Origin: Hymenobacter convexus | GTDB lineage: Bacteria > Bacteroidota > Bacteroidia > Cytophagales > Hymenobacteraceae | Length of the DNA stretch: 64,000 nt | Assembly: GCF_030580955.1 (NCBI RefSeq) | Contig: NZ_JAUQON010000008.1 | Span: 62,001-126,000 of the forward strand | Reading direction: 5' to 3' | Shown: one piece after another, positions 1 through 64,000 of the stretch | How the letters are laid out: every line of letters begins with the position of its first letter | How positions within the stretch are numbered: position 1 is the stretch's first letter | Translations under genes and position numbers: made by a program | The notes under the pieces: generated by a model | Databases searched by the model: none | What the model was told of the DNA's origin: nothing | The model's input: the letters and a program-made list of their open reading frames with translations, nothing else

Positions 1-1193
1 TCGTACTGCTGCTGCCGCTGCACCGTGAGGAACTGCCGGTAGCCGCGGCGGCTCTGCTCGCTCAGCTCCAGGCGCTGGTATTGCAGCTGGCGCTGGTGGC
101 CATCGAAAATGGGAATGCCCAACTGCAGGCCGCCCCCGATGCCCACGCTGTGGGCCAGCGCCACGGGCAGGTACGACGACGATTGCAGGCCCGCATCCAC
201 CACGGCGCTGAGCTTGGGGCGGTAGTTGGCGTCCACGGCCCGCCGGTCGAGCAGTAGGCGCAGGCTGTCGAGGGTGTACTGGCGCTGCGCCGGGGCCAGC
301 AGGCCCGCCAGGGGGCGATGGGTGGGCGGGGTAGGGGCTTCGAGGGCAACGAGGGCCGTATCGGCCACGCCGGCTAAGGCGCGCAGGGTGCCCAGCTCGC
401 GGCGGTAGGCCAGGCGGTTCTGCTCCACGGTCACCTCCTGGGTGCGCACCGAGAGGTAGAAGCTCAGGTATTGCGTTTGCTTGAAAATGCCGCCGTTCAC
501 CAACTGGCGCAGCATCTGGTCTTGCTGGCGCAGCTGGGCGAGCAGCGTGCGGCTGAAGCTGAGCTGCGTTTCGGCGGCGTAGGCGGTCAGGAACTGGTCG
601 GTGATGTTGCGCCGCAAATCCAGGGCCGACAAGCGCCCCGTGTTGCGCAGCACCTGGCCCTGGCTGGCCAGAATCTGGTAGTCGTTCTGGAGCTGGAAGC
701 GGTTGAGAATGGGCTTGCTGGCCTGGGCGATGGCGGCGTAGTTGCCGCCGTTGGAAATGGCGTTATCGTAGCCCAGCACGCTCTCGCCCTGGCTGTTCGT
801 CACGGATGGGTAGTACAGCGCCGAGCCAATGCCGGCCACCTGCACGCCGTTCTGACGGGCTCGCACCAGGCTGTCGAGACGGTTTTGGCGTACTTGGTTG
901 GCGGTTTCGCGCAGCAGCGGGCTGTTCTGGCGGGCCACGAGCAGGAAATCCTCAAGCCGGCGCGGGCTGAGCGAGGCCGTGGGCACGGCCGGCAGCGGCG
1001 CCAGCACGGCCGGAGTCGCGCCGGTTTGGGCGCGGGCCACACGGGGGCCAGTGAGCAATGCACTGCCGAAAGCCAGGCACCAAATCAGGCGGGGAAAGCG
1101 AGCGAACAACAGATAGGGGAGGATAGTAAGCGCCACAAAGCTGCGGGGCAATTCTGAAGAAAATCGGCCACTTGCCCGGCAGCAGTCCTTCAT
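1..1193 (-). CDS. TolC family outer-membrane efflux protein (N-terminal part, runs off left edge)
   Basis: The minus-strand frame stays open from the ATG at 1193 to the window edge, giving about 397 residues with no stop. A hydrophobic stretch near residues 30-52 ending in ARAQ looks like a signal peptide; the first ~25 residues may be over-called. The mature part is rich in long amphipathic helices with the layout of TolC/OEP proteins, including a segment around LDLRRNITDQFLTAYAAETQ and a second repeat beginning after residue 260. Such proteins form the outer-membrane exit duct of efflux pumps or type I exporters. It is divergent, 78 bp apart, from a response regulator/kinase pair that may control it. 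The partner pump would lie to the left of the window, so the substrate is unknown. Confidence 0.85.
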   Translation of the reverse strand, partial: MKDCCRASGRFSSELPRSFVALTILPYLLFARFPRLIWCLAFGSALLTGPRVARAQTGATPAVLAPLPAVPTASLSPRRLEDFLLVARQNSPLLRETANQVRQNRLDSLVRARQNGVQVAGIGSALYYPSVTNSQGESVLGYDNAISNGGNYAAIAQASKPILNRFQLQNDYQILASQGQVLRNTGRLSALDLRRNITDQFLTAYAAETQLSFSRTLLAQLRQQDQMLRQLVNGGIFKQTQYLSFYLSVRTQEVTVEQNRLAYRRELGTLRALAGVADTALVALEAPTPPTHRPLAGLLAPAQRQYTLDSLRLLLDRRAVDANYRPKLSAVVDAGLQSSSYLPVALAHSVGIGGGLQLGIPIFDGHQRQLQYQRLELSEQSRRGYRQFLTVQRQQQY

Positions 1194-1271
1194 ACGCATA
1201 AGCTCACAGAATATATACAAACTTTGGCCCTTCCTTCGCGGCCGGGCCGCCCGCCTTTCGGCCTCCTGTTT

Positions 1272-1949
1272 ATGAAAATTCTCCTCATTGAAGACGAAGC
1301 GGCTCTGCGCACTGCCCTGATGGGCTCGTTGAAGCAAGCCGGCTACCTAGTGGAAGCCGCCGCCGACTGCGCCCAGGCTTACGAAAAAATCGGCCTCTAC
1401 CAATACGACTGCGTGTTGCTCGACCTGACCCTGCCCGACGGGTCCGGCCTCGACCTGCTCCGCGCCCTCAAGGCGCAGAAATCGCCGGCCGGCGTGCTCA
1501 TCATCACGGCCCGCGACGCCCTCACCGACAAAATCACCGGCCTCGACCTCGGGGCCGACGACTACCTCATCAAGCCTTTCCACCTCTCCGAGCTCAATGC
1601 CCGGCTCCGGGCCATCATCCGCCGCCGCCAGTTCCAGGGCCAGCAGCAAATCATGTTCCGCGACCTGGTGGTGCTGCCCGAGCTGGCCGAAGTGCAGGTG
1701 CGCGGCGAGGCCCTCACCCTCACCAAGAAGGAGTACGACCTGCTGCTCTACCTCCTCGCCAACCCCGGCCGCGTCCTCACCAAGGAAGCCATTGCCGAGC
1801 ACCTCTGCGGCGACGCCGTGGATGCCGCCGACTCGTTCGACTTCATCTACACCCACCTCAAAAACCTGCGCAAAAAGCTTCAGGAAAAGGGCGCCGACAA
1901 CTACATCCGCACCATGTACGGCGTGGGCTACAAGCTGAGCCACGAGTAA
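1272..1949 (+). CDS. OmpR-family response regulator
   Basis: A 225-residue two-domain regulator. The receiver domain shows the acidic pair in IEDE (residues 7-9), the phospho-acceptor Asp51 in LLDLTLPDG and the conserved Lys101 in LIKPF. A winged-helix DNA-binding domain fills residues ~130-225 (LTLTKKEYDLLLYLL and YGVGYKL are typical). I start at 1272 because MKILLIEDE is the canonical start of this family; an upstream in-frame ATG at 1224 would add 16 unrelated residues. The cognate kinase follows 90 bp downstream, and a TolC-type gene is divergent. Confidence 0.95.
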   Translation: MKILLIEDEAALRTALMGSLKQAGYLVEAAADCAQAYEKIGLYQYDCVLLDLTLPDGSGLDLLRALKAQKSPAGVLIITARDALTDKITGLDLGADDYLIKPFHLSELNARLRAIIRRRQFQGQQQIMFRDLVVLPELAEVQVRGEALTLTKKEYDLLLYLLANPGRVLTKEAIAEHLCGDAVDAADSFDFIYTHLKNLRKKLQEKGADNYIRTMYGVGYKLSHE

Positions 1950-2039
1950 GGACCGGGCGGCGCGCGGCACCGGAAACAAAAGCCGTGCGCCGCCACTACT
2001 GTTATTATTCGCGTCGCCGCGGGCGGCCACTTTTCTGTC

Positions 2040-3392
2040 ATGAACCTCCTCCACGCCACCACCCGCTACTACTTGTTTCTGGCCCTGCTGCTGTTTGCGG
2101 TGGGCAGCGTGGGCCTCTACCACGGCATCAACTGGGCGCTGCGCACCGAGGTGAGCGAGCAGCTAACCGAGCGTCGGCGCGAGCTGCTGGCCAAGGCCCA
2201 TGCCAACCAGCTGCCCCCCGTGAGCCAGCTGGCCATCTTGCTCGACGTCAGCCGCACGCCCCGCCCGGTAGGCTTCCGCGACACCCTGCTGCTCGACCGC
2301 ACCGAGCAGGAGTGGGTGCCGCACCGGCAACTGACCTTCCCCATGGTGGTGCGCGGCGAGGGGCCGGTGTGGGTGTCGCTGCGCAAATCCTTGGTGGAGG
2401 CCGAAGACCTACTGGGCGTGGTATTGGTGGTGATGCTGAGCGTATTGGCCCTGCTGCTGGCCGGCACGGTGCTGCTCAACCGCTGGCTGTCGGCCCGGCT
2501 GTGGGCGCCCTTCCGGCACACGCTGGCGGTGCTGCGCCGGTACGATTTGCAGCAGCACCAAGCCCTGGCGCTGCCCCCCGCGCCGGTGGCCGAATTCACG
2601 GAGCTCAACCAGGCCCTCAACGGCTTCAGCCAGCGCCTAGTGGCCGATTACGAGAGCCTGCGCGAGTTCACGGCCAACGCCGCCCACGAAACCCAAACCC
2701 CGCTGGCCATCATGCAGGCCCAACTGGAGCAACTGCTCCAGGTGCCCGCCCTGGCCGAAGACCCCGCCGCCGCCCCGCTCGTGGCCGACCTCTACGGCGC
2801 CACCCTGCGCCTTTCGCGCCTGCACCAGGCCCTGAGCTTGCTCAGCAAAATTGAAAACCGCCAGTTTGCCCAGGCTCAGCCCGTACGCCTCGACCAGTTG
2901 CTGGAAGAACGAATAACGCAACTCGAACCCCTTTTCGATGCCCGCGAGCTGCGCTACGGCCTCAACATTGCCCACGCGCCCGTGGTGGTGCAGATGCACC
3001 CCGGCCTGGCCGATTCGCTGCTCCAGAACCTGCTGCAAAATGCCGTGAAGCACAACGTGCGCGGCGGCGAGCTGGCCATCTTCTTGTCGAACACGGAGCT
3101 TATCGTCACCAACACCGGCCCCGCGGTGGCCGGCGACCCGGCCCGCTTCTTCGAGCGTTTCCGCAAGCACAACGCCGCCTCCGAATCGCCGGGCCTGGGC
3201 CTGAGCATCGTGCAGCAGATTTGTGGCTACTACGGCTTTGGGCTTGAGTATCAGCTGGCCGAATCCGGGACCCAGCACCGGCTGCGCGTGGTGTTTGCCC
3301 CCGGTCCGGCGGTCCCGGCCGGCCGGCCCAGTGGCCCGAACCGGGTGGCCTTTGGCGAAAAAAAGCAGCCTGGCGCCGTATTTGACGTATAG
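2040..3392 (+). CDS. Sensor histidine kinase
   Basis: A 450-residue membrane kinase with two transmembrane segments (about residues 8-28 and 122-146) around a short ~95-residue periplasmic region. The HisKA H-box AAHETQTPL places the phosphorylated His at about residue 216. The N-box is LLQNLLQNAVKHN and the G-box is SPGLGLSIV, so the ATPase domain is complete though compact. The H-box has ETQTPL rather than the more usual ELRTPL, a variant common in Bacteroidota. It is the probable partner of the regulator immediately upstream. The signal is unknown; adjacency to a TolC gene suggests metal or envelope stress, which is inference. Confidence 0.93.
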   Translation: MNLLHATTRYYLFLALLLFAVGSVGLYHGINWALRTEVSEQLTERRRELLAKAHANQLPPVSQLAILLDVSRTPRPVGFRDTLLLDRTEQEWVPHRQLTFPMVVRGEGPVWVSLRKSLVEAEDLLGVVLVVMLSVLALLLAGTVLLNRWLSARLWAPFRHTLAVLRRYDLQQHQALALPPAPVAEFTELNQALNGFSQRLVADYESLREFTANAAHETQTPLAIMQAQLEQLLQVPALAEDPAAAPLVADLYGATLRLSRLHQALSLLSKIENRQFAQAQPVRLDQLLEERITQLEPLFDARELRYGLNIAHAPVVVQMHPGLADSLLQNLLQNAVKHNVRGGELAIFLSNTELIVTNTGPAVAGDPARFFERFRKHNAASESPGLGLSIVQQICGYYGFGLEYQLAESGTQHRLRVVFAPGPAVPAGRPSGPNRVAFGEKKQPGAVFDV

Positions 3393-3448
3393 CCGCCGTC
3401 GGGGCCGGACCACTGCCCCCGCCGCGCGCGTCGAGTGCGCTTTTGATT

Positions 3449-3940
3449 ATGCCCATGAGTACCCTTCGGCCACACTGCATGGCGGGCCTTTTGTGCCTGG
3501 CCTCGGCCTGGGCGGCGCACGCCCAGTCGTCGGCCAACAACGACGGCTTTCGCCGCCGCAACGGCCAGATGGAGGTGGTGCGCAACGGCCAGGCCCGCCC
3601 CATGACCCGCGACGCCCACCTGCCCACCGGCGCCACCGTCACCAAAGACGGCTTCATCGTGAACGCCACCGGCCAGCGCACCGAATTGGCCGAAGGCCAG
3701 GGCTGCGACCTGCGCGGCCGCCCCGTGGCCGTGCGCACCACGCCCGATGGCCGGCTAGCCCTGGCCACGCCCGCGGCGGCGGCCCGCCCGGCCCCCGGTC
3801 CCCTGCCTCCGCGCTCCGTGCTCGATGCCCTCTTTGGTGGGGCCGAAGATGAGGGCCGGGACTATCATAAAGTCAAGAAACCGAAAAAGAAGCACGGCAA
3901 AGGCCGGGGCCACGGCCGCTGGAAAGGGGAGGACGACTAG
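3449..3940 (+). CDS. Secreted DUF6799 protein
   Basis: About 163 residues. A signal peptide (MAGLLCLASAWAAHAQ) precedes a ~55-residue segment with the DUF6799 pattern (GFRRRNGQMEVVRNG, then GATVTKDGFIVNATGQR), a small domain frequent in Hymenobacter. The C-terminal ~40 residues are strongly basic and Gly/Lys/His-rich (KKPKKKHGKGRGHGRWKG), which could bind nucleic acid, polysaccharide or metal. ATGs at 3449 and 3455 are both possible starts. Function is unknown. It sits 57 bp after the kinase gene on the same strand and may be co-transcribed. Confidence 0.75.
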   Translation: MPMSTLRPHCMAGLLCLASAWAAHAQSSANNDGFRRRNGQMEVVRNGQARPMTRDAHLPTGATVTKDGFIVNATGQRTELAEGQGCDLRGRPVAVRTTPDGRLALATPAAAARPAPGPLPPRSVLDALFGGAEDEGRDYHKVKKPKKKHGKGRGHGRWKGEDD

Positions 3941-3988
3941 GCCCGCCGCCCGCCGCCGCCCCTCTTATTCTGCGCTCGTATTCATTCC

Positions 3989-6061
3989 ATGGTTCACCAG
4001 TTTCTCGCTTCTCCTTTTGATGATGCGGCCCGCGCGGCCCAGTTTGCGGCCGTGGCCGCCGCCCTGCGGTCCGAATCCCCCACCGACACCTTGCTGCTGG
4101 GCAACCTCGTGCTGGAAGACGGCGCCGAGCCCATCGATGCGCTGGTGGTGCGGCCGCACAGCCTCACGCTGCTGGTGCTGGTGCCCGGCGGCGGCTGGCT
4201 GAGTGTGCCGGCGCTGGGCTACGGCCGCTGGCAGCTGGCCGGCGCCGGGTTGCCAACGGCCGGGGCGTTCGATAACCCTTTTGAACAGTTTGTGCAGCAG
4301 AAACAAGCCGTGGCCGACTGGTTGCGCCCCCGCTTCGGCCCCGCGCAGGCCAATCTGAAAGCTATTTCCGGCATTGTATTGTTTGCCAAGCCCATCGACC
4401 TGGCTCCCGACGTGATGCCGGCCCTCAGCGCCGCACCCGCCGGGTTTGCGCTGCTGAGCAGCCCGGCCGAACTGCCGGGCAGTCTCCGCGAGCTAGCCAC
4501 TTCCGACATCAACCTCAGCCCCGCCGACATCGCCGATTGGGCCGCCGAATGGGCCGATTTTGCCGCTGCGGCTACCGCGCCCGCTGGTTTGGGCGAGCAG
4601 CCGGCTGCCGCGCCTACGTCCGCTGCCCCGGCTCCCGCGCCGGCCGACAATGTGCTGGCCCGGAAAGCCCGCGCCGTCTGGGGCTGGCTGGGCGCCGCCG
4701 ATGTGCCCGACGATGACCCGCCCTACGGCATCGACCCCGCCGCCGCCCGCCGCGAAGAGAAGCAGCGCCTCGAAACCCTGCGCCAGCAAATGCAGGCCGA
4801 TGTGGCCGCCCAGCTCCAGGCCCTCGAAGCCCGCGAGGCCGAGCGCGAGCGCAGCATTGCCCAGCTTAAGGCCGAGCTGGCCCAGGCCCCGCCCGTGGCC
4901 GCCGATGCCACCGCCCTGGTGTCGCGCCTCGGCGCCGAAACCCGCGAAAAAGCGGCCCTGGAAGCCCAGATGGAGGCATCGCGGGCCGAGTCGGACGCCC
5001 GCAACCGCGAGCTGGACGCCAAAATTCAGCAGCTCAGCCAGCTCATTGAGCGACTCAATTCGCCCCAGCCCCCGGCCGCACCTCCGCCTGCGGCGCCGGT
5101 TGCGCCGTCCGTAGCCGCATCCGCCGTCAGCGCCGGAGCGCCACCCCCGGCCGTGGAAACCGCCAACAAGCCGCCAGTGGCCCCGCCGCCGACTACCAGC
5201 CTCGGCAAGCAAACTGCGAAAACTAATAATGTCGCGACGCCGCCTCTCGGCACGACAAGCCCGGTTTCAGGCGTGCCTTCATTTGCATCGGTCGCGGCCT
5301 CTGTTCGTCGGGCCGCATTTGCGGCTCAGGAGAGCGCGCAGGCCTTGGCCGGGCTGAAGTTTGGGCAGTTGCGGGAGTGGCAGCGGCTGCCGCGCGTAGC
5401 CATGTTGGCCGGCGGGGTGGCAGTGCTGGGCCTAGCCGGGTGGGGCCTGAGCCATCTTGGCGGCAGCCCGCCCGTGCCGCACCAGGAAAACGGCCGCTGG
5501 GGCTTCGCCGATTCCGGCGGTCGGCTCGTGATTCCGGCCCAGTTCACCGCCGCTGAGCCGTTTAAAAACGGCCGCGCCGTGGTGGCCAAAGACGGCGCCT
5601 ACGGCGTGGTGAGCGAGGACGGCAAGGAAATAATAGCGCCCGCTTACGACGCCCTGAATCCCTACGCTGGCGGGTACGCCCGGGCCCGGGTGGGTGATGC
5701 CTACACGTTCATCGACGGAAAAGGGGAGGAGTTCGACACGTACTACTTCAATGCCCTCGACTTTGCCGAAGCCCATGCCGCCGTGCTCGACCACCGGGGC
5801 TGGCACTACATCGATGGCCCCGAGGAGCCCGAAAAGCCGGTGATATTCAAGGAAGCATACTCCTTCGTGGATGGCCTGGCCCGGGTGCGACTGGCCGACG
5901 GCTTCACTTACATCACCGCCGATTACCTCAACGACCCCAGCGAGGGCACCGAGCCCTTCGGCCGCTACCAACGCGCCAGTGACTTTGCCAACGGCCAGGC
6001 CCGCGTCACCCAGAAAGGCCGCAGCTTTTTGATTGATAATCACGGCGTAGAGGTGAAGTAA
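3989..6061 (+). CDS. Membrane-anchored WG-repeat protein with NERD-like N-terminus
   Basis: A 690-residue multidomain protein. Residues 1-190 resemble a NERD-type domain (LLLGNLVLEDGAEPIDALVV). A charged Ala/Glu-rich coiled coil follows at about residues 250-355, then a Pro/Ala-rich linker, one transmembrane helix at about 470-490 (VAMLAGGVAVLGLAGWGLSHL), and a C-terminal domain of WG (KWG-type) repeats from about residue 500 (NGRWGFADSGGRLVIPAQF and several copies). The WG repeats probably lie across the membrane and bind cell-wall or protein ligands; the NERD assignment is weak. No neighbour reveals its process. Confidence 0.75.
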   Translation: MVHQFLASPFDDAARAAQFAAVAAALRSESPTDTLLLGNLVLEDGAEPIDALVVRPHSLTLLVLVPGGGWLSVPALGYGRWQLAGAGLPTAGAFDNPFEQFVQQKQAVADWLRPRFGPAQANLKAISGIVLFAKPIDLAPDVMPALSAAPAGFALLSSPAELPGSLRELATSDINLSPADIADWAAEWADFAAAATAPAGLGEQPAAAPTSAAPAPAPADNVLARKARAVWGWLGAADVPDDDPPYGIDPAAARREEKQRLETLRQQMQADVAAQLQALEAREAERERSIAQLKAELAQAPPVAADATALVSRLGAETREKAALEAQMEASRAESDARNRELDAKIQQLSQLIERLNSPQPPAAPPPAAPVAPSVAASAVSAGAPPPAVETANKPPVAPPPTTSLGKQTAKTNNVATPPLGTTSPVSGVPSFASVAASVRRAAFAAQESAQALAGLKFGQLREWQRLPRVAMLAGGVAVLGLAGWGLSHLGGSPPVPHQENGRWGFADSGGRLVIPAQFTAAEPFKNGRAVVAKDGAYGVVSEDGKEIIAPAYDALNPYAGGYARARVGDAYTFIDGKGEEFDTYYFNALDFAEAHAAVLDHRGWHYIDGPEEPEKPVIFKEAYSFVDGLARVRLADGFTYITADYLNDPSEGTEPFGRYQRASDFANGQARVTQKGRSFLIDNHGVEVK

Positions 6062-6299
6062 GGCGGCAATCTGCTGCTCGGGCTGCCCCGTTGCACCATT
6101 TATGGTTTTGTGCAGCCCGAAAGCCAGAAAAGCGCCGCGCTGCCCAATTTTTTGCAACAGGCTGATTACTTTGCGAAAGCTTGCGCCAGGCTCAAATTGG
6201 CGCGGGCAATGGCGGAATATTTTTTCCGGAAACGATTGGGGTTGTTATGCCGTCTCCGGCAAAACCCTTAGCTTGCACCCCGCTTAACATTAAGGTAAC
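6062..6299 (+). promoter_or_regulatory. Gap holding the presumed promoter of the pyrimidine catabolism cluster
   Basis: This 238-base gap lies in front of the first gene of the catabolic run. I see a weak -7 candidate (TAGCTTGC near 6269) about 30 bases before the ATG, but no convincing -33 partner and no clear operator palindrome. There is no regulator gene in the cluster. Confidence 0.3.
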
Positions 6300-7772
6300 A
6301 TGGAAGTCCAAACATTGAAGTATCCGGCCATTCGTAACTATGTGGCAGGCCAGTCGGTTGAAAGTGCCTCTACGCCCACCATGGACGTATTTAGTCCCCT
6401 CAGTGGGCAGTTGATTTCCACGTTGCCGCTCAGCAATGCCGCCGCGCTCGACGCTGCTGTGCAAGCTGCCAAAGCTGCATTCCCCTCGTGGTCAGCCACG
6501 CCCATTAAGGAGCGGGTGCAGATTTTTTACCGCTACAAAACCCTGCTCGAGCGCGACATGAAAGTCCTGGCCGACCTCGTGCGCGAGGAAAACGGCAAAA
6601 CCTACGACGAAGCCCGCGCCGAAGTCGAAAAAGCCATTGAGCTGACCGAGTTTGCCTGCTCCATGCCCCAGCTCATCCAGGGCGAATTCCTCGAAGTGAG
6701 CAAGGGTGTGGAAGCCCGCGCCGAGCGCAAGCCGCTGGGCGTGGTGGCCAGCATCGCCCCGTTCAACTTCCCCAATATGGTGCCCCATTGGACCATCCCA
6801 AACGCCATTGTGCTCGGCAACACCATGATTCTGAAACCCTCAGAGCAGGTGCCCCTGAGTGCCGTAAAAATTGCTGAACTGCTGAAGGAAGCCGGCCTGC
6901 CCGACGGTGTGCTCAACATCGTGAACGGTGACAAGGAAATCGTGGAAGCCATCTGCGACCACCCGGATATTCAGGCCGTGAGCTTCGTGGGCTCCACCAA
7001 AATTGCCAAAGTGGTGTACATCCGCGCCACCAGCAACCTCAAGCGCTGCGTAGCCCTTGGCGGTGCCAAAAACCACCTAATGGTGCTGCCCGACGCCCAC
7101 CCCGACATGACGGCCTCGAACGTGGCCGCCAGCATGTCGGGCTGCGCAGGCCAGCGCTGCATGGCTGGCTCGACGATGGTAGGAGTGGGGGCTGTTGACG
7201 GCATTGTGGCCAAAATCGTGGAAGAAGCCAAGAAGATTGTGGCTGGCCAAAACCTCGGCTCCGTCATCAGCAAAGAAGCCAAAGCGCGCATCGAGCAGCA
7301 CATCACCGAAGCCGAAGCCGCTGGCGCAAAAGTCCTGCTCGACGGCCGCAACGCCGTGGTGCCCGGCCAAGAAGACGGCTACTACGTGGGCGCCACCGTC
7401 ATCGACTACGTGACGCCCGACATGCGCATCGCCCAGGAAGAAGTCTTCGGCCCGGTGCTTGCCATCATGCGTACCGATACGCTGGACGAGGCTTTGGCCA
7501 TCGAAAACGCCAACCCCTACGGCAACGCCGCCGCCGTTTTCACCAGCAGCGGCAGCAGCGCCCGCTACGTGATGGACCACGCCAACGCCGGCATGATTGG
7601 CGTGAACATCGGCGTGCCCGTGCCCCGCGAGCCCTTCTCCTTCGGCGGCTGGAACGACTCGAAATTCGGTGCCTGCGACATCACGGGTAAAAGCTCCATC
7701 GAGTTCTGGACGCAATTGAAGAAGACCACGACGAAGTGGAACCCCGAGTCGCGTGTGAACTGGATGAGCTAG
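6300..7772 (+). CDS. mmsA: CoA-acylating (methyl)malonate-semialdehyde dehydrogenase
   Basis: 490 residues, the usual length for the MMSDH/IolA branch of aldehyde dehydrogenases. Signatures are the N-terminal PFNFPNMVP motif, the catalytic Cys at about residue 287 in GQRCMAGS, EEVFGPVLA, and the C-terminal PREPFSFGGWNDSKFG. The family oxidises malonate semialdehyde (and methylmalonate semialdehyde) with NAD+ and CoA to acetyl-CoA (or propionyl-CoA) and CO2. Here it sits first in a run that contains every other step of reductive uracil/thymine breakdown, so its likely job is the final step from beta-alanine (or beta-aminoisobutyrate). It is the last enzyme of the pathway but the first gene of the cluster. 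Confidence 0.92.
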   Translation: MEVQTLKYPAIRNYVAGQSVESASTPTMDVFSPLSGQLISTLPLSNAAALDAAVQAAKAAFPSWSATPIKERVQIFYRYKTLLERDMKVLADLVREENGKTYDEARAEVEKAIELTEFACSMPQLIQGEFLEVSKGVEARAERKPLGVVASIAPFNFPNMVPHWTIPNAIVLGNTMILKPSEQVPLSAVKIAELLKEAGLPDGVLNIVNGDKEIVEAICDHPDIQAVSFVGSTKIAKVVYIRATSNLKRCVALGGAKNHLMVLPDAHPDMTASNVAASMSGCAGQRCMAGSTMVGVGAVDGIVAKIVEEAKKIVAGQNLGSVISKEAKARIEQHITEAEAAGAKVLLDGRNAVVPGQEDGYYVGATVIDYVTPDMRIAQEEVFGPVLAIMRTDTLDEALAIENANPYGNAAAVFTSSGSSARYVMDHANAGMIGVNIGVPVPREPFSFGGWNDSKFGACDITGKSSIEFWTQLKKTTTKWNPESRVNWMS

Positions 7773-7783
7773 TGAGGAAAAAC

Positions 7784-7895
7784 TGTCATCCTGAGCGCAG
7801 CGAAGGACCTAAAGACAGCTGAACGATTCGTAGTAATTATTAAAAGAGCCGGCGGCGAGGACGTGATAAGGTCCTTCGCTGCGCTCAGGATGACA
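7784..7895. repeat. Long intergenic palindrome, family A (GTCATCCTGAGCGCAGCGAAGG)
   Basis: Two perfect 27-base inverted arms (7784-7810 and 7869-7895) flank a ~58-base loop. The left arm begins TGTCATCCTGAGCGCAGCG. A second copy of this family is at 55369-55476. The right arm contains an in-frame ATG at 7863 that can mislead start calling for the next gene. REP/MITE-like; no transposase is present. Confidence 0.9.
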
Positions 7896-7922
7896 GACGG
7901 CATTATTGCCAAACCGATACCC

Positions 7923-9275
7923 ATGGAAACCACCTTCGCCACCGATAAAGACCAAATTCTGCACGACAATCTCGACCACACGCTCTTCTCGTGGTCGAAG
8001 CAAACGGGCCTGAATCCCATCAACGCCGAGCGCGCCGAAGGCGTGTACGTGTACGACCGCGACGGCAAGCGCTACATCGACTTCTCGGCCCAGCTCATGA
8101 ACGTGAACATCGGACACGGCGACCAGCGCGTGACCGAAGCTGTGGCCGCCCAGATGCGCGAGCTCAGCTACGTGTACCCCGGCATGATTACCAAGGCCCG
8201 TGGCGACCTCGGCCGGCGCCTGGCCGAAATTACGGCGCCCAACCTCACCAAGGCGTTTTTCACGCTGGGCGGGGCCGAGGCCATTGAAAACGCCATCAAG
8301 CTGGCGCGGGTGTACACCGGCCGCCACAAGATTGTGTCGCTGTATCAGTCGTTTCACGGAGCCAGCTACGGCGCCATGAGCGTGGGCGGCGACCCCCGCA
8401 AATTTGCCGTGGATAGCCAAGCTATGCCCGGCACCGTGCACGTCGAAAACCCCTATTTCTACCGCTGCCCCTGGTACTCCGAAACGCCCGAGCAGTGCGC
8501 CCAGCGCGCCGCCGACGCCATGGAGCGCATCATTGGCTACGAGAACCCCGGCAGCGTAGCCGCCATCATCATGGAAGGCGAGTCGGGCACGTCGGGCTGC
8601 ATCAAATATCCTCCCGGCTACTGGACGCGGGTGCGCGAAATCTGCGACAAGCACGGTATCCTGCTCATTGCCGACGAGGTGATGTCGGGCTTCGGCCGCA
8701 CTGGCAAGTGGTTCGGCTCCGACCACCACAACGTCAAAATCGACATCATGTGCATGGCCAAGGGCATTACCGCCGGCTACCTGCCCCTGGGTGCCGTGAT
8801 GGTGGACGAGAAAATTGCCAAATCCTTCGACGACAAGCCCCTGCCGCTGGGCCTCACGTACTCGGCCCACCCAGTTTCCTGCGCCGCCGCCGTGGCCGTG
8901 CTCGATATCTACGAGAGCGACAACCTGCTCGAAAACACCGTGGAAATGGGCAAGTACATGGACGAGCAAGTGGCTCAGCTCACGCGTCACCACCCCAGCA
9001 TCGGCGACTGGCGCAACACCGGCCTCTTCGGCTGCCTGGAGCTGGTGAAAAACCGCGACACCAAAGAGCCCATGGCCCCTTGGAACGCCACGCCCGCCCA
9101 AATGGACATCATGAACCAGGTGGCCGCCAAAATCCGCGAGCTGGGTATGTACACCTTCGTGCGCTGGAACTACATTTTCATCTGCCCCCCGCTCACGATT
9201 AATAAGGAGGAGATTGATGAAGGTTTGGCCATCATTTCGGAGGCCATTAGTATCGCCGATAAGTACGTGAATTAG
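7923..9275 (+). CDS. Class III aminotransferase, probable beta-alanine:pyruvate (or 2-oxoglutarate) transaminase
   Basis: A 450-residue PLP enzyme of aminotransferase class III. It shows the cofactor-anchoring Asp251 in LLIADEVMSGFGRTG and the Schiff-base Lys280 in MAKGITAGYLPLG. I start at 7923 (METTFATDK); an in-frame ATG at 7863 adds 20 residues encoded inside a mobile palindrome and is rejected. Between malonate-semialdehyde dehydrogenase and dihydropyrimidinase its expected reaction is beta-alanine to malonate semialdehyde. Substrate and amino acceptor are inferred from position; omega-amino-acid transaminases of this class are often promiscuous. Confidence 0.9.
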   Translation: METTFATDKDQILHDNLDHTLFSWSKQTGLNPINAERAEGVYVYDRDGKRYIDFSAQLMNVNIGHGDQRVTEAVAAQMRELSYVYPGMITKARGDLGRRLAEITAPNLTKAFFTLGGAEAIENAIKLARVYTGRHKIVSLYQSFHGASYGAMSVGGDPRKFAVDSQAMPGTVHVENPYFYRCPWYSETPEQCAQRAADAMERIIGYENPGSVAAIIMEGESGTSGCIKYPPGYWTRVREICDKHGILLIADEVMSGFGRTGKWFGSDHHNVKIDIMCMAKGITAGYLPLGAVMVDEKIAKSFDDKPLPLGLTYSAHPVSCAAAVAVLDIYESDNLLENTVEMGKYMDEQVAQLTRHHPSIGDWRNTGLFGCLELVKNRDTKEPMAPWNATPAQMDIMNQVAAKIRELGMYTFVRWNYIFICPPLTINKEEIDEGLAIISEAISIADKYVN

Positions 9276-9278
9276 CAC

Positions 9279-9361
9279 GTAGCGCGGACTTTCAGTCCGC
9301 GACAGACACAAATTGAGCTACCACTAACTGTGTAAGGCCGCGGACTGAAAGTCTGCGCTAC
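9279..9361. repeat. Intergenic palindrome, family B (GTAGCGCGGACTTTCAGTCC)
   Basis: 23-base arms at 9279-9301 and 9339-9361, nearly perfect with one mismatch, around a ~37-base loop. It belongs to the same family as 13264-13341, 27381-27454, 48824-48953 and the degenerate copy at 58804-58889. It ends 9 bases before the dihydropyrimidinase ATG. Confidence 0.88.
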
Positions 9362-9370
9362 TTTTTCTAT

Positions 9371-10744
9371 ATGTCCATCCTCCTCAAAAACGGCCGCGTC
9401 GTCACCGCCGATTCGGACGCCGTCTGCGATATTCTGATTGAAGGCGAAACCATCGTTTCCATCGGCCGCAACCTGTCGGCCGATGGCGCGGAGGTAATTG
9501 ACTGCACCGGCAAAATGGTGATGCCCGGCGGTATCGACCCGCACGTGCACCTCGAAATGCCCTTCATGGGCACGTTTTCGTCGGATACCTACGAAACCGG
9601 CACTCGCGCCGCGCTGCACGGGGGTACCACCACCGTCATCGATTTCATTCTGCAAAAGCAGGGCAATTCGCTGCGTTCGGCCTTTGAGGAGTGGAGTGGC
9701 CGCGCCACCGGCAACGCCGTGGGCGACTACAGCTTCCACATGGCCGTGACGGATTTTAACCCGAGCACCAAGGAAGAAATCAAGGACATGATTGCCGAGG
9801 GCATCACCTCCTTCAAAACCTTCATGGCCTACAAGGGCGCGCTCATGATTGACGACGCGCAGATGGTGGGCCTGATGCAGGAAGTGAAAAAGCACGGCGG
9901 CCTCGTGACGGCCCACGCCACCAACGGCGACATGATTGACACGCTCATTGCTCAGCACCGGGCCCAGGGCAAACTCACGCCGCTCTACCACTACTTATCG
10001 CAGCCCGAAGTGACCGAAGCAGAGGCATCGGGCCGTTTCGCCGACATCGCCAACTACACGGGCGTGAACGCCTACATCGTGCACCTCACCTGTGAGGGCG
10101 CCCTCAACCAGGTGCGCCGCGCCACCGAGCGCAACCAGCGCGTACTGGTCGAAACCTGCATCCAGTACCTGGTGTTGGATGCGTCGCTGTACGAAGACGA
10201 AGCCAACGGCGCGAAAGTGGTAATGTCACCGCCACTGCGTGAAAAAAAGGACCAGGCTACGCTCTGGGCCGGTCTGAACCAAGGCCTTGTGAATGTGGTG
10301 GGTACCGACCATTGCCCCTTTATGTGGGAGCAGAAGCTGATGGGCAAGGACGACTTTTCGAAAATTCCGAACGGCCATCCTGCCATCGAACACCGCATGG
10401 AATTGCTATTTTCGGAAGGCGTAAACAAAGGCAAAATCACTCCGCAGAAATTTGTGGAAGTGACTTCGACCAACGCTGCCAAAATCTTCGGCATGTTCCC
10501 GCGCAAAGGCACCATCAGCATTGGCGCCGATGCGGATTTGGTTATTTTCGACCCCAATAAAAAACACACGATTTCGGCCGATACTCACCACATGAACTGC
10601 GACTACTCAGCTTACGAGGACTGGGAATTGACCGGTAAAATTGATACGGTATTATTGCGTGGCAAAGTAGCTGTTGATGCTGGTGAAACGAAAGTTGCGA
10701 AAGGCTACGGGCAGTTTATCAAGCGCGGCAAGACGAATATTTAG
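9371..10744 (+). CDS. hydA: Dihydropyrimidinase (D-hydantoinase family)
   Basis: 457 residues, a cyclic amidohydrolase with a binuclear metal centre. Seen directly: His58 and His60 in GIDPHVHLEMPF, the carboxylated-lysine position Lys155 in SFKTFMAYKG, VTAHATNGD, IVHLT, and the metal Asp in VGTDHCPF. It opens dihydrouracil or dihydrothymine to N-carbamoyl-beta-alanine or N-carbamoyl-beta-aminoisobutyrate in the cytoplasm. Placed between the transaminase and the beta-ureidopropionase genes, it fits the middle of the reductive pathway. A hydantoinase role cannot be excluded from sequence alone but would not explain the neighbours. Confidence 0.93.
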   Translation: MSILLKNGRVVTADSDAVCDILIEGETIVSIGRNLSADGAEVIDCTGKMVMPGGIDPHVHLEMPFMGTFSSDTYETGTRAALHGGTTTVIDFILQKQGNSLRSAFEEWSGRATGNAVGDYSFHMAVTDFNPSTKEEIKDMIAEGITSFKTFMAYKGALMIDDAQMVGLMQEVKKHGGLVTAHATNGDMIDTLIAQHRAQGKLTPLYHYLSQPEVTEAEASGRFADIANYTGVNAYIVHLTCEGALNQVRRATERNQRVLVETCIQYLVLDASLYEDEANGAKVVMSPPLREKKDQATLWAGLNQGLVNVVGTDHCPFMWEQKLMGKDDFSKIPNGHPAIEHRMELLFSEGVNKGKITPQKFVEVTSTNAAKIFGMFPRKGTISIGADADLVIFDPNKKHTISADTHHMNCDYSAYEDWELTGKIDTVLLRGKVAVDAGETKVAKGYGQFIKRGKTNI

Positions 10745-10757
10745 AACGAGTAAACCA

Positions 10758-10873
10758 GCACGTCATTCCGAGCGAAGGCGAGGAATCTCGCGTGTCTTAG
10801 TAATTCAATTGTAACAACGTCAATAATTAGCGGAAGCACGCGAGATTCCTCGGCTTCGCTCGGAATGACGTGC
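10758..10873. repeat. Intergenic palindrome, family C (GTCATTCCGAGCGAAG)
   Basis: 37-base arms (10758-10794 and 10837-10873) around a 42-base AT-rich loop. The arm contains GCACGTCATTCCGAGCGAAG and then CGAGGAATCTCGCGTG. Related in plan to families A and D (GTCATnCnGAGCG) but with a different inner half. Confidence 0.9.
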
Positions 10874-10916
10874 TAATTCAACAAGACTCCAAACTCTCAT
10901 CCCCACCAATCCCACA

Positions 10917-11783
10917 ATGCCCAGAATTATTAAATCCGGCCTCATTCAGATGAGCCTGCCGATGACCGAAGGTGAAGGCACGATTCAGGAAATCATGGCC
11001 GCCATGGAAGCCAAGCACATTCCGCTCATTGAAGAAGCCGGCCGCCAGGGCGTGCAGATTCTCTGCCTGCAGGAAATCTTCAATACCCCGTATTTCTGCC
11101 CCGGCCAGGACAAAGCCTGGTACGCCTCGGCCGAATCGGTGCCCGGCCCGACCACGGACCGCATGGCCGAATACGCCAAGAAATACAACATGGTGATGAT
11201 TGTGCCCGTGTACGAGCGCGAGTCGGCCGGTTTCCTCTACAACACCGCCGCCGTGATTGACGCCGATGGCACCTACCTCGGCAAGTACCGCAAAAACCAC
11301 ATCCCGCACACCACCGGCTTCTGGGAGAAGTTCTTCTTCAAGCCCGGTAACATGGGCTACCCGGTGTTCCAGACCAAGTACGCCAAAGTGGGCGTCTACA
11401 TCTGCTACGACCGCCACTTCCCCGACGGCGCCCGCATCTTGGGCCTGAACGGCGCCGAAATCGTGTACAACCCCTCGGCCACCGTGGCCGGCCTCTCGCA
11501 GTACCTCTGGAAGCTGGAGCAGCCCGCGCACGCCGCTGCCAACGGCTATTTCATGGGCTGCATCAACCGCGTAGGCGAGGAGAAGCCCTGGAACCTGGGC
11601 CGCTTCTACGGCACCTCCTATTTCGTGGACCCGCGCGGCCAAATCATCGCGCAGGCTGATGAGTATAAAGATGAATTGCTGATTGCTGAATTCGACCTCG
11701 ATATGATTGAGGAAGTGCGCAATACCTGGCAGTTCTTCCGTGACCGCCGCCCTGAGACTTACGAGAAACTAGTGGAATTGTAG
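10917..11783 (+). CDS. Beta-ureidopropionase / N-carbamoyl amidohydrolase (nitrilase superfamily)
   Basis: A 288-residue carbon-nitrogen hydrolase. The catalytic Glu-Lys-Cys triad is visible: Glu53 in CLQEIF, Lys126 in KYRKNHIPH and Cys163 in VYICYDRHFP. The family hydrolyses N-carbamoyl-beta-alanine to beta-alanine, CO2 and ammonia. N-carbamoylputrescine amidase is the closest alternative by family, but position between dihydropyrimidinase and the dihydropyrimidine dehydrogenase genes strongly favours pyrimidine breakdown. Palindromes lie on both sides, so co-transcription with its neighbours is not assured. Confidence 0.92.
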   Translation: MPRIIKSGLIQMSLPMTEGEGTIQEIMAAMEAKHIPLIEEAGRQGVQILCLQEIFNTPYFCPGQDKAWYASAESVPGPTTDRMAEYAKKYNMVMIVPVYERESAGFLYNTAAVIDADGTYLGKYRKNHIPHTTGFWEKFFFKPGNMGYPVFQTKYAKVGVYICYDRHFPDGARILGLNGAEIVYNPSATVAGLSQYLWKLEQPAHAAANGYFMGCINRVGEEKPWNLGRFYGTSYFVDPRGQIIAQADEYKDELLIAEFDLDMIEEVRNTWQFFRDRRPETYEKLVEL

Positions 11784-11801
11784 GCCATTAGCTGACAGGT
11801 A

Positions 11802-11905
11802 AACGGTCATGCTGAGCGCAGTCGAAGCATTTCTACCGCTTCGTTGCAATTAGTGAGAATTAGTTGCGCGGTAGAGATGCTTCGGCTGCGCTCAGCATGA
11901 CCGTT
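11802..11905. repeat. Intergenic palindrome, family D (GTCATGCTGAGCGCAG)
   Basis: Inverted arms of about 35 bases (left arm AACGGTCATGCTGAGCGCAG, then GAAGCAT) enclose a ~35-base loop. The loop bases 11840-11854 (TTCGTTGCAATTAGT) recur as their exact reverse complement in the copy at 41771-41877, so the element has an orientation. Confidence 0.9.
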
Positions 11906-11941
11906 TTATTATCTTAACATTTTGAAATAACCAGCCCATCC

Positions 11942-13267
11942 ATGGCCGAATTTTCTACACCCACCACCGAGCAGCAATTCGCGGAAAATTTTGCGCAATT
12001 GAAGCCGGTGATGAACCGCACCGAGGCGCTGTACGAAAGCTCCCGCTGCCTCTTTTGCTTCGATGCGCCGTGTATAAAAGCGTGCCCATCGGGGATTGAT
12101 ATTCCGCAGTTTATCCGCCAGATTAATTCAGGTAACGACACCGGCGCGGCGCGCACTATTTACGAGGCGAATTACTTCGGCAACGCCTGCGGCAAAGTGT
12201 GCCCCACCGAAGTGCTGTGCGAAGGTGCCTGCGTATATAACCTGCAGGAAGTGAAGCCGATTGAGATTGGTCGTCTGCAAAGCTTTGCCACCACCAAGGT
12301 GATTAAAAGCGGCGAAAAGCTGTTTGGCCCCGGGGCAGATAATGGCAAAAAAGTGGCCGTAATTGGCGCGGGTCCGGCTGGTATTTCGGCCGCTTGCGAA
12401 CTTCGTTCACTAGGCTACGGCGTTGATGTTTTTGAAGCTAAAGCGCAGCCGTCGGGCCTGACGGTTTATGGCGTGGCGCCTTACAAAATCACTAACGAAG
12501 AAACACTGGCCGAAATGGCTTATTTGCAGGCGCAATTCGGGTATAATGTGCATTTCAATTCGGCTATTTCTTCGCGGAAAGAATTAGAAAAGCTGGAAGA
12601 TAAATACGACGCTATTTTCCTGGGAATTGGCTTGGGCAAAACCAACGAATTGGGTTTGCCAGGCGAGGATAAAATCAATTGCACCGGCGCGGTTGAATTT
12701 ATTGCCGAGTTGCGCCAGCATCAGCACAAGGTAGCCGTGGGCCGCAAGGTGATTGTGCTGGGGGGCGGCAACACGGCTATGGACGCCGCTTCGGAATCTT
12801 CGCGTCTGGGCGCGGAAAACGTCATTCTGGCCTACCGCCGGGCCAAAGAAGAAATGGGCGCTTACGAGTTCGAGTATGACCTGGCCAAAGGAGTCGGCGT
12901 GAAGGGCCTGTTCAATGTGGCGCCGGTGGAAATTACCGGTAATGGCTACGTGGCGGGCGTGAAATTTATTCGCACCGAAACCAAGGACGGCAAGGTTTCA
13001 GAAATTGCCGGTTCGGAATTTGTCGAGCCTTGCGATATGGTGATAAAAGCTACTGGACAGGCTAAGCAGACCGAATTTCTGAACCTGATTCCGGGCCTGA
13101 AGCTGGACGGCAAAGGCCGCATCATCGCCGATGCCCACACTGGGCAGACGTCGAACCCTAAGTACTTCGCCTCCGGCGATGCTTGGAACGGCGGCGCGGA
13201 AGTGGTGAACGCGGCCGCTGAGGCCAAGCTCACGGCCCGCGGTATTCACGCTTACTTGAGCAAGTAG
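11942..13267 (+). CDS. preT: NAD(P)-dependent dihydropyrimidine dehydrogenase, FAD/Fe-S subunit PreT
   Basis: 441 residues. The N-terminal ~120 residues carry the Cys-rich iron-sulfur pattern of the GltD/DPD-like family (CLFCFDAPCIKACPSG, then CGKVCPTEVLCEGACV). These are followed by an FAD-binding GAGPAGISAACEL motif and an NAD(P)-binding LGGGNTAMDAA motif. PreT takes electrons from NAD(P)H and passes them to PreA, which reduces uracil or thymine to the dihydro form. It is separated from preA by a 78-base palindrome only. This two-gene form is the bacterial equivalent of the single-chain eukaryotic dihydropyrimidine dehydrogenase. Confidence 0.92.
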   Translation: MAEFSTPTTEQQFAENFAQLKPVMNRTEALYESSRCLFCFDAPCIKACPSGIDIPQFIRQINSGNDTGAARTIYEANYFGNACGKVCPTEVLCEGACVYNLQEVKPIEIGRLQSFATTKVIKSGEKLFGPGADNGKKVAVIGAGPAGISAACELRSLGYGVDVFEAKAQPSGLTVYGVAPYKITNEETLAEMAYLQAQFGYNVHFNSAISSRKELEKLEDKYDAIFLGIGLGKTNELGLPGEDKINCTGAVEFIAELRQHQHKVAVGRKVIVLGGGNTAMDAASESSRLGAENVILAYRRAKEEMGAYEFEYDLAKGVGVKGLFNVAPVEITGNGYVAGVKFIRTETKDGKVSEIAGSEFVEPCDMVIKATGQAKQTEFLNLIPGLKLDGKGRIIADAHTGQTSNPKYFASGDAWNGGAEVVNAAAEAKLTARGIHAYLSK

Positions 13268-13341
13268 CGCGGACTTTTAGTCCGCGAGTTGAGTTCATCT
13301 CCCTCATTTCGTATCAATCGTGGACTAAAAGTCCGCGCTAC
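13264..13341. repeat. Intergenic palindrome, family B
   Basis: Arms beginning GTAGCGCGGACTTTTAGTCC and their reverse complement enclose a short loop. The first arm overlaps the last codons of preT (AAG TAG), and the second ends 3 bases before the preA ATG at 13345. It fills the whole gap and should strongly structure a preT-preA transcript. Confidence 0.9.
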
Positions 13342-13344
13342 ATT

Positions 13345-14733
13345 ATGCCTGACCTCTCAATTAATTTCGCCGGCATCAAATCGCCGAACCCGTTCTGGCT
13401 GGCTTCGGCCCCGCCCACCAATTCCGGCTACCAGGTGATGAAAGCCTTCGACGCCGGCTGGGGCGGCGCGGTGTGGAAGACGCTCGGCGTGCCTGTCGTC
13501 AATGTTTCCAGCCGCTACGGCGGCGTGAATTATCGGGACAAACGCTTGGTGGGCTTCAACAACATCGAGCTGATTTCGGACCGGCCGCTTTCGCACAACC
13601 TGCGCGAGATTGAGGAAGTGAAAAAGCGCTTTCCCAACCACGCCGTCATCGCCTCGCTCATGGTGCAGAGCCGGCAGGAATGGCACGACATCGTGCGCCA
13701 AAGCCAGGACGCCGGCGCCGACGGCTTCGAGCTGAATTTCGGCTGCCCGCACGGCATGTGCGAGCGGGGCATGGGCTCGGCGGTGGGGCAGGAGCCGAAG
13801 GTGCTCCAGATGATAGTGGAATGGGTGATGGAAGTGGCCCAAAAGCCCGTCATCGTGAAGCTCACGCCCAACATTTCGGACATTACGGAGCCTGCCATGG
13901 CCGCCCGGCGCGGTGGGGCCGATGCTATTTCGCTCATCAACACCATTCAGAGCATCGTGGGCGTTGACCTGGATAAGTTCGCGCCGTACCCGATTGTGGA
14001 CGGCAAGGGCACCAACGGCGGCTACTGCGGCCCGGCCGTGAAGCCCATTGCCCTGAACATGGTGAAAAACTGCGCTCAGCACCCCGATATCAAGCTGCCC
14101 ATTTCGGGCATTGGGGGCATCGAGAACTGGCGCGATGCGGTGGAACACATTTTGCTGGGCGCCAGCTCGGTGCAGGTGTGCACGGCGGTGATGCACTTCG
14201 GTTTTGGCATTATTCGCGAAATGACTTCCGGCCTGGAGCAGTACATGGTGGAAAAGGGCTTCCAGACCATTGATGAAATGGTGGGGAAAGCGCTGCCCAA
14301 CGTGCTGCACTGGGAAGACCTGAATATGAAGTACAAGGTGACGGCCAACATCAACGAGGACAAGTGCATTGGCTGCCAGCTGTGCTACACGGCCTGCGAA
14401 GACGGTGCCCACCAAGCCATCCGGCTCAACGCCGGCACGCGCGTGCCCGAAATCATTGAGGAAAACTGCGTGGGCTGCAACCTGTGCTCGCTGGTATGCC
14501 CCGTGGAGCAGTGCATCACGATGGAGCAAACCGACTCCGGCACCGAGCACCTCACCTGGAAAGAGCGCACCGAAGCCGGCACCGCGCCCACCGAATTTGA
14601 GGACGAAAAGGCCGGTGGCCGCCACCACTGGGTGCCCGAGCCCAGCGCCGCGCTGGGCAAGGAGCGCCACAAAACCCTGCCCGGCAAAGCCCGCATTATC
14701 AACGGCGAAACGACGGTACCGGCCGAGGCTTAG
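13345..14733 (+). CDS. preA: Dihydropyrimidine dehydrogenase, FMN/Fe-S subunit PreA
   Basis: 462 residues. Residues 1-320 form a dihydroorotate-dehydrogenase-like FMN barrel (FELNFGCPHGMCERGMGSAVG, trimmed here to its recognisable core; PVIVKLTPN; ISGIGGI). The C-terminus holds two [4Fe-4S] ferredoxin motifs, CIGCQLCYTACED and CVGCNLCSLVCPVEQC. Together with PreT it performs the first, reductive step of uracil and thymine catabolism. All cysteine codons in these motifs are TGC, a useful contrast with the leader ORF near 51.2 kb. The ~70-residue tail after the ferredoxin domain is longer than in E. coli PreA. Confidence 0.93.
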   Translation: MPDLSINFAGIKSPNPFWLASAPPTNSGYQVMKAFDAGWGGAVWKTLGVPVVNVSSRYGGVNYRDKRLVGFNNIELISDRPLSHNLREIEEVKKRFPNHAVIASLMVQSRQEWHDIVRQSQDAGADGFELNFGCPHGMCERGMGSAVGQEPKVLQMIVEWVMEVAQKPVIVKLTPNISDITEPAMAARRGGADAISLINTIQSIVGVDLDKFAPYPIVDGKGTNGGYCGPAVKPIALNMVKNCAQHPDIKLPISGIGGIENWRDAVEHILLGASSVQVCTAVMHFGFGIIREMTSGLEQYMVEKGFQTIDEMVGKALPNVLHWEDLNMKYKVTANINEDKCIGCQLCYTACEDGAHQAIRLNAGTRVPEIIEENCVGCNLCSLVCPVEQCITMEQTDSGTEHLTWKERTEAGTAPTEFEDEKAGGRHHWVPEPSAALGKERHKTLPGKARIINGETTVPAEA

Positions 14734-14842
14734 GGCGAATTAAGAGACGGTTGGCCGGCACTAATTATGGTCCGCAATTTGTTGATTGACGTATAAGTTA
14801 CATCACCTCTAAATTGACGCGCTTCGGCCGCCTTTCCATATC

Positions 14843-15121
14843 ATGAAAACGAAATCGTTGATTTTTGCCCTGGGCATTTGCCTGATGTTGTTGAGTGGCT
14901 GCGTGGCCTCCGTGGGCACCGGCTACGACTATGGCTATGGCGGCGCTTACTACGCGCCGGTTAGGCCGTATTATGCTCGTCCGTACTACTATAATCCTCG
15001 TCCGGCCGTGATTGTGCCTGCCCGGCCCTACCGCGGCGGCTATTCCGATGGCTACCGCGGCAATGGGGGCTACCATGGTGGCGGCGGTAACTACGGCGGC
15101 GGCCACAGCCGTCGCCGTTAA
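14843..15121 (+). CDS. Small Gly/Tyr/Arg-rich lipoprotein
   Basis: 92 residues. The N-terminus is a lipoprotein signal with lipobox LLSGC (Cys at about residue 21), so the mature part is ~71 residues anchored in the outer or inner membrane. The mature sequence is low-complexity, built from YGYGGAYY, YYARPYYY and GGYHGGGGNYGGG with many arginines. Low-complexity lipoproteins of this type are widespread in Bacteroidota and have no established function. A strong terminator follows 21 bases after the stop. Confidence 0.72.
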   Translation: MKTKSLIFALGICLMLLSGCVASVGTGYDYGYGGAYYAPVRPYYARPYYYNPRPAVIVPARPYRGGYSDGYRGNGGYHGGGGNYGGGHSRRR

Positions 15122-15142
15122 CTCCTGATTGATTCGCGCCAC

Positions 15143-15175
15143 AAAGGGCCGCCCGTGAAAACGGGCGGCCCTTTT
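15143..15175 (+). terminator. Rho-independent terminator after the small lipoprotein gene
   Basis: A perfect 14-bp stem (AAAGGGCCGCCCGT with its complement) and GAAA loop end in CTTTT. Its symmetry lets it work on both strands. Confidence 0.9.
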
Positions 15176-15304
15176 GCATAGCGCCGGGCCAAGCAGGTGC
15201 TACCATGGCCGAAGCGGTGGCGATTCAGGGAGGCAGCTACCGGTAAGGGGCTGCGTTATTGGCCGGGGCGTCCTTTCTTTGGGTTCTACCTTTCGGTTTT
15301 GTAC

Positions 15305-16228
15305 ATGAGTTCTTACAGTTACGCTTCGATTGTCCGGTTTCTGGTCTTCCTGCTGATTGTTGGCCTGCGGCCGTTGGGCAGCCACGCGCAGGGCTACGTG
15401 GAGGGCATTGGCCTGAGCTATGAGGTGTTGCCCCTGAAGCAGGTGGGCAACCGCGACACCACGTTTCGGGGCGATATTTTCCGAGCCAATATCATTGTGC
15501 CCGTAGCTGCGGCGGCCGATAGTTCGCATGCCGTGCTGGTCGGGCTGAACCTCGAAACATTGCGCTTTAGTGGGATTCGGCCAGGTTTTGCCGTGCGTAA
15601 TGTGTATGGCATCACGCCGGTGCTGGGTTACCGGCAGCGCCTCTCGTCCCGCACCGAGCTTACGGCGCTGGTGCTGCCTGCGCTCAACTCGGACCTGCAC
15701 GATGTGCGCGGGGCCGATGTGACGTGGGGTGGCGTGGTGCGGGCCGCTTACCGCGTTAATTCCCGGCGCGCCTATCGCCTCACGGTGGGCTACCGGCAGC
15801 AGTTCTACGGGCCGCAATACGTGCTGCTGCTGGGCCTTGACTGGCGGCTGGGCGAGCGGTGGCGAGCGTTTGGCGACCTGCCCACCACGTTCAACATCAG
15901 CTACGCCGCGACGCCGCGGGTAAACGTGGGTTTCAACCTAAACGGGATTAATACCGCCTACCGCTTGCAGGAGCAGGACCGGTATTTCCAGTACCAGCAG
16001 GGCCATTACGGTTTATTCGCCGAAACCTACCTGAGCGCGCATTGGGCGCTGCGAGCCACGGCCGCCTACGCCGTGACGCGGCGCATGGAAGTGTACGCCC
16101 GGGACGACCAATGGCCCGCCACCATCGACTATATTGGGCTGGGAACCGCGCCCACGCCGCTCAGCCCCCGTCTGGAAAAGGGGGTGGCTTTCCGGCTGGC
16201 GCTGAGCTACCGGGTGCCGGCTCCGTGA
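15305..16228 (+). CDS. Outer-membrane beta-barrel protein (DUF6268-like)
   Basis: 307 residues. A signal peptide (FLVFLLIVGLRPLGSHAQ) precedes alternating hydrophobic/polar strands rich in Tyr, Arg and Gly through the C-terminus (FRLALSYRVPAP), typical of an outer-membrane barrel. The pattern around VEGIGLSYEVLP and RANIIVPV resembles DUF6268 proteins, which have no assigned function. I start at 15305; the reading frame is open to 15197, but those codons precede the signal peptide and start inside spacer DNA. No operon partner is evident. Confidence 0.75.
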   Translation: MSSYSYASIVRFLVFLLIVGLRPLGSHAQGYVEGIGLSYEVLPLKQVGNRDTTFRGDIFRANIIVPVAAAADSSHAVLVGLNLETLRFSGIRPGFAVRNVYGITPVLGYRQRLSSRTELTALVLPALNSDLHDVRGADVTWGGVVRAAYRVNSRRAYRLTVGYRQQFYGPQYVLLLGLDWRLGERWRAFGDLPTTFNISYAATPRVNVGFNLNGINTAYRLQEQDRYFQYQQGHYGLFAETYLSAHWALRATAAYAVTRRMEVYARDDQWPATIDYIGLGTAPTPLSPRLEKGVAFRLALSYRVPAP

Positions 16229-16279
16229 GGCTTGTTAATTGACTATCAACGAGTGCTGCGATAGGGTGCTGCCGGCGGC

Positions 16280-17458
16280 TCAGGCCGCCTCCGCGGCTGG
16301 CAAGACCTCGACGGCTGTTTGCGGGCCTGCCTTTGGCGAATCATTGTGAATAGCAGCCTTCGTGTCGCGCAGGTGCTGCGGCTGCCGCTTGTTCTTTACT
16401 GCCTGAATTTCGGCGATAATCGCCAGCGCGATTTCCTCTGGTGTTTCGCCGCCTAAGCCCAGGCCGATGGGGCTGTGCAGGCGGTTTTGCATAATGCCCG
16501 GAATTTCAGCTTCGGACAAATTCAACTCCTCTTCGCTCAACAGGCGCCCAGCCTTGGCGCGCGGCCCCAGCAGGCCGATGTAGGGCACGGCCGTGGGGAG
16601 TAGTATTTGCAGCGCCGCCAGGTCGTAAGCGTAATTGTGACTGAGCAGCACGTGGTAGGCGCCGGCATCCGGCGTCCGGGTTTCCAACTCGCGCACGGGC
16701 ACAATGCGCACATCGGCCGCCTCCGGAAACCGGGCAGCGGTGGCCAGGTTGGGCCGGCCATCGACCACGGTGATGTGCCAGCCGAGCGAGGCGGCCAGGT
16801 GCACCAGCGGCTGCGCATCGTTGCCGGCGCCGTACACCACTAGGCGCAGCGGCGGCCGCAGCACCTCCAGCAGCGCCCGCACCGGCCCGGCATCGGTTTC
16901 CACGTCCAGAATCTGCGATTGGCCTTGGTCGAGCACGATTTTGGCGGCTTTAGCCAAGGGCGCGGCCAGGAGGGGAGTGCCCCGAAAACCACCGGCTGCC
17001 GAAAGCAACAAGCGCTGCCCGACGGCCGCTTTCAGGCCCGAAGCATCGGTTTCGAACACCGTGGCCAGCACGGCCGGCTCGGGGTGCCGGGCGAAGCCGC
17101 GCAGCAGTTCCACGGGGTTGTCGGGGGCGGCAAAGTCTAGGGGCTCCAGCAGGATGCGGACCACGCCCTGGCAGCCGGGGCCGAGGCCGTGGCGGGGGTC
17201 GTCCTCGTCGCGGGTGTCGTAGGTGACCAGCGCCGGTTGGCCCCGGAAAATGGCCTGCCGGGCCCGCTGGCGCGCATCGCCCTCCAGGCAGCCCCCGCTG
17301 ATGGCGCCGGTCAACTCCCCGTCTTCGGTCACGAGCATGCGGGCGCCGGGGCGGCGGTAGGCCGAACCCAACACTTCCACCACGGTGGCCAGGGCACAGG
17401 GGCGGGCTTCGGCACGGTGGCGGTCATAGGCCAGGAGCAGGCGTTGCAGTTCAGTCAT
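16280..17458 (-). CDS. XdhC/CoxI-family molybdoenzyme maturation protein
   Basis: 392 residues. The N-terminal XdhC/CoxI domain has GSAYRRPGARMLV and GAISGGCLEGD with its conserved Cys. The C-terminal Rossmann domain has VYGAGNDAQPLV. Family members bind the molybdenum cytosine-dinucleotide cofactor, help sulfurate it and insert it into xanthine-dehydrogenase-type enzymes. Its likely client is the three-subunit enzyme at 36.4-40.3 kb, since no other molybdoenzyme is seen here, although these genes are usually adjacent. I start at 17458 (MTELQRLLLAYD); upstream in-frame codons look non-coding. Confidence 0.9.
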   Translation of the reverse strand: MTELQRLLLAYDRHRAEARPCALATVVEVLGSAYRRPGARMLVTEDGELTGAISGGCLEGDARQRARQAIFRGQPALVTYDTRDEDDPRHGLGPGCQGVVRILLEPLDFAAPDNPVELLRGFARHPEPAVLATVFETDASGLKAAVGQRLLLSAAGGFRGTPLLAAPLAKAAKIVLDQGQSQILDVETDAGPVRALLEVLRPPLRLVVYGAGNDAQPLVHLAASLGWHITVVDGRPNLATAARFPEAADVRIVPVRELETRTPDAGAYHVLLSHNYAYDLAALQILLPTAVPYIGLLGPRAKAGRLLSEEELNLSEAEIPGIMQNRLHSPIGLGLGGETPEEIALAIIAEIQAVKNKRQPQHLRDTKAAIHNDSPKAGPQTAVEVLPAAEAA

Positions 17459-17640
17459 GGGGGGATGTAGTGGGCGGGGGAAGTACGCCGGGTGGCGGGG
17501 CGAGGTTATGTAACTACCGGGCCGGCTGCGCGGTTTGGATTCAGAAGCGCGCTGTTGGCTAGCATCGCACATCGTAAGTCCGTTTCATAACTGCCACCAT
17601 TCTCTTCCATCAACTAAGAATAAGCACTCTCGCCGAAACG

Positions 17641-17949
17641 ATGGAAAAGCCGGCGCCGGTGTTTTTTCCGGGGCCAGATTCCGGGCCATCGTACCTGGGA
17701 TTTTATGCCAGCAAGCTATGTGTCAGACTCAAGTGCCTCACCGAAACCGTTGCTGAATCTACCGGCAAGCGCTCCGTGGAGTGGCTGGCCGAAGCCGTGT
17801 TGCTGGAGGCCCACGTGCTGCTCCAAAACCCGGCCCTTACCATCGGCCAGATTGCCGATACGCTGCATTTCGCCGACCAATCTACATTTGGCCGGTTTTT
17901 CCGGAAAAGCGTTGGCGTGGCCCCGGCTATTTATCGGCAGCGGCTGTAA
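17641..17949 (+). pseudogene. AraC-family regulator remnant (C-terminal DNA-binding part only)
   Basis: A 102-codon ORF whose residues ~20-100 match the AraC helix-turn-helix region (GFYASKLCVRLKCLTETV, then LTIGQIADTLHFADQSTFGR and FFRKSVGVAPAIYR). The ~200-residue N-terminal sensing domain is absent, and the preceding ~180 bases contain no trace of it in any frame. The first ~18 residues are unrelated to the family. This looks like the tail of a deleted gene; stand-alone AraC HTH proteins exist, so residual DNA-binding activity is possible. Confidence 0.65.
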
Positions 17950-17976
17950 GGCGTTTAAGCAACACTCCGTAATGGT

Positions 17977-18022
17977 GGTCATACTTCGGCTGCGCAGACG
18001 CCAGATGAGCATGACCGTTCTG
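17977..18022. repeat. Decayed family D palindrome
   Basis: GGTCAT, then CTTCGGCTGCGC, ten bases, then TGAGCATGACCGTTCT. These are pieces of one family D arm with the loop and most of the other arm gone. It lies just after the AraC remnant, consistent with a deletion-prone spot. Confidence 0.55.
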
Positions 18023-18111
18023 TTCTTCTTCACCTCACTTTCCGCCTTTTGGCCCAAACTTCCCGCCGTTTGGCCCTTTATCGCTGAGGGGGCCGGCCGG
18101 AGCTTTGCCAT

Positions 18112-18993
18112 ATGAAAATCATCCTCACCGGTTCCCTCGGGAACATCAGCAAACCGCTGGCCACCGCGCTGGTGCAGCAGGGCCACGCCGTCACGGTCAT
18201 CAGCACCAAGCCAGACAAGCAGGCGGAAATCGAAGCGTTGGGCGCTACCGCTGCCATTGGCTCGGTAGACGATGCGGGATTTCTCGCCGCCACTTTCACG
18301 GGGGCCGATGCCGTGTACCTCATGGTGCCGCCCCACTTCGCCGTGGCTGATTCGCGGACCTACCACCAGCAAATTGGCCGCAACTATGCCCAGGCTGTTC
18401 AGCAAGCGGGCGTGCGGCGCGTGGTGCAGCTTAGCAGCTGGGGCGCGCACCTGGCCGAGGGCACCGGCGGCATTCTTGGCACGCATGACGTCGAAGTCCT
18501 TCTGCGCGAAGTGCCGGGTATTGAGCTCACTCACCTGCGCCCCACGTCATTTTACACCAATTTTTATACCTCCGTCGGGATGATAAATGGCGCGGGCATG
18601 ATGGGCGCCAATTACGCGGGCGACATCACCGTCTCCTTCGTTCATCCGCGCGATATTGCGGTGGCGGCGGCCGAAGAGCTTACCAAACCAGCCACTGCCG
18701 CCGGCCAGAACGTGCGCTACGTAGCCAGCGACGAGCGGACTGCCGATGAAGTGGCTCAGGCCATTGGGGCCGCTATTGGCAAGCCCGGCCTGAAATGGGT
18801 CGCTTTCACGGATGCGCAAATGCGGGAAAACATGACCAGCCACGGGGTGCCCGCAAACAGGGCCGATGAAGTGGTGGACATCTATGCCAGCATCAATAGC
18901 GGCCGGTTGGGCGAGGACTACTGGCAGCACCGGCCGGCATTGGGTCAGGTGAAACTGGAGGATTTTGCCCGGGAATTCGCGGCGAATTTTTAG
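18112..18993 (+). CDS. NmrA-type NAD(P)-binding oxidoreductase
   Basis: 293 residues with an N-terminal Rossmann motif (ILTGSLGNISKPLATALVQQ). A downstream VVQLSSWGAH segment and LRPTSFYTNF are typical of the NmrA/atypical-SDR group. These enzymes or redox sensors bind NADP(H); quinone oxidoreductase-like roles are known, but the substrate cannot be read here. The neighbouring AraC remnant and the AraC gene at 19165 suggest a regulated detoxification or redox function, which is inference. Confidence 0.82.
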   Translation: MKIILTGSLGNISKPLATALVQQGHAVTVISTKPDKQAEIEALGATAAIGSVDDAGFLAATFTGADAVYLMVPPHFAVADSRTYHQQIGRNYAQAVQQAGVRRVVQLSSWGAHLAEGTGGILGTHDVEVLLREVPGIELTHLRPTSFYTNFYTSVGMINGAGMMGANYAGDITVSFVHPRDIAVAAAEELTKPATAAGQNVRYVASDERTADEVAQAIGAAIGKPGLKWVAFTDAQMRENMTSHGVPANRADEVVDIYASINSGRLGEDYWQHRPALGQVKLEDFAREFAANF

Positions 18994-19012
18994 GGAGTAG
19001 GTGAGCAAACAA

Positions 19013-19110
19013 GAACGTCATGCTGAGCGCAGCCGAAGCATCTCTACCGCACAACTAATCAATTCTATTATTGCGGTAAAGATGCTTCGGCTGCGCTCAG
19101 CATGACGTTC
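19013..19110. repeat. Intergenic palindrome, family D
   Basis: Arms starting GAACGTCATGCTGAGCGCAG and the matching complement at the right end, around a 25-base AT-rich loop. It begins about 20 bases after the NmrA-type gene. Confidence 0.9.
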
Positions 19111-19164
19111 TGGTAATGGATATACTGCGGAGGAAGTTACCTTTGATTTGTACAGCTCTCCGCA

Positions 19165-20085
19165 ATGTCGTCCCGCCCGCTTTCCGAACTCTATACCAAA
19201 CTATCCCCCGAAGCAGCCGAGGCGCTTTTGCTGCCGGAGCGGCCCCGCGAAGTCGGCCACTTCAACGTGTTCAATGTAGCGGACCTGATGCTGGCCAACC
19301 GCGACCGGCCGCCCATGACTTTCGACCGGCGCGCCTTCTATAAAATCAGCCTGATTCGGGGCCGCAGCCGCATCGAGTTTGCCGACCAGGTGGCGGAAGT
19401 GACGGGCGGGGCGCTGTGGTTTGCCTCCTCGCGGGTGCCGTACCGTTGGCTGCCGCACGACCAGAACCAAACCGGCCATTTCTGCATCTTCACCGAGGAG
19501 TTTCTGCAGCCCACAAAGGGCCGCACGGCGCTGGAAGAGCTACCATTCTACCAGCCCGGCGCTTACCCGATTGTGCGGATAGCCGACCCGGAATTCGCTG
19601 CAATAGAAGCTATTTTCCAGAAGATGGAGCAGGAAATTGCCTCCGACTTCGCCTATAAATACGACCTGTTGCGCGCCTACCTGCTGGAGATGGTGTACTA
19701 CGTGCAGAAGCTGCAGCCGGCCCCGGCAGCGGCACCCACGCAAAACGCCTCGGCCCGCCTGACTGCCCAGTTTGCCGACCTGCTGGAGCGGCAGTTTCCC
19801 CTCGAGTCGCCGCAGCAGCGCCTGCGCCTGCGCACCGCCACCGACTACGCCGCCCACCTGGCCGTGCACGTCAACCACCTCAACCGCGTGCTCAAGGACA
19901 CCACCGGCCAAACCACCACCGCCCTCATTAGCAGCCGGGTAGGGCAGGAGGCCAAAATCTTGCTGAAGCAAACGAGTTGGACTGTTTCCGAAATCGCCGA
20001 CAGCCTGAGCTTTGCCGATGTGGCGCACTTCTGCAACTTTTTCAAGCGGCAGACGGGCCTGACGCCGGGGGATTTTCGGGGGTAG
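19165..20085 (+). CDS. AraC-family transcriptional regulator
   Basis: 306 residues. The N-terminal ~160 residues form a cupin-like sensing domain and residues ~200-306 the two-helix-turn-helix AraC domain (TDYAAHLAVHVNHLNRVLKD, then WTVSEIADSLSFADVAHFCN and FFKRQTGLTPGDFR). It is full length, unlike the remnant at 17641. It likely activates a nearby oxidoreductase gene (18112 or 20302) in response to a small molecule. The ligand is unknown. Confidence 0.9.
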   Translation: MSSRPLSELYTKLSPEAAEALLLPERPREVGHFNVFNVADLMLANRDRPPMTFDRRAFYKISLIRGRSRIEFADQVAEVTGGALWFASSRVPYRWLPHDQNQTGHFCIFTEEFLQPTKGRTALEELPFYQPGAYPIVRIADPEFAAIEAIFQKMEQEIASDFAYKYDLLRAYLLEMVYYVQKLQPAPAAAPTQNASARLTAQFADLLERQFPLESPQQRLRLRTATDYAAHLAVHVNHLNRVLKDTTGQTTTALISSRVGQEAKILLKQTSWTVSEIADSLSFADVAHFCNFFKRQTGLTPGDFRG

Positions 20086-20090
20086 GGGAT

Positions 20091-20166
20091 GCATACTTGC
20101 GTCTCGTCGTTGAACTACGGAATTGAACGACGCTCGAACGGCGCAGCCGACGAAACGCAAGTATGC
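20091..20166. repeat. Intergenic palindrome, family E (GCATACTTGCGTCTCGTCG)
   Basis: 19-base arms at 20091-20109 and 20148-20166 with a 38-base loop. The arm sequence is unrelated to families A-D; only one copy is in the window. Confidence 0.8.
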
Positions 20167-20301
20167 GTCTCTACACCGTTTGGGCTGAACGCAGCAATTG
20201 TTTGAATTATTCAGCAAATTGTTTATCCTGCGCAGTGCCGCCATTATTCACGCGCCGGTCCTTTGTGGCGTAATCAATCCCCACTTTTAAAGGACATTCA
20301 C

Positions 20302-21183
20302 ATGCGTGTTTTCGTAACCGGCGCGTCGGGCTTTGTCGGCTCCGCCATTGTTCAGGAATTACTCGGCGCGGGCCATCAGGTGCTCGGCCTCGCCCGCTCC
20401 GAAGCGTCGGCCCGGGCGCTTGCTGCTGTCAGCGCAGAGGTGCACCGCGGCTCACTCGACGACCTCGACAGCCTGCGGCGCGGCGCGGCCGGAGCCGATG
20501 GCGTCATCCACACGGCCTACAACCACGACTTTTCGCAATACGCCGCCGCGGGCCAGACCGACCGCCAGGCCATCGAGGCCCTCGGCGAATCCCTGGCGGG
20601 CTCCGACCGTCCGCTCATCGTCACGTCCGGGCTGGCGGGCTTCAACCTGGGCCGCCCCGCCACTGAGGATGACAACCCCGCCGCCTCGCCGCGCCAGTCG
20701 GAAGCAGCGGCCATGCAGTTGGCCGCGCAGGGCGTGCGCGCCATGGTGGTGCGCCTGGCCGCTTCCGTGCACGACCGCGGCGACCACGGCTTCGTGCCGG
20801 TGCTCATCGAAACGGCCCGCCAAAAAGGCGAAGCGGCCTACATCGGCGACGGCCGCAGCCGCTGGCCCGCCGTGCACCGCCTCGACGCCGCGCGCCTCTA
20901 TCGGCTGGTGCTGGAGCAGGGCACTGCCGGCACCAACTACCACGGCGTGGCCGACGAAGGTATTGCCATGCGCGACCTAGCCGCCGTCATCGGCCGGCAC
21001 CTGAACCTGCCCGTCGTATCGAAAACGCCCGAGGAAGCCGCCGACCATTTCGGCTGGATGGCGCGCTTCGCCGGGCTGGACCTGTCGGCGTCCAGTGCCC
21101 TCACCCAGCAGTGGCTGGGCTGGCACCCCACCCATCCCGGCCTGCTGGCCGACCTGGAGCAGGGGGATTATTTTGAGAAGTAA
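20302..21183 (+). CDS. SDR-family NAD-dependent epimerase/dehydratase
   Basis: 293 residues with the extended-SDR dinucleotide motif VTGASGFVGSAIVQELL at the N-terminus, then a VIHTAYNHDFS segment and a VVRLAASVHDRGDHG segment as in bacterial NAD-dependent epimerases. I start at 20302; 13 upstream in-frame codons (from 20263) are not family-like. The classical YxxxK pair is not obvious, so catalysis may differ from sugar epimerases. A terminator follows directly. Confidence 0.87.
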   Translation: MRVFVTGASGFVGSAIVQELLGAGHQVLGLARSEASARALAAVSAEVHRGSLDDLDSLRRGAAGADGVIHTAYNHDFSQYAAAGQTDRQAIEALGESLAGSDRPLIVTSGLAGFNLGRPATEDDNPAASPRQSEAAAMQLAAQGVRAMVVRLAASVHDRGDHGFVPVLIETARQKGEAAYIGDGRSRWPAVHRLDAARLYRLVLEQGTAGTNYHGVADEGIAMRDLAAVIGRHLNLPVVSKTPEEAADHFGWMARFAGLDLSASSALTQQWLGWHPTHPGLLADLEQGDYFEK

Positions 21184-21196
21184 GTTGGTAGCAGCC

Positions 21197-21232
21197 GAAA
21201 CGCCCCGCAACTGTTTGGTTGCGGGGCGTTTC
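21197..21232 (+). terminator. Terminator, GAAACGCCCCGCAAC type
   Basis: A 15-bp stem GAAACGCCCCGCAAC with its exact complement and a TGTTTG loop. The same stem recurs at 22618, 32377 and 36375, each time beside likely acquired genes. Confidence 0.9.
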
Positions 21233-21331
21233 TGTCTGGGAGTAGGCCTTTGTCGTTTTCTGATTCGCAACAGCGGTTATTCAGCCAATATTGGGTAGCT
21301 TGACGCTGCCAATAGCAACGATTCCCGCACA

Positions 21332-21814
21332 ATGACAGCCCGCAATATCACCTTAACTGAAACCGTAAGCGACGATTTAGACACGCTGTTTCTGTTTCAG
21401 ACAGACGAAGAAGCCATTCGTTTGGCCGCGTTCACCCCGAAAGACCCCAGCGACAAAGCAGCCTATCTCGAAAAATACGCCAAGCACTTAGCAGACCCGA
21501 CCATCCACATGCGGACCATAAAAGCCGACAATGAAATTGTGGGCAGCATCGCAAAATTCCTGATGCACGGCGACGCTGAAATCACCTATTGGATTGATAG
21601 AAAGTATTGGGGGCACGGAATAGCTACCACTGCCCTGCAAGCCTTTCTGCAACTCGAACCAGCCCGCCCCATCTACGGCCGTGCCGCCTTTGACAACCAC
21701 GGCTCCCAAAAGGTTTTGGAGAAGTGCGGGTTTGAAAAAACCGGAACGGATAAGGGTTTTGCCAATGCGCGGCAGGTGGAGGTTGAAGAGTATGTTTACA
21801 AACTGTCGGACTAA
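21332..21814 (+). CDS. GNAT-family N-acetyltransferase (RimJ/RimL type)
   Basis: 160 residues with the acetyl-CoA binding region YWGHGIATTALQAFL and the C-terminal NHGSQKVLEKCGFEKTG pattern typical of ribosomal-protein/small-molecule acetyltransferases of the Acetyltransf_3 group. Base composition is lower in GC than its left neighbours, and it sits directly after a recurring terminator, so it may be acquired cargo. Substrate unknown. Confidence 0.9.
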   Translation: MTARNITLTETVSDDLDTLFLFQTDEEAIRLAAFTPKDPSDKAAYLEKYAKHLADPTIHMRTIKADNEIVGSIAKFLMHGDAEITYWIDRKYWGHGIATTALQAFLQLEPARPIYGRAAFDNHGSQKVLEKCGFEKTGTDKGFANARQVEVEEYVYKLSD

Positions 21815-21967
21815 CAGGCGACGCTGATTCACTGACAATCTTATCAGGGCTCATTTATTCGGCCATCGCTGCGGTTCGCGGCAGGGGCACTTCTCGGAAC
21901 AGCTAAACGTCGTAAAGCAACTACTCAAGCGACAGAATCAACCAATTTGAATGCTTGCCCACCTATT

Positions 21968-22576
21968 ATGAAGAAGAAAGATATAAAGACTTTTTTTAAC
22001 GCTATAAGAAGTAGGGACATTCAGAAAGTTGTTGAACTAGTGTCTGATAACAGAGAGTACTTATCAGCTACGAACTTCGCGCCTCCTAAAAAAGATGATG
22101 GGCAATCAGGGCTTCAAGTAGCATTCAAGACGGGTAATTTTGATATTGCTCAATTCTTAATTGACCAGGGTGCAGATATTGATTTTATAGAAACATCAAA
22201 TATCAATGAGTGGACTGCTCCGGTTTTGCATGATAGCATCAGAGCGACGATTTTTAATTCATATACCGTTCAAAAGGACACAGCTAAATTTGATAATGCA
22301 TTTTCACTGCTTCAATTAATGCTGGATAAAAAAGCCAATCCCAATGCAATAGATTCTTATGGTAATAATTGCCTGCATAGAGCAATTTTGGATTCAAGAC
22401 AAATGATTGATAATCCAAAGGCAGATGTAGCTAATGGCATTTTGTTAGAGCAAATCAGGAGAATTTTTACTGTTCTTATATTAGCAGGGGCAGATGTTAG
22501 TTCGTCGACTGAATCAAGACCAAGTGCTTTGGATGTAGCTGTAAATTTTAGGCTGGAGCAATTTCATTTATGGTAA
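21968..22576 (+). CDS. Ankyrin-repeat protein, AT-rich (probably transferred)
   Basis: 202 residues with ankyrin-like units (GQSGLQVAFKTGNFDIAQFL then IDQGADIDF; NPNAIDSYGNNCLHRAI; LILAGADVSSST). It has no signal peptide and is probably a cytoplasmic protein-binding module. The DNA is far richer in A+T than its surroundings and uses AAA, ATT and TTA codons freely, a sign of transfer. I choose the ATG at 21968; TTG at 21947 is possible. The C-terminus ends abruptly after a partial repeat, so it may be truncated. Confidence 0.75.
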   Translation: MKKKDIKTFFNAIRSRDIQKVVELVSDNREYLSATNFAPPKKDDGQSGLQVAFKTGNFDIAQFLIDQGADIDFIETSNINEWTAPVLHDSIRATIFNSYTVQKDTAKFDNAFSLLQLMLDKKANPNAIDSYGNNCLHRAILDSRQMIDNPKADVANGILLEQIRRIFTVLILAGADVSSSTESRPSALDVAVNFRLEQFHLW

Positions 22577-22617
22577 TTCATGCTACATAAATCAAATGTT
22601 TCTCAAGGCCTGCAAAA

Positions 22618-22655
22618 GAAACGCCCCACAACCAACCAGTTGCGGGGCGTTTTTT
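22618..22655 (+). terminator. Terminator, AAACGCCCC type with long T run
   Basis: Stem AAACGCCCCaCAAC paired with GTTGCGGGGCGTTT and then eight or more T. It sits between the ankyrin gene and the convergent efflux operon; it terminates the former best. Confidence 0.88.
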
Positions 22656-22693
22656 TTGCGGCCTAAGCTGCTTTAGCTACTCGCGGTGCCCGG

Positions 22694-24151
22694 TTACTGC
22701 CAGCCGCCGCCCAGGGCGCGGTACACGTTCACCGAGGCGTTGAGCTGCTGCATGCGGGTTTCGATGAGGTCGAACTTCGACTCCAAAGCGTCGCGCTGGG
22801 TGAAGAGGACTTCCGTGTAGTCGGCGCGGGCGTAACGGAAGAGGCTGTTGGAAATGTCCACCGACTGGTTGAGGGCAGCCACTTCCTTGGCTTTCGCGTC
22901 ATAGCTCTTGGCCAGGTTGCTGATGTTGGCCACTTGGTTCGATACCTCGATGTAGGCGTTCAGCACCGTTTTCTCATACTGGTACACAGCCTGCGTCTGG
23001 GCGGCGTTGGCGGTGTAGTAGGCCGCTTTGATGCCGTTGCGGTTGAAGAGCGGGCCGGCCAGGTCGGCGCCCAGCGCGTAGAGCATCGACTGGGGCGTGC
23101 TCACCAGCAGGCCGGGCGTGAAGGCCGCCAGCCCGACGCCGCCGGTCAGGCCCAGCGAGGGATAGAAGTTGGCCCGGGCCACCTGCACGTCGACCTTGGC
23201 GGCGGCCAGCTGCTGCTCGGCCTGCCGGATGTCGGGGCGGTTGTTGAGCAGCTGTGCAGGCGAGCCCACCTGGCTGGCCAGCGGCGCCAATTCGTTGAAC
23301 GACTGCGTGCTGCGCGTCACCGTCTGCGGGTAGCGGCCGGCCAGGTAGTTCAGCTTGTTCTCGGTTTCGACGATGCTTTGCTGCAGCTTGAACTGCAGGG
23401 CGCGGGTATGCTCTACCTGGGCCTCGAAGCGTTTCACGGCCAGTTCGGTGGCGCGGGCCGACTCCTTCTGCAGCCGCACCAGCTCCAGGGCGTTGCTCTG
23501 GATGCCGATGTTCTGCTGCACGATGGCCAGCTGGTTGTCGTAGGCCAGCAGCTCGTAGTAGGAGTTGGCAATTTCGGCAATCAGGTTGGTCACCATGAAG
23601 TTTTTGCCCTCCACGGTGGCCAGGTAGCGGATGGCCGCCGCCTTCTTTGCATTGCGCAGCTTGTGCCAGATATCGACCTCCCAGGTGGCAAACGCGCCCA
23701 GCTGGAAATTGGTGAGCGGGTCGGGCGTGCGGCGGTCTTCCTTAATCTGGACCTGCTCCTCGGTGGCGCCTTGCAGGGTGTAGCGGCCCACTTTCTCCAC
23801 GTCGGCGCGGGCGCCGAGGCTCACGAAGGGCAGGTACTCGCCCTGGCGGGCGCGGATTTCATTCTTGGCAATCTCAATCTCCTGGAGCGTGATGTTCAGC
23901 TCCTGGTTGTTTTGCAGGGCAGTTGCAATCAGTTCCTGCAGGTTAGGGTCGGTGAAAAACTGCTTCCACTGCACGCGGCCGGAGTTGGTGCTGTCGAGCG
24001 TGCCGGCCGACGTGGCCGGGGCAGCGGTCGAATAGCTGCCCGGCACGTTGCGGTTTTCGTTTTTTACGACCAGCTCGGGCGTTTTGCAGGCACCCACGGC
24101 GAGGGCCAGGCCGGCCGCGCCGAGGACTTGATAAATTCGTTTCTTAAGCAT
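22694..24151 (-). CDS. RND efflux outer-membrane lipoprotein (NodT/OprM family)
   Basis: 485 residues. A lipoprotein signal (VLGAAGLALAVGACK, lipid-modified Cys) is followed by two OEP repeats (about residues 70-260 and 285-470) with typical helices such as YLATVEGKNFMVTNLIAEIA and the RPDIRQAEQQLAAAKVDV motif. It forms the outer-membrane channel of the tripartite pump. Its start overlaps the end of the pump gene by 8 bases, a sign of translational coupling. Third gene of a leftward operon. Confidence 0.95.
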   Translation of the reverse strand: MLKKRIYQVLGAAGLALAVGACKTPELVVKNENRNVPGSYSTAAPATSAGTLDSTNSGRVQWKQFFTDPNLQELIATALQNNQELNITLQEIEIAKNEIRARQGEYLPFVSLGARADVEKVGRYTLQGATEEQVQIKEDRRTPDPLTNFQLGAFATWEVDIWHKLRNAKKAAAIRYLATVEGKNFMVTNLIAEIANSYYELLAYDNQLAIVQQNIGIQSNALELVRLQKESARATELAVKRFEAQVEHTRALQFKLQQSIVETENKLNYLAGRYPQTVTRSTQSFNELAPLASQVGSPAQLLNNRPDIRQAEQQLAAAKVDVQVARANFYPSLGLTGGVGLAAFTPGLLVSTPQSMLYALGADLAGPLFNRNGIKAAYYTANAAQTQAVYQYEKTVLNAYIEVSNQVANISNLAKSYDAKAKEVAALNQSVDISNSLFRYARADYTEVLFTQRDALESKFDLIETRMQQLNASVNVYRALGGGWQ

Positions 24152-27100
24152 AAGGCTCCATTTCTTCTAGTGTCACGCGGGGCTCTACGCCTTCCAGGAT
24201 GGGCGACTCATTTTCGTCGCGAATCAGTTTGCTGTTGCCGGCCAGGGTGCCGAAGAAGTAGTACAAGCCGGGGATGATGATTACCCCGAACACGGTACCG
24301 AACAGCATGCCGCCCAGCGCCGAGCTACCGATGGTGCGGTTGCCGATGGCACCGGCGCCGGTGGCCACCACCAGCGGAATCAGGCCGGCGATGAAGGCGA
24401 ACGAGGTCATCAGAATCGGGCGGAATCGAGTCTTCGCACCTTCGATAGCCGCGTCGCGGACGCTCATGCCTTCTTCGTGTTTCAGGGCCGCGAATTCCAC
24501 AATCAGTACCGCGTTTTTACCTAGCAGACCCACGAGCATTACCAGACCCACCTGGGCGTAGATGTCGTTGGCCAGGCCAAACATCTTGATGAACAGGAAC
24601 GAGCCAAACACCCCTGCTACCAGCGAGAGAATAACGGCCAGCGGCAGCAGGAAGCTTTCATACTGCGCGGCCAGCACTAGGTACACGAACACCAGCACGA
24701 TGAGGAAAATCACGGTCGACTCGTTGCCGCGGCTCACTTCGTCTTTCGACAAGCCGCCCCAGTCGATGCCGTAGCCGTGGGGCAGGGTTTCGGCCACTTC
24801 CTGCACCGCTTTGATGGCTTCGCCCGAGCTGTAGCCCGGCGCCGCGCCGCCCCGGATGGAGCCGGTGGGGTACATGTTGTAGCGGTTGATTTCGTTGGCG
24901 CCCTGGCTCTTCACGATTTTCATGAAGGCCGAAAACGGCACCATCTCGCCCTTGTCGTTCTTGGCCCACATGTTCAGGATGTCTTCGGGCAGCTTGCGAT
25001 ACTCCGGCGAGGCCTGCACGAACACCTTAAAGAAGCGCTGGTACTTGATGAAGCCCAGCTCGTAGGTCGAGCCCACCAGAATGCTCAGCGTGTTCATGGC
25101 GTTGCCGATGCTCACGCCCTTTTGCATGGCCAGCTCGTTGTCAATCTTAAGTTCGTACTGCGGGTAATTGGCCGAGAAGAAGGTGAACACGCCCGCCAGC
25201 TCCTTGCGCTTTTTCAGCTTGGCGATGAACTCGTTGTTCACCCGTTCCAGGGCCTTGTAGTCGCCGGTGCTGGTTTTGTCGAGCATTTGCAGCTGGAAAC
25301 CACCGGCTGCGCCGTAACCCGGCACTGCCGGCGGCTCGAAGAATTCGATGGTCGCGCCGGGAATCTCGTGGGCTTTCTTCTCCAGCGCCTCCACAATCTC
25401 GGCAATGGATTCCTTGCGCTCCGACCACGGCTTCAAGTCAATCAAGCAAGTACCGGCGTTCGAGCCGCGGCCTTCGGTCAGTACTTCGTAGCCGGCCAGC
25501 GTCGAGATGTTGGCGATGCCGGGCACGTCCTTGGCCAGGTCGCGCAGGCGCTTCGATACGGCGTTGGTTTGCTCCAGCGTGGTGCCGGGCGGCGTCTGCA
25601 CAATGGCGTAAATCAGGCCCTGGTCTTCGCTCGGAATAAAGCCGGCCGGCAGCCCCGCCGAGATGGCCCAGATGCCCAGCCCGAAGGCCACCAGCATCAC
25701 GAACGTCACAATGCGGTTGGCCACAATGCGCTGCAGCAAACCCACATACGCATTGGTCAGCTTCTCAAAGCCGCGGTTGAACCAGTCGAAGAAGCGCTGC
25801 AGAGGCGTTTGCTTCTTGGGTTGGCCGTGGTGGTTTTTCAGAATCATGGCGCAAAGCACCGGCGTCAACGTCAGGGCCACGAGGCCCGAAATCACGATGG
25901 CCGTGGCCATGGTAATGGAGAACTGGCGGTAGAAAATGCCTACCGGGCCGCTCATGAACGACACCGGAATGAACACGGCCGTCATCATGATGGTGATACC
26001 AATAATAGCGCCGCTGATTTCCCCAACCACTTGTCGGACTGCATTATAAGGCGATAGGTGCTGCTCGTCCATCTTGGCGTGCACCGCCTCAATCACCACA
26101 ATGGCGTTATCTACCACAATACCAATCGAAAGCACCAGCGCGAAGAGCGTAATCATGTTGATGGTGAGGCCAAACGCCTGCATCGCAATGAACGAGCCCA
26201 CCAGCGACACCGGCACGGCCAGCGCCGGAATCAGCGTCGAGCGCCAGTCGCCGAGGAAGATGAACACCACCAGCGCCACCAGAATAAAGGCATCGCGCAG
26301 GGTGTGAATCACGTTCTCAATCGAGGCGTCGAGGAAGTTCGACACGTCGTAGGTGATTTTGTAGTCCATGCCGGGCGGGAAGCTGCTCTTTTTCAGCTCT
26401 TCCAGCTTGGCCTTCACTTCTTTAATAACATCCGAAGCGTTCGAGCCGTAGGTCTGCTTCAATACGATAGCGGCCGAAGGGTACTGGTTCAGGTTGGAGT
26501 AGATGTCATAGTATTCCGAGCCCAGCTCCACGTTGGCCACGTCCTTCAGGTGCAGGCTTTCCCCGTTCGGGTTGGCCCTCAGAATCACGTTCTTATACTG
26601 TTCCACGTCGTTGAAGCGGCCCTGGTAGCTCAGCACGTATTCCAGCGACTGCGCATTCTTGCCATCGGCGCGGCCAATCCGGCCCGGCGAACCAATCACG
26701 CTTTGCTCATCCAGCGCCTTCATCACGTCGTCCACCGAGATGTTGTAGGCCCGCATGCGGTCGGGCTTCAGCCACACGCGCATGGCGTACTGCCGGCTCC
26801 CCAGAATGCTGGCCCGGCCAATGCCGCCGAGGCGCTGCAGCTCGGGTATCATGTTCACGCCGGCGAAGTTGAATAGGTACTTCATGTCCGTGTTCTTGTC
26901 TTTCGAGTACAAGTTCACGTACATCAGCATGTTCGGCACCACGCGGTTCACAATCACGCCCTCGCGCTGCACAATCAGCGGCAGGCGGTTGAGCACCTGC
27001 GCAATGCGGGTGTTCACGTTCACCACCGCTTGGTCGGGGTTGGTGCCCAGGTTGAAGACAATCTGAATGTTGGCCTCACCGGCCGATACGGCGTCGGAGG

Positions 27101-27335
27101 TCATGTACTTCATGCCCGGCACCCCGTTCACCGCCTGCTCCAGCGGAATCAGCACCGACTCGGTCAGCACTTTAGCGCTAGCGCCAGGGTAGGAGGCGCT
27201 CACCATCACGAGCGGCGGCGAAATCTCCGGAAACTGCGACGTGGGCAGCTGCATGATGGCCAGCCCGCCCATGAGCAGAATGGACACCGAAATAACAATG
27301 GCAAATACGGGCCTGCGAATGAATTTACTAAACAT
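24144..27335 (-). CDS. RND multidrug efflux transporter (AcrB/MexB, HAE1 family)
   Basis: 1063 residues, normal length for HAE1 pumps. The N-terminus FIRRPVFAIVISVSILLMG is canonical. TM4 carries the proton-relay Asp pair region GIVVDNAIVVIEAVH, and the long periplasmic loops and second 6-TM half (YAQVGLVMLVGLLGKNAVLIVE trimmed to its recognisable core) are complete. It expels hydrophobic compounds from the inner membrane and periplasm using the proton gradient. Middle gene of the operon adaptor-pump-channel. Confidence 0.96.
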   Translation of the reverse strand: MFSKFIRRPVFAIVISVSILLMGGLAIMQLPTSQFPEISPPLVMVSASYPGASAKVLTESVLIPLEQAVNGVPGMKYMTSDAVSAGEANIQIVFNLGTNPDQAVVNVNTRIAQVLNRLPLIVQREGVIVNRVVPNMLMYVNLYSKDKNTDMKYLFNFAGVNMIPELQRLGGIGRASILGSRQYAMRVWLKPDRMRAYNISVDDVMKALDEQSVIGSPGRIGRADGKNAQSLEYVLSYQGRFNDVEQYKNVILRANPNGESLHLKDVANVELGSEYYDIYSNLNQYPSAAIVLKQTYGSNASDVIKEVKAKLEELKKSSFPPGMDYKITYDVSNFLDASIENVIHTLRDAFILVALVVFIFLGDWRSTLIPALAVPVSLVGSFIAMQAFGLTINMITLFALVLSIGIVVDNAIVVIEAVHAKMDEQHLSPYNAVRQVVGEISGAIIGITIMMTAVFIPVSFMSGPVGIFYRQFSITMATAIVISGLVALTLTPVLCAMILKNHHGQPKKQTPLQRFFDWFNRGFEKLTNAYVGLLQRIVANRIVTFVMLVAFGLGIWAISAGLPAGFIPSEDQGLIYAIVQTPPGTTLEQTNAVSKRLRDLAKDVPGIANISTLAGYEVLTEGRGSNAGTCLIDLKPWSERKESIAEIVEALEKKAHEIPGATIEFFEPPAVPGYGAAGGFQLQMLDKTSTGDYKALERVNNEFIAKLKKRKELAGVFTFFSANYPQYELKIDNELAMQKGVSIGNAMNTLSILVGSTYELGFIKYQRFFKVFVQASPEYRKLPEDILNMWAKNDKGEMVPFSAFMKIVKSQGANEINRYNMYPTGSIRGGAAPGYSSGEAIKAVQEVAETLPHGYGIDWGGLSKDEVSRGNESTVIFLIVLVFVYLVLAAQYESFLLPLAVILSLVAGVFGSFLFIKMFGLANDIYAQVGLVMLVGLLGKNAVLIVEFAALKHEEGMSVRDAAIEGAKTRFRPILMTSFAFIAGLIPLVVATGAGAIGNRTIGSSALGGMLFGTVFGVIIIPGLYYFFGTLAGNSKLIRDENESPILEGVEPRVTLEEMEPYA

Positions 27336-27380
27336 ATTCTTCTGGCTGTGTGGATATTATTGGTAGAGATGCCGGGCACC

Positions 27381-27454
27381 TGTAGCGTGGACTCTGCGAG
27401 TCCGCGCATGGCGGGATGTTCGCCCGGGCGCGGACTCGCAGAGTCCACGCTACA
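27381..27454. repeat. Intergenic palindrome, family B
   Basis: Perfect arms beginning TGTAGCGTGGACTCTGCGAG surround a ~20-base loop. It lies between the adaptor and pump genes of the RND operon and may trim or attenuate the transcript. Confidence 0.9.
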
Positions 27455-27478
27455 CCCCGCCGGGCGGCGCCCTAACGC

Positions 27479-28564
27479 TTACTCGGCCGTCACCTTCAAA
27501 TTCGAGAGAACCCCCTGCGGCGCCTTGTAGTCGTAGGTCACCTTGTCGCCGTCTTTCACCTTGCGCAGGCCTTCCAGGAGGATACGGTCGTTGGGCGTGA
27601 TGCCGGAACCAATGATGTACAGGTCAGGCATTTCGGAGGCGATGCCGACTTCGCGCTGATGCACTACGTTGTTCTTATCCACCACGAAAACGTACTTCTT
27701 TTCGAGGATTTCGAAGGTGGCTTTCTGCGGGATGATGAGGGCGTGTTTCAGCGGCACGGTCATGAGCACGCTGCCGGTTTCGCCGTTGCGCAGCAGCCCG
27801 TCGGGGTTGGGGAAGGTGGCGCGGAAGGCAATGTTGCCGGTTTCGTTATTGAAATCAGCCTCAATGGTTTGCACGATGCCGGTCTGGTCGAATACCTCGT
27901 TGTTGGCCATGCGCAGCTTCACGTGCGCGGCCTTGTCGTTCGACTTGGCGTGCTCCTTATAGGCCAGGTACTCGGCCTCGGGCACGTTGTAGTACACCCA
28001 CATTTTGCTATTGTCCGACAGCGTCGTCAGCAAGTCGCCCTCGTCCACGAGGCTGCCCAGCCGGCCCTGGAAGTGGTCCATGATGCCGGTGAACGGGGCC
28101 TTCACTGTCGTGAATTGCAGGTGGGCCTGGGCCAGCGACACGTCGGCGTTAGCCTTGTCGTACTTAGCCTGCGACAGCGCCAACTCGCTCTTCGACACGA
28201 TGTTCTTGTCGGCCAGGTTCTTGGTGTTCTGGTATTCCATCTGCACGTAGTGTGCCTCGGCCTGCGACTTCTTCAGTTCGGCCTGGTACACAGTGGGCTT
28301 AATCTGGAACATGGTCTGGCCCTGCGCTACCTTCTGGCCCTCGTCCACGAAAATCTTCTCCAGGTAGCCCTTCTCCAACGCCCGCAGCTCGATGCGCTGG
28401 AAGGAGTGAATCTGGGCCACGTACTCCTTCGTGATGGTGGTGTCCTTCTGCAAGGGGCTGGTGGCCACCAGTCTAATCTGCTCTTCGACTTGTTTTTTCT
28501 CTTCCTTGCAGCCGGTGGTGTAGCACAAAACGCCGCAACTCAGCAGCATGAATACTCTTTTCAT
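27479..28564 (-). CDS. RND efflux periplasmic adaptor (membrane fusion protein)
   Basis: 361 residues. A lipoprotein-like N-terminus (MLLSCGVLCYTTGCKEEKK) is followed by lipoyl, alpha-hairpin and beta-barrel parts typical of HlyD/AcrA (YLEKIFVDEGQKVAQGQTMF, then VKAPFTGIMDHFQ). It links the inner-membrane pump to the outer channel. I start at 28564, where the signal peptide begins; the frame is open 27 codons further but those are not signal-like. First gene of the operon; no regulator is adjacent. Confidence 0.93.
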   Translation of the reverse strand: MKRVFMLLSCGVLCYTTGCKEEKKQVEEQIRLVATSPLQKDTTITKEYVAQIHSFQRIELRALEKGYLEKIFVDEGQKVAQGQTMFQIKPTVYQAELKKSQAEAHYVQMEYQNTKNLADKNIVSKSELALSQAKYDKANADVSLAQAHLQFTTVKAPFTGIMDHFQGRLGSLVDEGDLLTTLSDNSKMWVYYNVPEAEYLAYKEHAKSNDKAAHVKLRMANNEVFDQTGIVQTIEADFNNETGNIAFRATFPNPDGLLRNGETGSVLMTVPLKHALIIPQKATFEILEKKYVFVVDKNNVVHQREVGIASEMPDLYIIGSGITPNDRILLEGLRKVKDGDKVTYDYKAPQGVLSNLKVTAE

Positions 28565-29076
28565 AAGAACCTGGGGTAACGTGACAAGCGGGGGGTATTG
28601 CATAGAAAGCGGTAATGCGGCGGGAAACACCCAGCGGCCGGCCAAACCCAGAATGCAGTGGGGGAAGCCCGCGACGCTGGGCGCGGCCGGCAGATGGGTA
28701 GGGCCGGACTAACCGGTTTGGGGGTTATTCATACTTCACGAAAGGCGCCGCTCAACTAGCAGAACGTCCTTGGCCATCAGCAACCTGCCGGGGCCAAACC
28801 AAGCCAAAAGCGCGCATCGCAGGGTGGGAAGGGCGAGGCCGCGCGGCCTGGGTCATGGGGTGACAATACAAACTTCCCCCCGATGGCATGAAGCGGAAAT
28901 GAAGGTTTATGAAGATGAATTTTTATTTTCCGGCCCGCATCTGCCGCGTCCAGAGGCACTTTTGGGCCTGGGAGCGGGGCGGGTTGGTGAGGAATGTGAA
29001 GCCTTCCTTGTTACCTTTAATTCATCCCCCAAGCCATGACGATAAGCAGACAGGCTACTGCTTTCACCATCGAACT
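28565..29076. other. 512-base gap with no convincing gene
   Basis: It should contain the leftward promoter of the efflux operon and the rightward one of the UPF0175 gene. TACCTTTA at about 29016-29023 is a plausible -7 element for the latter. Small open frames here (for example 28770-29039 on the plus strand) have no recognisable content and overlap one another. Confidence 0.5.
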
Positions 29077-29304
29077 ATGAAGACTTTAACCCTTAGCATA
29101 CCGGATGCGCTTGATTTGGACAATCGGGACATCGCAATGATTGTCTCAACTCGCCTGTATGAGCAAGGCAAGCTCTCACTGGGCCAGGCAGCAGAAGTAG
29201 CGGGTTTGACGAAACGGGCTTTTGCCGAACTACTAGGCAGTTATGACGTGTCGATATTCAATTCGCCGGCATCTGATTTAGCCAGTGACATAGCGAATGC
29301 CTAG
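29077..29304 (+). CDS. UPF0175-family small protein, probable antitoxin
   Basis: 75 residues, full length for UPF0175. It shows the pattern LSIPDALDLDNRDIAMIVST then LYEQGKLSLGQAAEVAGLTK and FAELLGSYDV, a short helix-turn-helix-like fold. UPF0175 members are usually the first gene of a pair with a PIN-domain ribonuclease and act as its antitoxin. Here the stop codon overlaps the ATG of a toxin-like ORF that ends after 16 codons. I start at 29077; an upstream in-frame ATG at 28909 adds non-homologous residues. Confidence 0.8.
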   Translation: MKTLTLSIPDALDLDNRDIAMIVSTRLYEQGKLSLGQAAEVAGLTKRAFAELLGSYDVSIFNSPASDLASDIANA

Positions 29305-29347
29305 AACCGTTATTTCGGATACCAGCTGCTTCAGCAACAAAGCCTGA
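29297..29347 (+). pseudogene. PIN-domain toxin remnant (first 16 codons)
   Basis: The ATG at 29297 overlaps the antitoxin stop codon. It reads MPRTVISDTSCFSNKA and then stops. The first ten residues match the start of UPF0175-linked PIN toxins, including the first catalytic Asp in ISDTS. Nothing PIN-like continues in any frame, and AT-rich DNA of the next gene begins about 20 bases later. The rest was probably deleted when the downstream gene arrived. Confidence 0.6.
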
Positions 29348-29414
29348 TTTACAGAAGACGAACTATTAAAATTCGTTTTAGATTTTTTTATTTTTTAACC
29401 AAAACTCAATCATC

Positions 29415-32369
29415 ATGAATGCAGGCTCACAGTGGAGAAAGTGGAACTTTCATGTACATACAAAAGGAACAAATAAGAACAATCAGTTCTCATCCCAAAC
29501 TATGGATGATTTCTTTTTGATATTCTTTAAAGAAGCATACAACAACCAAGTATCTGCTATTGGCATAACGGATTACTTCTCAATAGAGAGATACCATGAT
29601 GCAGTTGAATATAGAAGGCAGATTAATAATAAGGTGGATTCGAATGGAATAAAGCTATTTGATGAGGCTGAAATCTTATTTATAAGCAAAATATTTTTGT
29701 TTCCAAATGTAGAGCTTAGAATGTTGCCTTCAACTGGAAAAGCTAACTTGATTAATATACATTGTTTGTTCAATCCGGACTATGTAAACGAACTAGATAA
29801 TGATTTCTTCTCACATATTACCAACCAAGAAGGTAAAAAGATGAACCGCCATGGTATCACAAGCTATGGTAGACTGCTAGACGATTCCATTTCTACACCG
29901 GAGGGACAGTATAAGAAAGGTATTGACAACTTCGCTGTGAGTTTAAGCGACTTGAAAGAACTGGCTAAAAATAAGCAATTCAGAGATAATACGTTGTTCG
30001 TTGTCAGCAACTCTGACCGTGATGGAGCTTCTGGTTTACAAGAAAGCTACGAATTGTTTGGAAATGATGGTGGAAGTATGGGTGGGGTGCGTAAATCTAT
30101 TTATTATTTATCGGATGCTATTTTTGCTACAAGCCCAGGTGCAATCAAATATTTTCTTGGAAAAAAGTCGGAAGGAAAGGATAATTATAATGAAGCATTA
30201 TACAAGCTAGAGCTGGAGCAAACGCTTGACGAAATAGGTTCTTTGAAGCCGTGCATTGTTGGCTGTGACGCCCATAAGGAACAAGACCTTTTTAAAAGGT
30301 TTACATGGGTTAAAGCAGACTTAAGTTTCGAAGGATTGAGACAAATTTGTTTCGAGCCAGAGTATCGAGTTAGAATTCAGAATAATGCGCCGGATTTCAA
30401 GGAGGAAAAGCTTCTGATTGAGAAGGTGAAATTTGTGTCACCTAACAGTGTTTTTTCTACCAATGCGATTCATTTCAATCCTAATCTAAATGTTATTATT
30501 GGTGGAAAATCGTCAGGAAAATCTATTTTACTATACGCAATTGCGAAAACCCTTTCTGCAGATTCATCAGTTTTGAAACGTGGGGATGATTCATACAAGT
30601 ATGATTTAAATAAAATCGAAAAGGATTTCGATTTTGAAATAACTACTAAGGGCGGATTTAGCCAACGGCTCAACAGAGCTGATGGGGAAAACTCCATATT
30701 GCCGGAAATAAAATATATTCCTCAAGGTTATCTCGTGAGACTTGCAGAGCCCGAATTGAATAAAACGGGAGAGTCGCTAAATAAAATTGTCAGGGATTTA
30801 ATTATTGAAGACGACTCTTCTAAAGAGGCTTACCAGGGCTTTCTCAGCAAGGTAACTCAAGGGGATAGGCTGAGAAACGCACAAATTGATTTCTACTTCG
30901 AAACGCGAGAAGAAATTGAGGCACTGGAGGAAGAACTCAAGACCAAGTCTAAAAGTGATGTATTGTCGAATAACATCGAATCAAATATAAGGAAAGTCGA
31001 GGAGTTAAATAAAGGCAACGGTTTGACAAAAGAGCAAGTTGAAGAATACAAAAAGCTTCAAACAAGTTTGGATGCAAACGGTACCAAATTCAAAAGCTAT
31101 AAGGAAGACTTATCTGCAATAAAGGCTTTCAATTATGAGCTTCTGCAGACTTTAAAAGGTCTAGCTAGTAGAAAAACTTCTTTGCTAGATAATCTAATGT
31201 TGGATGAAATCAAGGAATACTATCAGAAAGAATATGCCTTGATAGATAATCTTGTCGCATTATCAGAAGCCGTGGAGACTTCATTGCAAGTTGAAGTGAA
31301 TGAGGAAGGAAAGCGAAGGTTTAAAAATGACTGCACTTTTAAGCAGGTTATATCCCGTCTTAATGAAGAGCAGAAACGATTACATGTTGAAATTGAGCCT
31401 TATCAGAAAGATGAAGAGGTCAGAAAAGCTGTTGATGAGCTAAATGCCTCAATATCAAATGATAGAAAAGCGTTACATGATATTACATCCATAACAAAAA
31501 AAATAGCGGATAAAAAGAAAGGTCTTGATACGGCTGAGGCAGAAATATTTAAAATATATGAAAATAGTTTTAAAGAATACTTAAGTATCATAGAGCAGCT
31601 CAAAGAGAGAACTGTTGAACTAGAGAAGGATGGGCTCAAGATTGTGGGCAAAGCTCAATTTAATTTTGTCAAGTTAAGAAAGCAGCTAATACCTGTAAGT
31701 GACGGCAGAAGAGCTTCATATAATCAGTATGATATTCTGTCAGAAGCTAAAAAGGCAACTGATGAAGTTGACTTCAAGCTAATTCTTGACAGTGTCAAAC
31801 AGCTTTTTAAAGATATAACAGTTGGTATTTATAAGATTACCAACAAGATTTCCATTGCCAATGCTGTCAAATTAGTATTGGATGACTTCTTCTTTGATTA
31901 CTGGCAAATTTCTTATAAGAATGACCGTTTGGGAGAAATGTCTACCGGTAAGGCAAGCTTTGTTATACTAATGCTAATCGTTGGGCTGAGTAAGTCTAAA
32001 GCGCCGATTCTGATTGACCAACCTGAAGATAACCTAGATAATAGGTCAATAACAGCTGATTTGGTTGATTATCTTAGAAATAAGAAACTTGACAGGCAAA
32101 TAATCATTGTGACGCATAATGCTAACGTTGTTGTGAACGCAGATGCTGAAAACGTCATCGTGGCTAATCAAAAAGGCCAAAGTGACGATAATTCTACGAG
32201 CCCATTTAAGTTTGATTATATAAATGGTGCAATTGAAAACTCCTTCGAAAAACTAAATACAGAGACAGACGTCCTAAAATCCATGGGTATTAGACAGCAT
32301 ATTGCTGATATTGTCGAAGGGGGTAAAGAAGCCTTTGTTATGAGGGAAAAAAGATACCGATTTAACTGA
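29415..32369 (+). CDS. PHP-domain SMC-like ATPase (TrlF-type), probable defence protein
   Basis: 984 residues, AT-rich. The N-terminus is a PHP phosphoesterase-like domain with the metal motif His13-x-His15 (WNFHVHTKG), ITDYFSIERY and CDAHKEQDL. An ABC/SMC-type ATPase follows: Walker A GGKSSGKS at about 363-370, a long coiled coil (~480-760), signature EMSTGK at ~841-846, Walker B ILIDQPEDNLD at ~865-875, and switch His901 in VTHNANV. This architecture matches proteins annotated as the TrlF family. An ATPase coupled to a PHP hydrolase suggests a nucleic-acid-sensing effector against phage or plasmids. Isolated single gene with foreign composition; substrate not known. Confidence 0.85.
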   Translation: MNAGSQWRKWNFHVHTKGTNKNNQFSSQTMDDFFLIFFKEAYNNQVSAIGITDYFSIERYHDAVEYRRQINNKVDSNGIKLFDEAEILFISKIFLFPNVELRMLPSTGKANLINIHCLFNPDYVNELDNDFFSHITNQEGKKMNRHGITSYGRLLDDSISTPEGQYKKGIDNFAVSLSDLKELAKNKQFRDNTLFVVSNSDRDGASGLQESYELFGNDGGSMGGVRKSIYYLSDAIFATSPGAIKYFLGKKSEGKDNYNEALYKLELEQTLDEIGSLKPCIVGCDAHKEQDLFKRFTWVKADLSFEGLRQICFEPEYRVRIQNNAPDFKEEKLLIEKVKFVSPNSVFSTNAIHFNPNLNVIIGGKSSGKSILLYAIAKTLSADSSVLKRGDDSYKYDLNKIEKDFDFEITTKGGFSQRLNRADGENSILPEIKYIPQGYLVRLAEPELNKTGESLNKIVRDLIIEDDSSKEAYQGFLSKVTQGDRLRNAQIDFYFETREEIEALEEELKTKSKSDVLSNNIESNIRKVEELNKGNGLTKEQVEEYKKLQTSLDANGTKFKSYKEDLSAIKAFNYELLQTLKGLASRKTSLLDNLMLDEIKEYYQKEYALIDNLVALSEAVETSLQVEVNEEGKRRFKNDCTFKQVISRLNEEQKRLHVEIEPYQKDEEVRKAVDELNASISNDRKALHDITSITKKIADKKKGLDTAEAEIFKIYENSFKEYLSIIEQLKERTVELEKDGLKIVGKAQFNFVKLRKQLIPVSDGRRASYNQYDILSEAKKATDEVDFKLILDSVKQLFKDITVGIYKITNKISIANAVKLVLDDFFFDYWQISYKNDRLGEMSTGKASFVILMLIVGLSKSKAPILIDQPEDNLDNRSITADLVDYLRNKKLDRQIIIVTHNANVVVNADAENVIVANQKGQSDDNSTSPFKFDYINGAIENSFEKLNTETDVLKSMGIRQHIADIVEGGKEAFVMREKRYRFN

Positions 32370-32376
32370 TGTACAT

Positions 32377-32415
32377 AGAAACGCCCCGCAACGAATTCGT
32401 TACGGGGCGTTTCTT
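32377..32415 (+). terminator. Terminator, GAAACGCCCCGCAAC type
   Basis: Stem AGAAACGCCCCGCAAC paired with GTtACGGGGCGTTTCT, one mismatch. It starts 7 bases after the stop of the PHP-ATPase gene, which is AT-rich although this stem is GC-rich and identical to copies elsewhere. Confidence 0.9.
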
Positions 32416-32469
32416 TTGAGGCTTCAGCTACTGCCGCACCTTGCGGGGCGGAAGCGCTGGCGGGTGGCA

Positions 32470-34773
<2,304 letters not shown>

Positions 34774-34868
34774 TTAAAAAGTTTGCGGGCTTGCCTGGGA
34801 AGCCGTTTTGAGGGGCTGAAGCAGGGCAGTGGGCAGCAGCTTTGCACAAAGCTACTTGGTGCAAATGC

Positions 34869-34913
34869 ATAATCAAAATCGATTTTGTTTATAAATTTAT
34901 AACCAAAACCTAT
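34869..34913. promoter_or_regulatory. Putative OxyR operator between katG and oxyR
   Basis: Two near-identical 15-mers, ATAATCAAAATCGAT (34869-34883) and ATAACCAAAACCTAT (34899-34913), match at 12 of 15 positions and start 30 bases (three helical turns) apart. The second fits the ATAG-N7-CTAT plan of OxyR half-sites with one change in each conserved block. 34869-34892 is also a near-perfect 24-base palindrome. Inference from sequence; no binding data. Confidence 0.6.
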
Positions 34914-34936
34914 AAGCAGCGCGCTGCTCATCCGCC

Positions 34937-35863
34937 ATGAATCTCCAACAACTCGGCTACCTCGTGGCCTTGGATACGCACCGCCAGTTTGGCCTGGCCG
35001 CCGAAAAAAGCTTCGTGAGCCAGCCCGCGCTCAGCGTGCAGGTGCAAAAGCTGGAAGAGGAGCTGGGCGTGTTGCTGTTCGACCGCACCCAGCGCGGGGC
35101 CGAGCCCACGGCCGTTGGGGCCCAGGTCATTGCCCAGGCCCGGCGCGTGCTGCACGAAGCCCAGCAGCTGCGCGAGCTGGTGCAGGTGGCCAAAGGCGAG
35201 GTGGTGGGCGAGCTGCGCCTGGGCGTCATCTCCACACTGGCCCCGTACCTGGTGCCGCGCTTCCTGGTGGGCCTCAGCACGGCCTACCCCAATCTGCGCG
35301 TCCACATCGAGGAGCTGCGCTCGGAAGAAATCATGCTACGCCTCAAGGACTACCGGCTGGATGTGGGCCTGCTGGTCACGCCGCTCGATGACCGGCTGCT
35401 GCACGAGCTACCCCTGCTGGACGAGCCTTTCCTGCTGCTCGCCTCCGAGGACCACCCGCTGGCCGCCCGCGCCACGGTGAGCCCGGCCGACCTGGCCAGC
35501 CCCGGCCTGTGGCTGATGCAGGAGGGCCACTGCTTCCGCAACCAAGTCCTGAATCTGTGCGGCCGAGCGGCTTCCACCGGCGCGGTGGCCTACGAAAGTG
35601 GCTCCATCGAAACGCTGAAAGAACTGGTGCGCCACCACCACGGCTACACGCTGGTGCCCGAGCTGGCCGTGCTGGACGAAGTCGATAGCAACCCGCTACT
35701 CAAGCGCTTCGTGGCCCCAACCCCGGTGCGCGAGGTGAGCCTAGTGGTGCACCACGGCTTTGTGCGCACGACGTTGCTCACCGCGTTACGGGAGTTGATT
35801 CTGGCCAGCGTGCCTACTCGGTTGCGCGCGGGCAAGTCGGGCGAGAAAATTCGGTGGCGCTAA
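34937..35863 (+). CDS. oxyR: Hydrogen-peroxide-sensing LysR-family regulator
   Basis: 308 residues, LysR type. The N-terminal winged HTH (FGLAAEKSFVSQPALSVQVQ) is followed by a substrate-binding-like domain. The redox cysteines fall at residues 199 (EGHCFRN) and 208 (LNLCG), exactly the E. coli OxyR numbering, which makes the assignment strong. Oxidation would form a disulfide and turn on katG, which is divergent. A 15-mer pair in the shared promoter looks like its operator. Confidence 0.93.
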   Translation: MNLQQLGYLVALDTHRQFGLAAEKSFVSQPALSVQVQKLEEELGVLLFDRTQRGAEPTAVGAQVIAQARRVLHEAQQLRELVQVAKGEVVGELRLGVISTLAPYLVPRFLVGLSTAYPNLRVHIEELRSEEIMLRLKDYRLDVGLLVTPLDDRLLHELPLLDEPFLLLASEDHPLAARATVSPADLASPGLWLMQEGHCFRNQVLNLCGRAASTGAVAYESGSIETLKELVRHHHGYTLVPELAVLDEVDSNPLLKRFVAPTPVREVSLVVHHGFVRTTLLTALRELILASVPTRLRAGKSGEKIRWR

Positions 35864-35918
35864 CAGGTGAATCAAAAAAATATTTGGTGACAGACTCTCA
35901 AAACCCAGCATTACAAAC

Positions 35919-36356
35919 ATGAAAAGCGAAACCATCAAATCTAATATGCCTGACGTGCTGGACAACGGCCCCTTTTACCACGGTACGAGGGCAGATTTGC
36001 CGATTGGTGGATTGCTGGCAGCAGGATTCAACTCGAATTACCACCCTGAAGTCATCATGAATCACATCTATTTCACTGCTCTAGCCAATGGGGCGGGACT
36101 TGCCGCGGCCCTAGCCAAAGGTGATGGGGACGAACGTGTGTACATCGTTGAGCCGACGGGCAGCTTTGAAAATGACCCGAACGTTACGGATAAGAAATTT
36201 CCTGGTAATCCGACTCGCTCGTATCGCAGTCAGGCACCCTTGAAAATCGTTGGCGAAGTAACGGATTGGGTGAGAATAACACCCGAAGAACTCCAACTGT
36301 GGCGCGAGAGGCTGGCGAATCTTAGAGCGGATTCGAATGCAAAAATTATTAATTAG
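35919..36356 (+). CDS. arr: Rifampin ADP-ribosyltransferase (Arr family)
   Basis: 145 residues, the usual size. Motifs of the Arr family are present: FYHGTRADLPIGGLL near the N-terminus, NHIYFTALANGAGLAAALA in the middle, and RVYIVEPTGSFENDPNVTDK. The family transfers ADP-ribose from NAD+ to the C23 hydroxyl of rifamycins and inactivates them. GC content is lower than in the flanking oxyR and pao genes, and the gene is followed by a recurring terminator. Environmental chromosomal arr genes are common. Confidence 0.92.
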   Translation: MKSETIKSNMPDVLDNGPFYHGTRADLPIGGLLAAGFNSNYHPEVIMNHIYFTALANGAGLAAALAKGDGDERVYIVEPTGSFENDPNVTDKKFPGNPTRSYRSQAPLKIVGEVTDWVRITPEELQLWRERLANLRADSNAKIIN

Positions 36357-36374
36357 CCGAAACCGTAAACGCAA

Positions 36375-36408
36375 AAACGCCCCGCAACTAACTAGTTGCG
36401 GGGCGTTT
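36375..36408. terminator. Terminator, AAACGCCCCGCAAC type, between convergent genes
   Basis: Perfect 14-bp stem around a TAACTA loop and flanked by A and T runs on both sides, so it can end transcription from arr and from the leftward pao operon. Confidence 0.9.
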
Positions 36409-36443
36409 CTATGTCACTTTAGCGGCACTTGCCGCCGGAGTTT

Positions 36444-38684
36444 CTACAGCAGCTTGTCAATCGTCACGGGCAGGTCGCGCACGCGCTTGCCGGTGGCGTG
36501 GTAGATGGCATTTGTCACGGCGGCGGCTACGCCCAGCAGTCCCACTTCGCCCAGGCCTTTGATGCCGAGGGGGTTGACTTTGTCGTCTTCCTCGCTCACG
36601 AAAATCACGTCGATGTCGTGGATGTCGGCATTCACGGGGACGTGGTATTCGGCGTAGTTGTGGTTCATGTAGCGGCCGAAGCGGTGGTCCATCACCGATT
36701 CCTCCATCAAGGCCGAGCTGATACCCCACACTACGGAGCCGAGGACCTGGCTGCGGGCCGTTTTGGGGTTGATGATGCGGCCGGCGGCTACGGCATTCAC
36801 TACGCGGGTGACGTGCACGGTCATCAGGTCGGGGTCCACTTTCACTTCCACAAACACGGCATTGTGGGCGTGCATGGAGTATTTCGGCGGCTTCAGCATT
36901 TCCAGCTTGGCCAGCACCGTAGAGTTTTCAGCTTCGATTTTGGGCTCGCCGCTGGCTTGCACAAGGTCGCGCAGGACTACGGCCTGGGTTTCATCGGAGC
37001 GCAGGCGCAGCTGGCCGTTGGCAAACTGAACGTCGGCGATTTTGGCGTCCTTGAAGGCTGGGTGGTCCATTTTCTGGGCCTGTTTCAGCAGGGCTTCGCC
37101 GAGCTTGGTGCAGGCTTCCACCACGGAATTACCCACGGAGGCGGCCGTCCAGGAGCCGCCTTGCAGGGGCGACTCGGGCAGCGTGGTGTCGCCCAGCACG
37201 AAGGTGACGGCTTCGATGGGTAGGCCCATGCTTTCGGCCGCAATCTGCGTCATGATGGTGTAGGTGCCGGTGCCGATGTCGTTGGTGCCGCTGCTCACGG
37301 TGAGGTGGCCGTCGGCGTCGAGGCTGGCTTTTACCACGGCGGGCATCTTGGAAGCATCCCAGATGCCGCCGCCCATGCCCCAGCCGACCAGCATCTTGCC
37401 GTCGCGCATCGAGCCAGGCTCGGCGGTGCGCTTCTCCCAGCCAAATTTAGCCGCGCCCTCGGTGTAGCACTTGCGGAGGGCCTTGCTGGAGTAGGGGAGG
37501 TTCTGGGCCTGGTCGAAATCGGAGTAGTTGCGGATGCGGAATTCGAGCGGGTCGAGGCCGGCGGCGTAGGCCATTTCGTCCATCGCAATTTCCAACGCGA
37601 TGGAGCCCGAGGCCGCGCCGGGCGCGCGCATATCGAGCGGCGAAAACACGTCGAGCTTGCTCAGACGGTAGCCCAGTTCCACGTTTTTGCAGTCGTAGAG
37701 CGTGCCGGTCCAGCCCACCACATTTTCGGTGAAATCCTCGAACTGCGAGGTTTCGGCCACCGCAAAGTGGTTGATGCCGGTGAGCGAACCGTCCTCAGCC
37801 GTAGCCATGGCTACGTGCTGCAAGGTTTCGGGCCGGTGGCCGAAGCTGAACATCTGCTCGCGGGTGAGCGACACGCGTACCGAGCGTTCCAGCTGCAGCG
37901 AGGCCATTACGGCCAGAAACAGCTGGTACTGCGGCCGCAGGCCGGAGCCGAAGCCGCCGCCGGTGTACTTTGAAATCACCCGCGCCTCATCCTTGCTCAG
38001 CCCGAAAATCTTACTGATGTACTGCTGGCTGTTGAAAACGCCCTGCGTTTTGTCGTACACCGTCAGCTTCTTATCCCCGAGCCATTCCACCGTGGTGGCG
38101 AACATCTCCATGGGGTTGTGGTGCTGGGCGTGGTGCGAATAATTCGCCTCGATGTGCGCCACACCCTGCTTCCAGCCCTTGCCGAAGTTGCCGCGCGACT
38201 TCGGCGGCTTGTAGCCGGTTTTACCACGGCCGGGCTCGAATGCCTCGTCGATGTGCTTTACCAACTCGGTTTCGTGCGCTTCCTCCTGGTACTCAATGTG
38301 CAGGATTGACGCGGCGTAGCGGGCCAGCTCAAACGTGTCGGCCACCACCAGCGCCACGGGCTGCATGCTATACTTGATTTCGGCATCGTGAAGCGGGCGG
38401 AAGGGCGAGCCGCCGGGGGCCACGTCGTCCTTATAGCTGCGGTCGAGGAAGGCCAGCGAGGGCACGTTTTCGTGGGTGAAAACTTCCTGCACACCGGGCA
38501 AAGCCAGCACTGGGGCGGTGTCGATTTTCGTTATTTTCCCTTTGGCAATCGGGCTGCTCACTACGTATCCGTAGAGCAGATTGGGCACGCTGAATTCGGC
38601 GGCGTACTTGGCGGTGCCGGCCACTTTAGCCGGGCCATCGACGCGGTTGGTGGGTTTGCCGATGTAGTCGGTGGTGTGGCTCAT
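36444..38684 (-). CDS. paoC: Molybdopterin-binding subunit of aldehyde/xanthine dehydrogenase (PaoC/YagR type)
   Basis: 746 residues, typical for the separate large subunit. It has RVDGPAKVAGTAKYAAEF at the N-terminus, TGGGFGSGLRPQYQ for cofactor contact, and the C-terminal GLGEVGLLGVAAAV whose Glu is the catalytic base of this family. It binds Mo-cofactor and carries out hydroxylation of aldehydes or purines. Its start overlaps the stop of the FAD subunit gene by 4 bases (ATGA). Substrate cannot be fixed; PaoABC-type enzymes detoxify aromatic aldehydes. Confidence 0.9.
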   Translation of the reverse strand: MSHTTDYIGKPTNRVDGPAKVAGTAKYAAEFSVPNLLYGYVVSSPIAKGKITKIDTAPVLALPGVQEVFTHENVPSLAFLDRSYKDDVAPGGSPFRPLHDAEIKYSMQPVALVVADTFELARYAASILHIEYQEEAHETELVKHIDEAFEPGRGKTGYKPPKSRGNFGKGWKQGVAHIEANYSHHAQHHNPMEMFATTVEWLGDKKLTVYDKTQGVFNSQQYISKIFGLSKDEARVISKYTGGGFGSGLRPQYQLFLAVMASLQLERSVRVSLTREQMFSFGHRPETLQHVAMATAEDGSLTGINHFAVAETSQFEDFTENVVGWTGTLYDCKNVELGYRLSKLDVFSPLDMRAPGAASGSIALEIAMDEMAYAAGLDPLEFRIRNYSDFDQAQNLPYSSKALRKCYTEGAAKFGWEKRTAEPGSMRDGKMLVGWGMGGGIWDASKMPAVVKASLDADGHLTVSSGTNDIGTGTYTIMTQIAAESMGLPIEAVTFVLGDTTLPESPLQGGSWTAASVGNSVVEACTKLGEALLKQAQKMDHPAFKDAKIADVQFANGQLRLRSDETQAVVLRDLVQASGEPKIEAENSTVLAKLEMLKPPKYSMHAHNAVFVEVKVDPDLMTVHVTRVVNAVAAGRIINPKTARSQVLGSVVWGISSALMEESVMDHRFGRYMNHNYAEYHVPVNADIHDIDVIFVSEEDDKVNPLGIKGLGEVGLLGVAAAVTNAIYHATGKRVRDLPVTIDKLL

Positions 38685-39706
38685 GGGTTGGAATTTTGAA
38701 AGGCGTTGGTGTCGAGCACCTGATTCATTTCGGTGGCTTGCTTGAGGGCGCGCACAATGGCGCGCTTGGCCAGCTCAATCTTAAACGTGTTGGCGCCGTA
38801 GCCTTTGGCGTTTTCGAGCACCTTGGCGGCCACACGTCGGAAGGTGTCGGCGGTAGCGGGCTGACCGACGAGCATGGCCTCGGCTTCTTTGTCGCGCCAA
38901 GGCTTGTGGGCCACCCCGCCCAGTGCCAGTCGGGCATCTTTGATGAGGGTGCCTTCCAGCTCCAAAGCCGCTGCCACACTCACCAGCGCAAAGGCGTAGC
39001 TGGTGCGGTCGCGCAGCTTCAGGTAGCTGAAGTTTTTCTCGAAGCCCTTGGCGGGCAGGTCGAGGCCAGTGATGAGTTCGCCAGGTTCCAGGGTGTTGTC
39101 GCGCTCGGGGTGGTCGCCGGGCAGGCGATGAAAATCCTCAAACTTGATAGTGCGCTCGCCGTTGGGGCCGCTCACGCGCACGGTGGTATCGAGGGCGGCC
39201 AGGGCCACGCACATATCCGAGGGGTGGGTGGCGATGCATTGGTCGCTGGTGCCCAGGATGCCGCACACGCGGTTGTAGCCGCCAATGGCCGAGCAGCCCG
39301 AGCCCGGCTCGCGCTTGTTGCAGGGCGTGGCCAGGTCGTAGAAATAATAGCAGCGGGTGCGCTGCATGAGATTGCCGCCGTCGGTGGCCATGTTGCGCAG
39401 CTGCGGGCTGGCCCCGGCCAGAATGGCCTGGTTCAGTAACGGGTAGCGCTTCTCAACCTCGGGGTGCCAGGCGGTGTCGGCGTTGGTGGCGAGGGCGCCG
39501 AGGCGCAGGCCGCCGTCGGGCGTGGCTTCGATGGTGTCGAGGCCCAGCTTTTTGAGGCCGATGAGGTGCGTGGGGCGGGCCACGTTTTCCTTCATCAGGT
39601 CAATCAGGTTGGTGCCGCCGCCGATGTAGGCCGCGTCGTCGTGCGCGGCTTTGTCCTGCACGGCGCCCGCCACAGCGGTGGCTTGGGTGAAAGTGAAACT
39701 GTTCAT
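38681..39706 (-). CDS. paoB: FAD-binding subunit (PaoB/YagS type)
   Basis: 341 residues. FAD-binding pattern YIGGGTNLIDLMKENVARP near the N-terminus. A Cys-rich insert at about residues 115-165 (CYYFYDLATPCNKREPGSGC then VCGILGTSDQC) matches the extra [4Fe-4S] cluster known in PaoB and related enzymes. That insert separates it from ordinary xanthine dehydrogenase FAD subunits and supports the PaoABC assignment. It passes electrons between the 2Fe-2S subunit and the acceptor. Confidence 0.9.
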   Translation of the reverse strand: MNSFTFTQATAVAGAVQDKAAHDDAAYIGGGTNLIDLMKENVARPTHLIGLKKLGLDTIEATPDGGLRLGALATNADTAWHPEVEKRYPLLNQAILAGASPQLRNMATDGGNLMQRTRCYYFYDLATPCNKREPGSGCSAIGGYNRVCGILGTSDQCIATHPSDMCVALAALDTTVRVSGPNGERTIKFEDFHRLPGDHPERDNTLEPGELITGLDLPAKGFEKNFSYLKLRDRTSYAFALVSVAAALELEGTLIKDARLALGGVAHKPWRDKEAEAMLVGQPATADTFRRVAAKVLENAKGYGANTFKIELAKRAIVRALKQATEMNQVLDTNAFQNSNP

Positions 39707-39730
39707 TGTACTGAAATGAGGAGTGAAGGA

Positions 39731-40324
39731 TTATTTCTTCGGCGGTTCAACCGGGGCCATCTCCGGCTTCGTCGTGCCAGCCGACCAGCCTTTGTCCTCA
39801 ATGATTAGTCCTTCTTTATTAAGCACTTCCATTACGGCGCTCAGGATGTTGCTGTAGGCGCCGCAGCGGCACACGTTGCCGCTCATCAGCTCGCGCACCT
39901 GGGCTTCGGTCTTGGCCTTGCCTTCGTTGATGAGGCCCTGGGCCGAGCAAATTTGGCCCGGGGTGCAGTAGCCGCACTGGAAAGCGTCGTGGTCGATAAA
40001 CGCCTGTTGCAAGGGGCTTAGCTTGTCCTCTGTGCCCAAGCCTTCGATGGTCTGGATGTGCGAATCTTCGTGCATCACGGCCAGCGAAAGGCAGGAATTT
40101 ACGCGTTTGCCATCAACCAGCACGGTGCAGGCGCCGCACTGGCCGTGGTCGCAGCCTTTCTTGGTGCCGGTCAGGTCGAGGTACTCGCGCAGGGCGTCGA
40201 GCAGGGTGGTCCAGGGCGCAATCTGGAGCGTGTGGGCTTGGCCGTTGATGTTGAGACTGACGGGCTGGGTGGGGGCCAGGGCCACCGGTGGGCGGCCGAG
40301 CGGAGCTTGGGTAACTTGGCTCAT
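39731..40324 (-). CDS. paoA: [2Fe-2S] subunit (PaoA/YagT type)
   Basis: 197 residues. A plant-type ferredoxin motif (CDHGQCGACTVLVDG) is followed by the second cluster domain (FQCGYCTPGQICSAQGL, then NVCRCGAYSNI). Unlike the periplasmic E. coli PaoA, the N-terminus (MSQVTQAPLGRPPV) has no twin-arginine signal, so the complex is probably cytoplasmic. First gene of the leftward three-gene operon (paoA-B-C). The maturation factor XdhC is 19 kb away at 16.3 kb. Confidence 0.9.
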   Translation of the reverse strand: MSQVTQAPLGRPPVALAPTQPVSLNINGQAHTLQIAPWTTLLDALREYLDLTGTKKGCDHGQCGACTVLVDGKRVNSCLSLAVMHEDSHIQTIEGLGTEDKLSPLQQAFIDHDAFQCGYCTPGQICSAQGLINEGKAKTEAQVRELMSGNVCRCGAYSNILSAVMEVLNKEGLIIEDKGWSAGTTKPEMAPVEPPKK

Positions 40325-40770
40325 AAGGGCGAATAGCTTAAGGTTTCGGGTACTGTTACTTGCCTACGGGCGCTTTTTCATCCGTGTTTTCCTAGGTTTG
40401 ATAATCGGAAAGCGGGTTGCCTCTAATAAGCACAACCAAACAGTACGGGAGTATTAATTATCAGCCATAACTGCGGACAATGAATTTTTAGCGCGCCTCC
40501 AAAAACTCCCATTATTGACGCTGTATTGTCAGAAATACAACGCGTTATGCATTGTGCTTATTTCTGCAAACATCATAAAGGAAGGTAGTGCCGTGCGGCA
40601 CCCTGCATTTCCCGGTTTGATTAGGGTGCATCGTTCAACGAGGAATCCAAAGGATTCGCCCGGCAATAATTTCAATTAAGCCAGAAAGTGCGCGGTGTTG
40701 TCCGGTAAAAGGTAATTTTGTATCGAAAAAGCAATAGGCCGGGACCGGTCCATATTGCTTTTGGATTTGA
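40325..40770. other. 446-base gap with regulatory-looking elements
   Basis: It should hold the pao promoter (leftward) and that of the small ORF at 40771. There is an 8-bp inverted repeat CAGAAATA/TATTTCTG at 40530-40537 and 40559-40566, and a small GTGCCG-tgc-GGCAC hairpin near 40590. No convincing gene is present. Confidence 0.5.
40713..40720 (+). promoter_or_regulatory. Candidate Bacteroidota -7 element (TAATTTTG)
   Basis: TAATTTTG fits TAnnTTTG and lies 50 bases before the ATG of the 63-residue ORF. A TTG at 40698-40700 is too close (12 bases) for a standard -33 box, so confidence is limited. Confidence 0.35.
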
Positions 40771-40962
40771 ATGATGCTGAAAAATTTCCAACGCTATTTC
40801 CGTTTTTATCTGGCAACCTTTCTGTTTGGGTTGCTTCTGGCCGGTATTCGATGGCAAGCTGCACCACTGGGCGAGTCGGTGCCACCGCCGGAACAGTCGG
40901 GCTCTGAGCAACAGGTTGTTGCTCCGTTGCACCGGGCAGCCGGTGATTTGGCCATGCGTTAG
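40771..40962 (+). CDS. Hypothetical small membrane protein
   Basis: 63 residues with one hydrophobic helix at about residues 11-27 (FRFYLATFLFGLLLAGI) and a Pro/Glu/Gln-rich polar tail. It is preceded by a TAnnTTTG element and precedes the response regulator at 41076 by 113 bases. I recognise no family; it may be a small membrane protein or a chance ORF. Confidence 0.35.
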   Translation: MMLKNFQRYFRFYLATFLFGLLLAGIRWQAAPLGESVPPPEQSGSEQQVVAPLHRAAGDLAMR

Positions 40963-41075
40963 CCTCCTAGGCCCGTCAGCTGTTCGCATTCGCTGGTTTC
41001 GGCCCTGTTTCCGGCGCTTGCGTTAAAGAAGCAGCCGACGGCTTTTTTCGGTCGGCAGCGCTACCTTCCGGCCCC

Positions 41076-41756
41076 ATGAAAATCCTTTTAATTGAAGATG
41101 AACCCTCCGTGGCGGCCTTCCTGCACCAGGGCCTGACGGAGCAGGACTACACCGTGGACCTGGCCGCCGATGGCCTGCTGGGCCTCAGCCGCGCCCAAAC
41201 CACGCACTACGACTGCCTGATTCTGGACCAGATGCTGCCCGGCCTCAGCGGCCTGGAAGTGTGCCGGCAAGTGCGCGCCCACGACCCCGGTGTGCCCATC
41301 CTGATGCTGACGGCGCTGGGCGAAACCGACGATAAAATCCGCGGCCTCGACGCCGGGGCCGACGATTACTTGGTGAAGCCTTTCGCCTTCGACGAGCTGC
41401 TGGCCCGGCTGCGCGCCCTGGTGCGCCGCCGCACCGAAGCCCCCGCGCCTAAAGCGCCCCTGCGCCTCGCCGACCTCACCCTCGACCCCGCCGCCAAGCG
41501 GGTGGAGCGCGCCGGGCAGGCCATTCAACTCACGGCCCGGGAGTTTGCGCTGCTGGAATACCTGCTGCGTAACCAGGGCCGTGTGGTGTCGCGGGCCGAT
41601 TTGCTGGAGCACGTCTGGGATTTGAGCTTCGATACCGGTTCCAATGTGATTGATGTGTACATCAACTTTTTGCGCAAAAAAGTGGATAAGGGATTTGAAC
41701 CCAAACTCATTCACACACTGGTGGGCATGGGCTATGTGATGAAGACAGAAGGGTGA
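41076..41756 (+). CDS. OmpR-family response regulator (second system)
   Basis: 226 residues. Phospho-acceptor Asp51 in LILDQMLPG, Lys in LVKPFAF, and a C-terminal winged helix (LTAREFALLEYLL, then SNVIDVYINFLRKKVD) of the CusR/QseB branch. It is followed by its kinase after a 107-base palindrome. Its likely direct target is the sulP gene at 43623, whose promoter has four 11-bp direct repeats in the spacing used by OmpR/PhoB dimers. Confidence 0.95.
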   Translation: MKILLIEDEPSVAAFLHQGLTEQDYTVDLAADGLLGLSRAQTTHYDCLILDQMLPGLSGLEVCRQVRAHDPGVPILMLTALGETDDKIRGLDAGADDYLVKPFAFDELLARLRALVRRRTEAPAPKAPLRLADLTLDPAAKRVERAGQAIQLTAREFALLEYLLRNQGRVVSRADLLEHVWDLSFDTGSNVIDVYINFLRKKVDKGFEPKLIHTLVGMGYVMKTEG

Positions 41757-41770
41757 ATAGGGCGTTAAAT

Positions 41771-41877
41771 AAGAACGTCATGCTGAGCGCAGTCGAAGCA
41801 TCTCTACCAGGCAAGTATTATGACTAATTGCAACGAAACGGTAGAGATGCTTCGACTTCGCTCAGCATGACGTTCTT
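41771..41877. repeat. Intergenic palindrome, family D, opposite orientation
   Basis: Arms AAGAACGTCATGCTGAGCGC and its complement. Loop bases 41823-41837 (ACTAATTGCAACGAA) are the exact reverse complement of loop bases 11840-11854. It separates a response regulator from its own kinase. Confidence 0.9.
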
Positions 41878-41911
41878 GTAATCAATTCGTCCCGCTATAA
41901 AGCTTGCTCAC

Positions 41912-43312
41912 GTGACCATTCGCCTTCGCCTTGCGCTGCAGTTCGGGACCATTCTGGCCGTGACGCTGGTGCTGTTTGCATTGGCCATTTACTTCGTCAC
42001 GCAGCAGTCGCGGCGCGAGCTATTCACCCAGAACCTGTTTAAGCGCACGCTGGTGGTGGGCCATGCCTACGTGGCCGGCCAGAACGAGCGCGACAACGCC
42101 GGCGACGAGGCTTCCTACCGCAACTACCTGCGCCAGCTCTACCGCACGCTGCCCGCCGAGCAGGGCCGGGTATACGATGCCGACAACCAGCTGGTGTTTC
42201 GGGAAGGGCAGGGGGCCACGCGGCCCGTGCCTGTCAACTGGCTGGCCGAAGTGCGCGGAAGCGGCCGGGCCGTGCTGGAGCCCGAAACCAACTACCACGA
42301 AACCGTGGGCCTGCTTTACCACGACGCCCGGCTGGGGGCGCTGGTGGTGGTGGCCTCGTCGGTGGACGAAGACAGCCGCCAGCAGCTGCGCGAGCTGCGG
42401 CAACTGCTGGCCGGTGGCCTGCTGGCGGCGGTGGCCGTGATGGGCATCGGCAGTTGGGTGTTTGCCGGGCAGGCGCTGCGGCCCCTGCGCCGCATGGTGC
42501 GCGAAGTCGACGGCATCACGGCCACCGACCTGAGCCAGCGCCTGACCCGCGCCGGCGAAACCACCGACGAAATCGGCCTGCTCACTCTGCGCTTCAACCG
42601 CCTGCTCGACCGCCTGGAAGCGGCCTTCGTGGGCCAACGCACCTTTGTGCGCGATGCCTCGCACGAACTGCGCACTCCGCTCACGGCCCTCATCGGCGAG
42701 TTGGAAGTATCGCTGCTACAGGCCGAACGCCCGCCGGCCGAGTACCGCCGCGTGCTGCAAAGCACGCTGGATTCGGCCCGCCAACTCAACAGCCTCACCA
42801 ACGGGCTGTTGCAAATTGCCCGCGCTTCCGACGACCCCTCACAGGTGCCGATGACCGACGTGCGCCTCGATGAGCTGCTGCTGCAGGCCCACGAGCAGCT
42901 GCTGCGGCGCCACGCCACTTGCCGGGTCGATTTGGATTTTGGCGACGCTGAATCCTTCATCGTGCGTGGTAATGAGGCGCTGCTGCTATCGGCCGTGCTC
43001 AACGTGCTGGACAACGCCTGCAAGTTCTCGAAGGAAAGCGGTGGCACCGTGACGGCCACCCTGGCCCGCACCCGCCAGCACCTGACGTTGCTGGTGAGCG
43101 ACGAAGGCCCCGGCCTTTCGGCTGCCGACCTGGAGCAGGTATTTGTGCCGTTTTTCCGGGCGGCGTCGGCCCGGGCGGTGCCGGGCCACGGCATCGGGCT
43201 GCCGCTCACGGCGCGCATCATGGCCCTGCACGGCGGCATGGTGCGGGTGGAGAGCGAGCCCGGCCAGGGAACCCAGGTATGGCTGGAGTGGCCGGTGCCG
43301 CGGGGCGCATGA
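41912..43312 (+). CDS. HAMP-domain sensor histidine kinase (second system)
   Basis: 466 residues from a GTG start. Transmembrane segments at about 8-28 and 165-187 flank a ~135-residue periplasmic sensor. Then come a HAMP domain, the H-box RDASHELRTPLTALIG with His251, an N-box (LLSAVLNVLDNACKFS) and G-boxes (DEGPGLSAADLE, GHGIGLPLT). Complete kinase of the CusS/QseC type. The stimulus is unknown; genomic position next to sulP-carbonic anhydrase points to bicarbonate, pH or anion supply, which is inference. Confidence 0.94.
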   Translation: MTIRLRLALQFGTILAVTLVLFALAIYFVTQQSRRELFTQNLFKRTLVVGHAYVAGQNERDNAGDEASYRNYLRQLYRTLPAEQGRVYDADNQLVFREGQGATRPVPVNWLAEVRGSGRAVLEPETNYHETVGLLYHDARLGALVVVASSVDEDSRQQLRELRQLLAGGLLAAVAVMGIGSWVFAGQALRPLRRMVREVDGITATDLSQRLTRAGETTDEIGLLTLRFNRLLDRLEAAFVGQRTFVRDASHELRTPLTALIGELEVSLLQAERPPAEYRRVLQSTLDSARQLNSLTNGLLQIARASDDPSQVPMTDVRLDELLLQAHEQLLRRHATCRVDLDFGDAESFIVRGNEALLLSAVLNVLDNACKFSKESGGTVTATLARTRQHLTLLVSDEGPGLSAADLEQVFVPFFRAASARAVPGHGIGLPLTARIMALHGGMVRVESEPGQGTQVWLEWPVPRGA

Positions 43313-43322
43313 ACTGATGAAA

Positions 43323-43470
43323 GGCCGTCAGGCAGAGCGCAGCCGAGACATCTCGCGTGCTTCGTTCTGGCGGGGCGCCTCACCCCCGGCCCCTCTCCCG
43401 AAGGAGAGGGGAGCCGGACAATTCGATTGCTTCAGCACGCGAGATGTCTCGGCTGCGCTCGACATGACGT
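43323..43470. repeat. Palindrome with nested hairpin, family C-like
   Basis: Outer arms (GAGCGCAGCCGAGACATCTC and complement) of about 35 bases surround a loop that itself contains CCCTCTCC-cgaa-GGAGAGGG. It lies just after the kinase gene. Confidence 0.8.
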
Positions 43471-43503
43471 TCTGGTTTGTTCAATCAAGCCCCCCAAACT
43501 GGT

Positions 43504-43560
43504 TTTAATTTCCTTTTAATTCGCCTTTAATTCCGTCTTAATAGGGCCTTGGTAACCTTG
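43504..43560 (+). promoter_or_regulatory. Four 11-bp direct repeats (TTTAAT) and -7 box before sulP
   Basis: TTTAAT occurs at 43504, 43515 and 43526, and CTTAAT at 43537, exactly 11 bases apart each time. This is the spacing of tandem OmpR/PhoB-family binding sites. A near-consensus -7 element TAACCTTG follows at 43553-43560. The repeats cover the -33 region, as expected for direct activation. The regulator at 41076 is the natural candidate. Confidence 0.7.
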
Positions 43561-43622
43561 TAGCAGAATTCCCTTTTGGCGCCTTCAGGTGGGCGCTTCG
43601 AGGTTGAATAACCCTACACGTC

Positions 43623-45275
43623 ATGACCCAGGTAGTTTCCTCGCCGTCCCGCACCGGGGCGCCTATTGCAACGGCATCGCCTATCCCGGAGGCCACCGCG
43701 CCCCGGTCCAAGCCGTCGCTGTTCAGCACCATTGGGCAGGATGCGCCGGCGGGGTTGGTGGTGTTTCTGGTGGCGCTGCCGCTGTGTCTGGGCATTTCGC
43801 TGGCCTCGGGTGCGCCCTTGCTGGCGGGCGTCATTGCCGGCATCGTGGGCGGGGTGCTGGTGAGTGTGCTCAGCGGCTCGGCGGTGAGCGTGAGCGGGCC
43901 GGCGGCGGGCCTCACGGTGGTGGTGCTGTCGGCCATTTCGACGCTGGGGTCGTGGCCGGCGGTGCTGGCCGCGACGGCCGTGGCGGGCGTTATTCAAATT
44001 GGGTTGGGGCTGGCCCGGGCCGGCATTATTGCCCTGTACTTCCCGGCGGCGGTAATCCGCGGCATGCTGGCGGCCATTGGTATTATTCTGATTCTGAAGC
44101 AGCTGCCGCACTTTTTTGGAGCTGACGCCGACTACTTTGAGGACATGAACTTCCTGCAGTTCAATGGCCTGAACACGTTCTCCGCTATTGGCGCGGCCAT
44201 GAAGGGTTTGAGCCCCGGCTCGGTGCTGGTGGGAGTGGTATCGCTGGTGATTTTGCTGCTGTGGAACACGGCCCCGATTCGGCGGCAGTCGTGGTCGCGG
44301 CTGGTGCCGGGGGCGCTGATTGCGGTACTGACTGCTGTGGGCATCAACGAATTGCTGAAAAGACTAGCCCCCGACATGCAGGTGCGCCCCGAGCATCTGG
44401 TGAAGCTGCCGGTGCTGTCGTCGCTGGGCCAACTGGCCCGCGAAATGACCTTTCCCGATTTTGAGGCCCTGCGGCGGCCGGCCACCTACGGCGTGGCCTT
44501 CACCATTGCCGTGGTGGCCTCGCTCGAAACGCTGCTCAGCGTGGAGGCCGTGGATAACCTCGACCCGCAGAAGCGCCACACGCCCACCAACCGCGAGCTG
44601 CTGGCCCAGGGCGCGGGCAATTTGGTGAGCGGCCTGTTGGGCGGCCTGCCGCTCACGGCCGTTATTGTGCGCTCATCGGCCAATATCGCGGCCGGCGCGC
44701 AAACCAAGCTGTCAGCCTTCATTCATGGCCTGCTGCTGCTCACCAGTTTGCTGTTTCTGGGCGCAGTGCTGAATTTGATTCCGCTCTCGGCGCTGGCGGC
44801 GGTGCTGCTGCTGGTGGGCTACAAGCTGACGCCGCCGGCCCTCTACTGCAAGCAGTGGAAGCTGGGCCGTGAGCAGTTCGTGCCCTTTATCATCACCATT
44901 GTGGCGGTGCTGTTCACCGATTTGCTGAAGGGCGTGAGCATCGGGCTGGTGCTGGGCTTCTTCTTCATTCTGCGCGACAACGCCAAGGCCGGCTCCTACC
45001 TGCGCCGCGACGACTCGGACGACCACGCCGAAACCCCCGACGCCCCGCTGCACCTGCGCCTGCCCGAGCACGTGTCCTTCCTCAACAAAGCCAGCATCGT
45101 GACCACGCTAGAGCAGCTGCCCACCAACAGCCGGGTTATTCTGGACGGCAGCCGCTCCGACGTCATCGACCACGACGTGCTCGAAGCCATCGAGGCCTTC
45201 CGGCAGGCGGCCCCGGCCCGAGGCATCGAGCTAGAACTGCGCGGCATCCGGCAGGTGGCGCTGGGCACGCACTAG
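43623..45275 (+). CDS. SulP-family anion transporter, probable bicarbonate uptake
   Basis: 550 residues. Residues ~40-430 hold the 12-14 helix SulP transport domain (DAPAGLVVFLVALPLCLGIS, then SGSAVSVSGPAAGLTVVV). Residues ~475-550 form a short, degenerate STAS domain. SulP proteins move sulfate, bicarbonate or other anions. The carbonic anhydrase gene directly downstream makes bicarbonate the likely substrate, as in known SulP-carbonic anhydrase pairs. A promoter with four 11-bp direct repeats suggests control by the upstream two-component system. Confidence 0.88.
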   Translation: MTQVVSSPSRTGAPIATASPIPEATAPRSKPSLFSTIGQDAPAGLVVFLVALPLCLGISLASGAPLLAGVIAGIVGGVLVSVLSGSAVSVSGPAAGLTVVVLSAISTLGSWPAVLAATAVAGVIQIGLGLARAGIIALYFPAAVIRGMLAAIGIILILKQLPHFFGADADYFEDMNFLQFNGLNTFSAIGAAMKGLSPGSVLVGVVSLVILLLWNTAPIRRQSWSRLVPGALIAVLTAVGINELLKRLAPDMQVRPEHLVKLPVLSSLGQLAREMTFPDFEALRRPATYGVAFTIAVVASLETLLSVEAVDNLDPQKRHTPTNRELLAQGAGNLVSGLLGGLPLTAVIVRSSANIAAGAQTKLSAFIHGLLLLTSLLFLGAVLNLIPLSALAAVLLLVGYKLTPPALYCKQWKLGREQFVPFIITIVAVLFTDLLKGVSIGLVLGFFFILRDNAKAGSYLRRDDSDDHAETPDAPLHLRLPEHVSFLNKASIVTTLEQLPTNSRVILDGSRSDVIDHDVLEAIEAFRQAAPARGIELELRGIRQVALGTH

Positions 45276-45295
45276 CCGGGGCGTTGCCCAACCCA

Positions 45296-45303
45296 TACTT
45301 TTG
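45296..45303 (+). promoter_or_regulatory. Candidate -7 element (TACTTTTG) for carbonic anhydrase
   Basis: TACTTTTG fits TAnnTTTG and lies 129 bases before the ATG at 45432. No -33 TTG at the proper distance. It would allow separate expression from sulP. Confidence 0.35.
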
Positions 45304-45431
45304 CCCTGCGATTTAGGCGCTACCTTGGGCGCCATCGGACCGTGACCGACAGCCGGATTTGGCTGCGGCGCGTATAGTCAGGCTACTGCTCGGAGCAGTC
45401 GGGCTGGCTGTCAACTTACCCTTTTCATGCT

Positions 45432-46175
45432 ATGGCTGGAATCAGCAAAATTCTCGAAAACAATAAAAAATGGGTGTCGGAGCGTAACGCGAAAGACCCC
45501 AACTTCTTTAAAAACCTGGCCAATGGCCAGAAACCCAAGTACCTGTTCATCGGCTGTTCCGATTCGCGGGTGCCGGCGTCGGGCATTACCGGCACGGGCC
45601 CGGGCGAGATGTTTGTGCACCGCAACATTGCCAACATGGTGGTGCACACCGACATGAACCTGCTGAGCGTGCTGCAATACGCGGTGGAAGTACTGGGCGT
45701 GCAGGACATTCTGGTGGTGGGCCACTACGGCTGCGGCGGCGTGGCCGCGGCGGCCAGCAACAAGCAGTACGGCCTGATAGACAACTGGCTGGTGAACATC
45801 CGCGACGTGATTCGGGCGCACGAAACCGAGTACCTGCGCATCAAGGACGACGCCCAGCGGGCCCGCCGCCTGGTGGAGCTCAACGTGATTGAGCAGGTGC
45901 GCAACCTGGCCAAAACCAACATCATCCAGAACGCCATGCGCGGCGACAACCCGCCCCGCCTGCACGGCCTCGTCTACGACATCGCCGACGGCGTGCTCAA
46001 GGACCTGCGGGTGGACGGCGAAGAGATGATGCACGAAATGGAGCACATCTACGCCACCGAAGCCGTAGCTGCGGAACCCACCCAGCAAGCCGACAACCAG
46101 GCCAATTCCTACGAAGGCCCCACCGAGGACCCGGCCGAAGTAGTGCCCGGCTTCGAAGCCAAGGCCAAGAAATAA
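45432..46175 (+). CDS. can: Beta-class carbonic anhydrase
   Basis: 247 residues. Zinc ligands Cys42 (GCSDSRVP), His98 and Cys101 (VGHYGCGGV) and the Asp44-Arg46 pair are all present. It interconverts CO2 and bicarbonate in the cytoplasm. The acidic ~35-residue C-terminal tail is extra. With the SulP gene 156 bases upstream it could trap or supply bicarbonate for carboxylases. Confidence 0.95.
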   Translation: MAGISKILENNKKWVSERNAKDPNFFKNLANGQKPKYLFIGCSDSRVPASGITGTGPGEMFVHRNIANMVVHTDMNLLSVLQYAVEVLGVQDILVVGHYGCGGVAAAASNKQYGLIDNWLVNIRDVIRAHETEYLRIKDDAQRARRLVELNVIEQVRNLAKTNIIQNAMRGDNPPRLHGLVYDIADGVLKDLRVDGEEMMHEMEHIYATEAVAAEPTQQADNQANSYEGPTEDPAEVVPGFEAKAKK

Positions 46176-46202
46176 GTTTTCCCCGGCCCACCCGCCACCC
46201 AC

Positions 46203-46238
46203 AAAAAAGCCTGCCGCAATTCGCGGCAGGCTTTTTTG
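46203..46238. terminator. Bidirectional terminator between convergent genes
   Basis: AAAAAAGCCTGCCGC and its complement followed by T7. The stem core AAGCCTGCCGC recurs at 58892-58936. Confidence 0.92.
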
Positions 46239-46265
46239 TAGCCTGAATGGACGAAGGGGCAAAGC

Positions 46266-48743
46266 CTATTTAGCTGCCTCGATTTCGGCAATGGCTTTGT
46301 CGGTTTGCTCCTTGGCCAGCGCGGCGTTGGGGCCTTTGGCTTGTTTGTCGGCAATGGATTTCAACTGCTCGATGACGGGTTTGTCGGCCCCGTACATCTT
46401 GTACTTCACGCCCATAGTCTTGAGGCGGGTGACGCCTTCGGTAATGGCGGTGGCATCGTTGAGGCGGCCGGCCATCGTACCGATGGACTCCATCATACCA
46501 AACTGACCATTGGGGCGGGCCGCGTCGAATTTGTCGCGGATGTAAGCCCACTCGGCCACCCCGCCGCCTTGGGCGTAAGCCTGCGTCACGGCCTGGGCAA
46601 GGGCGCCGTTGCTTTCTTTTTCCAGGGCTTTGGCGCGGGTCAGGGCCTGGGCGGGTTGCACGGCGGCCAAGCCCCGCAGCGCAGCAGCCTGCACGCTGTA
46701 GGACTGGCTGTTGAGGTTCTGGTTGAACAGCTTCTCGTCTTTCTTGTCTTTTAACTGCGCCAGCGACGTGAGCACCTGGGCCAGAACCACGGTATTTTTC
46801 TCGCTGGCGGCCAGCTTGCGCAGGGCCGGCGCGGCGGCTTTGGCCACGGTTTTGTCGTCGAGTTTCAGCGCCTGCGCGGCCGCGCCGCGAATGGCGTAGA
46901 ACTTGTCGTTGAGGGCCGCCAGCAGCACGGCGCGCGAAGCGGCGTTGGTGGTTTGGTCCTTAGCGGCGGCGGCCACGGCCTCGCGGCGGTCCACATACAG
47001 CGGCGCGTGGCTGTACTGGTAGGCAAATTCAGCGGCCGATTTGTTGTCGGTTTTGTTCCAAAGCAGCTTCTTGTTGGCGTCCACGTTCACCAGCTCGGGC
47101 TTGGCGGCCAAGGGCATGCTGAAGGTTTGGGTGGCTTCGGTCATGGTCACGGGCTGGTGCATCACCTTGCCGCCCACGTAGTAGTCGATGGTGAAGGGCA
47201 GCTGGAAGGGCGTGCCCGGCTGGGTCTGCTTTACTGTCACGGACTGGACCTTCTTAGCGGCATCCCAGGCGTAGTCAATGGTCACGACGGGGTGGCCCGG
47301 CGAGTAGTACCACTGGTTGTAGAACCAGTTCAAATCCTGGCCCGACACGGCCTCGAACGCCAAGCGCATCTGATGCGCCTCGCCGTTACCGAACTTGTTG
47401 TCCTGCAGGTATTTCTGCAAGCCGGCGAAGAATACGTCATCGCCCAGATACGTCCGCAGCATGTCCATGATGGCGCCGCCTTTCTGGTAGCTCACCAAGT
47501 CGAACACCTCTTCCTGCTGGTCGTAGTGAAAGCGCACCAGGGTTTTGGCCGCGTCGCGCGGGCTCATCAGGTAGCGGCGCAGGTAGGTGTAGTAGTGCGC
47601 GTCGGCGGCGTCCTTGCCGTACTTGTGCTCCGCGTAAAGGCCTTCCGAAAAGTCGGCCATTGTCTCGTTCACGGTGATGTTGCTCCAGCTTTCGGCCGTC
47701 ACGTAGTCGCCAAACCACTGGTGAAACAGTTCGTGGGCAATCACCGATTCGCTCGAAAACTGGCGGTCGAGCAGTTCGCGGTCGGTCATTTGCACCTGCT
47801 CGCCGTGCAGGGTGGCGGTGGTGTTTTCCATGGCGCCGCTCACGTAGTCGCGGGCCACAATCTGGGCGTATTTATTCCAGGGGTACTCCACGCCGAGGCG
47901 GTTGGAGTAGAACTCCAGCATGTCGGTGGTGTTGCCGAAAATCTGCTTGGCGAAGGGCGCGTACTTGGGCTCCAGATAGTAGCTCACTTCCTTGCCGCGC
48001 CAGGTATCGGTGGTTTTTTTGAAGTCGCCCACGGCCATCATAAACAGGTAGGGCGCGTGCGGCAGGTCCATTTTCCATACGTCGGTGCGCAGGCCGGGGC
48101 CGGCGGGCGTGCTGCTCACCAGCTTACCGTTGCTGAGCGTCACGTACTTGGCGGGCACGGTCATCGAGATTTCTTCGGTGGTTTTCTGGTTGGGCCGGTC
48201 GATGGTGGGGAACCAGGCCGAGGAGCCTTCGGTCTCGCCCTGCGTCCAGATTTGCACCGGCTTGCCCGCCACGGCCGAATCAGGGTTAATGAAATACAGG
48301 CCCTTCGCGTCGGTAATAGCGGCCGAGCCCTGCACTTTTAGCTCGTCGGGCTTCGAGGTGTAATCGATGTAAATGGTGTACTCCTCGCCCGGCTTGAAGG
48401 TGCGGCCCAGGTTGATGCGCAGGTTCATGCCATCGGCGTAGGTGTACTTGAGCGGGGTTTGCTGGCCGCCGTTCATCATCGCCACGGCCTTGATGTCCAT
48501 GCCTTTGGCATCGAGGCGCAGCGTATCGGTGGGGTAGGCGTGGGGCTTCAGCGTCACCCATTCCTTGCCATAGAGGTAGCGCTTTTTGTAGTCGAAGCGC
48601 ACGTCGAGCTTGGTGTGCACCAGGTCGTTAATCTTGGTGGCCGAAGCGCGGTAAGGCGATTCGGGCTTGGCGCCGGGCGCCTGGGCGTAGGCGGCGCTGG
48701 TGGCTACAAGGCCGAGCAGGCCCAGCAGAGAAAGATGTTTCAT
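46266..48743 (-). CDS. Secreted M1-family aminopeptidase
   Basis: 825 residues with a signal peptide (LSLLGLLGLVATSAAYAQ). GAMEN exopeptidase motif (VSGAMENTTA) and the zinc motif HELFH at residues 337-341 with Glu360 nineteen residues on (SNITVNE) define a gluzincin M1 peptidase. A C-terminal helical, HEAT-like region covers about residues 560-825. It likely trims peptides in the periplasm or outside the cell. I start at 48743 at the signal peptide; the frame is open 25 codons further into a palindromic region. Confidence 0.94.
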   Translation of the reverse strand: MKHLSLLGLLGLVATSAAYAQAPGAKPESPYRASATKINDLVHTKLDVRFDYKKRYLYGKEWVTLKPHAYPTDTLRLDAKGMDIKAVAMMNGGQQTPLKYTYADGMNLRINLGRTFKPGEEYTIYIDYTSKPDELKVQGSAAITDAKGLYFINPDSAVAGKPVQIWTQGETEGSSAWFPTIDRPNQKTTEEISMTVPAKYVTLSNGKLVSSTPAGPGLRTDVWKMDLPHAPYLFMMAVGDFKKTTDTWRGKEVSYYLEPKYAPFAKQIFGNTTDMLEFYSNRLGVEYPWNKYAQIVARDYVSGAMENTTATLHGEQVQMTDRELLDRQFSSESVIAHELFHQWFGDYVTAESWSNITVNETMADFSEGLYAEHKYGKDAADAHYYTYLRRYLMSPRDAAKTLVRFHYDQQEEVFDLVSYQKGGAIMDMLRTYLGDDVFFAGLQKYLQDNKFGNGEAHQMRLAFEAVSGQDLNWFYNQWYYSPGHPVVTIDYAWDAAKKVQSVTVKQTQPGTPFQLPFTIDYYVGGKVMHQPVTMTEATQTFSMPLAAKPELVNVDANKKLLWNKTDNKSAAEFAYQYSHAPLYVDRREAVAAAAKDQTTNAASRAVLLAALNDKFYAIRGAAAQALKLDDKTVAKAAAPALRKLAASEKNTVVLAQVLTSLAQLKDKKDEKLFNQNLNSQSYSVQAAALRGLAAVQPAQALTRAKALEKESNGALAQAVTQAYAQGGGVAEWAYIRDKFDAARPNGQFGMMESIGTMAGRLNDATAITEGVTRLKTMGVKYKMYGADKPVIEQLKSIADKQAKGPNAALAKEQTDKAIAEIEAAK

Positions 48744-48823
48744 CAAAAAGTGGTGAGTGAAAATAGAGTTTCGCGCGAAGGACCGGGCCGCGGCGCGGGA
48801 GTTGCGTGGCCCGGCCACGAAAT

Positions 48824-48953
48824 TAGCGCGGACGCTGCAAGTCCGCGTCTCGCTGCAGCGCGGCGAATGCGGAAATGCCCGGTATCCGGCCGACGACGGC
48901 AGGCGATTATTCGCCGCTTTGCAGCGAGACGCGGACTCGCAGCGTCCACGCTA
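48824..48953. repeat. Extended family B palindrome (45-base arms)
   Basis: Arms 48824-48868 and 48909-48953 match at 41 of 45 positions around a 40-base loop. This is the longest palindrome in the window. It fills most of the gap between divergent genes, ending 34 bases before the TonB receptor ATG. Confidence 0.9.
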
Positions 48954-48987
48954 CAGTAAGTTTGCGGCCTCATCAACGCCCCGCTAA

Positions 48988-50952
48988 ATGCGACTTACGC
49001 GCTACGCCGCCCCGTTTTTCTGCTTCTTCATCACCCTCAACGCCCTGGCCCAGACGCCTGCCGACAGCGCCCGCAGCCTGCGCGAAGTCACCGTTTTTGC
49101 CTCGCGCCTCACCCAGCCTGGCAACCAGACCGGCCACGCCGTCACGGTTATTTCCGGCGCCAGTGTGGCGCGCTACCCCGTCAATTCCATCGATGACTTG
49201 CTGCGATGCCTGCCGGCACTGGAGATTCAGAGCCGCGGCAGCTTCGGGGCGCAGGCCGACGTGAGCATGCGTGGCAGCACCTTCAACCAAGTGCTTTTCC
49301 TGCTCGATGGCATGCGGCTGAACGACCCGCTCACGGGCCATTTCGGCGCCTATATGCCCATTACGCCCAGCGAGATTGAGCAGATTGAAATCATTCGCGG
49401 CGCCGGCGCGGCCCTCTACGGCCCCGATGCTGTGGGCGGCGTCATCAATATCGTCACCAAAACCTTCGCCGCCACCGAGCGCCGCCACGAGGCCGAGCTC
49501 ACCAGTACTACATTGCGCGGCGAGTACAACTTGTGGCACACCAACACCAGCGGCTTTCTGGCGGCCGATAAGCTGCGGGTGGGCGGCGGCGTTTTGTTGA
49601 ATAAAACGGATGGCCAGCTGCGTGACTACCCCAGCACCCAGCGCAGCGATGTCGACCTGAAAACCTACTCCCTCTCGGCGGCTTATGAACTGATGCCCAA
49701 GCTCAGCGCTGCTGCCCGCGTCAGCCTCGACCGGCGCGACTACAGCGCCCAGTATTTCTACACCACCGCCATCGGCGACCTCGCGCGCGAAACCACCAAC
49801 AAGAACTGGTACCAGGGCCAGCTGCGCTACCAGCACAACGAGCGCGCCCGCACCGAAGCCCAGGTTTCCAGCAGCCGCGGCACCGATTACTACCTCTACA
49901 CGCCTACGTCGGTGGCCAGCGACCACCTCACGCACTACACCAACGTGCTGCTCAGCCACCAGCAGCAGTTTTCGGACAAGCTGCGCGCCACCCTCGGCGG
50001 GCAGGCCGACCACCGTTCGGTGGTGAGCAACGACCGGGGCAACCACGACCAGTGGCACTACGCCGCGTTCGGCGTGGTGGCCCTCACGCCCACGGCGGGC
50101 CTGGCCCTCACCGGCGGCCTGCGCCTCGACCACGACCAGGCCTACGGTACCGAAGTGGTTCCCCAACTCAACGTGAGCCAGCAAATAGGAGAGGAGCTGA
50201 CCGTGCGCGGGGCCATTGGCCGGGCCATTCGCGCCCCCGATTTTACGGAGCGTTACAACTCGAACGGCCGACCCGGCACCGTGCCCAGCGGCTTCAACGT
50301 GGGCAACGCTGGCTTGCAGGCCGAGCGCACGATGAACTACGAAGCGGGCGCCGACTACCGCCCGCTGCCCGGCCTCATTGTCAAAGCCACCGGATTTCTG
50401 CGCAAGGGCAACAACCAGATTGACTACGTGCCCACGCCCGGCGCCCGGGTCATCGAAGCCAGCGGCCTCACCAACCTCAACCCCGCCGCTACCTACCGCT
50501 ACGCCCAAAACCTGTTCGACGTGACCACCCGCGGCCTGGAAACGGAGCTGGTGTACCAACGCCAATTTTCACCCTCCACGCGCTTCGACGGTAGCGTGGG
50601 CTACCTGCTGGTGAAGGTGAGTAACGCCGACAACATCGCCTCGCAGTACCTCGCCAACATTGCCCGGCAGGTGGTGTCGGGTACCGTCAGCTTTACCGCC
50701 AAGCGCGTGAACGGCAGCCTCAGCGGCCTCTGGAAGCAGCGCGACGCCAGCGCCGCCGCGGCCATCAACCGCGTGAATAATGCGGAGTATACCGTGTTCA
50801 ACGCCCGCCTGGAAGTGGCCCTGCTGCCCCAGCGGCTCTGGCTCACGGGGCAGGTGCAGAACCTGTTCAACGAGAAATACTCCGACCTCTTGGGCGCCCA
50901 GATGCCCACCCGCTGGCTGATGGGCGGCCTGCGGCTGGCGCTGCGCAAGTAG
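48988..50952 (+). CDS. TonB-dependent outer-membrane receptor (BtuB-like)
   Basis: 654 residues. Signal peptide (FFCFFITLNALAQ), a plug domain (VTVISGASVARYPVNSIDDL, then QVLFLLDGMRLNDP and YGPDAVGGVINIVTKTF) and a barrel ending in arginine-rich LRLALRK. Length and plug resemble BtuB-type vitamin or siderophore receptors rather than SusC. No cobalamin riboswitch or ABC genes are nearby, so the ligand is open. A terminator follows; its loop contains the -33 TTTG of the next promoter. Confidence 0.88.
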   Translation: MRLTRYAAPFFCFFITLNALAQTPADSARSLREVTVFASRLTQPGNQTGHAVTVISGASVARYPVNSIDDLLRCLPALEIQSRGSFGAQADVSMRGSTFNQVLFLLDGMRLNDPLTGHFGAYMPITPSEIEQIEIIRGAGAALYGPDAVGGVINIVTKTFAATERRHEAELTSTTLRGEYNLWHTNTSGFLAADKLRVGGGVLLNKTDGQLRDYPSTQRSDVDLKTYSLSAAYELMPKLSAAARVSLDRRDYSAQYFYTTAIGDLARETTNKNWYQGQLRYQHNERARTEAQVSSSRGTDYYLYTPTSVASDHLTHYTNVLLSHQQQFSDKLRATLGGQADHRSVVSNDRGNHDQWHYAAFGVVALTPTAGLALTGGLRLDHDQAYGTEVVPQLNVSQQIGEELTVRGAIGRAIRAPDFTERYNSNGRPGTVPSGFNVGNAGLQAERTMNYEAGADYRPLPGLIVKATGFLRKGNNQIDYVPTPGARVIEASGLTNLNPAATYRYAQNLFDVTTRGLETELVYQRQFSPSTRFDGSVGYLLVKVSNADNIASQYLANIARQVVSGTVSFTAKRVNGSLSGLWKQRDASAAAAINRVNNAEYTVFNARLEVALLPQRLWLTGQVQNLFNEKYSDLLGAQMPTRWLMGGLRLALRK

Positions 50953-50967
50953 GCCATTTTCACCAGC

Positions 50968-51001
50968 AAGGCCCCTCGGTTTGAACAAATCGAGGGGCCT
51001 T
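50968..51001 (+). terminator. Terminator of the TonB receptor gene
   Basis: Perfect 11-bp stem AAGGCCCCTCG / CGAGGGGCCTT with a 12-base loop. The T run is weak (TTGCTGTATCTTTG). Its loop holds the TTTG at 50980-50983. Confidence 0.85.
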
Positions 51002-51013
51002 GCTGTATCTTTG
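50980..51013 (+). promoter_or_regulatory. Bacteroidota promoter for the SAM-riboswitch leader
   Basis: -33 TTTG (50980-50983) and -7 TATCTTTG (51006-51013) are 22 bases apart. This fits the TTTG-N19-22-TAnnTTTG plan. Transcription would start near 51020, about 20 bases before the riboswitch P1 stem. Confidence 0.65.
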
Positions 51014-51036
51014 CCGTATCAATTCTTTCTCCCCAA

Positions 51037-51145
51037 AGGATTGTTTTTATACAGAGACGCTGAGAGACAGGCTCTACGACGCGTCGGCAACCATTTAGGA
51101 TACTCCTGAAACGGTGCCAATTCCTGACCATATAAAAACAAGTTG
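51037..51145 (+). promoter_or_regulatory. SAM-I (S-box) riboswitch
   Basis: P1 is an 11-bp perfect stem (TTGTTTTTATA at 51041-51051 with TATAAAAACAA at 51131-51141). P2 pairs GACGC (51056-51060) with GCGTC (51081-51085), with an inner GAG/CTC. The conserved GGCAACC follows at 51086-51092, P3 is AGGA/TCCT, and the GGTGCCAATTCC core at 51113-51124 is closed by GGT/ACC. This matches the Bacteroidota form of the SAM-I aptamer. Binding of S-adenosylmethionine should switch off the genes downstream. Confidence 0.9.
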
Positions 51146-51147
51146 CC

Positions 51148-51255
51148 GTGGAAGCCTCCAACAACCAACCCGTATTTCCTGCTGCTTTCAATGCCCGCCT
51201 CGCGCCTATGCACCGGGCTGGCATGGCGTGTTGTTGCTGTTGTTGTCTGGCTTAA
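51148..51255 (+). CDS. Poly-cysteine leader peptide (putative cysteine-sensing uORF)
   Basis: A short ORF that starts 6 bases after the riboswitch. From GTG 51148 it has 35 codons; from the in-frame ATG at 51208 it encodes MHRAGMACCCCCCLA and then TAA. Six consecutive Cys codons are TGT TGT TGC TGT TGT TGT, although nearby genes (for example preA) use TGC almost exclusively. Low cysteine supply would stall ribosomes on this run, the logic of cysteine-responsive attenuation known in mycobacteria. Too short for standard gene callers. An alternative is a small RiPP-like peptide made by the ATP-grasp gene; I consider it less likely. Confidence 0.6.
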   Translation: MEASNNQPVFPAAFNARLAPMHRAGMACCCCCCLA

Positions 51256-51582
51256 CCGCTACTGAGTGATGATTCGCGGGTAAACAGGCGTGAGCAGAAG
51301 CCACTGGCGCTGCTGCGCCGGCCTATTTGCGGGTCGTCGTAGCGTCCGCGTTCCAAAAAAATCCGGGTAATAATCCTGCTCTGCGCTGAGTGCAGGCGGG
51401 TTGTCGGGCGTGCTGCACTGCAGGCTTGCGGCCGGCCCGCATAGTTGCCGGACTGGTTTTGGGGTGGCGTTGGGGCTCACAGGCAAGCTGTTACATTTCT
51501 CATTTTCCGGGTTCGATGAGGAGGCGCTTAGCGTCGTCGCCTCGCTGCCCTTACTGCTCAATCAACCACCTTTTTCAATATC
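51256..51582 (+). other. 327-base leader between poly-Cys ORF and ATP-grasp gene
   Basis: No gene is recognised. It holds a GGCGC-tgct-GCGCC hairpin (near 51307), CGCTAC/GTAGCG pairing between about 51257 and 51344, and an AGTGCAG/CTGCACT stem (51388-51419). I see no hairpin with a clear T run, so any attenuation may act through Rho or translation. Confidence 0.5.
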
Positions 51583-52572
51583 ATGTCCGCTGTCCAAAAG
51601 CCCATTGGCATCTACTTCGAGCACCCCGAATGGTTCAAGCCGCTCTTCGCCGAGCTAGACCGCCGCGGCTTGCCCTACGAAAAAATTGACGCCGCCCATC
51701 ACCTCTTCAACCCCTCCGAAAAGGAAAGCCGTTACAGCCTGGTGGTCAACCGCATGAGCTCTTCGGCCTACCTGCGCGGGCACGGGCAGGGCATCTTCCA
51801 CACGGCTGGCTACGCCACGCACCTGGAGCGCATCGGCACGCGCATCATCAACGGCTCGGCGGCCACGGCCATTGAAACGAACAAGGCCCGGCAACTGTCG
51901 CTGTTTGAGTCGCTGGGGCTGAAATACCCGGCCTCGCGCGTCATCAACCACGCCTCGCGGGCGGTGGATGCGGCGCGGGAGTTGCGCTTTCCCATCGTGG
52001 TGAAGGTGAACATCGGCGGCAGTGGCGCGGGCATCATCCGCTTCGATACCATCGAGGGGCTGCAGGCGGCCGTGGACGCCAACCAGATTGACCTCGGCAT
52101 CGACCAAACGGCGCTGGTGCAGGAGTATGTGACGCCCCGCGGCGGCAACATCCACCGCGTCGAAACGCTGGACGGCAAGTTCCTCTACGCCATGAAGGTG
52201 TTCACCACCGGCGAGAGTTTCAACCTGTGCCCGGCCGAAATCTGCCAGATTCCCGAAGAGCAGTCGGCCGAGTTTTGCCTGACGGAAGCGCCGAAAAAAG
52301 GCATTCAGGTGGAGGCCTTCACGCCGCCGGCCGAGGTCGTGGCCGCCGTGGAGCGCATCGTGGCCGCCGCCAAAATTGACGTCGGCGGCATCGAATACCT
52401 CATCGACGACCGCACCGGCGACGTGCTGTTCTACGACATCAACGCCCTGTCCAACTTCGTGGCCGATGCCGTGAACGTGGTCGGCTTCGACCCTTACGCC
52501 CGCTTCGTGGACTATCTGGAAACGCAGCTGCCGGCTGCGGTGGCCGCGCCGGTAGAACTGGCAACGGCTTAA
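51583..52572 (+). CDS. ATP-grasp ligase (RimK-like)
   Basis: 329 residues. The ATP-grasp core is visible: a lysine strand and glycine loop (PIVVKVNIGGSGAGIIRF), TALVQEYVTPRGGNIHRVE, and the metal end LFYDINALSNF with a DIN in place of the more usual ExN. The family forms amide or thioester bonds with ATP. Substrate unknown. It is the first full-length gene behind the SAM riboswitch and poly-Cys leader, with a sulfonate-type monooxygenase next. A role in handling a sulfur-containing peptide or amino acid is an inference. Confidence 0.85.
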   Translation: MSAVQKPIGIYFEHPEWFKPLFAELDRRGLPYEKIDAAHHLFNPSEKESRYSLVVNRMSSSAYLRGHGQGIFHTAGYATHLERIGTRIINGSAATAIETNKARQLSLFESLGLKYPASRVINHASRAVDAARELRFPIVVKVNIGGSGAGIIRFDTIEGLQAAVDANQIDLGIDQTALVQEYVTPRGGNIHRVETLDGKFLYAMKVFTTGESFNLCPAEICQIPEEQSAEFCLTEAPKKGIQVEAFTPPAEVVAAVERIVAAAKIDVGGIEYLIDDRTGDVLFYDINALSNFVADAVNVVGFDPYARFVDYLETQLPAAVAAPVELATA

Positions 52573-52597
52573 CCGTCCTAATCACCATAATAAACCG

Positions 52598-52692
52598 GTC
52601 ATGCTGAGCGCAGCCGAAGCATCTCTACCGCTTCGTTGCAGCGAAGTTGATTACTCACCAAGTAGAGATGCTTCGGCTGCGCTCAGCATGAC
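52598..52692. repeat. Intergenic palindrome, family D
   Basis: Arms GTCATGCTGAGCGCAGCCGA and complement; loop includes CTTCGTTGCA, shared with the copy at 11802. It fills the gap between the ATP-grasp and monooxygenase genes. Confidence 0.9.
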
Positions 52693-52714
52693 GTTCTTTT
52701 AAATCGCCAAGGCA

Positions 52715-53734
52715 ATGAAATTCGGATATTGGATGCCCATTTTTGGGGGCTGGCTGCGCAACGTCGAAGACGAGCAGATGCCCACCGACTGGAGCTACGT
52801 GAAGCAGCTGGCGCAGCGCAGCGAGGGCTGGGGCTACGACCTCACGCTCATCGCCGAACTGTACTTAAACGACATCAAGGGCACCGAGGCGCCGTCGCTG
52901 GAAGCGTGGAGCACGGCTGCCGCCTTGGCCGCCGTGACCGAGCAGCTGGAAATAATGGTGGCCGTGCGCCCCACCTTCCACAACCCCGCGCTGCTGGCCA
53001 AGCAAGCCGCCAATATTGATTTGATTGCGCCCGGCCGGCTGTCGCTCAACGTGGTATCGAGCTGGTGGCGCGACGAAGCCACCAAGTACGGCCTGCACTT
53101 CGAGCAGCACGACGACCGGTACGCCCGCACCCGCGAGTGGCTCGACGTAGTGACCAACGTGTGGAAGCAGGACCATTTCAGCTACGACGGCAAGTACTAC
53201 CAGGTGGCCGACAACATCCTGCAGCCCAAGCCCGCCAAAGCCCCGTTCCTCTACGCCGGCGGCGAGTCGGAGGCGGCCAAAGACCTCATTTCGACCCAGT
53301 GCGACGGCTACGTGATGCACGGCGACTCGCCGGAGCTCATCGGCGCGCGCATTGCCGACATGCGCCGTCGCCGCGAGCAGAAAGGCCTGCCGCCGATGAA
53401 GTTCGGCGTGGCCGGCTACTCCATTGTGCGCAACACCGAGCAAGAGGTGAAGAAGGAGCTGGACCGCATCACCAACGTGCAGGCCTCCGCTTCGGGCTAC
53501 GGCAACTACCAGCAGTGGCTGGCCGGCACCCAGCTGGAGCAGCAAGTGTCGCTGCACGACTACTCCGTATCGAACCGCGGGCTGCGCACGGGTCTCACGG
53601 GCACGCCTGCCCAGCTGCAGGACCGTATTGGCGAGTTCGAGAATGTGGGAGTGGACTTCTTCCTGCTGCAAGCCAGTCCGCAACTGGAAGAAATGGAGCG
53701 GTTTTCGGAGTCGGTTATTCAGGTGCTGGCGTAG
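52715..53734 (+). CDS. Flavin-dependent monooxygenase, dimethylsulfone/alkanesulfonate type (LLM class)
   Basis: 339 residues, bacterial luciferase-like barrel. Segments LSLNVVSSWWRDEATKYG, EHDDRYARTREWLDVV (seen as EQHDDRYARTREW) and FLYAGGESEAAKDL resemble SfnG and SsuD, which use FMNH2 and oxygen to cleave C-S bonds of dimethylsulfone or alkanesulfonates and release sulfite. This fits a sulfur-starvation locus under SAM control. A partner flavin reductase is not seen in the window. Substrate specificity within the family is not certain. Confidence 0.85.
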   Translation: MKFGYWMPIFGGWLRNVEDEQMPTDWSYVKQLAQRSEGWGYDLTLIAELYLNDIKGTEAPSLEAWSTAAALAAVTEQLEIMVAVRPTFHNPALLAKQAANIDLIAPGRLSLNVVSSWWRDEATKYGLHFEQHDDRYARTREWLDVVTNVWKQDHFSYDGKYYQVADNILQPKPAKAPFLYAGGESEAAKDLISTQCDGYVMHGDSPELIGARIADMRRRREQKGLPPMKFGVAGYSIVRNTEQEVKKELDRITNVQASASGYGNYQQWLAGTQLEQQVSLHDYSVSNRGLRTGLTGTPAQLQDRIGEFENVGVDFFLLQASPQLEEMERFSESVIQVLA

Positions 53735-53769
53735 CGAAGGCTACTGACGACAAAGCTGTTCAATGGGTC

Positions 53770-53858
53770 GTCATGCTGAGCGCAGTCGAAGCATCTCTAC
53801 CGCGCAAGCAAATCATTTACTGCTGCGGTAGAGATGCTTCGGCTGCGCTCAGCATGAC
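53770..53858. repeat. Intergenic palindrome, family D
   Basis: GTCATGCTGAGCGCAGTCGA arm and complement around a ~25-base loop, between the monooxygenase and permease genes. It is traversed by a chance open frame. Confidence 0.9.
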
Positions 53859-53901
53859 GTTCTTTTTCTATGCGCCACAACCGGCGCGTTTCAACAACTA
53901 C

Positions 53902-55356
53902 ATGCTTAAAAAATCACTCGAACTGCTTCGTGCCGAAGCGGCCGAAACGGGGGCGAACACCCTCAAACGCAGCCTCAACGGCGTCAGCCTGATTGCTATC
54001 GGCATTGGGGTTATCATCGGGGCGGGCCTGTTCTCGCTCACCGGCATTGCGGCGGCCAACAACGCGGGGCCGGCCGTGACGCTCTCCTTTGTGGTGGCGG
54101 CCGTGGGCTGCGCCTTCTCGGCGCTATGCTACGCCGAGTTTGCGGCGCTGGTGCCCGTGTCGGGCTCGGCTTATACGTATTCCTACGCCACTATGGGCGA
54201 GCTGTTTGCCTGGATTATCGGCTGGGATTTGGTGCTGGAGTACTCGGTGGGCGCGGCCACGGTGGCCATCAGCTGGTCGCAGTATCTCATCAAGTTTCTG
54301 GGAAAATACGGGCTGCACATCCCGGCTCAATTGGTGATGTCGCCATTCGAAAGCGCGACGCTGGCCGACGGCTCTACCGTGAGCGGTTTCGTGAACGTGC
54401 CGGCCATGCTCATCGTGCTGGCCATTACGGCCATTGTCACGCGCGGTACCAAAGGGTCGGCGTGGTTCAATGCGCTGGTGGTGGCCTTGAAGGTGGCGGT
54501 GGTGCTGGTGTTCATTGCGCTGGGCTGGCAGTACATCGACCCCGCCAACTACCAACCCTACATTCCGGCCAACACCGGCACGTTTGGCGAGTTCGGCCTG
54601 AGCGGGATTTTGCGCGGGGCGGGCGTTATTTTCTTCGTCTTTATCGGCTTCGACATCGTGGCAACCATGGCGCAGGAAACCAAGAATCCGCAGCGCAACA
54701 TGCCCGTGGGCATCCTCGGCTCGCTGGCGGTTTGCACGGTCTTGTTCGTGCTGTTTGGGCACGTGCTGACGGGTTTGGCCAATTATACCGAGTTCAAAAA
54801 CAGCGCGGCACCGGTGGCCATTGCCATTGAGAAAACGCCTTATGCCTGGCTTTCTTCGGCCGTGATTCTGGCCATTCTGGTGGGCTACACGTCGGTTATC
54901 CTGGTCGATTTGCTGGGGCAGTCGCGGGTATTTTTCTCCATGTCGAAGGACGGGCTGCTGCCGCCGGTGTTCTCGCGCATTCACGCCAAATACAACACGC
55001 CGTTTCAGTCCAGCCTGCTGCTGGGCTTGTTCATTGCGCTATTTGCAGGCTTCGTGCCCATCTCGGTGGTGGGCGAGATGACCAGCATCGGCACGCTGCT
55101 GGCCTTCGTGATGGTGTGTCTGGGCGTGCTCATCATGCGCCGCACCAACCCCGACGCCCCCCGCTCGTTCCGTACGCCGTGGGTGCCGGTGGTGCCCATT
55201 CTGGGCATTGTGGTGTGCCTCGTGATGATGGCCTCGCTGCCCTGGGAAACGTGGCTGCGCCTCGTGGTGTGGCTGGCGCTGGGCCTGCTGATTTATTTTG
55301 GCTACGGCCGCAGGCACAGCAAGCTGCGGCTGGCGCAGGAGGGAGTTAAAAGTTAG
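53902..55356 (+). CDS. APC-family amino-acid permease
   Basis: 484 residues and about 12 transmembrane helices. The substrate-binding start of TM1 is SLIAIGIGVIIGAGLFSLTG. Closest in look to the cationic/YfnA-type amino-acid transporters (AGWDLVLEYSVGAATVAISW seen as IIGWDLVLEY). It imports or exchanges amino acids at the inner membrane. Third gene of the sulfur-linked run, so a sulfur amino acid is conceivable. I start at 53902; the frame is open far upstream through the palindrome and an antiparallel reading of the previous gene, which is not coding. Confidence 0.9.
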   Translation: MLKKSLELLRAEAAETGANTLKRSLNGVSLIAIGIGVIIGAGLFSLTGIAAANNAGPAVTLSFVVAAVGCAFSALCYAEFAALVPVSGSAYTYSYATMGELFAWIIGWDLVLEYSVGAATVAISWSQYLIKFLGKYGLHIPAQLVMSPFESATLADGSTVSGFVNVPAMLIVLAITAIVTRGTKGSAWFNALVVALKVAVVLVFIALGWQYIDPANYQPYIPANTGTFGEFGLSGILRGAGVIFFVFIGFDIVATMAQETKNPQRNMPVGILGSLAVCTVLFVLFGHVLTGLANYTEFKNSAAPVAIAIEKTPYAWLSSAVILAILVGYTSVILVDLLGQSRVFFSMSKDGLLPPVFSRIHAKYNTPFQSSLLLGLFIALFAGFVPISVVGEMTSIGTLLAFVMVCLGVLIMRRTNPDAPRSFRTPWVPVVPILGIVVCLVMMASLPWETWLRLVVWLALGLLIYFGYGRRHSKLRLAQEGVKS

Positions 55357-55368
55357 GAGTTAAGAGGC

Positions 55369-55476
55369 GTCTGTCATCCTGAGCGCAGCGAAGGACCTTA
55401 TCACGCGTGAACGAATTCTAGAAATTCATCCGCCGCAGACGTGAGAAGGTCCTTCGCTGCGCTCAGGATGACAGAC
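55369..55476. repeat. Long intergenic palindrome, family A
   Basis: Arms GTCTGTCATCCTGAGCGCAG and complement with a ~45-base loop. Second copy of the element at 7784-7895; outer arms identical, loops unrelated. Lies between convergent genes and may end transcription. Confidence 0.9.
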
Positions 55477-55494
55477 GGTCCCAACTCTTAACGG

Positions 55495-55965
55495 TCAATG
55501 CGTGGTCAGCCCGTTGGCGTCCAGCTCGTCGTCGTCGCGCACGCGGCTCAGGCGGCCTTCCAGGTCTACCACGTCATCGCCAGGGATGGGGTTCGGCGAC
55601 GGCTGGGCCTGCTTGTACACGTCGATGGCCCCGTTGGCATCCAGGGTAGCGCGGGCCTGGTCGGCCTGCTCGTCGGTGGCGGCGGCCACGGTGACCACGG
55701 CGTGGTCGGGGCCGGTGGCGGCGATGTGGGCCTGGGCGTCGTCGTTATTGGCACCGGCAAAAATGTCGCTGAAAAACCGGACGAGGCCGTCCTCAAAGGT
55801 TTCGGTGGGCGGGGTGCTGGCGCTGGCGGGCAGGTGTTCGGCTTGCAGGGTGGCCTGCGTGGCCAGGTGCAGATTGGTGCGCTCGAAGCCGGCGGCCAGC
55901 AGGCGCTCGATGGCAAACTGGGCTTCGGTGGCGCTCGTGAACAGGCCGACGACGGTACGGGGCAT
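55495..55965 (-). CDS. General-stress-like protein (YflT/GSP17M type)
   Basis: 156 residues. N-terminus TVVGLFTSATEAQFAIERLL then AAGFERTNLHLAT matches the small domain of heat-induced stress protein YflT/GSP17M. The C-terminal half (DHAVVTVAAATDEQADQARA) repeats the same alternating fold, and the tail is acidic. Cytoplasmic; no known activity. Ends in the neighbourhood of a family A palindrome. Confidence 0.7.
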   Translation of the reverse strand: MPRTVVGLFTSATEAQFAIERLLAAGFERTNLHLATQATLQAEHLPASASTPPTETFEDGLVRFFSDIFAGANNDDAQAHIAATGPDHAVVTVAAATDEQADQARATLDANGAIDVYKQAQPSPNPIPGDDVVDLEGRLSRVRDDDELDANGLTTH

Positions 55966-56116
55966 GGCGATGGGGGGACGGTGTGCGGGGTTCTACGGCC
56001 GTGGGGGCGTCCGGTTTCCGGTGCCCCGCGCCAGGGCTGCCGGATTTCGGCTACCTTACGGCCGTGCTTGGCAGGGTGCCCGGCCGCCGCTTTCACCAAC
56101 CCCCCACATCTACCGC

Positions 56117-56821
56117 ATGGCCCAGCCCAAATACGCCGCCCGGTTCGAAAACTTCTTCGCCAACCTGCGCCTCAACCGCGACCAGTTTGCCGACATGGCC
56201 GCCTTCACCCTGCAGGCCCTGCAGCAGGAAGCCAAGGGCCGGTACGACGCCGTGGCCGACCCCCTCGAAGTGGCCCTTACCGATTACCGCACCGCCCACG
56301 CCGGCCAGCTCTCGGGCGAGGGCCAGGCTGCCACCGTCACCGTGGCCCAGGCCCTGGCCGACTTCAAGGCCTACGTGAAAAAGGTGGAGCGCAAGGTCAT
56401 CATCCCCACCTACGAGGAGGGCAGCCCCGACCTGCTGGCCATCTTCCCCAAGGGCCGCGCCGCCCTCACCAAGAGCAACCAGGCCAAAGTGGAAGACGCC
56501 TTCACGGCCTTCCTCGACGCCCTCGATGCCCGCCCCACGGCCTTCACCTCGCCCGTGCGCGCCGAGGGCCGCGCCGTGCTGGCCGCCCTCTCGGCCGCCC
56601 TGAAGCGGGCCGACGGCATCGCCAAAACCGCCGACACCCAGCGCCTCGACCTGCACGACGGCCGCGAAGCCACCTGCCTGGCCCTGTTCCGGGTGTACGC
56701 CACGCTGCTGCTCGAATTTGCCGACAAGCCCCAGCGGGTGGCGGCGTTTTTCGATTTGAGCCGTGCCGATACGGGCACGAAAAAGGCCAAAACCACCCCG
56801 CCCGGCGTCCCAAAAGCCTAG
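56117..56821 (+). CDS. Hypothetical all-helical protein
   Basis: 234 residues, rich in Ala, Leu and charged residues, with no signal peptide, membrane segment or motif that I recognise. It looks entirely alpha-helical (AQPKYAARFENFFANLRLNR, then VTVAQALADFKAYVKKVERK). I start at 56117; the open frame continues upstream over the divergent gene and is not coding there. Codon third positions are mostly G or C, as in real genes here. A hairpin terminator follows. Confidence 0.7.
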   Translation: MAQPKYAARFENFFANLRLNRDQFADMAAFTLQALQQEAKGRYDAVADPLEVALTDYRTAHAGQLSGEGQAATVTVAQALADFKAYVKKVERKVIIPTYEEGSPDLLAIFPKGRAALTKSNQAKVEDAFTAFLDALDARPTAFTSPVRAEGRAVLAALSAALKRADGIAKTADTQRLDLHDGREATCLALFRVYATLLLEFADKPQRVAAFFDLSRADTGTKKAKTTPPGVPKA

Positions 56822-56841
56822 TAGAACCGCCCTAAAGCGGA

Positions 56842-56876
56842 AAAGCCCGTTCCGGTCCGCCGGAGCGGGCTTTTCT
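56842..56876 (+). terminator. Terminator after the helical hypothetical protein
   Basis: AAAGCCCG-tt-CCGG / CCGG-ag-CGGGCTTTT hairpin. It is also the first unit of the 42-bp tandem repeat. Confidence 0.88.
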
Positions 56877-57056
56877 GTGCGGTGGGGAGTGCTCCGGCCG
56901 TCTGGAGCGAGCTTAGCCGGGCGGTGATGGGTACTCCGGCTGCCTGGAACGGACTTCGCCGGACGGTGGACCCCGTTCCGGCCGTCTGGAATGGGCTTCG
57001 CCACACGGCAGAGTCCATTCCAGACGGCCGGAGTGGGCTTCGCCGGGTGGTGGCGG
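56847..57056 (+). repeat. 42-bp tandem repeat, five units, first unit is the terminator
   Basis: Units start at 56847, 56889, 56931, 56973 and 57015, each 42 bases, built on CCGTTCCGGCCGTCTGGA and GGGCTTCGCC. Identity between neighbours is roughly 70-80%. Because 42 is a multiple of 3, several frames stay open and show a 14-residue period, but none looks like a gene. Confidence 0.85.
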
Positions 57057-57080
57057 GCATTGCGGCCGCCGGGGAGGGGG

Positions 57081-57800
57081 CTAGGGCACCCGGTCCCACA
57101 CTTCGCCCCCAAGGCTGACCAAGCGCACCAGGCCGGCTTGGCGGTCGTAGTACATTTCCTGCAGGTAGGCGGAGGAAACCGGTTGGCAGTTGGGGCCGCG
57201 CGAGGTGCCGATGAAAGCCACCACATCGGTATAGGTCCGGCCGCGCACAGTGAGCTGCTGAAAAGGGCCGTTCAGGGCCGTTCCGCTGGGAAACTTGACC
57301 CCGCGACAGCTGTAATAGTCGCTGTGGAGGTCGGTATTGCCAACAAACTTGCCCCAGTAGCCTTCCGCATACAATCGGCTGGGGCCGGTGCCGACTTCGT
57401 TGTAAGGCCTGACGGTAGCGTCTCGATAAAAGTGAAAATTGCCTCCACTGCCCGTTCCGGAGGTGTCGGGGCTAAATGCACTCAAGACGGTTTCATCGTA
57501 GTAGCTAACCACCGTGTACTTGGTGCCCAATAGCCCGTAAGGGGCAAACGTCTCGTAGGCACGTTGCGGGTATTGCCCCACTTGAATGGCATACGTATGC
57601 CGCACACCCCGCCCGTTTTCAAACGTCCAGCTGTCCCCTGTTTTGGCCTGAAGCCAAGGCTGGTCTTGGCTCGTGAAATGATAATACGGCAAGCCGTTAA
57701 CGTAGGAAAGGCCTTCCTCCGCTTCAGGACCGTCCTTTCTGCACGAAGTGCCGCCAAGAAGCAGGGTGCCCAGTAACAGGGCTGGTAAGGACCGGCGCAT
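57081..57800 (-). CDS. Hypothetical lipoprotein
   Basis: 239 residues. Lipoprotein signal LPALLLGTLLLGGTSC places the lipidated Cys near residue 20. The rest is soluble and Tyr/Gly-rich (NGLPYYHFTSQDQPWLQ, then TYAIQVGQYPQRAYETF) with no family I recognise; it may form a beta-sheet fold. I start at 57800, where the signal begins, with a good promoter just upstream. Confidence 0.75.
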   Translation of the reverse strand: MRRSLPALLLGTLLLGGTSCRKDGPEAEEGLSYVNGLPYYHFTSQDQPWLQAKTGDSWTFENGRGVRHTYAIQVGQYPQRAYETFAPYGLLGTKYTVVSYYDETVLSAFSPDTSGTGSGGNFHFYRDATVRPYNEVGTGPSRLYAEGYWGKFVGNTDLHSDYYSCRGVKFPSGTALNGPFQQLTVRGRTYTDVVAFIGTSRGPNCQPVSSAYLQEMYYDRQAGLVRLVSLGGEVWDRVP

Positions 57801-57827
57801 GTCAGGAATGTCAAAAAGAGTGAAAAC

Positions 57828-57860
57828 CAAAAGGTAGGGATGCTTCCCGAAGGTTCGCAA
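57828..57860 (-). promoter_or_regulatory. Promoter of the hypothetical lipoprotein gene
   Basis: Read on the minus strand: TTG (57860-57858), 21 bases, then TACCTTTTG (57836-57828), close to the Bacteroidota consensus. It is 27 bases before the ATG. Confidence 0.55.
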
Positions 57861-58058
57861 GTCGAAATAGCACCACATCAGACTTTCTGACTAGCCCGAA
57901 ATACCGGCAACTATGAGGCATGCCGGCCAACAGGCAGTCCTTTTAGGGACTTCACGAATACGCGCCCGCCCGGTACCCGGTGCCTTTTGCCGGCCCACCC
58001 GAACCATTCCCCAACCCCAGCAGTTGGCCCCTGCAATCGCAGCTGTTTTCTTTGTTCT

Positions 58059-58787
58059 ATGGATTCTACGAAGTACCCGGGCCTGATACCTTCTTACGAG
58101 CACGAGCGCCTGGAGGCCCTGCAGCCCTACCAGGTGCTGGGCACCCCGGGCCAGGAGGTGTTCAACGACTTCGTGAGCGTGGTGGCCCGGCTTTTCGACA
58201 TGCCCATTGCCCTCGTCAGCCTCGTGCGGGCCGACGACGTGGTGTTCATCGGCAACGAGGGCCTGCCCGAAGCCCTGGTGGTGGCCCGCGAAGACAGCAT
58301 GTGCTCCGTGGCCATTCTGAATGACGGCCTGACCGAATTTACCGACGTGGCCGCCGACCCCTGTGAGCTGGTCAACCCCTTCGTGGCCCAGCACATGAAC
58401 CTGGGATTCTACGCCGGCCAGGCCCTGCGCACTCCCGACGGCCTGGCCGTGGGCAGCCTCTGCGTGATGGACCGCCGCCCCCGCCAGCTCACACCGCAGG
58501 AGGGCGAATTGCTGAAGGAGCTGGCCCTCGTGGCCCAGGAGCTGCTGCGCCTGCAAGCGGCCCAGGCTACCAACCCCGCCCTGATGGCCACCCTGCGCAC
58601 CCGCCTCGACGGCCCCGTGCAGCAGTCGCTCAACCGCCTCACCACCCTGGCCAAACTGGGCCAGTGGGAAGAAACCACCGACACCGCCGACGCCCAGGGC
58701 TACACCGCCTCCCGCCTCGACGAGGCCCGCTACCTGGCCCAGACGCTCTACCGCGAGCTGCAGGCCGCCCTCAAATCCGTGCGGTAA
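58059..58787 (+). CDS. GAF-domain protein
   Basis: 242 residues. A single GAF domain spans about residues 15-160 (RLEALQPYQVLGTPGQEVFN, then LVRADDVVFIGNEGLPEA, VGSLCVMDRRPR). A helical C-terminus follows; no kinase, PAS or output domain. GAF domains bind small ligands or chromophores, and stand-alone forms occur in Bacteroidota. Start at 58059; the 24 codons further upstream are in spacer DNA. A TTG-N20-TTTCTTTG promoter-like pair lies just before the ATG. Confidence 0.82.
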   Translation: MDSTKYPGLIPSYEHERLEALQPYQVLGTPGQEVFNDFVSVVARLFDMPIALVSLVRADDVVFIGNEGLPEALVVAREDSMCSVAILNDGLTEFTDVAADPCELVNPFVAQHMNLGFYAGQALRTPDGLAVGSLCVMDRRPRQLTPQEGELLKELALVAQELLRLQAAQATNPALMATLRTRLDGPVQQSLNRLTTLAKLGQWEETTDTADAQGYTASRLDEARYLAQTLYRELQAALKSVR

Positions 58788-58803
58788 CTGCCCCGTCAGC
58801 AAC

Positions 58804-58889
58804 GCAGCGCGGACTTTCAGTGCGCGTCCCCGCACCGTCGGCATCGCCCGGGCATCGTTCAGGCCCGCGAACTAAAAGCTCCCGCTACG
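58804..58889. repeat. Degenerate family B palindrome
   Basis: AACGCAGCGCGGACTTTCAG on the left and GCGAACTAAAAGCTCCCGCT on the right still resemble GTAGCGCGGACTTTTAGTCC arms, with several changes. Confidence 0.6.
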
Positions 58890-58891
58890 CC

Positions 58892-58936
58892 AAAACAAAG
58901 AAAGCCTGCCGCAATGCGGCAGGCTTTCTTGTTTTA
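58892..58936. terminator. Bidirectional terminator
   Basis: AAACAAAGAAAGCCTGCCGC and its near complement around an AAT loop, between convergent genes. Shares its GC core with the one at 46203-46238. Confidence 0.92.
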
Positions 58937-58953
58937 AGCGGAGTTGCTCTGCG

Positions 58954-61900
58954 CTATTCGCGCACGAAGCGGCGCACTTCCACGCCGCCGCTGGCCGTGC
59001 GGGCCTGCAGCATGTACACGCCGCTGGGCAGGGCGCTCAGGTTGAGCGTTTGCTGCTGCGTGAGGGCGCTGCCCGTCACCGAGCCCTCGTACACCCGCTG
59101 CCCGAGGGCGTTGAGCACGGTGAGGGTCACGGCCTCGCGGTAGCCGCCCAGCTCCAGCGTGAGGCGGCCATTGGGCGTGGGGTTGGGGTAGAGGGTGAGC
59201 GTGGTGCCGGCAATGCCACCCTTGGCCGAGGTTACCACCAGCGGGTTGGAGGGCAGCGACACGCAGCCGTTGGCGTTGGTGGTGGTCACGGTGTAGGAGC
59301 CCAACTGCGCGGGCAGGCCGGTGAGCACCAGCGTCTGGCCGGTGGCGCCGGTCACAATGCCGCTGCCCAGGTACCACTGGTTGCCGGTGGTGGCGCTCGA
59401 AGTGAGCGTGGTGGTCGTGCCGTTGTACGTTGGCGTGATGGTGGGCGTGGCCGGGCGCGGGTTCACCGTGAAGGTCGTCGTGGCCGTAGCCGCTGCGCAA
59501 CCGCCGGAAGCAGCTAGCGTGTTGGTCACGGTGTAGGTGCCCGCCGTCGAAGTCGAGAGCGTGATGGCGCCGGTCGTGGCATTGATGGTCAGGCCCGCGG
59601 TCGAGCTGAAGGTACCGGCCGAAGCCCCCGTGCCCAGCGTGGGCGTCGCCGCCGATGCCGAGCCCACGCAGCCGGTTGCCGTAGCGTAGCTGAACGTGGC
59701 CACCGGTGCGTTCGTGAGGGTCACCGTCTGGGTGCTGCTGCTGCCGCAGGTGCCGCTCACGGTGTAGGTCACGGTGTAGGTGCCGGCCGTGCTGCCGCTC
59801 AGGTTGATGGTGCCCGTGCTGGCGTTAAGGCTCAGGCCCGTGGCCGAGCTGAAGGTGCCGCCCGCTGTGCCCGTGATGGTAGCGGCGGGGTTGGTGCCGC
59901 TCAGGCAGTAGGTAGCGGCCGGGTAGGTGAACGTAGCCGTGCTGGGCGCCGTGAGCGTGAAGCTGCTGGTGCTGGTGACGGCCGCGCAGCCGCCGGAGGC
60001 GGCCACGGTGTTGGTCACGGTGTAAGTGCCAGCCGTGGCCGTTGCGCCCACCGTGATGGCACCCGTGGTGGCGTTCACCGTGAGGCCGGTAGCCGCTGGC
60101 AGCGTGAAGGTGCCCGCCGTAGCGCCGGTGCCCAGGGCGGGCGTGAGGGTGGCGGTGCTGCCCGCGCAGGTCGTGGCCGTGGGGTAGGCGAAGGCGGCCG
60201 TCGGGGCGGCCGTGATGGTCACGGTGGCCGTGCTGGTCACGGCGGCGCAGCCGTTGGCAGCCGCTACGGTGTTGGTCACGGTGTAGGTGCCGGGCGTCGA
60301 GGAAGCCAGGGTGATGGCACCCGTGGTGGCATTCAGGCTCAGGCCGGCCGTCGAGCCAAAGGTGCCCGCTGTGGCGCCCGAAGCCAGCGTCACCGCCGGG
60401 TTGGCGGCCCCGCTCACGCAGAACGACCCGCCGCCGTAGCTGAAGCCAGCTACCAGGGGCGCGCTGATGCTCAGCGTCTGGGTGCTGCTGCTGCCGCAGT
60501 TTCCGGCCACCGTGTAGGTCACGGTGTAGGTGCCGGGCGTGCTGCTGCTCAGCGCCACAACGCCCGTGGTTGGGTTGATGGTCAGACCGGTGCCGGCGCT
60601 GAACGTGCCACCTGCCGTGCCCGTGATTGTGGGCGTGGGGCTGGTCGTACCGCTCACGCAGTAAGTAGCGGCCGGGTAGGTGAAGGTGGCCGTCGTTTGG
60701 GGCGCAACCGTGAAGGTGGCCGTGCTGGTTACCTGCGCGCAGCCGTTGGCGGCGGCTACGGTGTTGGTCACGGTGTACGTGCCAGCGGCTGCCGTAGCGC
60801 CTACCGTCACCACCCCGTTCGGGTTAACGCTCAGGCCAGTGGCGGTGGGCAGCGAAAATGTGCCCACGGTGGCGCCGGTGGCCATGGTGGGCGACAGTGT
60901 GGCGCTGCTGCCGGCGCAAATGGCCGTAGCGGGGTAGCTGAAGCCGGCCGTCGGGGCCGCCGTGATGGTCACGTTGGCCGTGCTGGTTACCGCCGCGCAG
61001 CCGTTGGCAGCCGCCACCGTATTGGTGATGGTGTAGGTGCCAGGCGTGCTGCTGGCCAGGGCAATGGCGCCGGTGGTGGCATTGAGGCTCAGGCCCGTGG
61101 TGGACGAGAACGTGCCGGCCGTGGCGCCCGTAGCCAGAGCGGGAGCGGGGTTGCTGGTGCCCGATACGCAGTACGTAGTGGCGGCGTAGGAGAAGTCCGC
61201 CGTGGGCGCCGCCGTGATGGTGATGGTTGCCGTCGCCGTCGAGCCGCACAGCGTGGTGGAGGCCGGTACGCTGTTGGTGACAGTGTAGGTGCCGGGCGTG
61301 GAGCTAGCCAGGGTGATGGCGCCGGTGGTGGCGTCAATAGTCAGGCCCGCCGTGGAGGTGAAGGTACCGGCCACGGCACCCGTGCCCAGCACAACCGCCG
61401 GGTTGGTAGCGCCCGATACGCAGTAGGTAGCGGCTGGGCCGTAGCTGAAGGCCGTCGGGCTGGCCGTGCAGGCCACAATATTGACCACATAGTCTTCCGT
61501 CTCGCCATACCAGGCCGTGGCGCCCGATACGCAGGCATCGGCCGAGGTGAAGACGCCGTTGCGCCAGCGCACCCGCACGCGGGTGTTGCCGAGCAGGGCG
61601 GTGGCGGGCACCGTCAGTGTCACCGGGAAGGTAACGTCGGCGGCCGTGAGGCTGGACGAGCCGATGAGGGTGTATTCGCTCGCGTCGAAGGTGCCGCTGT
61701 GGTCGTAGTCAATCCACATGCCGCCCTGCGAGTTGGCATTATTCGAGCGCACAATCACGCTCACGCCGTTCGTGTAGGTCACGCCCTGCACGAGAGTCGT
61801 GGTGTTGGTGGTGCTGGCCGTGAAGTCGCCAAAGCCGTTGGTCGAGTTGGCGTTGGTGGCGTTGGTGAAGCCGGGGGTGCCCGGCAGGGTCACGCTCTTG

Positions 61901-64000
61901 ATGTATTCGTTGGTGCCCGTGCTCACCGGCGTGCAGTAGCAGCTCAGGAACGAGGTTTGGGCCACGCTCACCACGCTGGAAGTGGCCGATTGGCCGCTGG
62001 CCGTGCAGGTCACGACAAGGCGGTAGTCGGTGGCGGCCGTTTGGGCAGTCACCGAATAGCCGGCCGTGGCCTGCGCTGCCCCCAGGTTGGTGAAGGTGTT
62101 GGCGCCGGCCGGGCTGCTCTGCCACTGGTAGCTCAAGCCGGTGGTGCCGGCGGCAATGCCCGTGGCGTTCAGCGTGAAGCCGGTGCCGGTGCATGCCGTG
62201 GTGGCCGAAGCCGTGGCCGTGGTGGTGGGCGGCGTGCCCGTGCAGGCAATGGGGGCCGCAATGGTCACCAGGTAGTCTTCTACTTCGCCGTAGTTGGAAG
62301 TGCTGGAAGCCGCCGTGCACGACTGGCTGCTGAGCAGCACCACGTCGTTGCCGCCGCGTACGCGCATCTTGGTCTGGCCCGTCAGGGCCCCGGCCGGAAT
62401 GGTAATCGGAATAACCGACGTGCCGCCGCTGCCGGCATTGGTGCCCAGCGTGAAAAACTCGCTGGCATCGAAGGTGCCGCTGTGGTCGAAGTCAAGCCAA
62501 ACGCCGCTGTACTGCGAGCCGTCGGAGCCCATCGTAACCGAAACCGAAGCCGTGCCGCCCTGGAACAGCGCCGGAATCTGGAGGGTGCCGGCCGTTTGCG
62601 TAGCTGAATAATCCGTGTAATACGGCGAGGCATTAGTGGCCGAAGACGCGCTGACCAGCGGCCCCAGCGTCACGTTGGTGATGCCATCGGAGCCAAGGCC
62701 CGAGGTTACCGGCGTGCAGTAGCAATTCAGGAAAGGGCTTTGGGCCACGGCCGCCACAGTAGAAGTGGCCGACTGGCCGCTGGCCGTGCAGGTTACCACC
62801 ACGCGGTAGTCGGTGGCAGCCGTTTGGCTGGCCACGGCATAAGCGGCTGTAGCCTGTGCCGCGCCTAGGTTAGTGAAGGTATTGGCGCCGGCCGGGCTGC
62901 TTTGGAATTGGTACGACAGGCCCGTGGTGCCGGCGGCGACGCCGCTGGCCGTAAGCGTGAAGCCGGTGCCGCCGCAAACCGTGGCTGCCGAAGTCGCCAG
63001 TGTGATGGCTGGCGGTGTGCCCGTGCAAGCCGTGGCGGGCGCGATGGTGATGGTGTAATCCTCCGTTTCGCCGTACGTAGTGCTGATGCAGGCACTGGTG
63101 CCGTCAAGCGGGTAGGAAGTCGAAACCAGGAAATATTGGGTCCGAACCCGCATCCGGGTCGTGCCCGTCAGGGCTGTGGCCGGAATGGTCAGGGTGGGCG
63201 TCACGGTGGCGGTGCTGCCGGAGGTGTTGGTTGAGTTGGTGCCCACCACGAGGTATTCCGACGCGTCGAAGGTGCCGCTGTGGTCGTAGTCTATCCACAG
63301 GCCGGCCTTGGCGTAGCGCCCCAGTGTGATGGACATCGGGTAGCTGGCGCCGGGGCTGAGCGTGGCCGTGGTGGCCGCGCCGGTGGTGTAGTTGGTGTAG
63401 TAAGGCGACGACGAGCAGGTAGAGGTGTTCGACAGCGTGGTGCCGGGAATTTCTACCTTAAGCAGCTGGGCGTAAGTGCCACAGCCGCTGCTGCTGCTGG
63501 GCGTGCAGTAGCAATTGTCGAAAGCCGTTTGGGCCACCTGCACCGGAGCCGAGGATACCGCCGTACCGCCCGCGCCATCGTAGAGGCAGGCTACGCGCGC
63601 CCGGTAGTACGTGGCTGCCAGCTGGCCCGTGGCCGTGTACGTAGCGCTGGTTGCGCCACTGATGTCCGTGTAGGTGCTGCCATTCGTCGATGACTGCCAC
63701 TGATAAGTATAGCCCGACTGGTTGGCCAGGCCGCTCACCGCCAGATAGATGCTGGTGGAGGAGCAGGCCGTGGTGAGGGATGTGGTGCCGCCGCTGGTGG
63801 TGGTGGCGGCGGTGGTCAGGCCCGTGGGGGCCGCGGCGCACACCGGCAGCACGCCGGCCGTCACGGCCAGCAACACGGTGTTGCCGGCAGCCAGCGGTTT
63901 CGTGAAGGTGATGCCCGTGATGTTTTTCGTCACGTTGGCCGGGCTCAGCACCAGTTTCAGCTGGTAGATGCGCGGGCCAACGGGCGTGCCGGTGTATTGC
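58954..64000 (-). CDS. Giant T9SS-secreted repeat protein with GEVED domains (start beyond right edge)
   Basis: At least 1682 residues; the frame is open to the window edge. Order from N to C: Ig-like/GEVED modules, three of them with the DYDHSGTFDASEY core and YGETEDY or YGEVEDY ends, alternating with QWQSSPAG-type Ig-like domains; eight ~80-residue repeats (TYCVSG, GTFSS, TPGTYTVTNTVAA); a final Ig-like domain; and a type A sorting domain (LYPNPTPNGRLTLEL, then LPSGVYMLQARTASG). The C-terminal domain directs type IX secretion and surface attachment. Likely adhesin or surface layer protein. Confidence 0.93.
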   Translation of the reverse strand, partial: QYTGTPVGPRIYQLKLVLSPANVTKNITGITFTKPLAAGNTVLLAVTAGVLPVCAAAPTGLTTAATTTSGGTTSLTTACSSTSIYLAVSGLANQSGYTYQWQSSTNGSTYTDISGATSATYTATGQLAATYYRARVACLYDGAGGTAVSSAPVQVAQTAFDNCYCTPSSSSGCGTYAQLLKVEIPGTTLSNTSTCSSSPYYTNYTTGAATTATLSPGASYPMSITLGRYAKAGLWIDYDHSGTFDASEYLVVGTNSTNTSGSTATVTPTLTIPATALTGTTRMRVRTQYFLVSTSYPLDGTSACISTTYGETEDYTITIAPATACTGTPPAITLATSAATVCGGTGFTLTASGVAAGTTGLSYQFQSSPAGANTFTNLGAAQATAAYAVASQTAATDYRVVVTCTASGQSATSTVAAVAQSPFLNCYCTPVTSGLGSDGITNVTLGPLVSASSATNASPYYTDYSATQTAGTLQIPALFQGGTASVSVTMGSDGSQYSGVWLDFDHSGTFDASEFFTLGTNAGSGGTSVIPITIPAGALTGQTKMRVRGGNDVVLLSSQSCTAASSTSNYGEVEDYLVTIAAPIACTGTPPTTTATASATTACTGTGFTLNATGIAAGTTGLSYQWQSSPAGANTFTNLGAAQATAGYSVTAQTAATDYRLVVTCTASGQSATSSVVSVAQTSFLSCYCTPVSTGTNEYIKSVTLPGTPGFTNATNANSTNGFGDFTASTTNTTTLVQGVTYTNGVSVIVRSNNANSQGGMWIDYDHSGTFDASEYTLIGSSSLTAADVTFPVTLTVPATALLGNTRVRVRWRNGVFTSADACVSGATAWYGETEDYVVNIVACTASPTAFSYGPAATYCVSGATNPAVVLGTGAVAGTFTSTAGLTIDATTGAITLASSTPGTYTVTNSVPASTTLCGSTATATITITAAPTADFSYAATTYCVSGTSNPAPALATGATAGTFSSTTGLSLNATTGAIALASSTPGTYTITNTVAAANGCAAVTSTANVTITAAPTAGFSYPATAICAGSSATLSPTMATGATVGTFSLPTATGLSVNPNGVVTVGATAAAGTYTVTNTVAAANGCAQVTSTATFTVAPQTTATFTYPAATYCVSGTTSPTPTITGTAGGTFSAGTGLTINPTTGVVALSSSTPGTYTVTYTVAGNCGSSSTQTLSISAPLVAGFSYGGGSFCVSGAANPAVTLASGATAGTFGSTAGLSLNATTGAITLASSTPGTYTVTNTVAAANGCAAVTSTATVTITAAPTAAFAYPTATTCAGSTATLTPALGTGATAGTFTLPAATGLTVNATTGAITVGATATAGTYTVTNTVAASGGCAAVTSTSSFTLTAPSTATFTYPAATYCLSGTNPAATITGTAGGTFSSATGLSLNASTGTINLSGSTAGTYTVTYTVSGTCGSSSTQTVTLTNAPVATFSYATATGCVGSASAATPTLGTGASAGTFSSTAGLTINATTGAITLSTSTAGTYTVTNTLAASGGCAAATATTTFTVNPRPATPTITPTYNGTTTTLTSSATTGNQWYLGSGIVTGATGQTLVLTGLPAQLGSYTVTTTNANGCVSLPSNPLVVTSAKGGIAGTTLTLYPNPTPNGRLTLELGGYREAVTLTVLNALGQRVYEGSVTGSALTQQQTLNLSALPSGVYMLQARTASGGVEVRRFVRE

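Follow-up and report, generated by a model that had tools for sequence, protein, structure and literature searches.

The window (the whole stretch of DNA that was analyzed, 64,000 nucleotides of contig NZ_JAUQON010000008.1 of Hymenobacter convexus) contains a single Rfam match, a SAM-I riboswitch (RF00162) at positions 51044 to 51138 of the plus strand, which covers the full model (1 to 108) with a score of 70.3 bits (cut-off, 44.4; E = 2e-14). The aptamer resembles the SAM-I (S-box) family in both sequence and structure and, with a covariance score above the gathering cut-off, meets the requirement for membership; SAM binding and switching are only inferred. Its P1 helix consists of 11 bp between TTGTTTTTATA (51041 to 51051) and TATAAAAACAA (51131 to 51141) and is separated by 6 nucleotides (GTTGCC) from the start codon of a short open reading frame (ORF) whose peptide ends in ACCCCCCLA (Table 1). 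The complete aptamer with an 11-bp P1 and the short ORF 6 bases behind it, with this C terminus, had both been claimed in a preliminary description made from the sequence alone, and both were recovered, by the Rfam match with location of the P1 arms and by coordinates and translation, respectively. The same description held that five of the six leader Cys codons are TGT, a codon avoided nearby, and TGT was indeed rare in the vicinity of the leader (1 TGT versus 7 TGC in five window genes). A gene for a TonB-dependent receptor, nearest to the vitamin B12 receptor family, lies immediately upstream of the SAM leader (48988 to 50952). The promoter match is an inference from the Bacteroidota-type consensus.

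Table 1. Features of the SAM-I and Cys leader region and of the genes behind it
Feature	Position	Strand	Basis
Intrinsic terminator with 19-bp stem behind the upstream TonB receptor gene, just 5' of the leader promoter	50964..51005	+	Terminator search
Bacteroidota-type promoter match: TTTG (50980-50983), 22 nt, TATCTTTG (51006-51013)	50980..51013	+	Sequence; inferred
SAM-I riboswitch aptamer, including 11-bp P1	51041..51141	+	Rfam match and sequence
Leader ORF: GTG start at 51148, 35 codons, stop TAA at 51253-51255, peptide MEASNNQPVFPAAFNARLAPMHRAGMACCCCCCLA	51148..51255	+	Sequence
G-poor body of leader ORF (18 G, 30 C); putative site of Rho loading	51151..51228	+	Base counts; Rho role inferred
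Run of six Cys codons, TGT TGT TGC TGT TGT TGT (five TGT, one TGC)	51229..51246	+	Sequence
First gene under the leader: 329-aa protein of RimK-like ATP-grasp type	51583..52572	+	Sequence comparison
Second gene: luciferase-like (LLM) monooxygenase, nearest SfnG/SsuD (sulfur scavenging)	52715..53734	+	Sequence comparison
Third gene: amino-acid permease	53902..55356	+	Sequence comparison

The window genome carries five SAM-I riboswitches, three of which are followed by a Cys leader, namely, those of the ATP-grasp/monooxygenase operon, cysH (leader peptide METSNNARLHAFTTFALSQACCCMPCQPVCTTTAAGCWM), and metY (leader peptide MENLAESAFFDPNAPAALRAAVSGFAVLAPCGRNQAPRSLRMRMCCCRPCCC). The remaining two, at metB/gamma-lyase-type and metH loci, were without a Cys leader. 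Gene names at these five loci were assigned from motifs in translations, with no family search per gene. SAM-I was present in all 61 genomes of the genus Hymenobacter and in 186 of 241 genomes of the order that were searched, from which loci were chosen irrespective of Cys content (L001 to L172). Among Hymenobacter sulfur-assimilation and cysteine loci, 40 had a Cys leader and 1 did not, versus 0 with and 23 without at Met-cycle loci (hom, metB type, and metH; Fisher P = 1.6e-16). The leader was found at all sampled loci of cysH (20/20), of the ATP-grasp gene (8/8), and of homologues of the permease, which in other Hymenobacter have a SAM-plus-Cys leader of their own (10/10), and at 2 of 3 metY loci; the third, without a leader, is an additional aptamer lying farther upstream at the same metY locus (L060). 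In other Cytophagales, the ratio of loci with to loci without a Cys leader was 11:6 for sulfur genes and 1:27 for Met-cycle genes; the leader occurred at 11 of 17 metY loci and at one metX locus and at none of the metH, metK, or metB-type loci. These counts ignore shared descent, so that loci are not independent, and the genus loci were partly selected by short aptamer length, which is itself correlated with the sulfur class. Within these bounds, the Cys leader is confined to sulfur-assimilation genes and tracks gene function, both in Hymenobacter and in related Cytophagales. The preliminary description would have been refuted had homologous SAM riboswitches lacked a conserved Cys run behind them; the comparison strongly bore the description out. 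Some metY loci (L092, L097, and L101) kept a leader ORF with few or no Cys codons, which counts against a general role of the Cys run. At L060 and L081, a single metY is preceded by two SAM-I-like aptamer cores, which lie on one strand at a distance of about 0.6 and 1.15 kb, respectively. The operon of the ATP-grasp and SfnG/SsuD-like genes (51583 to 53734) is inferred to be under sulfur control in Hymenobacter, as is the ATP-grasp gene in Pontibacter (L235, L264, and L280), and its role is perhaps in sulfur scavenging or concerns a thiol compound.

A scan of 84,980 genomes for the pattern GCAACC-N(8-38)-GGTGCYAA-N(120-150)-four Cys codons returned at least 120 matching stretches, with a handful of chance matches expected in 257 Gb by our own estimate. 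Among the matches listed, about 113 had an in-frame ORF starting within about 60 nucleotides of the aptamer, and the named organisms behind these were all Bacteroidota (Hymenobacter, Pontibacter, Mucilaginibacter, Lewinella, Saprospiraceae, Cyclobacteriaceae, Flavobacteriales, and others). Genes behind the listed leaders include metY, metX, cysH, and genes for sulfite/nitrite reductase-like proteins, the ATP-grasp protein, and the permease. These leaders, at least about 113 in this one scan and among the matches listed, confirm in other Bacteroidota genomes that the Cys run is conserved. A near-identical strict pattern was found in 16 of 395 genomes of the class, which is a lower bound given its strictness, and its reversed control in none. 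TGY repeats are common in the high-GC window genome (104 + 95 matches to TGYTGYTGYTGY versus 35 + 46 for the control), which speaks for the chance placement of a random ORF with a TGT/TGC repeat behind a SAM riboswitch; such a coincidence is nonetheless refuted by recurrence at orthologous and paralogous loci and throughout the phylum, by the tracking of gene function, and by the empty reversed control, and we consider its likelihood negligible. Recurrence of the SAM-I and Cys leader pairing across the phylum Bacteroidota, beyond chance, is confirmed. At sampled metY loci elsewhere in the phylum, outside the class, SAM-I was present and no Cys leader was found. Seven listed matches outside Bacteroidota (Paenibacillus, Sedimentibacter, a Thermofilales metagenome-assembled genome, Chitinilyticum, Halomicronema, Leptolyngbyaceae, and Kerfeldbacteria) had no leader at the right place and were taken as chance. 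In one family of the same class, which includes a Mucilaginibacter assembly, SAM-I-like aptamers precede peroxiredoxin-like and cysteine desulfurase-like genes (L159, L160, L163, L164, and L166). In another Bacteroidota family, a Cys-only leader was seen (L338, about 1400 to 1550, plus strand), in which the poly-Cys leader MYNKRNTFNFYKSRMHAMMRMCCCCCCC lies 52 nucleotides ahead of a gene resembling PhyH-type dioxygenases and Rfam shows no SAM riboswitch; this stand-alone leader suggests that the Cys module is separable.

The properties of the ORF were compared over 165 unique leaders, which had been selected for at least 4 Cys codons in the tail, so that Cys counts are conditional on that choice. 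They averaged 37 codons, started with ATG or GTG, and in 125 of 165 cases had Cys as the last codon before the stop. Between orthologues, identity was 0.42 to 0.48 in the ORF body (cross-group background, 0.35), 0.73 to 0.93 in the Cys tails, and 0.78 to 0.90 in the genes. The ratio of TGT to TGC at 41 Hymenobacter loci was 179:60 in leaders versus 12:161 in the genes behind them, and in a Mucilaginibacter alignment the invariant columns of the Cys run were codon positions 1 and 2. The ORF thereby satisfies what is required of a Cys-sensing leader: it is short, it lies before pathway genes and has Cys codons in a run toward its end, and this run is conserved in a peptide whose remainder drifts. 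It is probably a cysteine-sensing leader; its translation and its response to Cys-tRNA are inferred in the absence of experimental data. These same properties bear on control by SAM only, of a small Cys-rich protein with a function of its own in metal or thiol binding, in which the Cys codons would be no sensor. A P1 placed directly before the ORF start, as in a translational riboswitch, is compatible with such control, and Cys- and Met-rich tails could bind metal, but the remainder of the peptide is not conserved between orthologues, rare TGT codons are preferred, the Cys run usually adjoins the stop, and the leader precedes sulfur-assimilation genes and not metH, hom, or metB-type genes in Hymenobacter, all of which make this explanation improbable. 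Met accounted for 14 to 16% of the non-Cys residues in the tails, from which we infer that the leader may read the methionine supply as well. In the Cys tails of L177 to L292, Met codons were enriched among the Cys codons (e.g., CICMCCCCC).

The distance from the 3' end of P1 to the start codon had a median of 6 nucleotides (quartiles, 4 to 8) in 164 leaders, and an ORF start within 2 to 12 nucleotides of P1 was found at 116 of 164 Cys loci versus 18 of 114 non-Cys SAM-I loci, several of the 18 being Cys-poor metY leaders. Bacteroidota initiate translation without a strong Shine-Dalgarno sequence, on A-rich, unstructured RNA, and a SAM-bound P1 should by inference therefore block the leader. 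Judged from this geometry, we think it rather probable that P1 gates translation of the leader. At one locus (L118, 1660 to 1690, plus strand), the SAM-I aptamer and the Cys leader before metY are separated by an intrinsic terminator; SAM would act there by termination, with the leader second, which supports two separate inputs.

How the leader is coupled to the genes was approached through base composition, terminators, and RNA structure. C exceeded G in the leader body of 163 of 164 Cys leaders, versus 61:45 in non-Cys SAM leaders. At four-fold sites of leader bodies, G made up 14% against 38% in Hymenobacter and 10% against 23% in the others, and C was not raised at these sites outside Hymenobacter. 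Depletion of G in the body is a constraint at the nucleotide level, fitting either the loading of Rho on untranslated leader RNA or merely unstructured RNA; as an alternative to Rho, G poverty may do no more than keep the ribosome site unstructured. The window stretch from the leader to the first gene was not C-rich (C 90, G 102), a point against the proposed explanation. Coupling through Rho, a step that is inferred, is a serious possibility, albeit one against which we lean slightly. Classical attenuation, by an intrinsic terminator with a hairpin and U tract between leader and gene, is very improbable: a hairpin with a T-rich tail occurred at few loci (L037, L067, L178, and L201), and the terminator search found none in the window between 51255 and 51583 and only 9 behind 164 leaders versus 4.5 expected from shuffles, so that terminators are not general and the definition of such an attenuator is not met.

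With the same SAM and Cys inputs, the leader may instead be coupled to the genes not through Rho but through RNA structure, whether by alternative hairpins behind the leader stop, by translational coupling, or by an effect on RNA stability. From 0 to 90 nucleotides behind the stop there was a moderate structure signal (z averaging about −0.9 to −1.0), which was absent at 60 to 120 nucleotides. In Mucilaginibacter, a conserved hairpin directly after the stop had 94.7% of its cells paired and a modest covariation signal, with 5 of 500 shuffles scoring as high; both observations suggest a structural element outside the Rho model. In several single-sequence folds, the Cys codons can also pair with bases immediately past the stop. 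Overall, however, pairing of the Cys run with neighboring RNA was near shuffle level (mean z, −0.4 to +0.15), minimum-free-energy structures varied among loci, and two-sided changes were seen in only two of the six pairs of the Mucilaginibacter hairpin, and we regard structural coupling as possible, if doubtful. Some matches between the Cys run and the ORF body were visible by eye (AACAAC with GTTGTT), but such pairing did not exceed dinucleotide shuffles and was rejected. Inspection by eye also pointed to a second Mucilaginibacter hairpin, which RNAalifold did not recover, alignment gaps being the probable cause.

The preliminary description had read the locus as a two-signal leader for SAM and cysteine, and conservation and function tracking support this as the best reading, with sensing inferred; that the leader takes these two inputs is very likely. 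The restriction to sulfur-assimilation genes, the spread over the phylum, the placement of the start codon directly after P1, and the lack of a general intrinsic terminator go beyond that description. The anatomy, the recurrence, and the tracking of gene function are observations; sensing, switching, and coupling are inferences. In the arrangement that we propose, the SAM-I aptamer would sense SAM, as expected from knowledge of the family and the full Rfam match, and P1 would cover the A-rich stretch just 5' of the leader start, so that SAM binding would block leader translation, as the geometry implies. At low SAM the leader would be translated, and when Cys-tRNA is scarce ribosomes would stall in the Cys run beside the stop, a step inferred from the Cys run itself and from known poly-Cys leaders. 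Stalled ribosomes would keep transcription or expression of the sulfur-assimilation genes on, the most likely way being that they protect the G-poor leader and the RNA after it from Rho. Expression would be shut off at high SAM, when the leader is not translated, or with enough Cys, when it is soon cleared, the net logic being ON when SAM and cysteine are both short. This serial two-input explanation is, as a whole, likely, without data on expression, ribosome profiling, or termination. The fuller proposal, a phylum-wide RNA AND gate in which SAM-bound P1 controls Cys-leader translation and sulfur assimilation is on only when SAM and cysteine (and possibly methionine as well) are both short, with Rho as the effector, is offered tentatively, with doubt outweighing confidence.

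An S-box leader usually targets a terminator or the start of the main gene; the Bacteroidota pairing differs in having a leader ORF as the next downstream element. The mgtA and corA leaders of Salmonella combine leader ORFs with Rho and sense Mg2+ or proline. Tandem riboswitch logic gates combine two aptamers (Sherlock 2018, as cited in PMC8632094). The SAM-plus-Cys leader resembles both in integrating two signals in one leader, but neither pairs SAM with a Cys leader peptide. Poly-Cys leaders of Actinobacteria have Cys runs near the stop and no conserved terminator, and Rho has been proposed for them (PMC1262725). They precede cys operons of Mycobacterium and Propionibacterium and cbs of Bifidobacterium (PMC1262725; Canestrari 2020, cited in PMC9031893), and leaderless poly-Cys ORFs of mycobacteria have been shown to be Cys responsive in M. 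smegmatis, as reported in PMC9031893. The Bacteroidota leader is like these in being a short ORF with a Cys run near the stop, before cysteine or sulfur genes, without a conserved terminator; it differs in phylum and in having its start codon just behind the aptamer P1, whereas the actinobacterial leaders have no SAM riboswitch in front and the mycobacterial ORFs are leaderless. In Rhodobacterales, the uORFC-8-2 motif of cysS uses an upstream ORF with tandem Cys codons as an attenuation sensor (PMC8632094); unlike the Bacteroidota leader, it comes with an intrinsic terminator and without a riboswitch, has two Cys codons, and concerns a different gene and phylum. According to a 2010 survey of attenuators, Proteobacteria and Actinobacteria were the only groups with demonstrated leader peptide systems until the survey's own Firmicutes case (PMC2965389). 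Neither a SAM riboswitch nor a Bacteroidota setting appears in the poly-Cys systems of PMC1262725, PMC9031893, and PMC8632094, and a literature search, which did not cover most subscription journals, yielded no description of a SAM riboswitch with a leader peptide or cysteine in Bacteroidetes. The expectation that poly-Cys leaders are known from Actinobacteria and that their tandem with a SAM riboswitch in Bacteroidota is new thus held in the literature searched. Poly-Cys leaders as such are already known, and the form gated by a SAM riboswitch is, within that literature, a new one; its two-signal architecture is well supported, and its coupling is inferred.

The pairing of SAM-I and a Cys leader, which gene callers miss, explains two classes among the sampled SAM-I riboswitches of Bacteroidota, those of sulfur assimilation with a Cys leader and those of the methyl cycle without one. 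As a rule, it predicts sulfur functions for uncharacterized genes, such as the ATP-grasp gene of the window. If our reading is true, it would extend amino-acid-specific leader peptides to Bacteroidota, from which none has been reported in the literature searched, and would provide an example from nature of a riboswitch gating a ribosome-based amino acid sensor, in series on one RNA.

Follow-up and report, generated by a model that had tools for sequence, protein, structure and literature searches.

A SAM aptamer and a polycysteine leader ORF precede a putative sulfur-starvation operon for an ATP-grasp ligase and a luciferase-like monooxygenase in Hymenobacter convexus

In this work, we analyzed a 64,000-nucleotide stretch of Hymenobacter convexus DNA (the window), in which a SAM aptamer is followed, all on the forward strand, by genes for an ATP-grasp ligase, a luciferase-like monooxygenase (LLM) and an APC permease (Table 1). 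Pfam assigned the three ORFs to RimK-type ATP-grasp, Bac_luciferase and AA_permease_2, respectively. A mechanical ORF call at 53065-55356 is the permease frame opened further upstream.

Table 1. Features of the H. convexus locus, in window coordinates
Feature	Position	Strand	Basis
Terminator-like hairpin closing the upstream TonB-receptor unit	50964..51005	+	19-pair stem
TAnnTTTG promoter box (-7 element, Bacteroidota type)	51006..51013	+	Motif match
SAM-I riboswitch aptamer	51044..51138	+	RF00162, 70.3 bits
Leader ORF MEASNNQPVFPAAFNARLAPMHRAGMACCCCCCLA, GTG start, Cys codons 51229-51246	51148..51255	+	Sequence; in-frame conservation in relatives
Candidate attenuation region, 130 nt 3' of the leader ORF (putative role)	51256..51385	+	Structure compared with shuffles
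ATP-grasp ligase, LysX/ArgX/RimK-like, 329 aa	51583..52572	+	ORF, Pfam, NCBIfam, Foldseek
Dispersed inverted repeat in the ATP-grasp/LLM spacer	52598..52692		Repeat search
Flavin-dependent LLM monooxygenase, 339 aa; 3rao is the nearest solved relative	52715..53734	+	ORF, Pfam
Dispersed inverted repeat in the LLM/permease spacer	53770..53858		Repeat search
APC amino-acid permease, 484 aa, optional member	53902..55356	+	ORF, Pfam

Of 36 related leaders, 34 have the TAnnTTTG box, quoted as the sigma-A consensus in PMC9723704, 5' of the aptamer, compared with 36 of 2050 random 110-nt stretches, and a scan of both spacers inside the operon found it in neither. Since the tail of the upstream hairpin overlaps this box, the hairpin is a weak terminator call. 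The two palindromes in the spacers, which the preliminary description had named as points where transcripts might end, belong to a dispersed inverted repeat that occurs five times in the window, with 10 half-site matches against none expected. In related loci, the ATP-grasp and LLM genes adjoin each other, with a gap of at most 100 nt and often an overlap, in 31 of 45 cases. These sequence features support the prediction, already made in that description, that the three genes form one operon; as a conserved set, however, only the ATP-grasp/LLM pair held, the permease being an optional third member present in 19 of 40 loci (L003 to L043 without L040).

The identity of the enzymes was approached by profile and structure comparison. 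The fold of the ATP-grasp protein is near that of ArgX/LysX (3vpb, TM scores 0.75/0.87), with 15-19% identity in the Foldseek alignments to LysX, ArgX and RimK ligases, and it scored under the NCBIfam cut-offs for RimK (TIGR00768, 60.8 versus 143.4) and LysX (TIGR02144, 38.2 versus 275.6). No LysW-type carrier was seen in the locus. The permease reached 557.1 against a cut-off of 690 for BcaP (NF053761). The LLM had been likened to SfnG and SsuD, with which, as with MsuD, it shares the superfamily and a sulfur-starvation setting, but this likeness did not hold as an identity: SfnG (TIGR04021), its best NCBIfam match, was rejected at 238.6 bits versus a cut-off of 382.95, and SsuD (TIGR03565) at 172.3 versus 518.2. 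Furthermore, two of the three MsuD residues tested are replaced, the sulfonate-binding W195 and R225 being His and Ala in the LLM.

The ATP-grasp/LLM pair was found in Hymenobacter, Spirosoma and Caulobacteraceae, a co-occurrence on which the earlier proposal had been made to depend. The ATP-grasp gene lacks a SAM riboswitch in two Spirosoma and four Caulobacteraceae loci, and a search of 247 genomes elsewhere in the class returned it from 3, all Hymenobacter. In Deinococcus, an LLM 61% identical to that of H. convexus is paired with a different ATP-grasp protein, forming an analogous pair, which in one species lies behind a SAM riboswitch and in another follows genes for cysteate racemase and sulfo-lyase (CuyA/CuyB). 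This conservation in a sulfur context gives good support to a sulfur role for the operon, in line with the scavenging function first suggested. It is unlikely that the enzymes are an ordinary dimethylsulfone or alkanesulfonate route of the SfnG or SsuD type, with a chemically unrelated ATP-grasp protein: the shared superfamily and the best profile match would fit such a route, but the LLM falls far below both cut-offs, its motif residues are replaced, and an ATP-grasp gene overlaps or adjoins the LLM gene even in distant phyla. As the preliminary description had it, the ATP-grasp enzyme stands outside the known sulfonate pathways.

The leading candidate for the substrate is a compound of the cysteate type or a cysteine modified at its sulfur. 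Regarding the Cuy cysteate pathway, CuyA scored above its cut-off in D. deserti but in none of 41 Hymenobacter genomes, H. convexus included, and a literature search for cysteate together with ATP-grasp or monooxygenase returned nothing fitting among the matches listed. The scm pathway of Bacillus subtilis, according to PMC12757645, acetylates an S-modified cysteine, oxidises it with an FMN monooxygenase and deacetylates it, and would thus resemble the route proposed here in masking the amino group, oxidising with a flavin monooxygenase and recovering the sulfur. In contrast to the scm pathway, the place of the acetyltransferase would be taken by an ATP-grasp ligase, the LLM is of another subfamily, and neither a deprotecting hydrolase nor a flavin reductase was found in the locus.

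The aptamer matches RF00162 over the full model length, at 70.3 bits against a gathering score of 44.4, which supports the SAM control that had been predicted for the operon. Only 10 nt 3' of the aptamer begins the leader ORF, 35 codons from its GTG to a TAA and carrying six consecutive Cys codons near its end. The Cys-rich peptide noted previously is thus borne out as an ORF, and most likely it is a leader peptide and no RiPP; that it is itself a second sensor, a role missed earlier, is likely.

Short upstream ORFs with at least three consecutive Cys codons (Cys-run uORFs) precede the ATP-grasp gene in 31 of 39 loci, cysH in 29 of 30 and metY in 23 of 30, as against 39 of 2504 control windows and 3 of 238 in a second control, these counts being drawn from related, not independent, sequences. 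After a riboswitch, a uORF with two adjoining Cys was found at 9 of 29 metY genes but at none of 71 metH and none of 11 CGS-like genes. The H. convexus genome follows the same distribution, with a Cys uORF before cysH, metY and the ATP-grasp gene and none before metH and the CGS-like gene. The earlier uORF sets had been picked by Cys content and their counts were therefore partly circular, so the test was repeated with a start rule that took no account of Cys. In two sets, at least three Cys were present in 36 of 36 and 23 of 23 analyzable uORFs, and of the TGYTGY occurrences 125 of 139 and 79 of 96 were in frame. Among Cys-picked uORFs, the total Cys count did not exceed that of shuffles (P mostly 0.01-0.35), but the consecutive run did in 31 of 37 leaders (P <=0.034), the remaining six having a run length of 2 (P 0.04-0.25). 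Altogether, related bacteria repeatedly show a SAM aptamer paired with a predicted Cys uORF ahead of core sulfur genes.

Two readings would deprive the leader ORF of a role as a translated sensor. That the SAM riboswitch acts alone, with the ORF as a by-product of GC-rich sequence, draws on how common SAM riboswitches are among genomes of the phylum (127 of 148) and on the Deinococcus homolog, whose riboswitch is without a poly-Cys ORF; we consider it quite improbable, as Cys uORFs are far more frequent than in the controls, are limited to sulfur-assimilation genes, and occur also in AT-rich genomes and before cysH without an aptamer. Even less probable is that the tract works untranslated, as RNA or DNA, for example through base pairing or protein binding by UGU repeats. 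Such repeats are able to pair and the leaders are structured: the 130 nt after the leader ORF are more so than shuffles (mean z -1.08 across 37 leaders; H. convexus, -1.49). RNAalifold on 12 leaders gave a weak result, with a covariation term of -1.18. However, TGYTGY keeps to the reading frame set by the predicted start although the uORFs vary in length from 26 to 43 codons, TGT and TGC interchange within the tracts, and pairing of the tract with the start or ribosome-binding region is no better than in shuffles (mean z 0.02, 37 leaders). The RiPP reading, in which the ligase (and the monooxygenase) would modify the peptide as a precursor, had been rated less likely from the start and is now scarcely credible: a short Cys-rich ORF does adjoin the ATP-grasp gene and the graspetide ligase PsnB is among its Foldseek matches, but the reading is contradicted because peptides of the same kind before cysH and metY have no ATP-grasp partner, and moreover the N-terminal part and length vary in relatives while the terminal Cys codons are kept in frame, the peptide contains a single acidic residue and few residues that could serve as graspetide acceptors, and neither exporter nor peptidase follows in the locus. 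Leader peptides matched no family in NCBIfam (five peptides) or Pfam (four peptides).

The preferred reading, which we hold to be probable, is that a SAM sensor and, in series with it, a cysteine sensor control a sulfur-starvation operon encoding ligate-then-oxidise enzymes. When SAM is bound, stem P1 would close just 5' of the GTG and reduce initiation at the leader ORF; when Cys-tRNA is short, ribosomes would stall at the consecutive Cys codons. If the downstream genes are expressed only with a stalled ribosome, the operon would therefore open when SAM and cysteine are both short. Rho, RNA refolding and translation are candidate couplings. For an intrinsic terminator 3' of the uORF there was no general signal (metY, 8 of 22 versus 29 of 220 shuffles; cysH, 4 of 28 versus 60 of 280), and C-rich stretches or T-runs marking termination in the leaders were unremarkable. 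The permease would then import a sulfur-bearing amino acid, and the ligase would form an amide with it, in the way that an amino group is masked by LysX/ArgX. Using reduced flavin produced elsewhere, the LLM would oxidise the ligated product and free the sulfur. A wider proposal, tentative and somewhat short of an even chance, is that the SAM riboswitch has initiation at a polycysteine uORF as its output, so that within one leader the RNA would sense SAM and the ribosome cysteine, and that this two-input gate, serving cysH within the family and metY across no fewer than nine families of the order, has captured a new ATP-grasp/LLM organosulfur pathway that recurs with another ATP-grasp protein in Deinococcus.

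Polycysteine short ORFs of mycobacteria, treated by Canestrari et al. (2020, Mol Microbiol 114:93-108), are reportedly cysteine-responsive attenuators. They are like the ORF described here in placing consecutive Cys codons before sulfur or cysteine genes, but belong to a different phylum and open leaderless mRNAs, whereas the Hymenobacter uORF follows a SAM aptamer; their tract is said to pair with the ribosome-binding region, of which the Hymenobacter leaders give no sign. In Salmonella, the mgtA leader responds to Mg2+ and to the Pro-codon ORF mgtL. It likewise combines, in one leader, the sensing of a small ligand with ribosome stalling that depends on particular codons, but ligands and codons differ and the Hymenobacter aptamer ends before the ORF begins. 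Among SAM-I riboswitches, the one described here likely acts through the uORF and not through an aptamer-adjacent terminator.

Our searches of the open-licence literature yielded no report of a SAM riboswitch combined with a Cys leader and none of leader-peptide control of sulfur genes in the phylum; matches listed for 'ribulon' held nothing relevant. If the proposal is true, (i) a single leader would act as a composite sensor of the two end products of sulfur assimilation, (ii) the Cys-uORF rule would predict which unannotated short ORFs are real, (iii) organosulfur amino acids would have an ATP-dependent route, open to direct assay, and (iv) the double leader would mark sulfur-starvation genes that have no assigned function. 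Also in favour of the preferred reading, peptide-import genes (SusC, SusD and an M14 peptidase) lie behind the same SAM and Cys double leader; a search of the H. convexus genome for an ortholog of the L233 SusD found no match above 36% identity.

The operon comprising an ATP-grasp ligase, a luciferase-like flavin monooxygenase (LLM) and an APC permease is preceded by a SAM riboswitch (RF00162) and a short upstream ORF (uORF) ending in CCCCCCLA. A comparable ORF lies directly upstream of the ATP-grasp gene in 37 of 42 loci; the five others are L006, where the locus holds no DNA upstream of the gene, L037 (Spirosoma), L040 (Acidobacteria), and L023 and L027, in which SusC and SusD genes intervene and a riboswitch with a Cys-bearing uORF precedes SusC. 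When starts were assigned by a rule that ignores Cys, an aptamer core and closing (P1) strand could be recognised in 36 of 39 ATP-grasp loci, and all 36 uORFs contained at least three Cys, as did all 23 uORFs from the 23 of 30 cysH loci with an aptamer, one of which (L227) probably has a wrong start. Under this rule, TGYTGY fell in frames 0/1/2 in 125/3/11 cases in the ATP-grasp uORFs and 79/1/16 in those of cysH. The aptamer and the poly-Cys uORF are separable modules, since six cysH loci (L218, L222-L225 and L229) have such a uORF, e.g. MVYSSHTKRMRFCCCSSGCCCC, with no SAM aptamer core found upstream. A VQHGCC or LQHGCC stretch 5' of the Cys codons recurs in several uORFs (e.g. L015, L021, L201, L206 and L233) and is common to ATP-grasp, cysH and SusC leaders; it may be an arrest motif or a sign of shared ancestry.

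The frequency of these leaders was compared with controls by searching for a run of at least three Cys within a 10-70-codon ORF upstream of the gene. It was found in 31/39 ATP-grasp, 29/30 cysH and 23/30 metY loci, counts that are not independent because the sequences are related. Of the control windows, 39 of 2504 drawn from other parts of these loci (630 nt each) had such a run, as did 3 of 238 placed within or behind genes. The cysH and metY loci came from 30 of the 45 and 30 of the 44 genomes with a match, respectively, and longer windows, of 880 nt, were searched for metY. One metY match, 671 nt upstream (L253), may be due to chance; the remainder cover nine families (f1, f2, f93, f95, f96, f100, f104, f108 and f111), while metY locus L254 has Cys clusters of two only. 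A second order yielded 0 of 11 and the single genome G180 1 of 1. In another order (L278-L280), metY homologs are preceded by short ORFs rich in both Met and Cys, e.g. MKNNNKMCCMMMMCMCAPP, which would suit a reading of the two amino acids through codons in place of an aptamer.

The double leader is gene-specific. Among the five SAM riboswitches of the window's own 5.98-Mb genome, whose target genes were named from their translations, a uORF follows those of cysH-cysD-cysN, metY-metX and the ATP-grasp gene, and none follows those of metH and a cystathionine-synthase-like gene. Similarly, across 137 distinct riboswitches sampled from the phylum and class, a uORF with two consecutive Cys was found after 0/71 metH and 0/11 cystathionine-synthase-like riboswitches, 9/29 of metY (one, L071, probably by chance), the single ATP-grasp riboswitch (1/1) and 1/22 of those grouped as 'other', the latter being a SusC-SusD-M14 peptidase operon. 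Such sets behind a SAM and Cys leader (L233, 1-7900; L023 and L027, 4900-15000, there joined with ATP-grasp and LLM genes) would probably import peptides for sulfur.

Poly-Cys leaders are known in mycobacteria, where Canestrari reportedly described them in 2020. A search of the open-licence literature found no report of a SAM riboswitch joined to a Cys leader. In Flavobacterium psychrophilum, amino-acid operons are reported to show hints of attenuation by leader peptides (PMC9723704).

With its 3' strand ending 10 nt 5' of the uORF start, SAM-stabilised P1 would be positioned to impede uORF initiation, and following the classical logic ribosomes would stall at the Cys codons under Cys-tRNA shortage. 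Pairing of the Cys tract with the start region showed no excess over shuffled sequences (mean z 0.02, 37 leaders), and a search for intrinsic terminators after the uORF gave no signal common to the leaders; the 130 nt 3' of the uORF stop are structured in excess (mean z -1.08). A Rho-dependent or refolding mechanism may provide the coupling to the downstream gene.

Features of the ATP-grasp operon and its leader (window coordinates)
Feature	Position	Strand	Remarks
Terminator-like hairpin	50964-51005		19-pair stem; 3' of TonB-receptor gene, upstream of riboswitch
TAnnTTTG box	from 51006		directly after hairpin
SAM riboswitch	51044-51138	+	70.3 bits
Leader ORF	51148-51255		35 codons; GTG start 10 nt 3' of aptamer closing stem
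ATP-grasp gene	51583-52572	as riboswitch	
LLM gene	52715-53734	as riboswitch	
APC permease gene	53902-55356	as riboswitch	

The preliminary description had placed the ligase and the monooxygenase in one locus, and comparison of gene neighbourhoods bears this out: an LLM match adjoins the ATP-grasp gene in all 49 loci except L040, L048, L049 and L051 (two Acidobacteria, one Fimbriimonadia, one Calditrichia). In the 45 loci with both genes, the window included, the two overlap in 14, are 0-100 nt apart in 17 and more than 100 nt apart in 14, the window's gap of 142 nt belonging to the last class. The promoter box is absent from both spacers of the window operon. The permease, present in 19 of 40 loci (L003-L043 without L040, among them L006 and a few more that are short contigs), is thus an optional member. 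Most Hymenobacter loci encode ATP-grasp homologs 89-97% identical to the window protein. Within the class, the gene was found in 3 of 247 sampled genomes, all Hymenobacter, and homologs also occur in Spirosoma, Caulobacteraceae and Acidobacteria, a distribution that suggests horizontal spread.

Plasmid 3 of Deinococcus deserti carries, in this order, genes for CuyA (535.2 bits, cut-off 450), CuyB (270.8, cut-off 190), ATP-grasp and LLM. This LLM is 61% identical to that of the window, whereas the ATP-grasp is hardly alignable with the window's (best segment 52 residues, E 0.007); from these alignments, the pairing of an ATP-grasp with such an LLM seems to have arisen more than once. A SAM riboswitch (60.6 bits) also lies upstream of ATP-grasp and LLM genes on D. 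peraridilitoris pDEIPE01.

In its AF2 model (mean pLDDT 82.7), the window ATP-grasp is nearest to ArgX and LysX, then RimK. Its LCPxxxC motif (positions 215-221) is invariant in 20 homologs, the cysteine pair lying in a loop that the model predicts with low confidence. The LLM had been described as SfnG/SsuD-like; these enzymes are indeed among its relatives (SfnG 8t0u, MsuD and SsuD), but after 3rao (E 1.4e-121) and 8vw6, and it scores below both the SfnG and SsuD family cut-offs.

The permease, the peptide importer with M14 peptidase, the Cuy genes and the control by SAM and Cys suggest that the substrate is an amino acid or peptide that carries sulfur, with S-modified cysteines and cysteate-type sulfonates as the two candidates. 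The lack of a deprotecting hydrolase weighs against an S-modified cysteine. A cysteate-type sulfonate has to contend with the replacement of the sulfonate-binding residues in the LLM: PMC8234197 gives W195 and R225 of MsuD as required for methanesulfonate, whereas the window LLM has His and Ala in their place (the R296 position is ambiguous in the alignment). CuyA scored over its cut-off in 0 of 41 Hymenobacter genomes.

A second LLM type (LLM2), 22% identical to the window LLM, occurs in Spirosoma oryzicola (order ATP-grasp, two permeases, LLM2) and L027 and has the alkanesulfonate-type Trp and Arg at the places of W195 and R225. It adjoins a second amino-acid permease at L027 (2000-4554, minus strand) and L284 (10770-13233), near or inside the ATP-grasp locus.

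Inverted repeats whose ends are CATGCTGAGCGCAG or CATCCTGAGCGCAG are dispersed between genes of the window and within the operon, in five copies (11806-11901, 19017-19106, 41777-41871, 53770-53858 and 52598-52692, the last making up most of the ATP-grasp/LLM spacer), with related repeats at 7787-7892 and 55375-55470.
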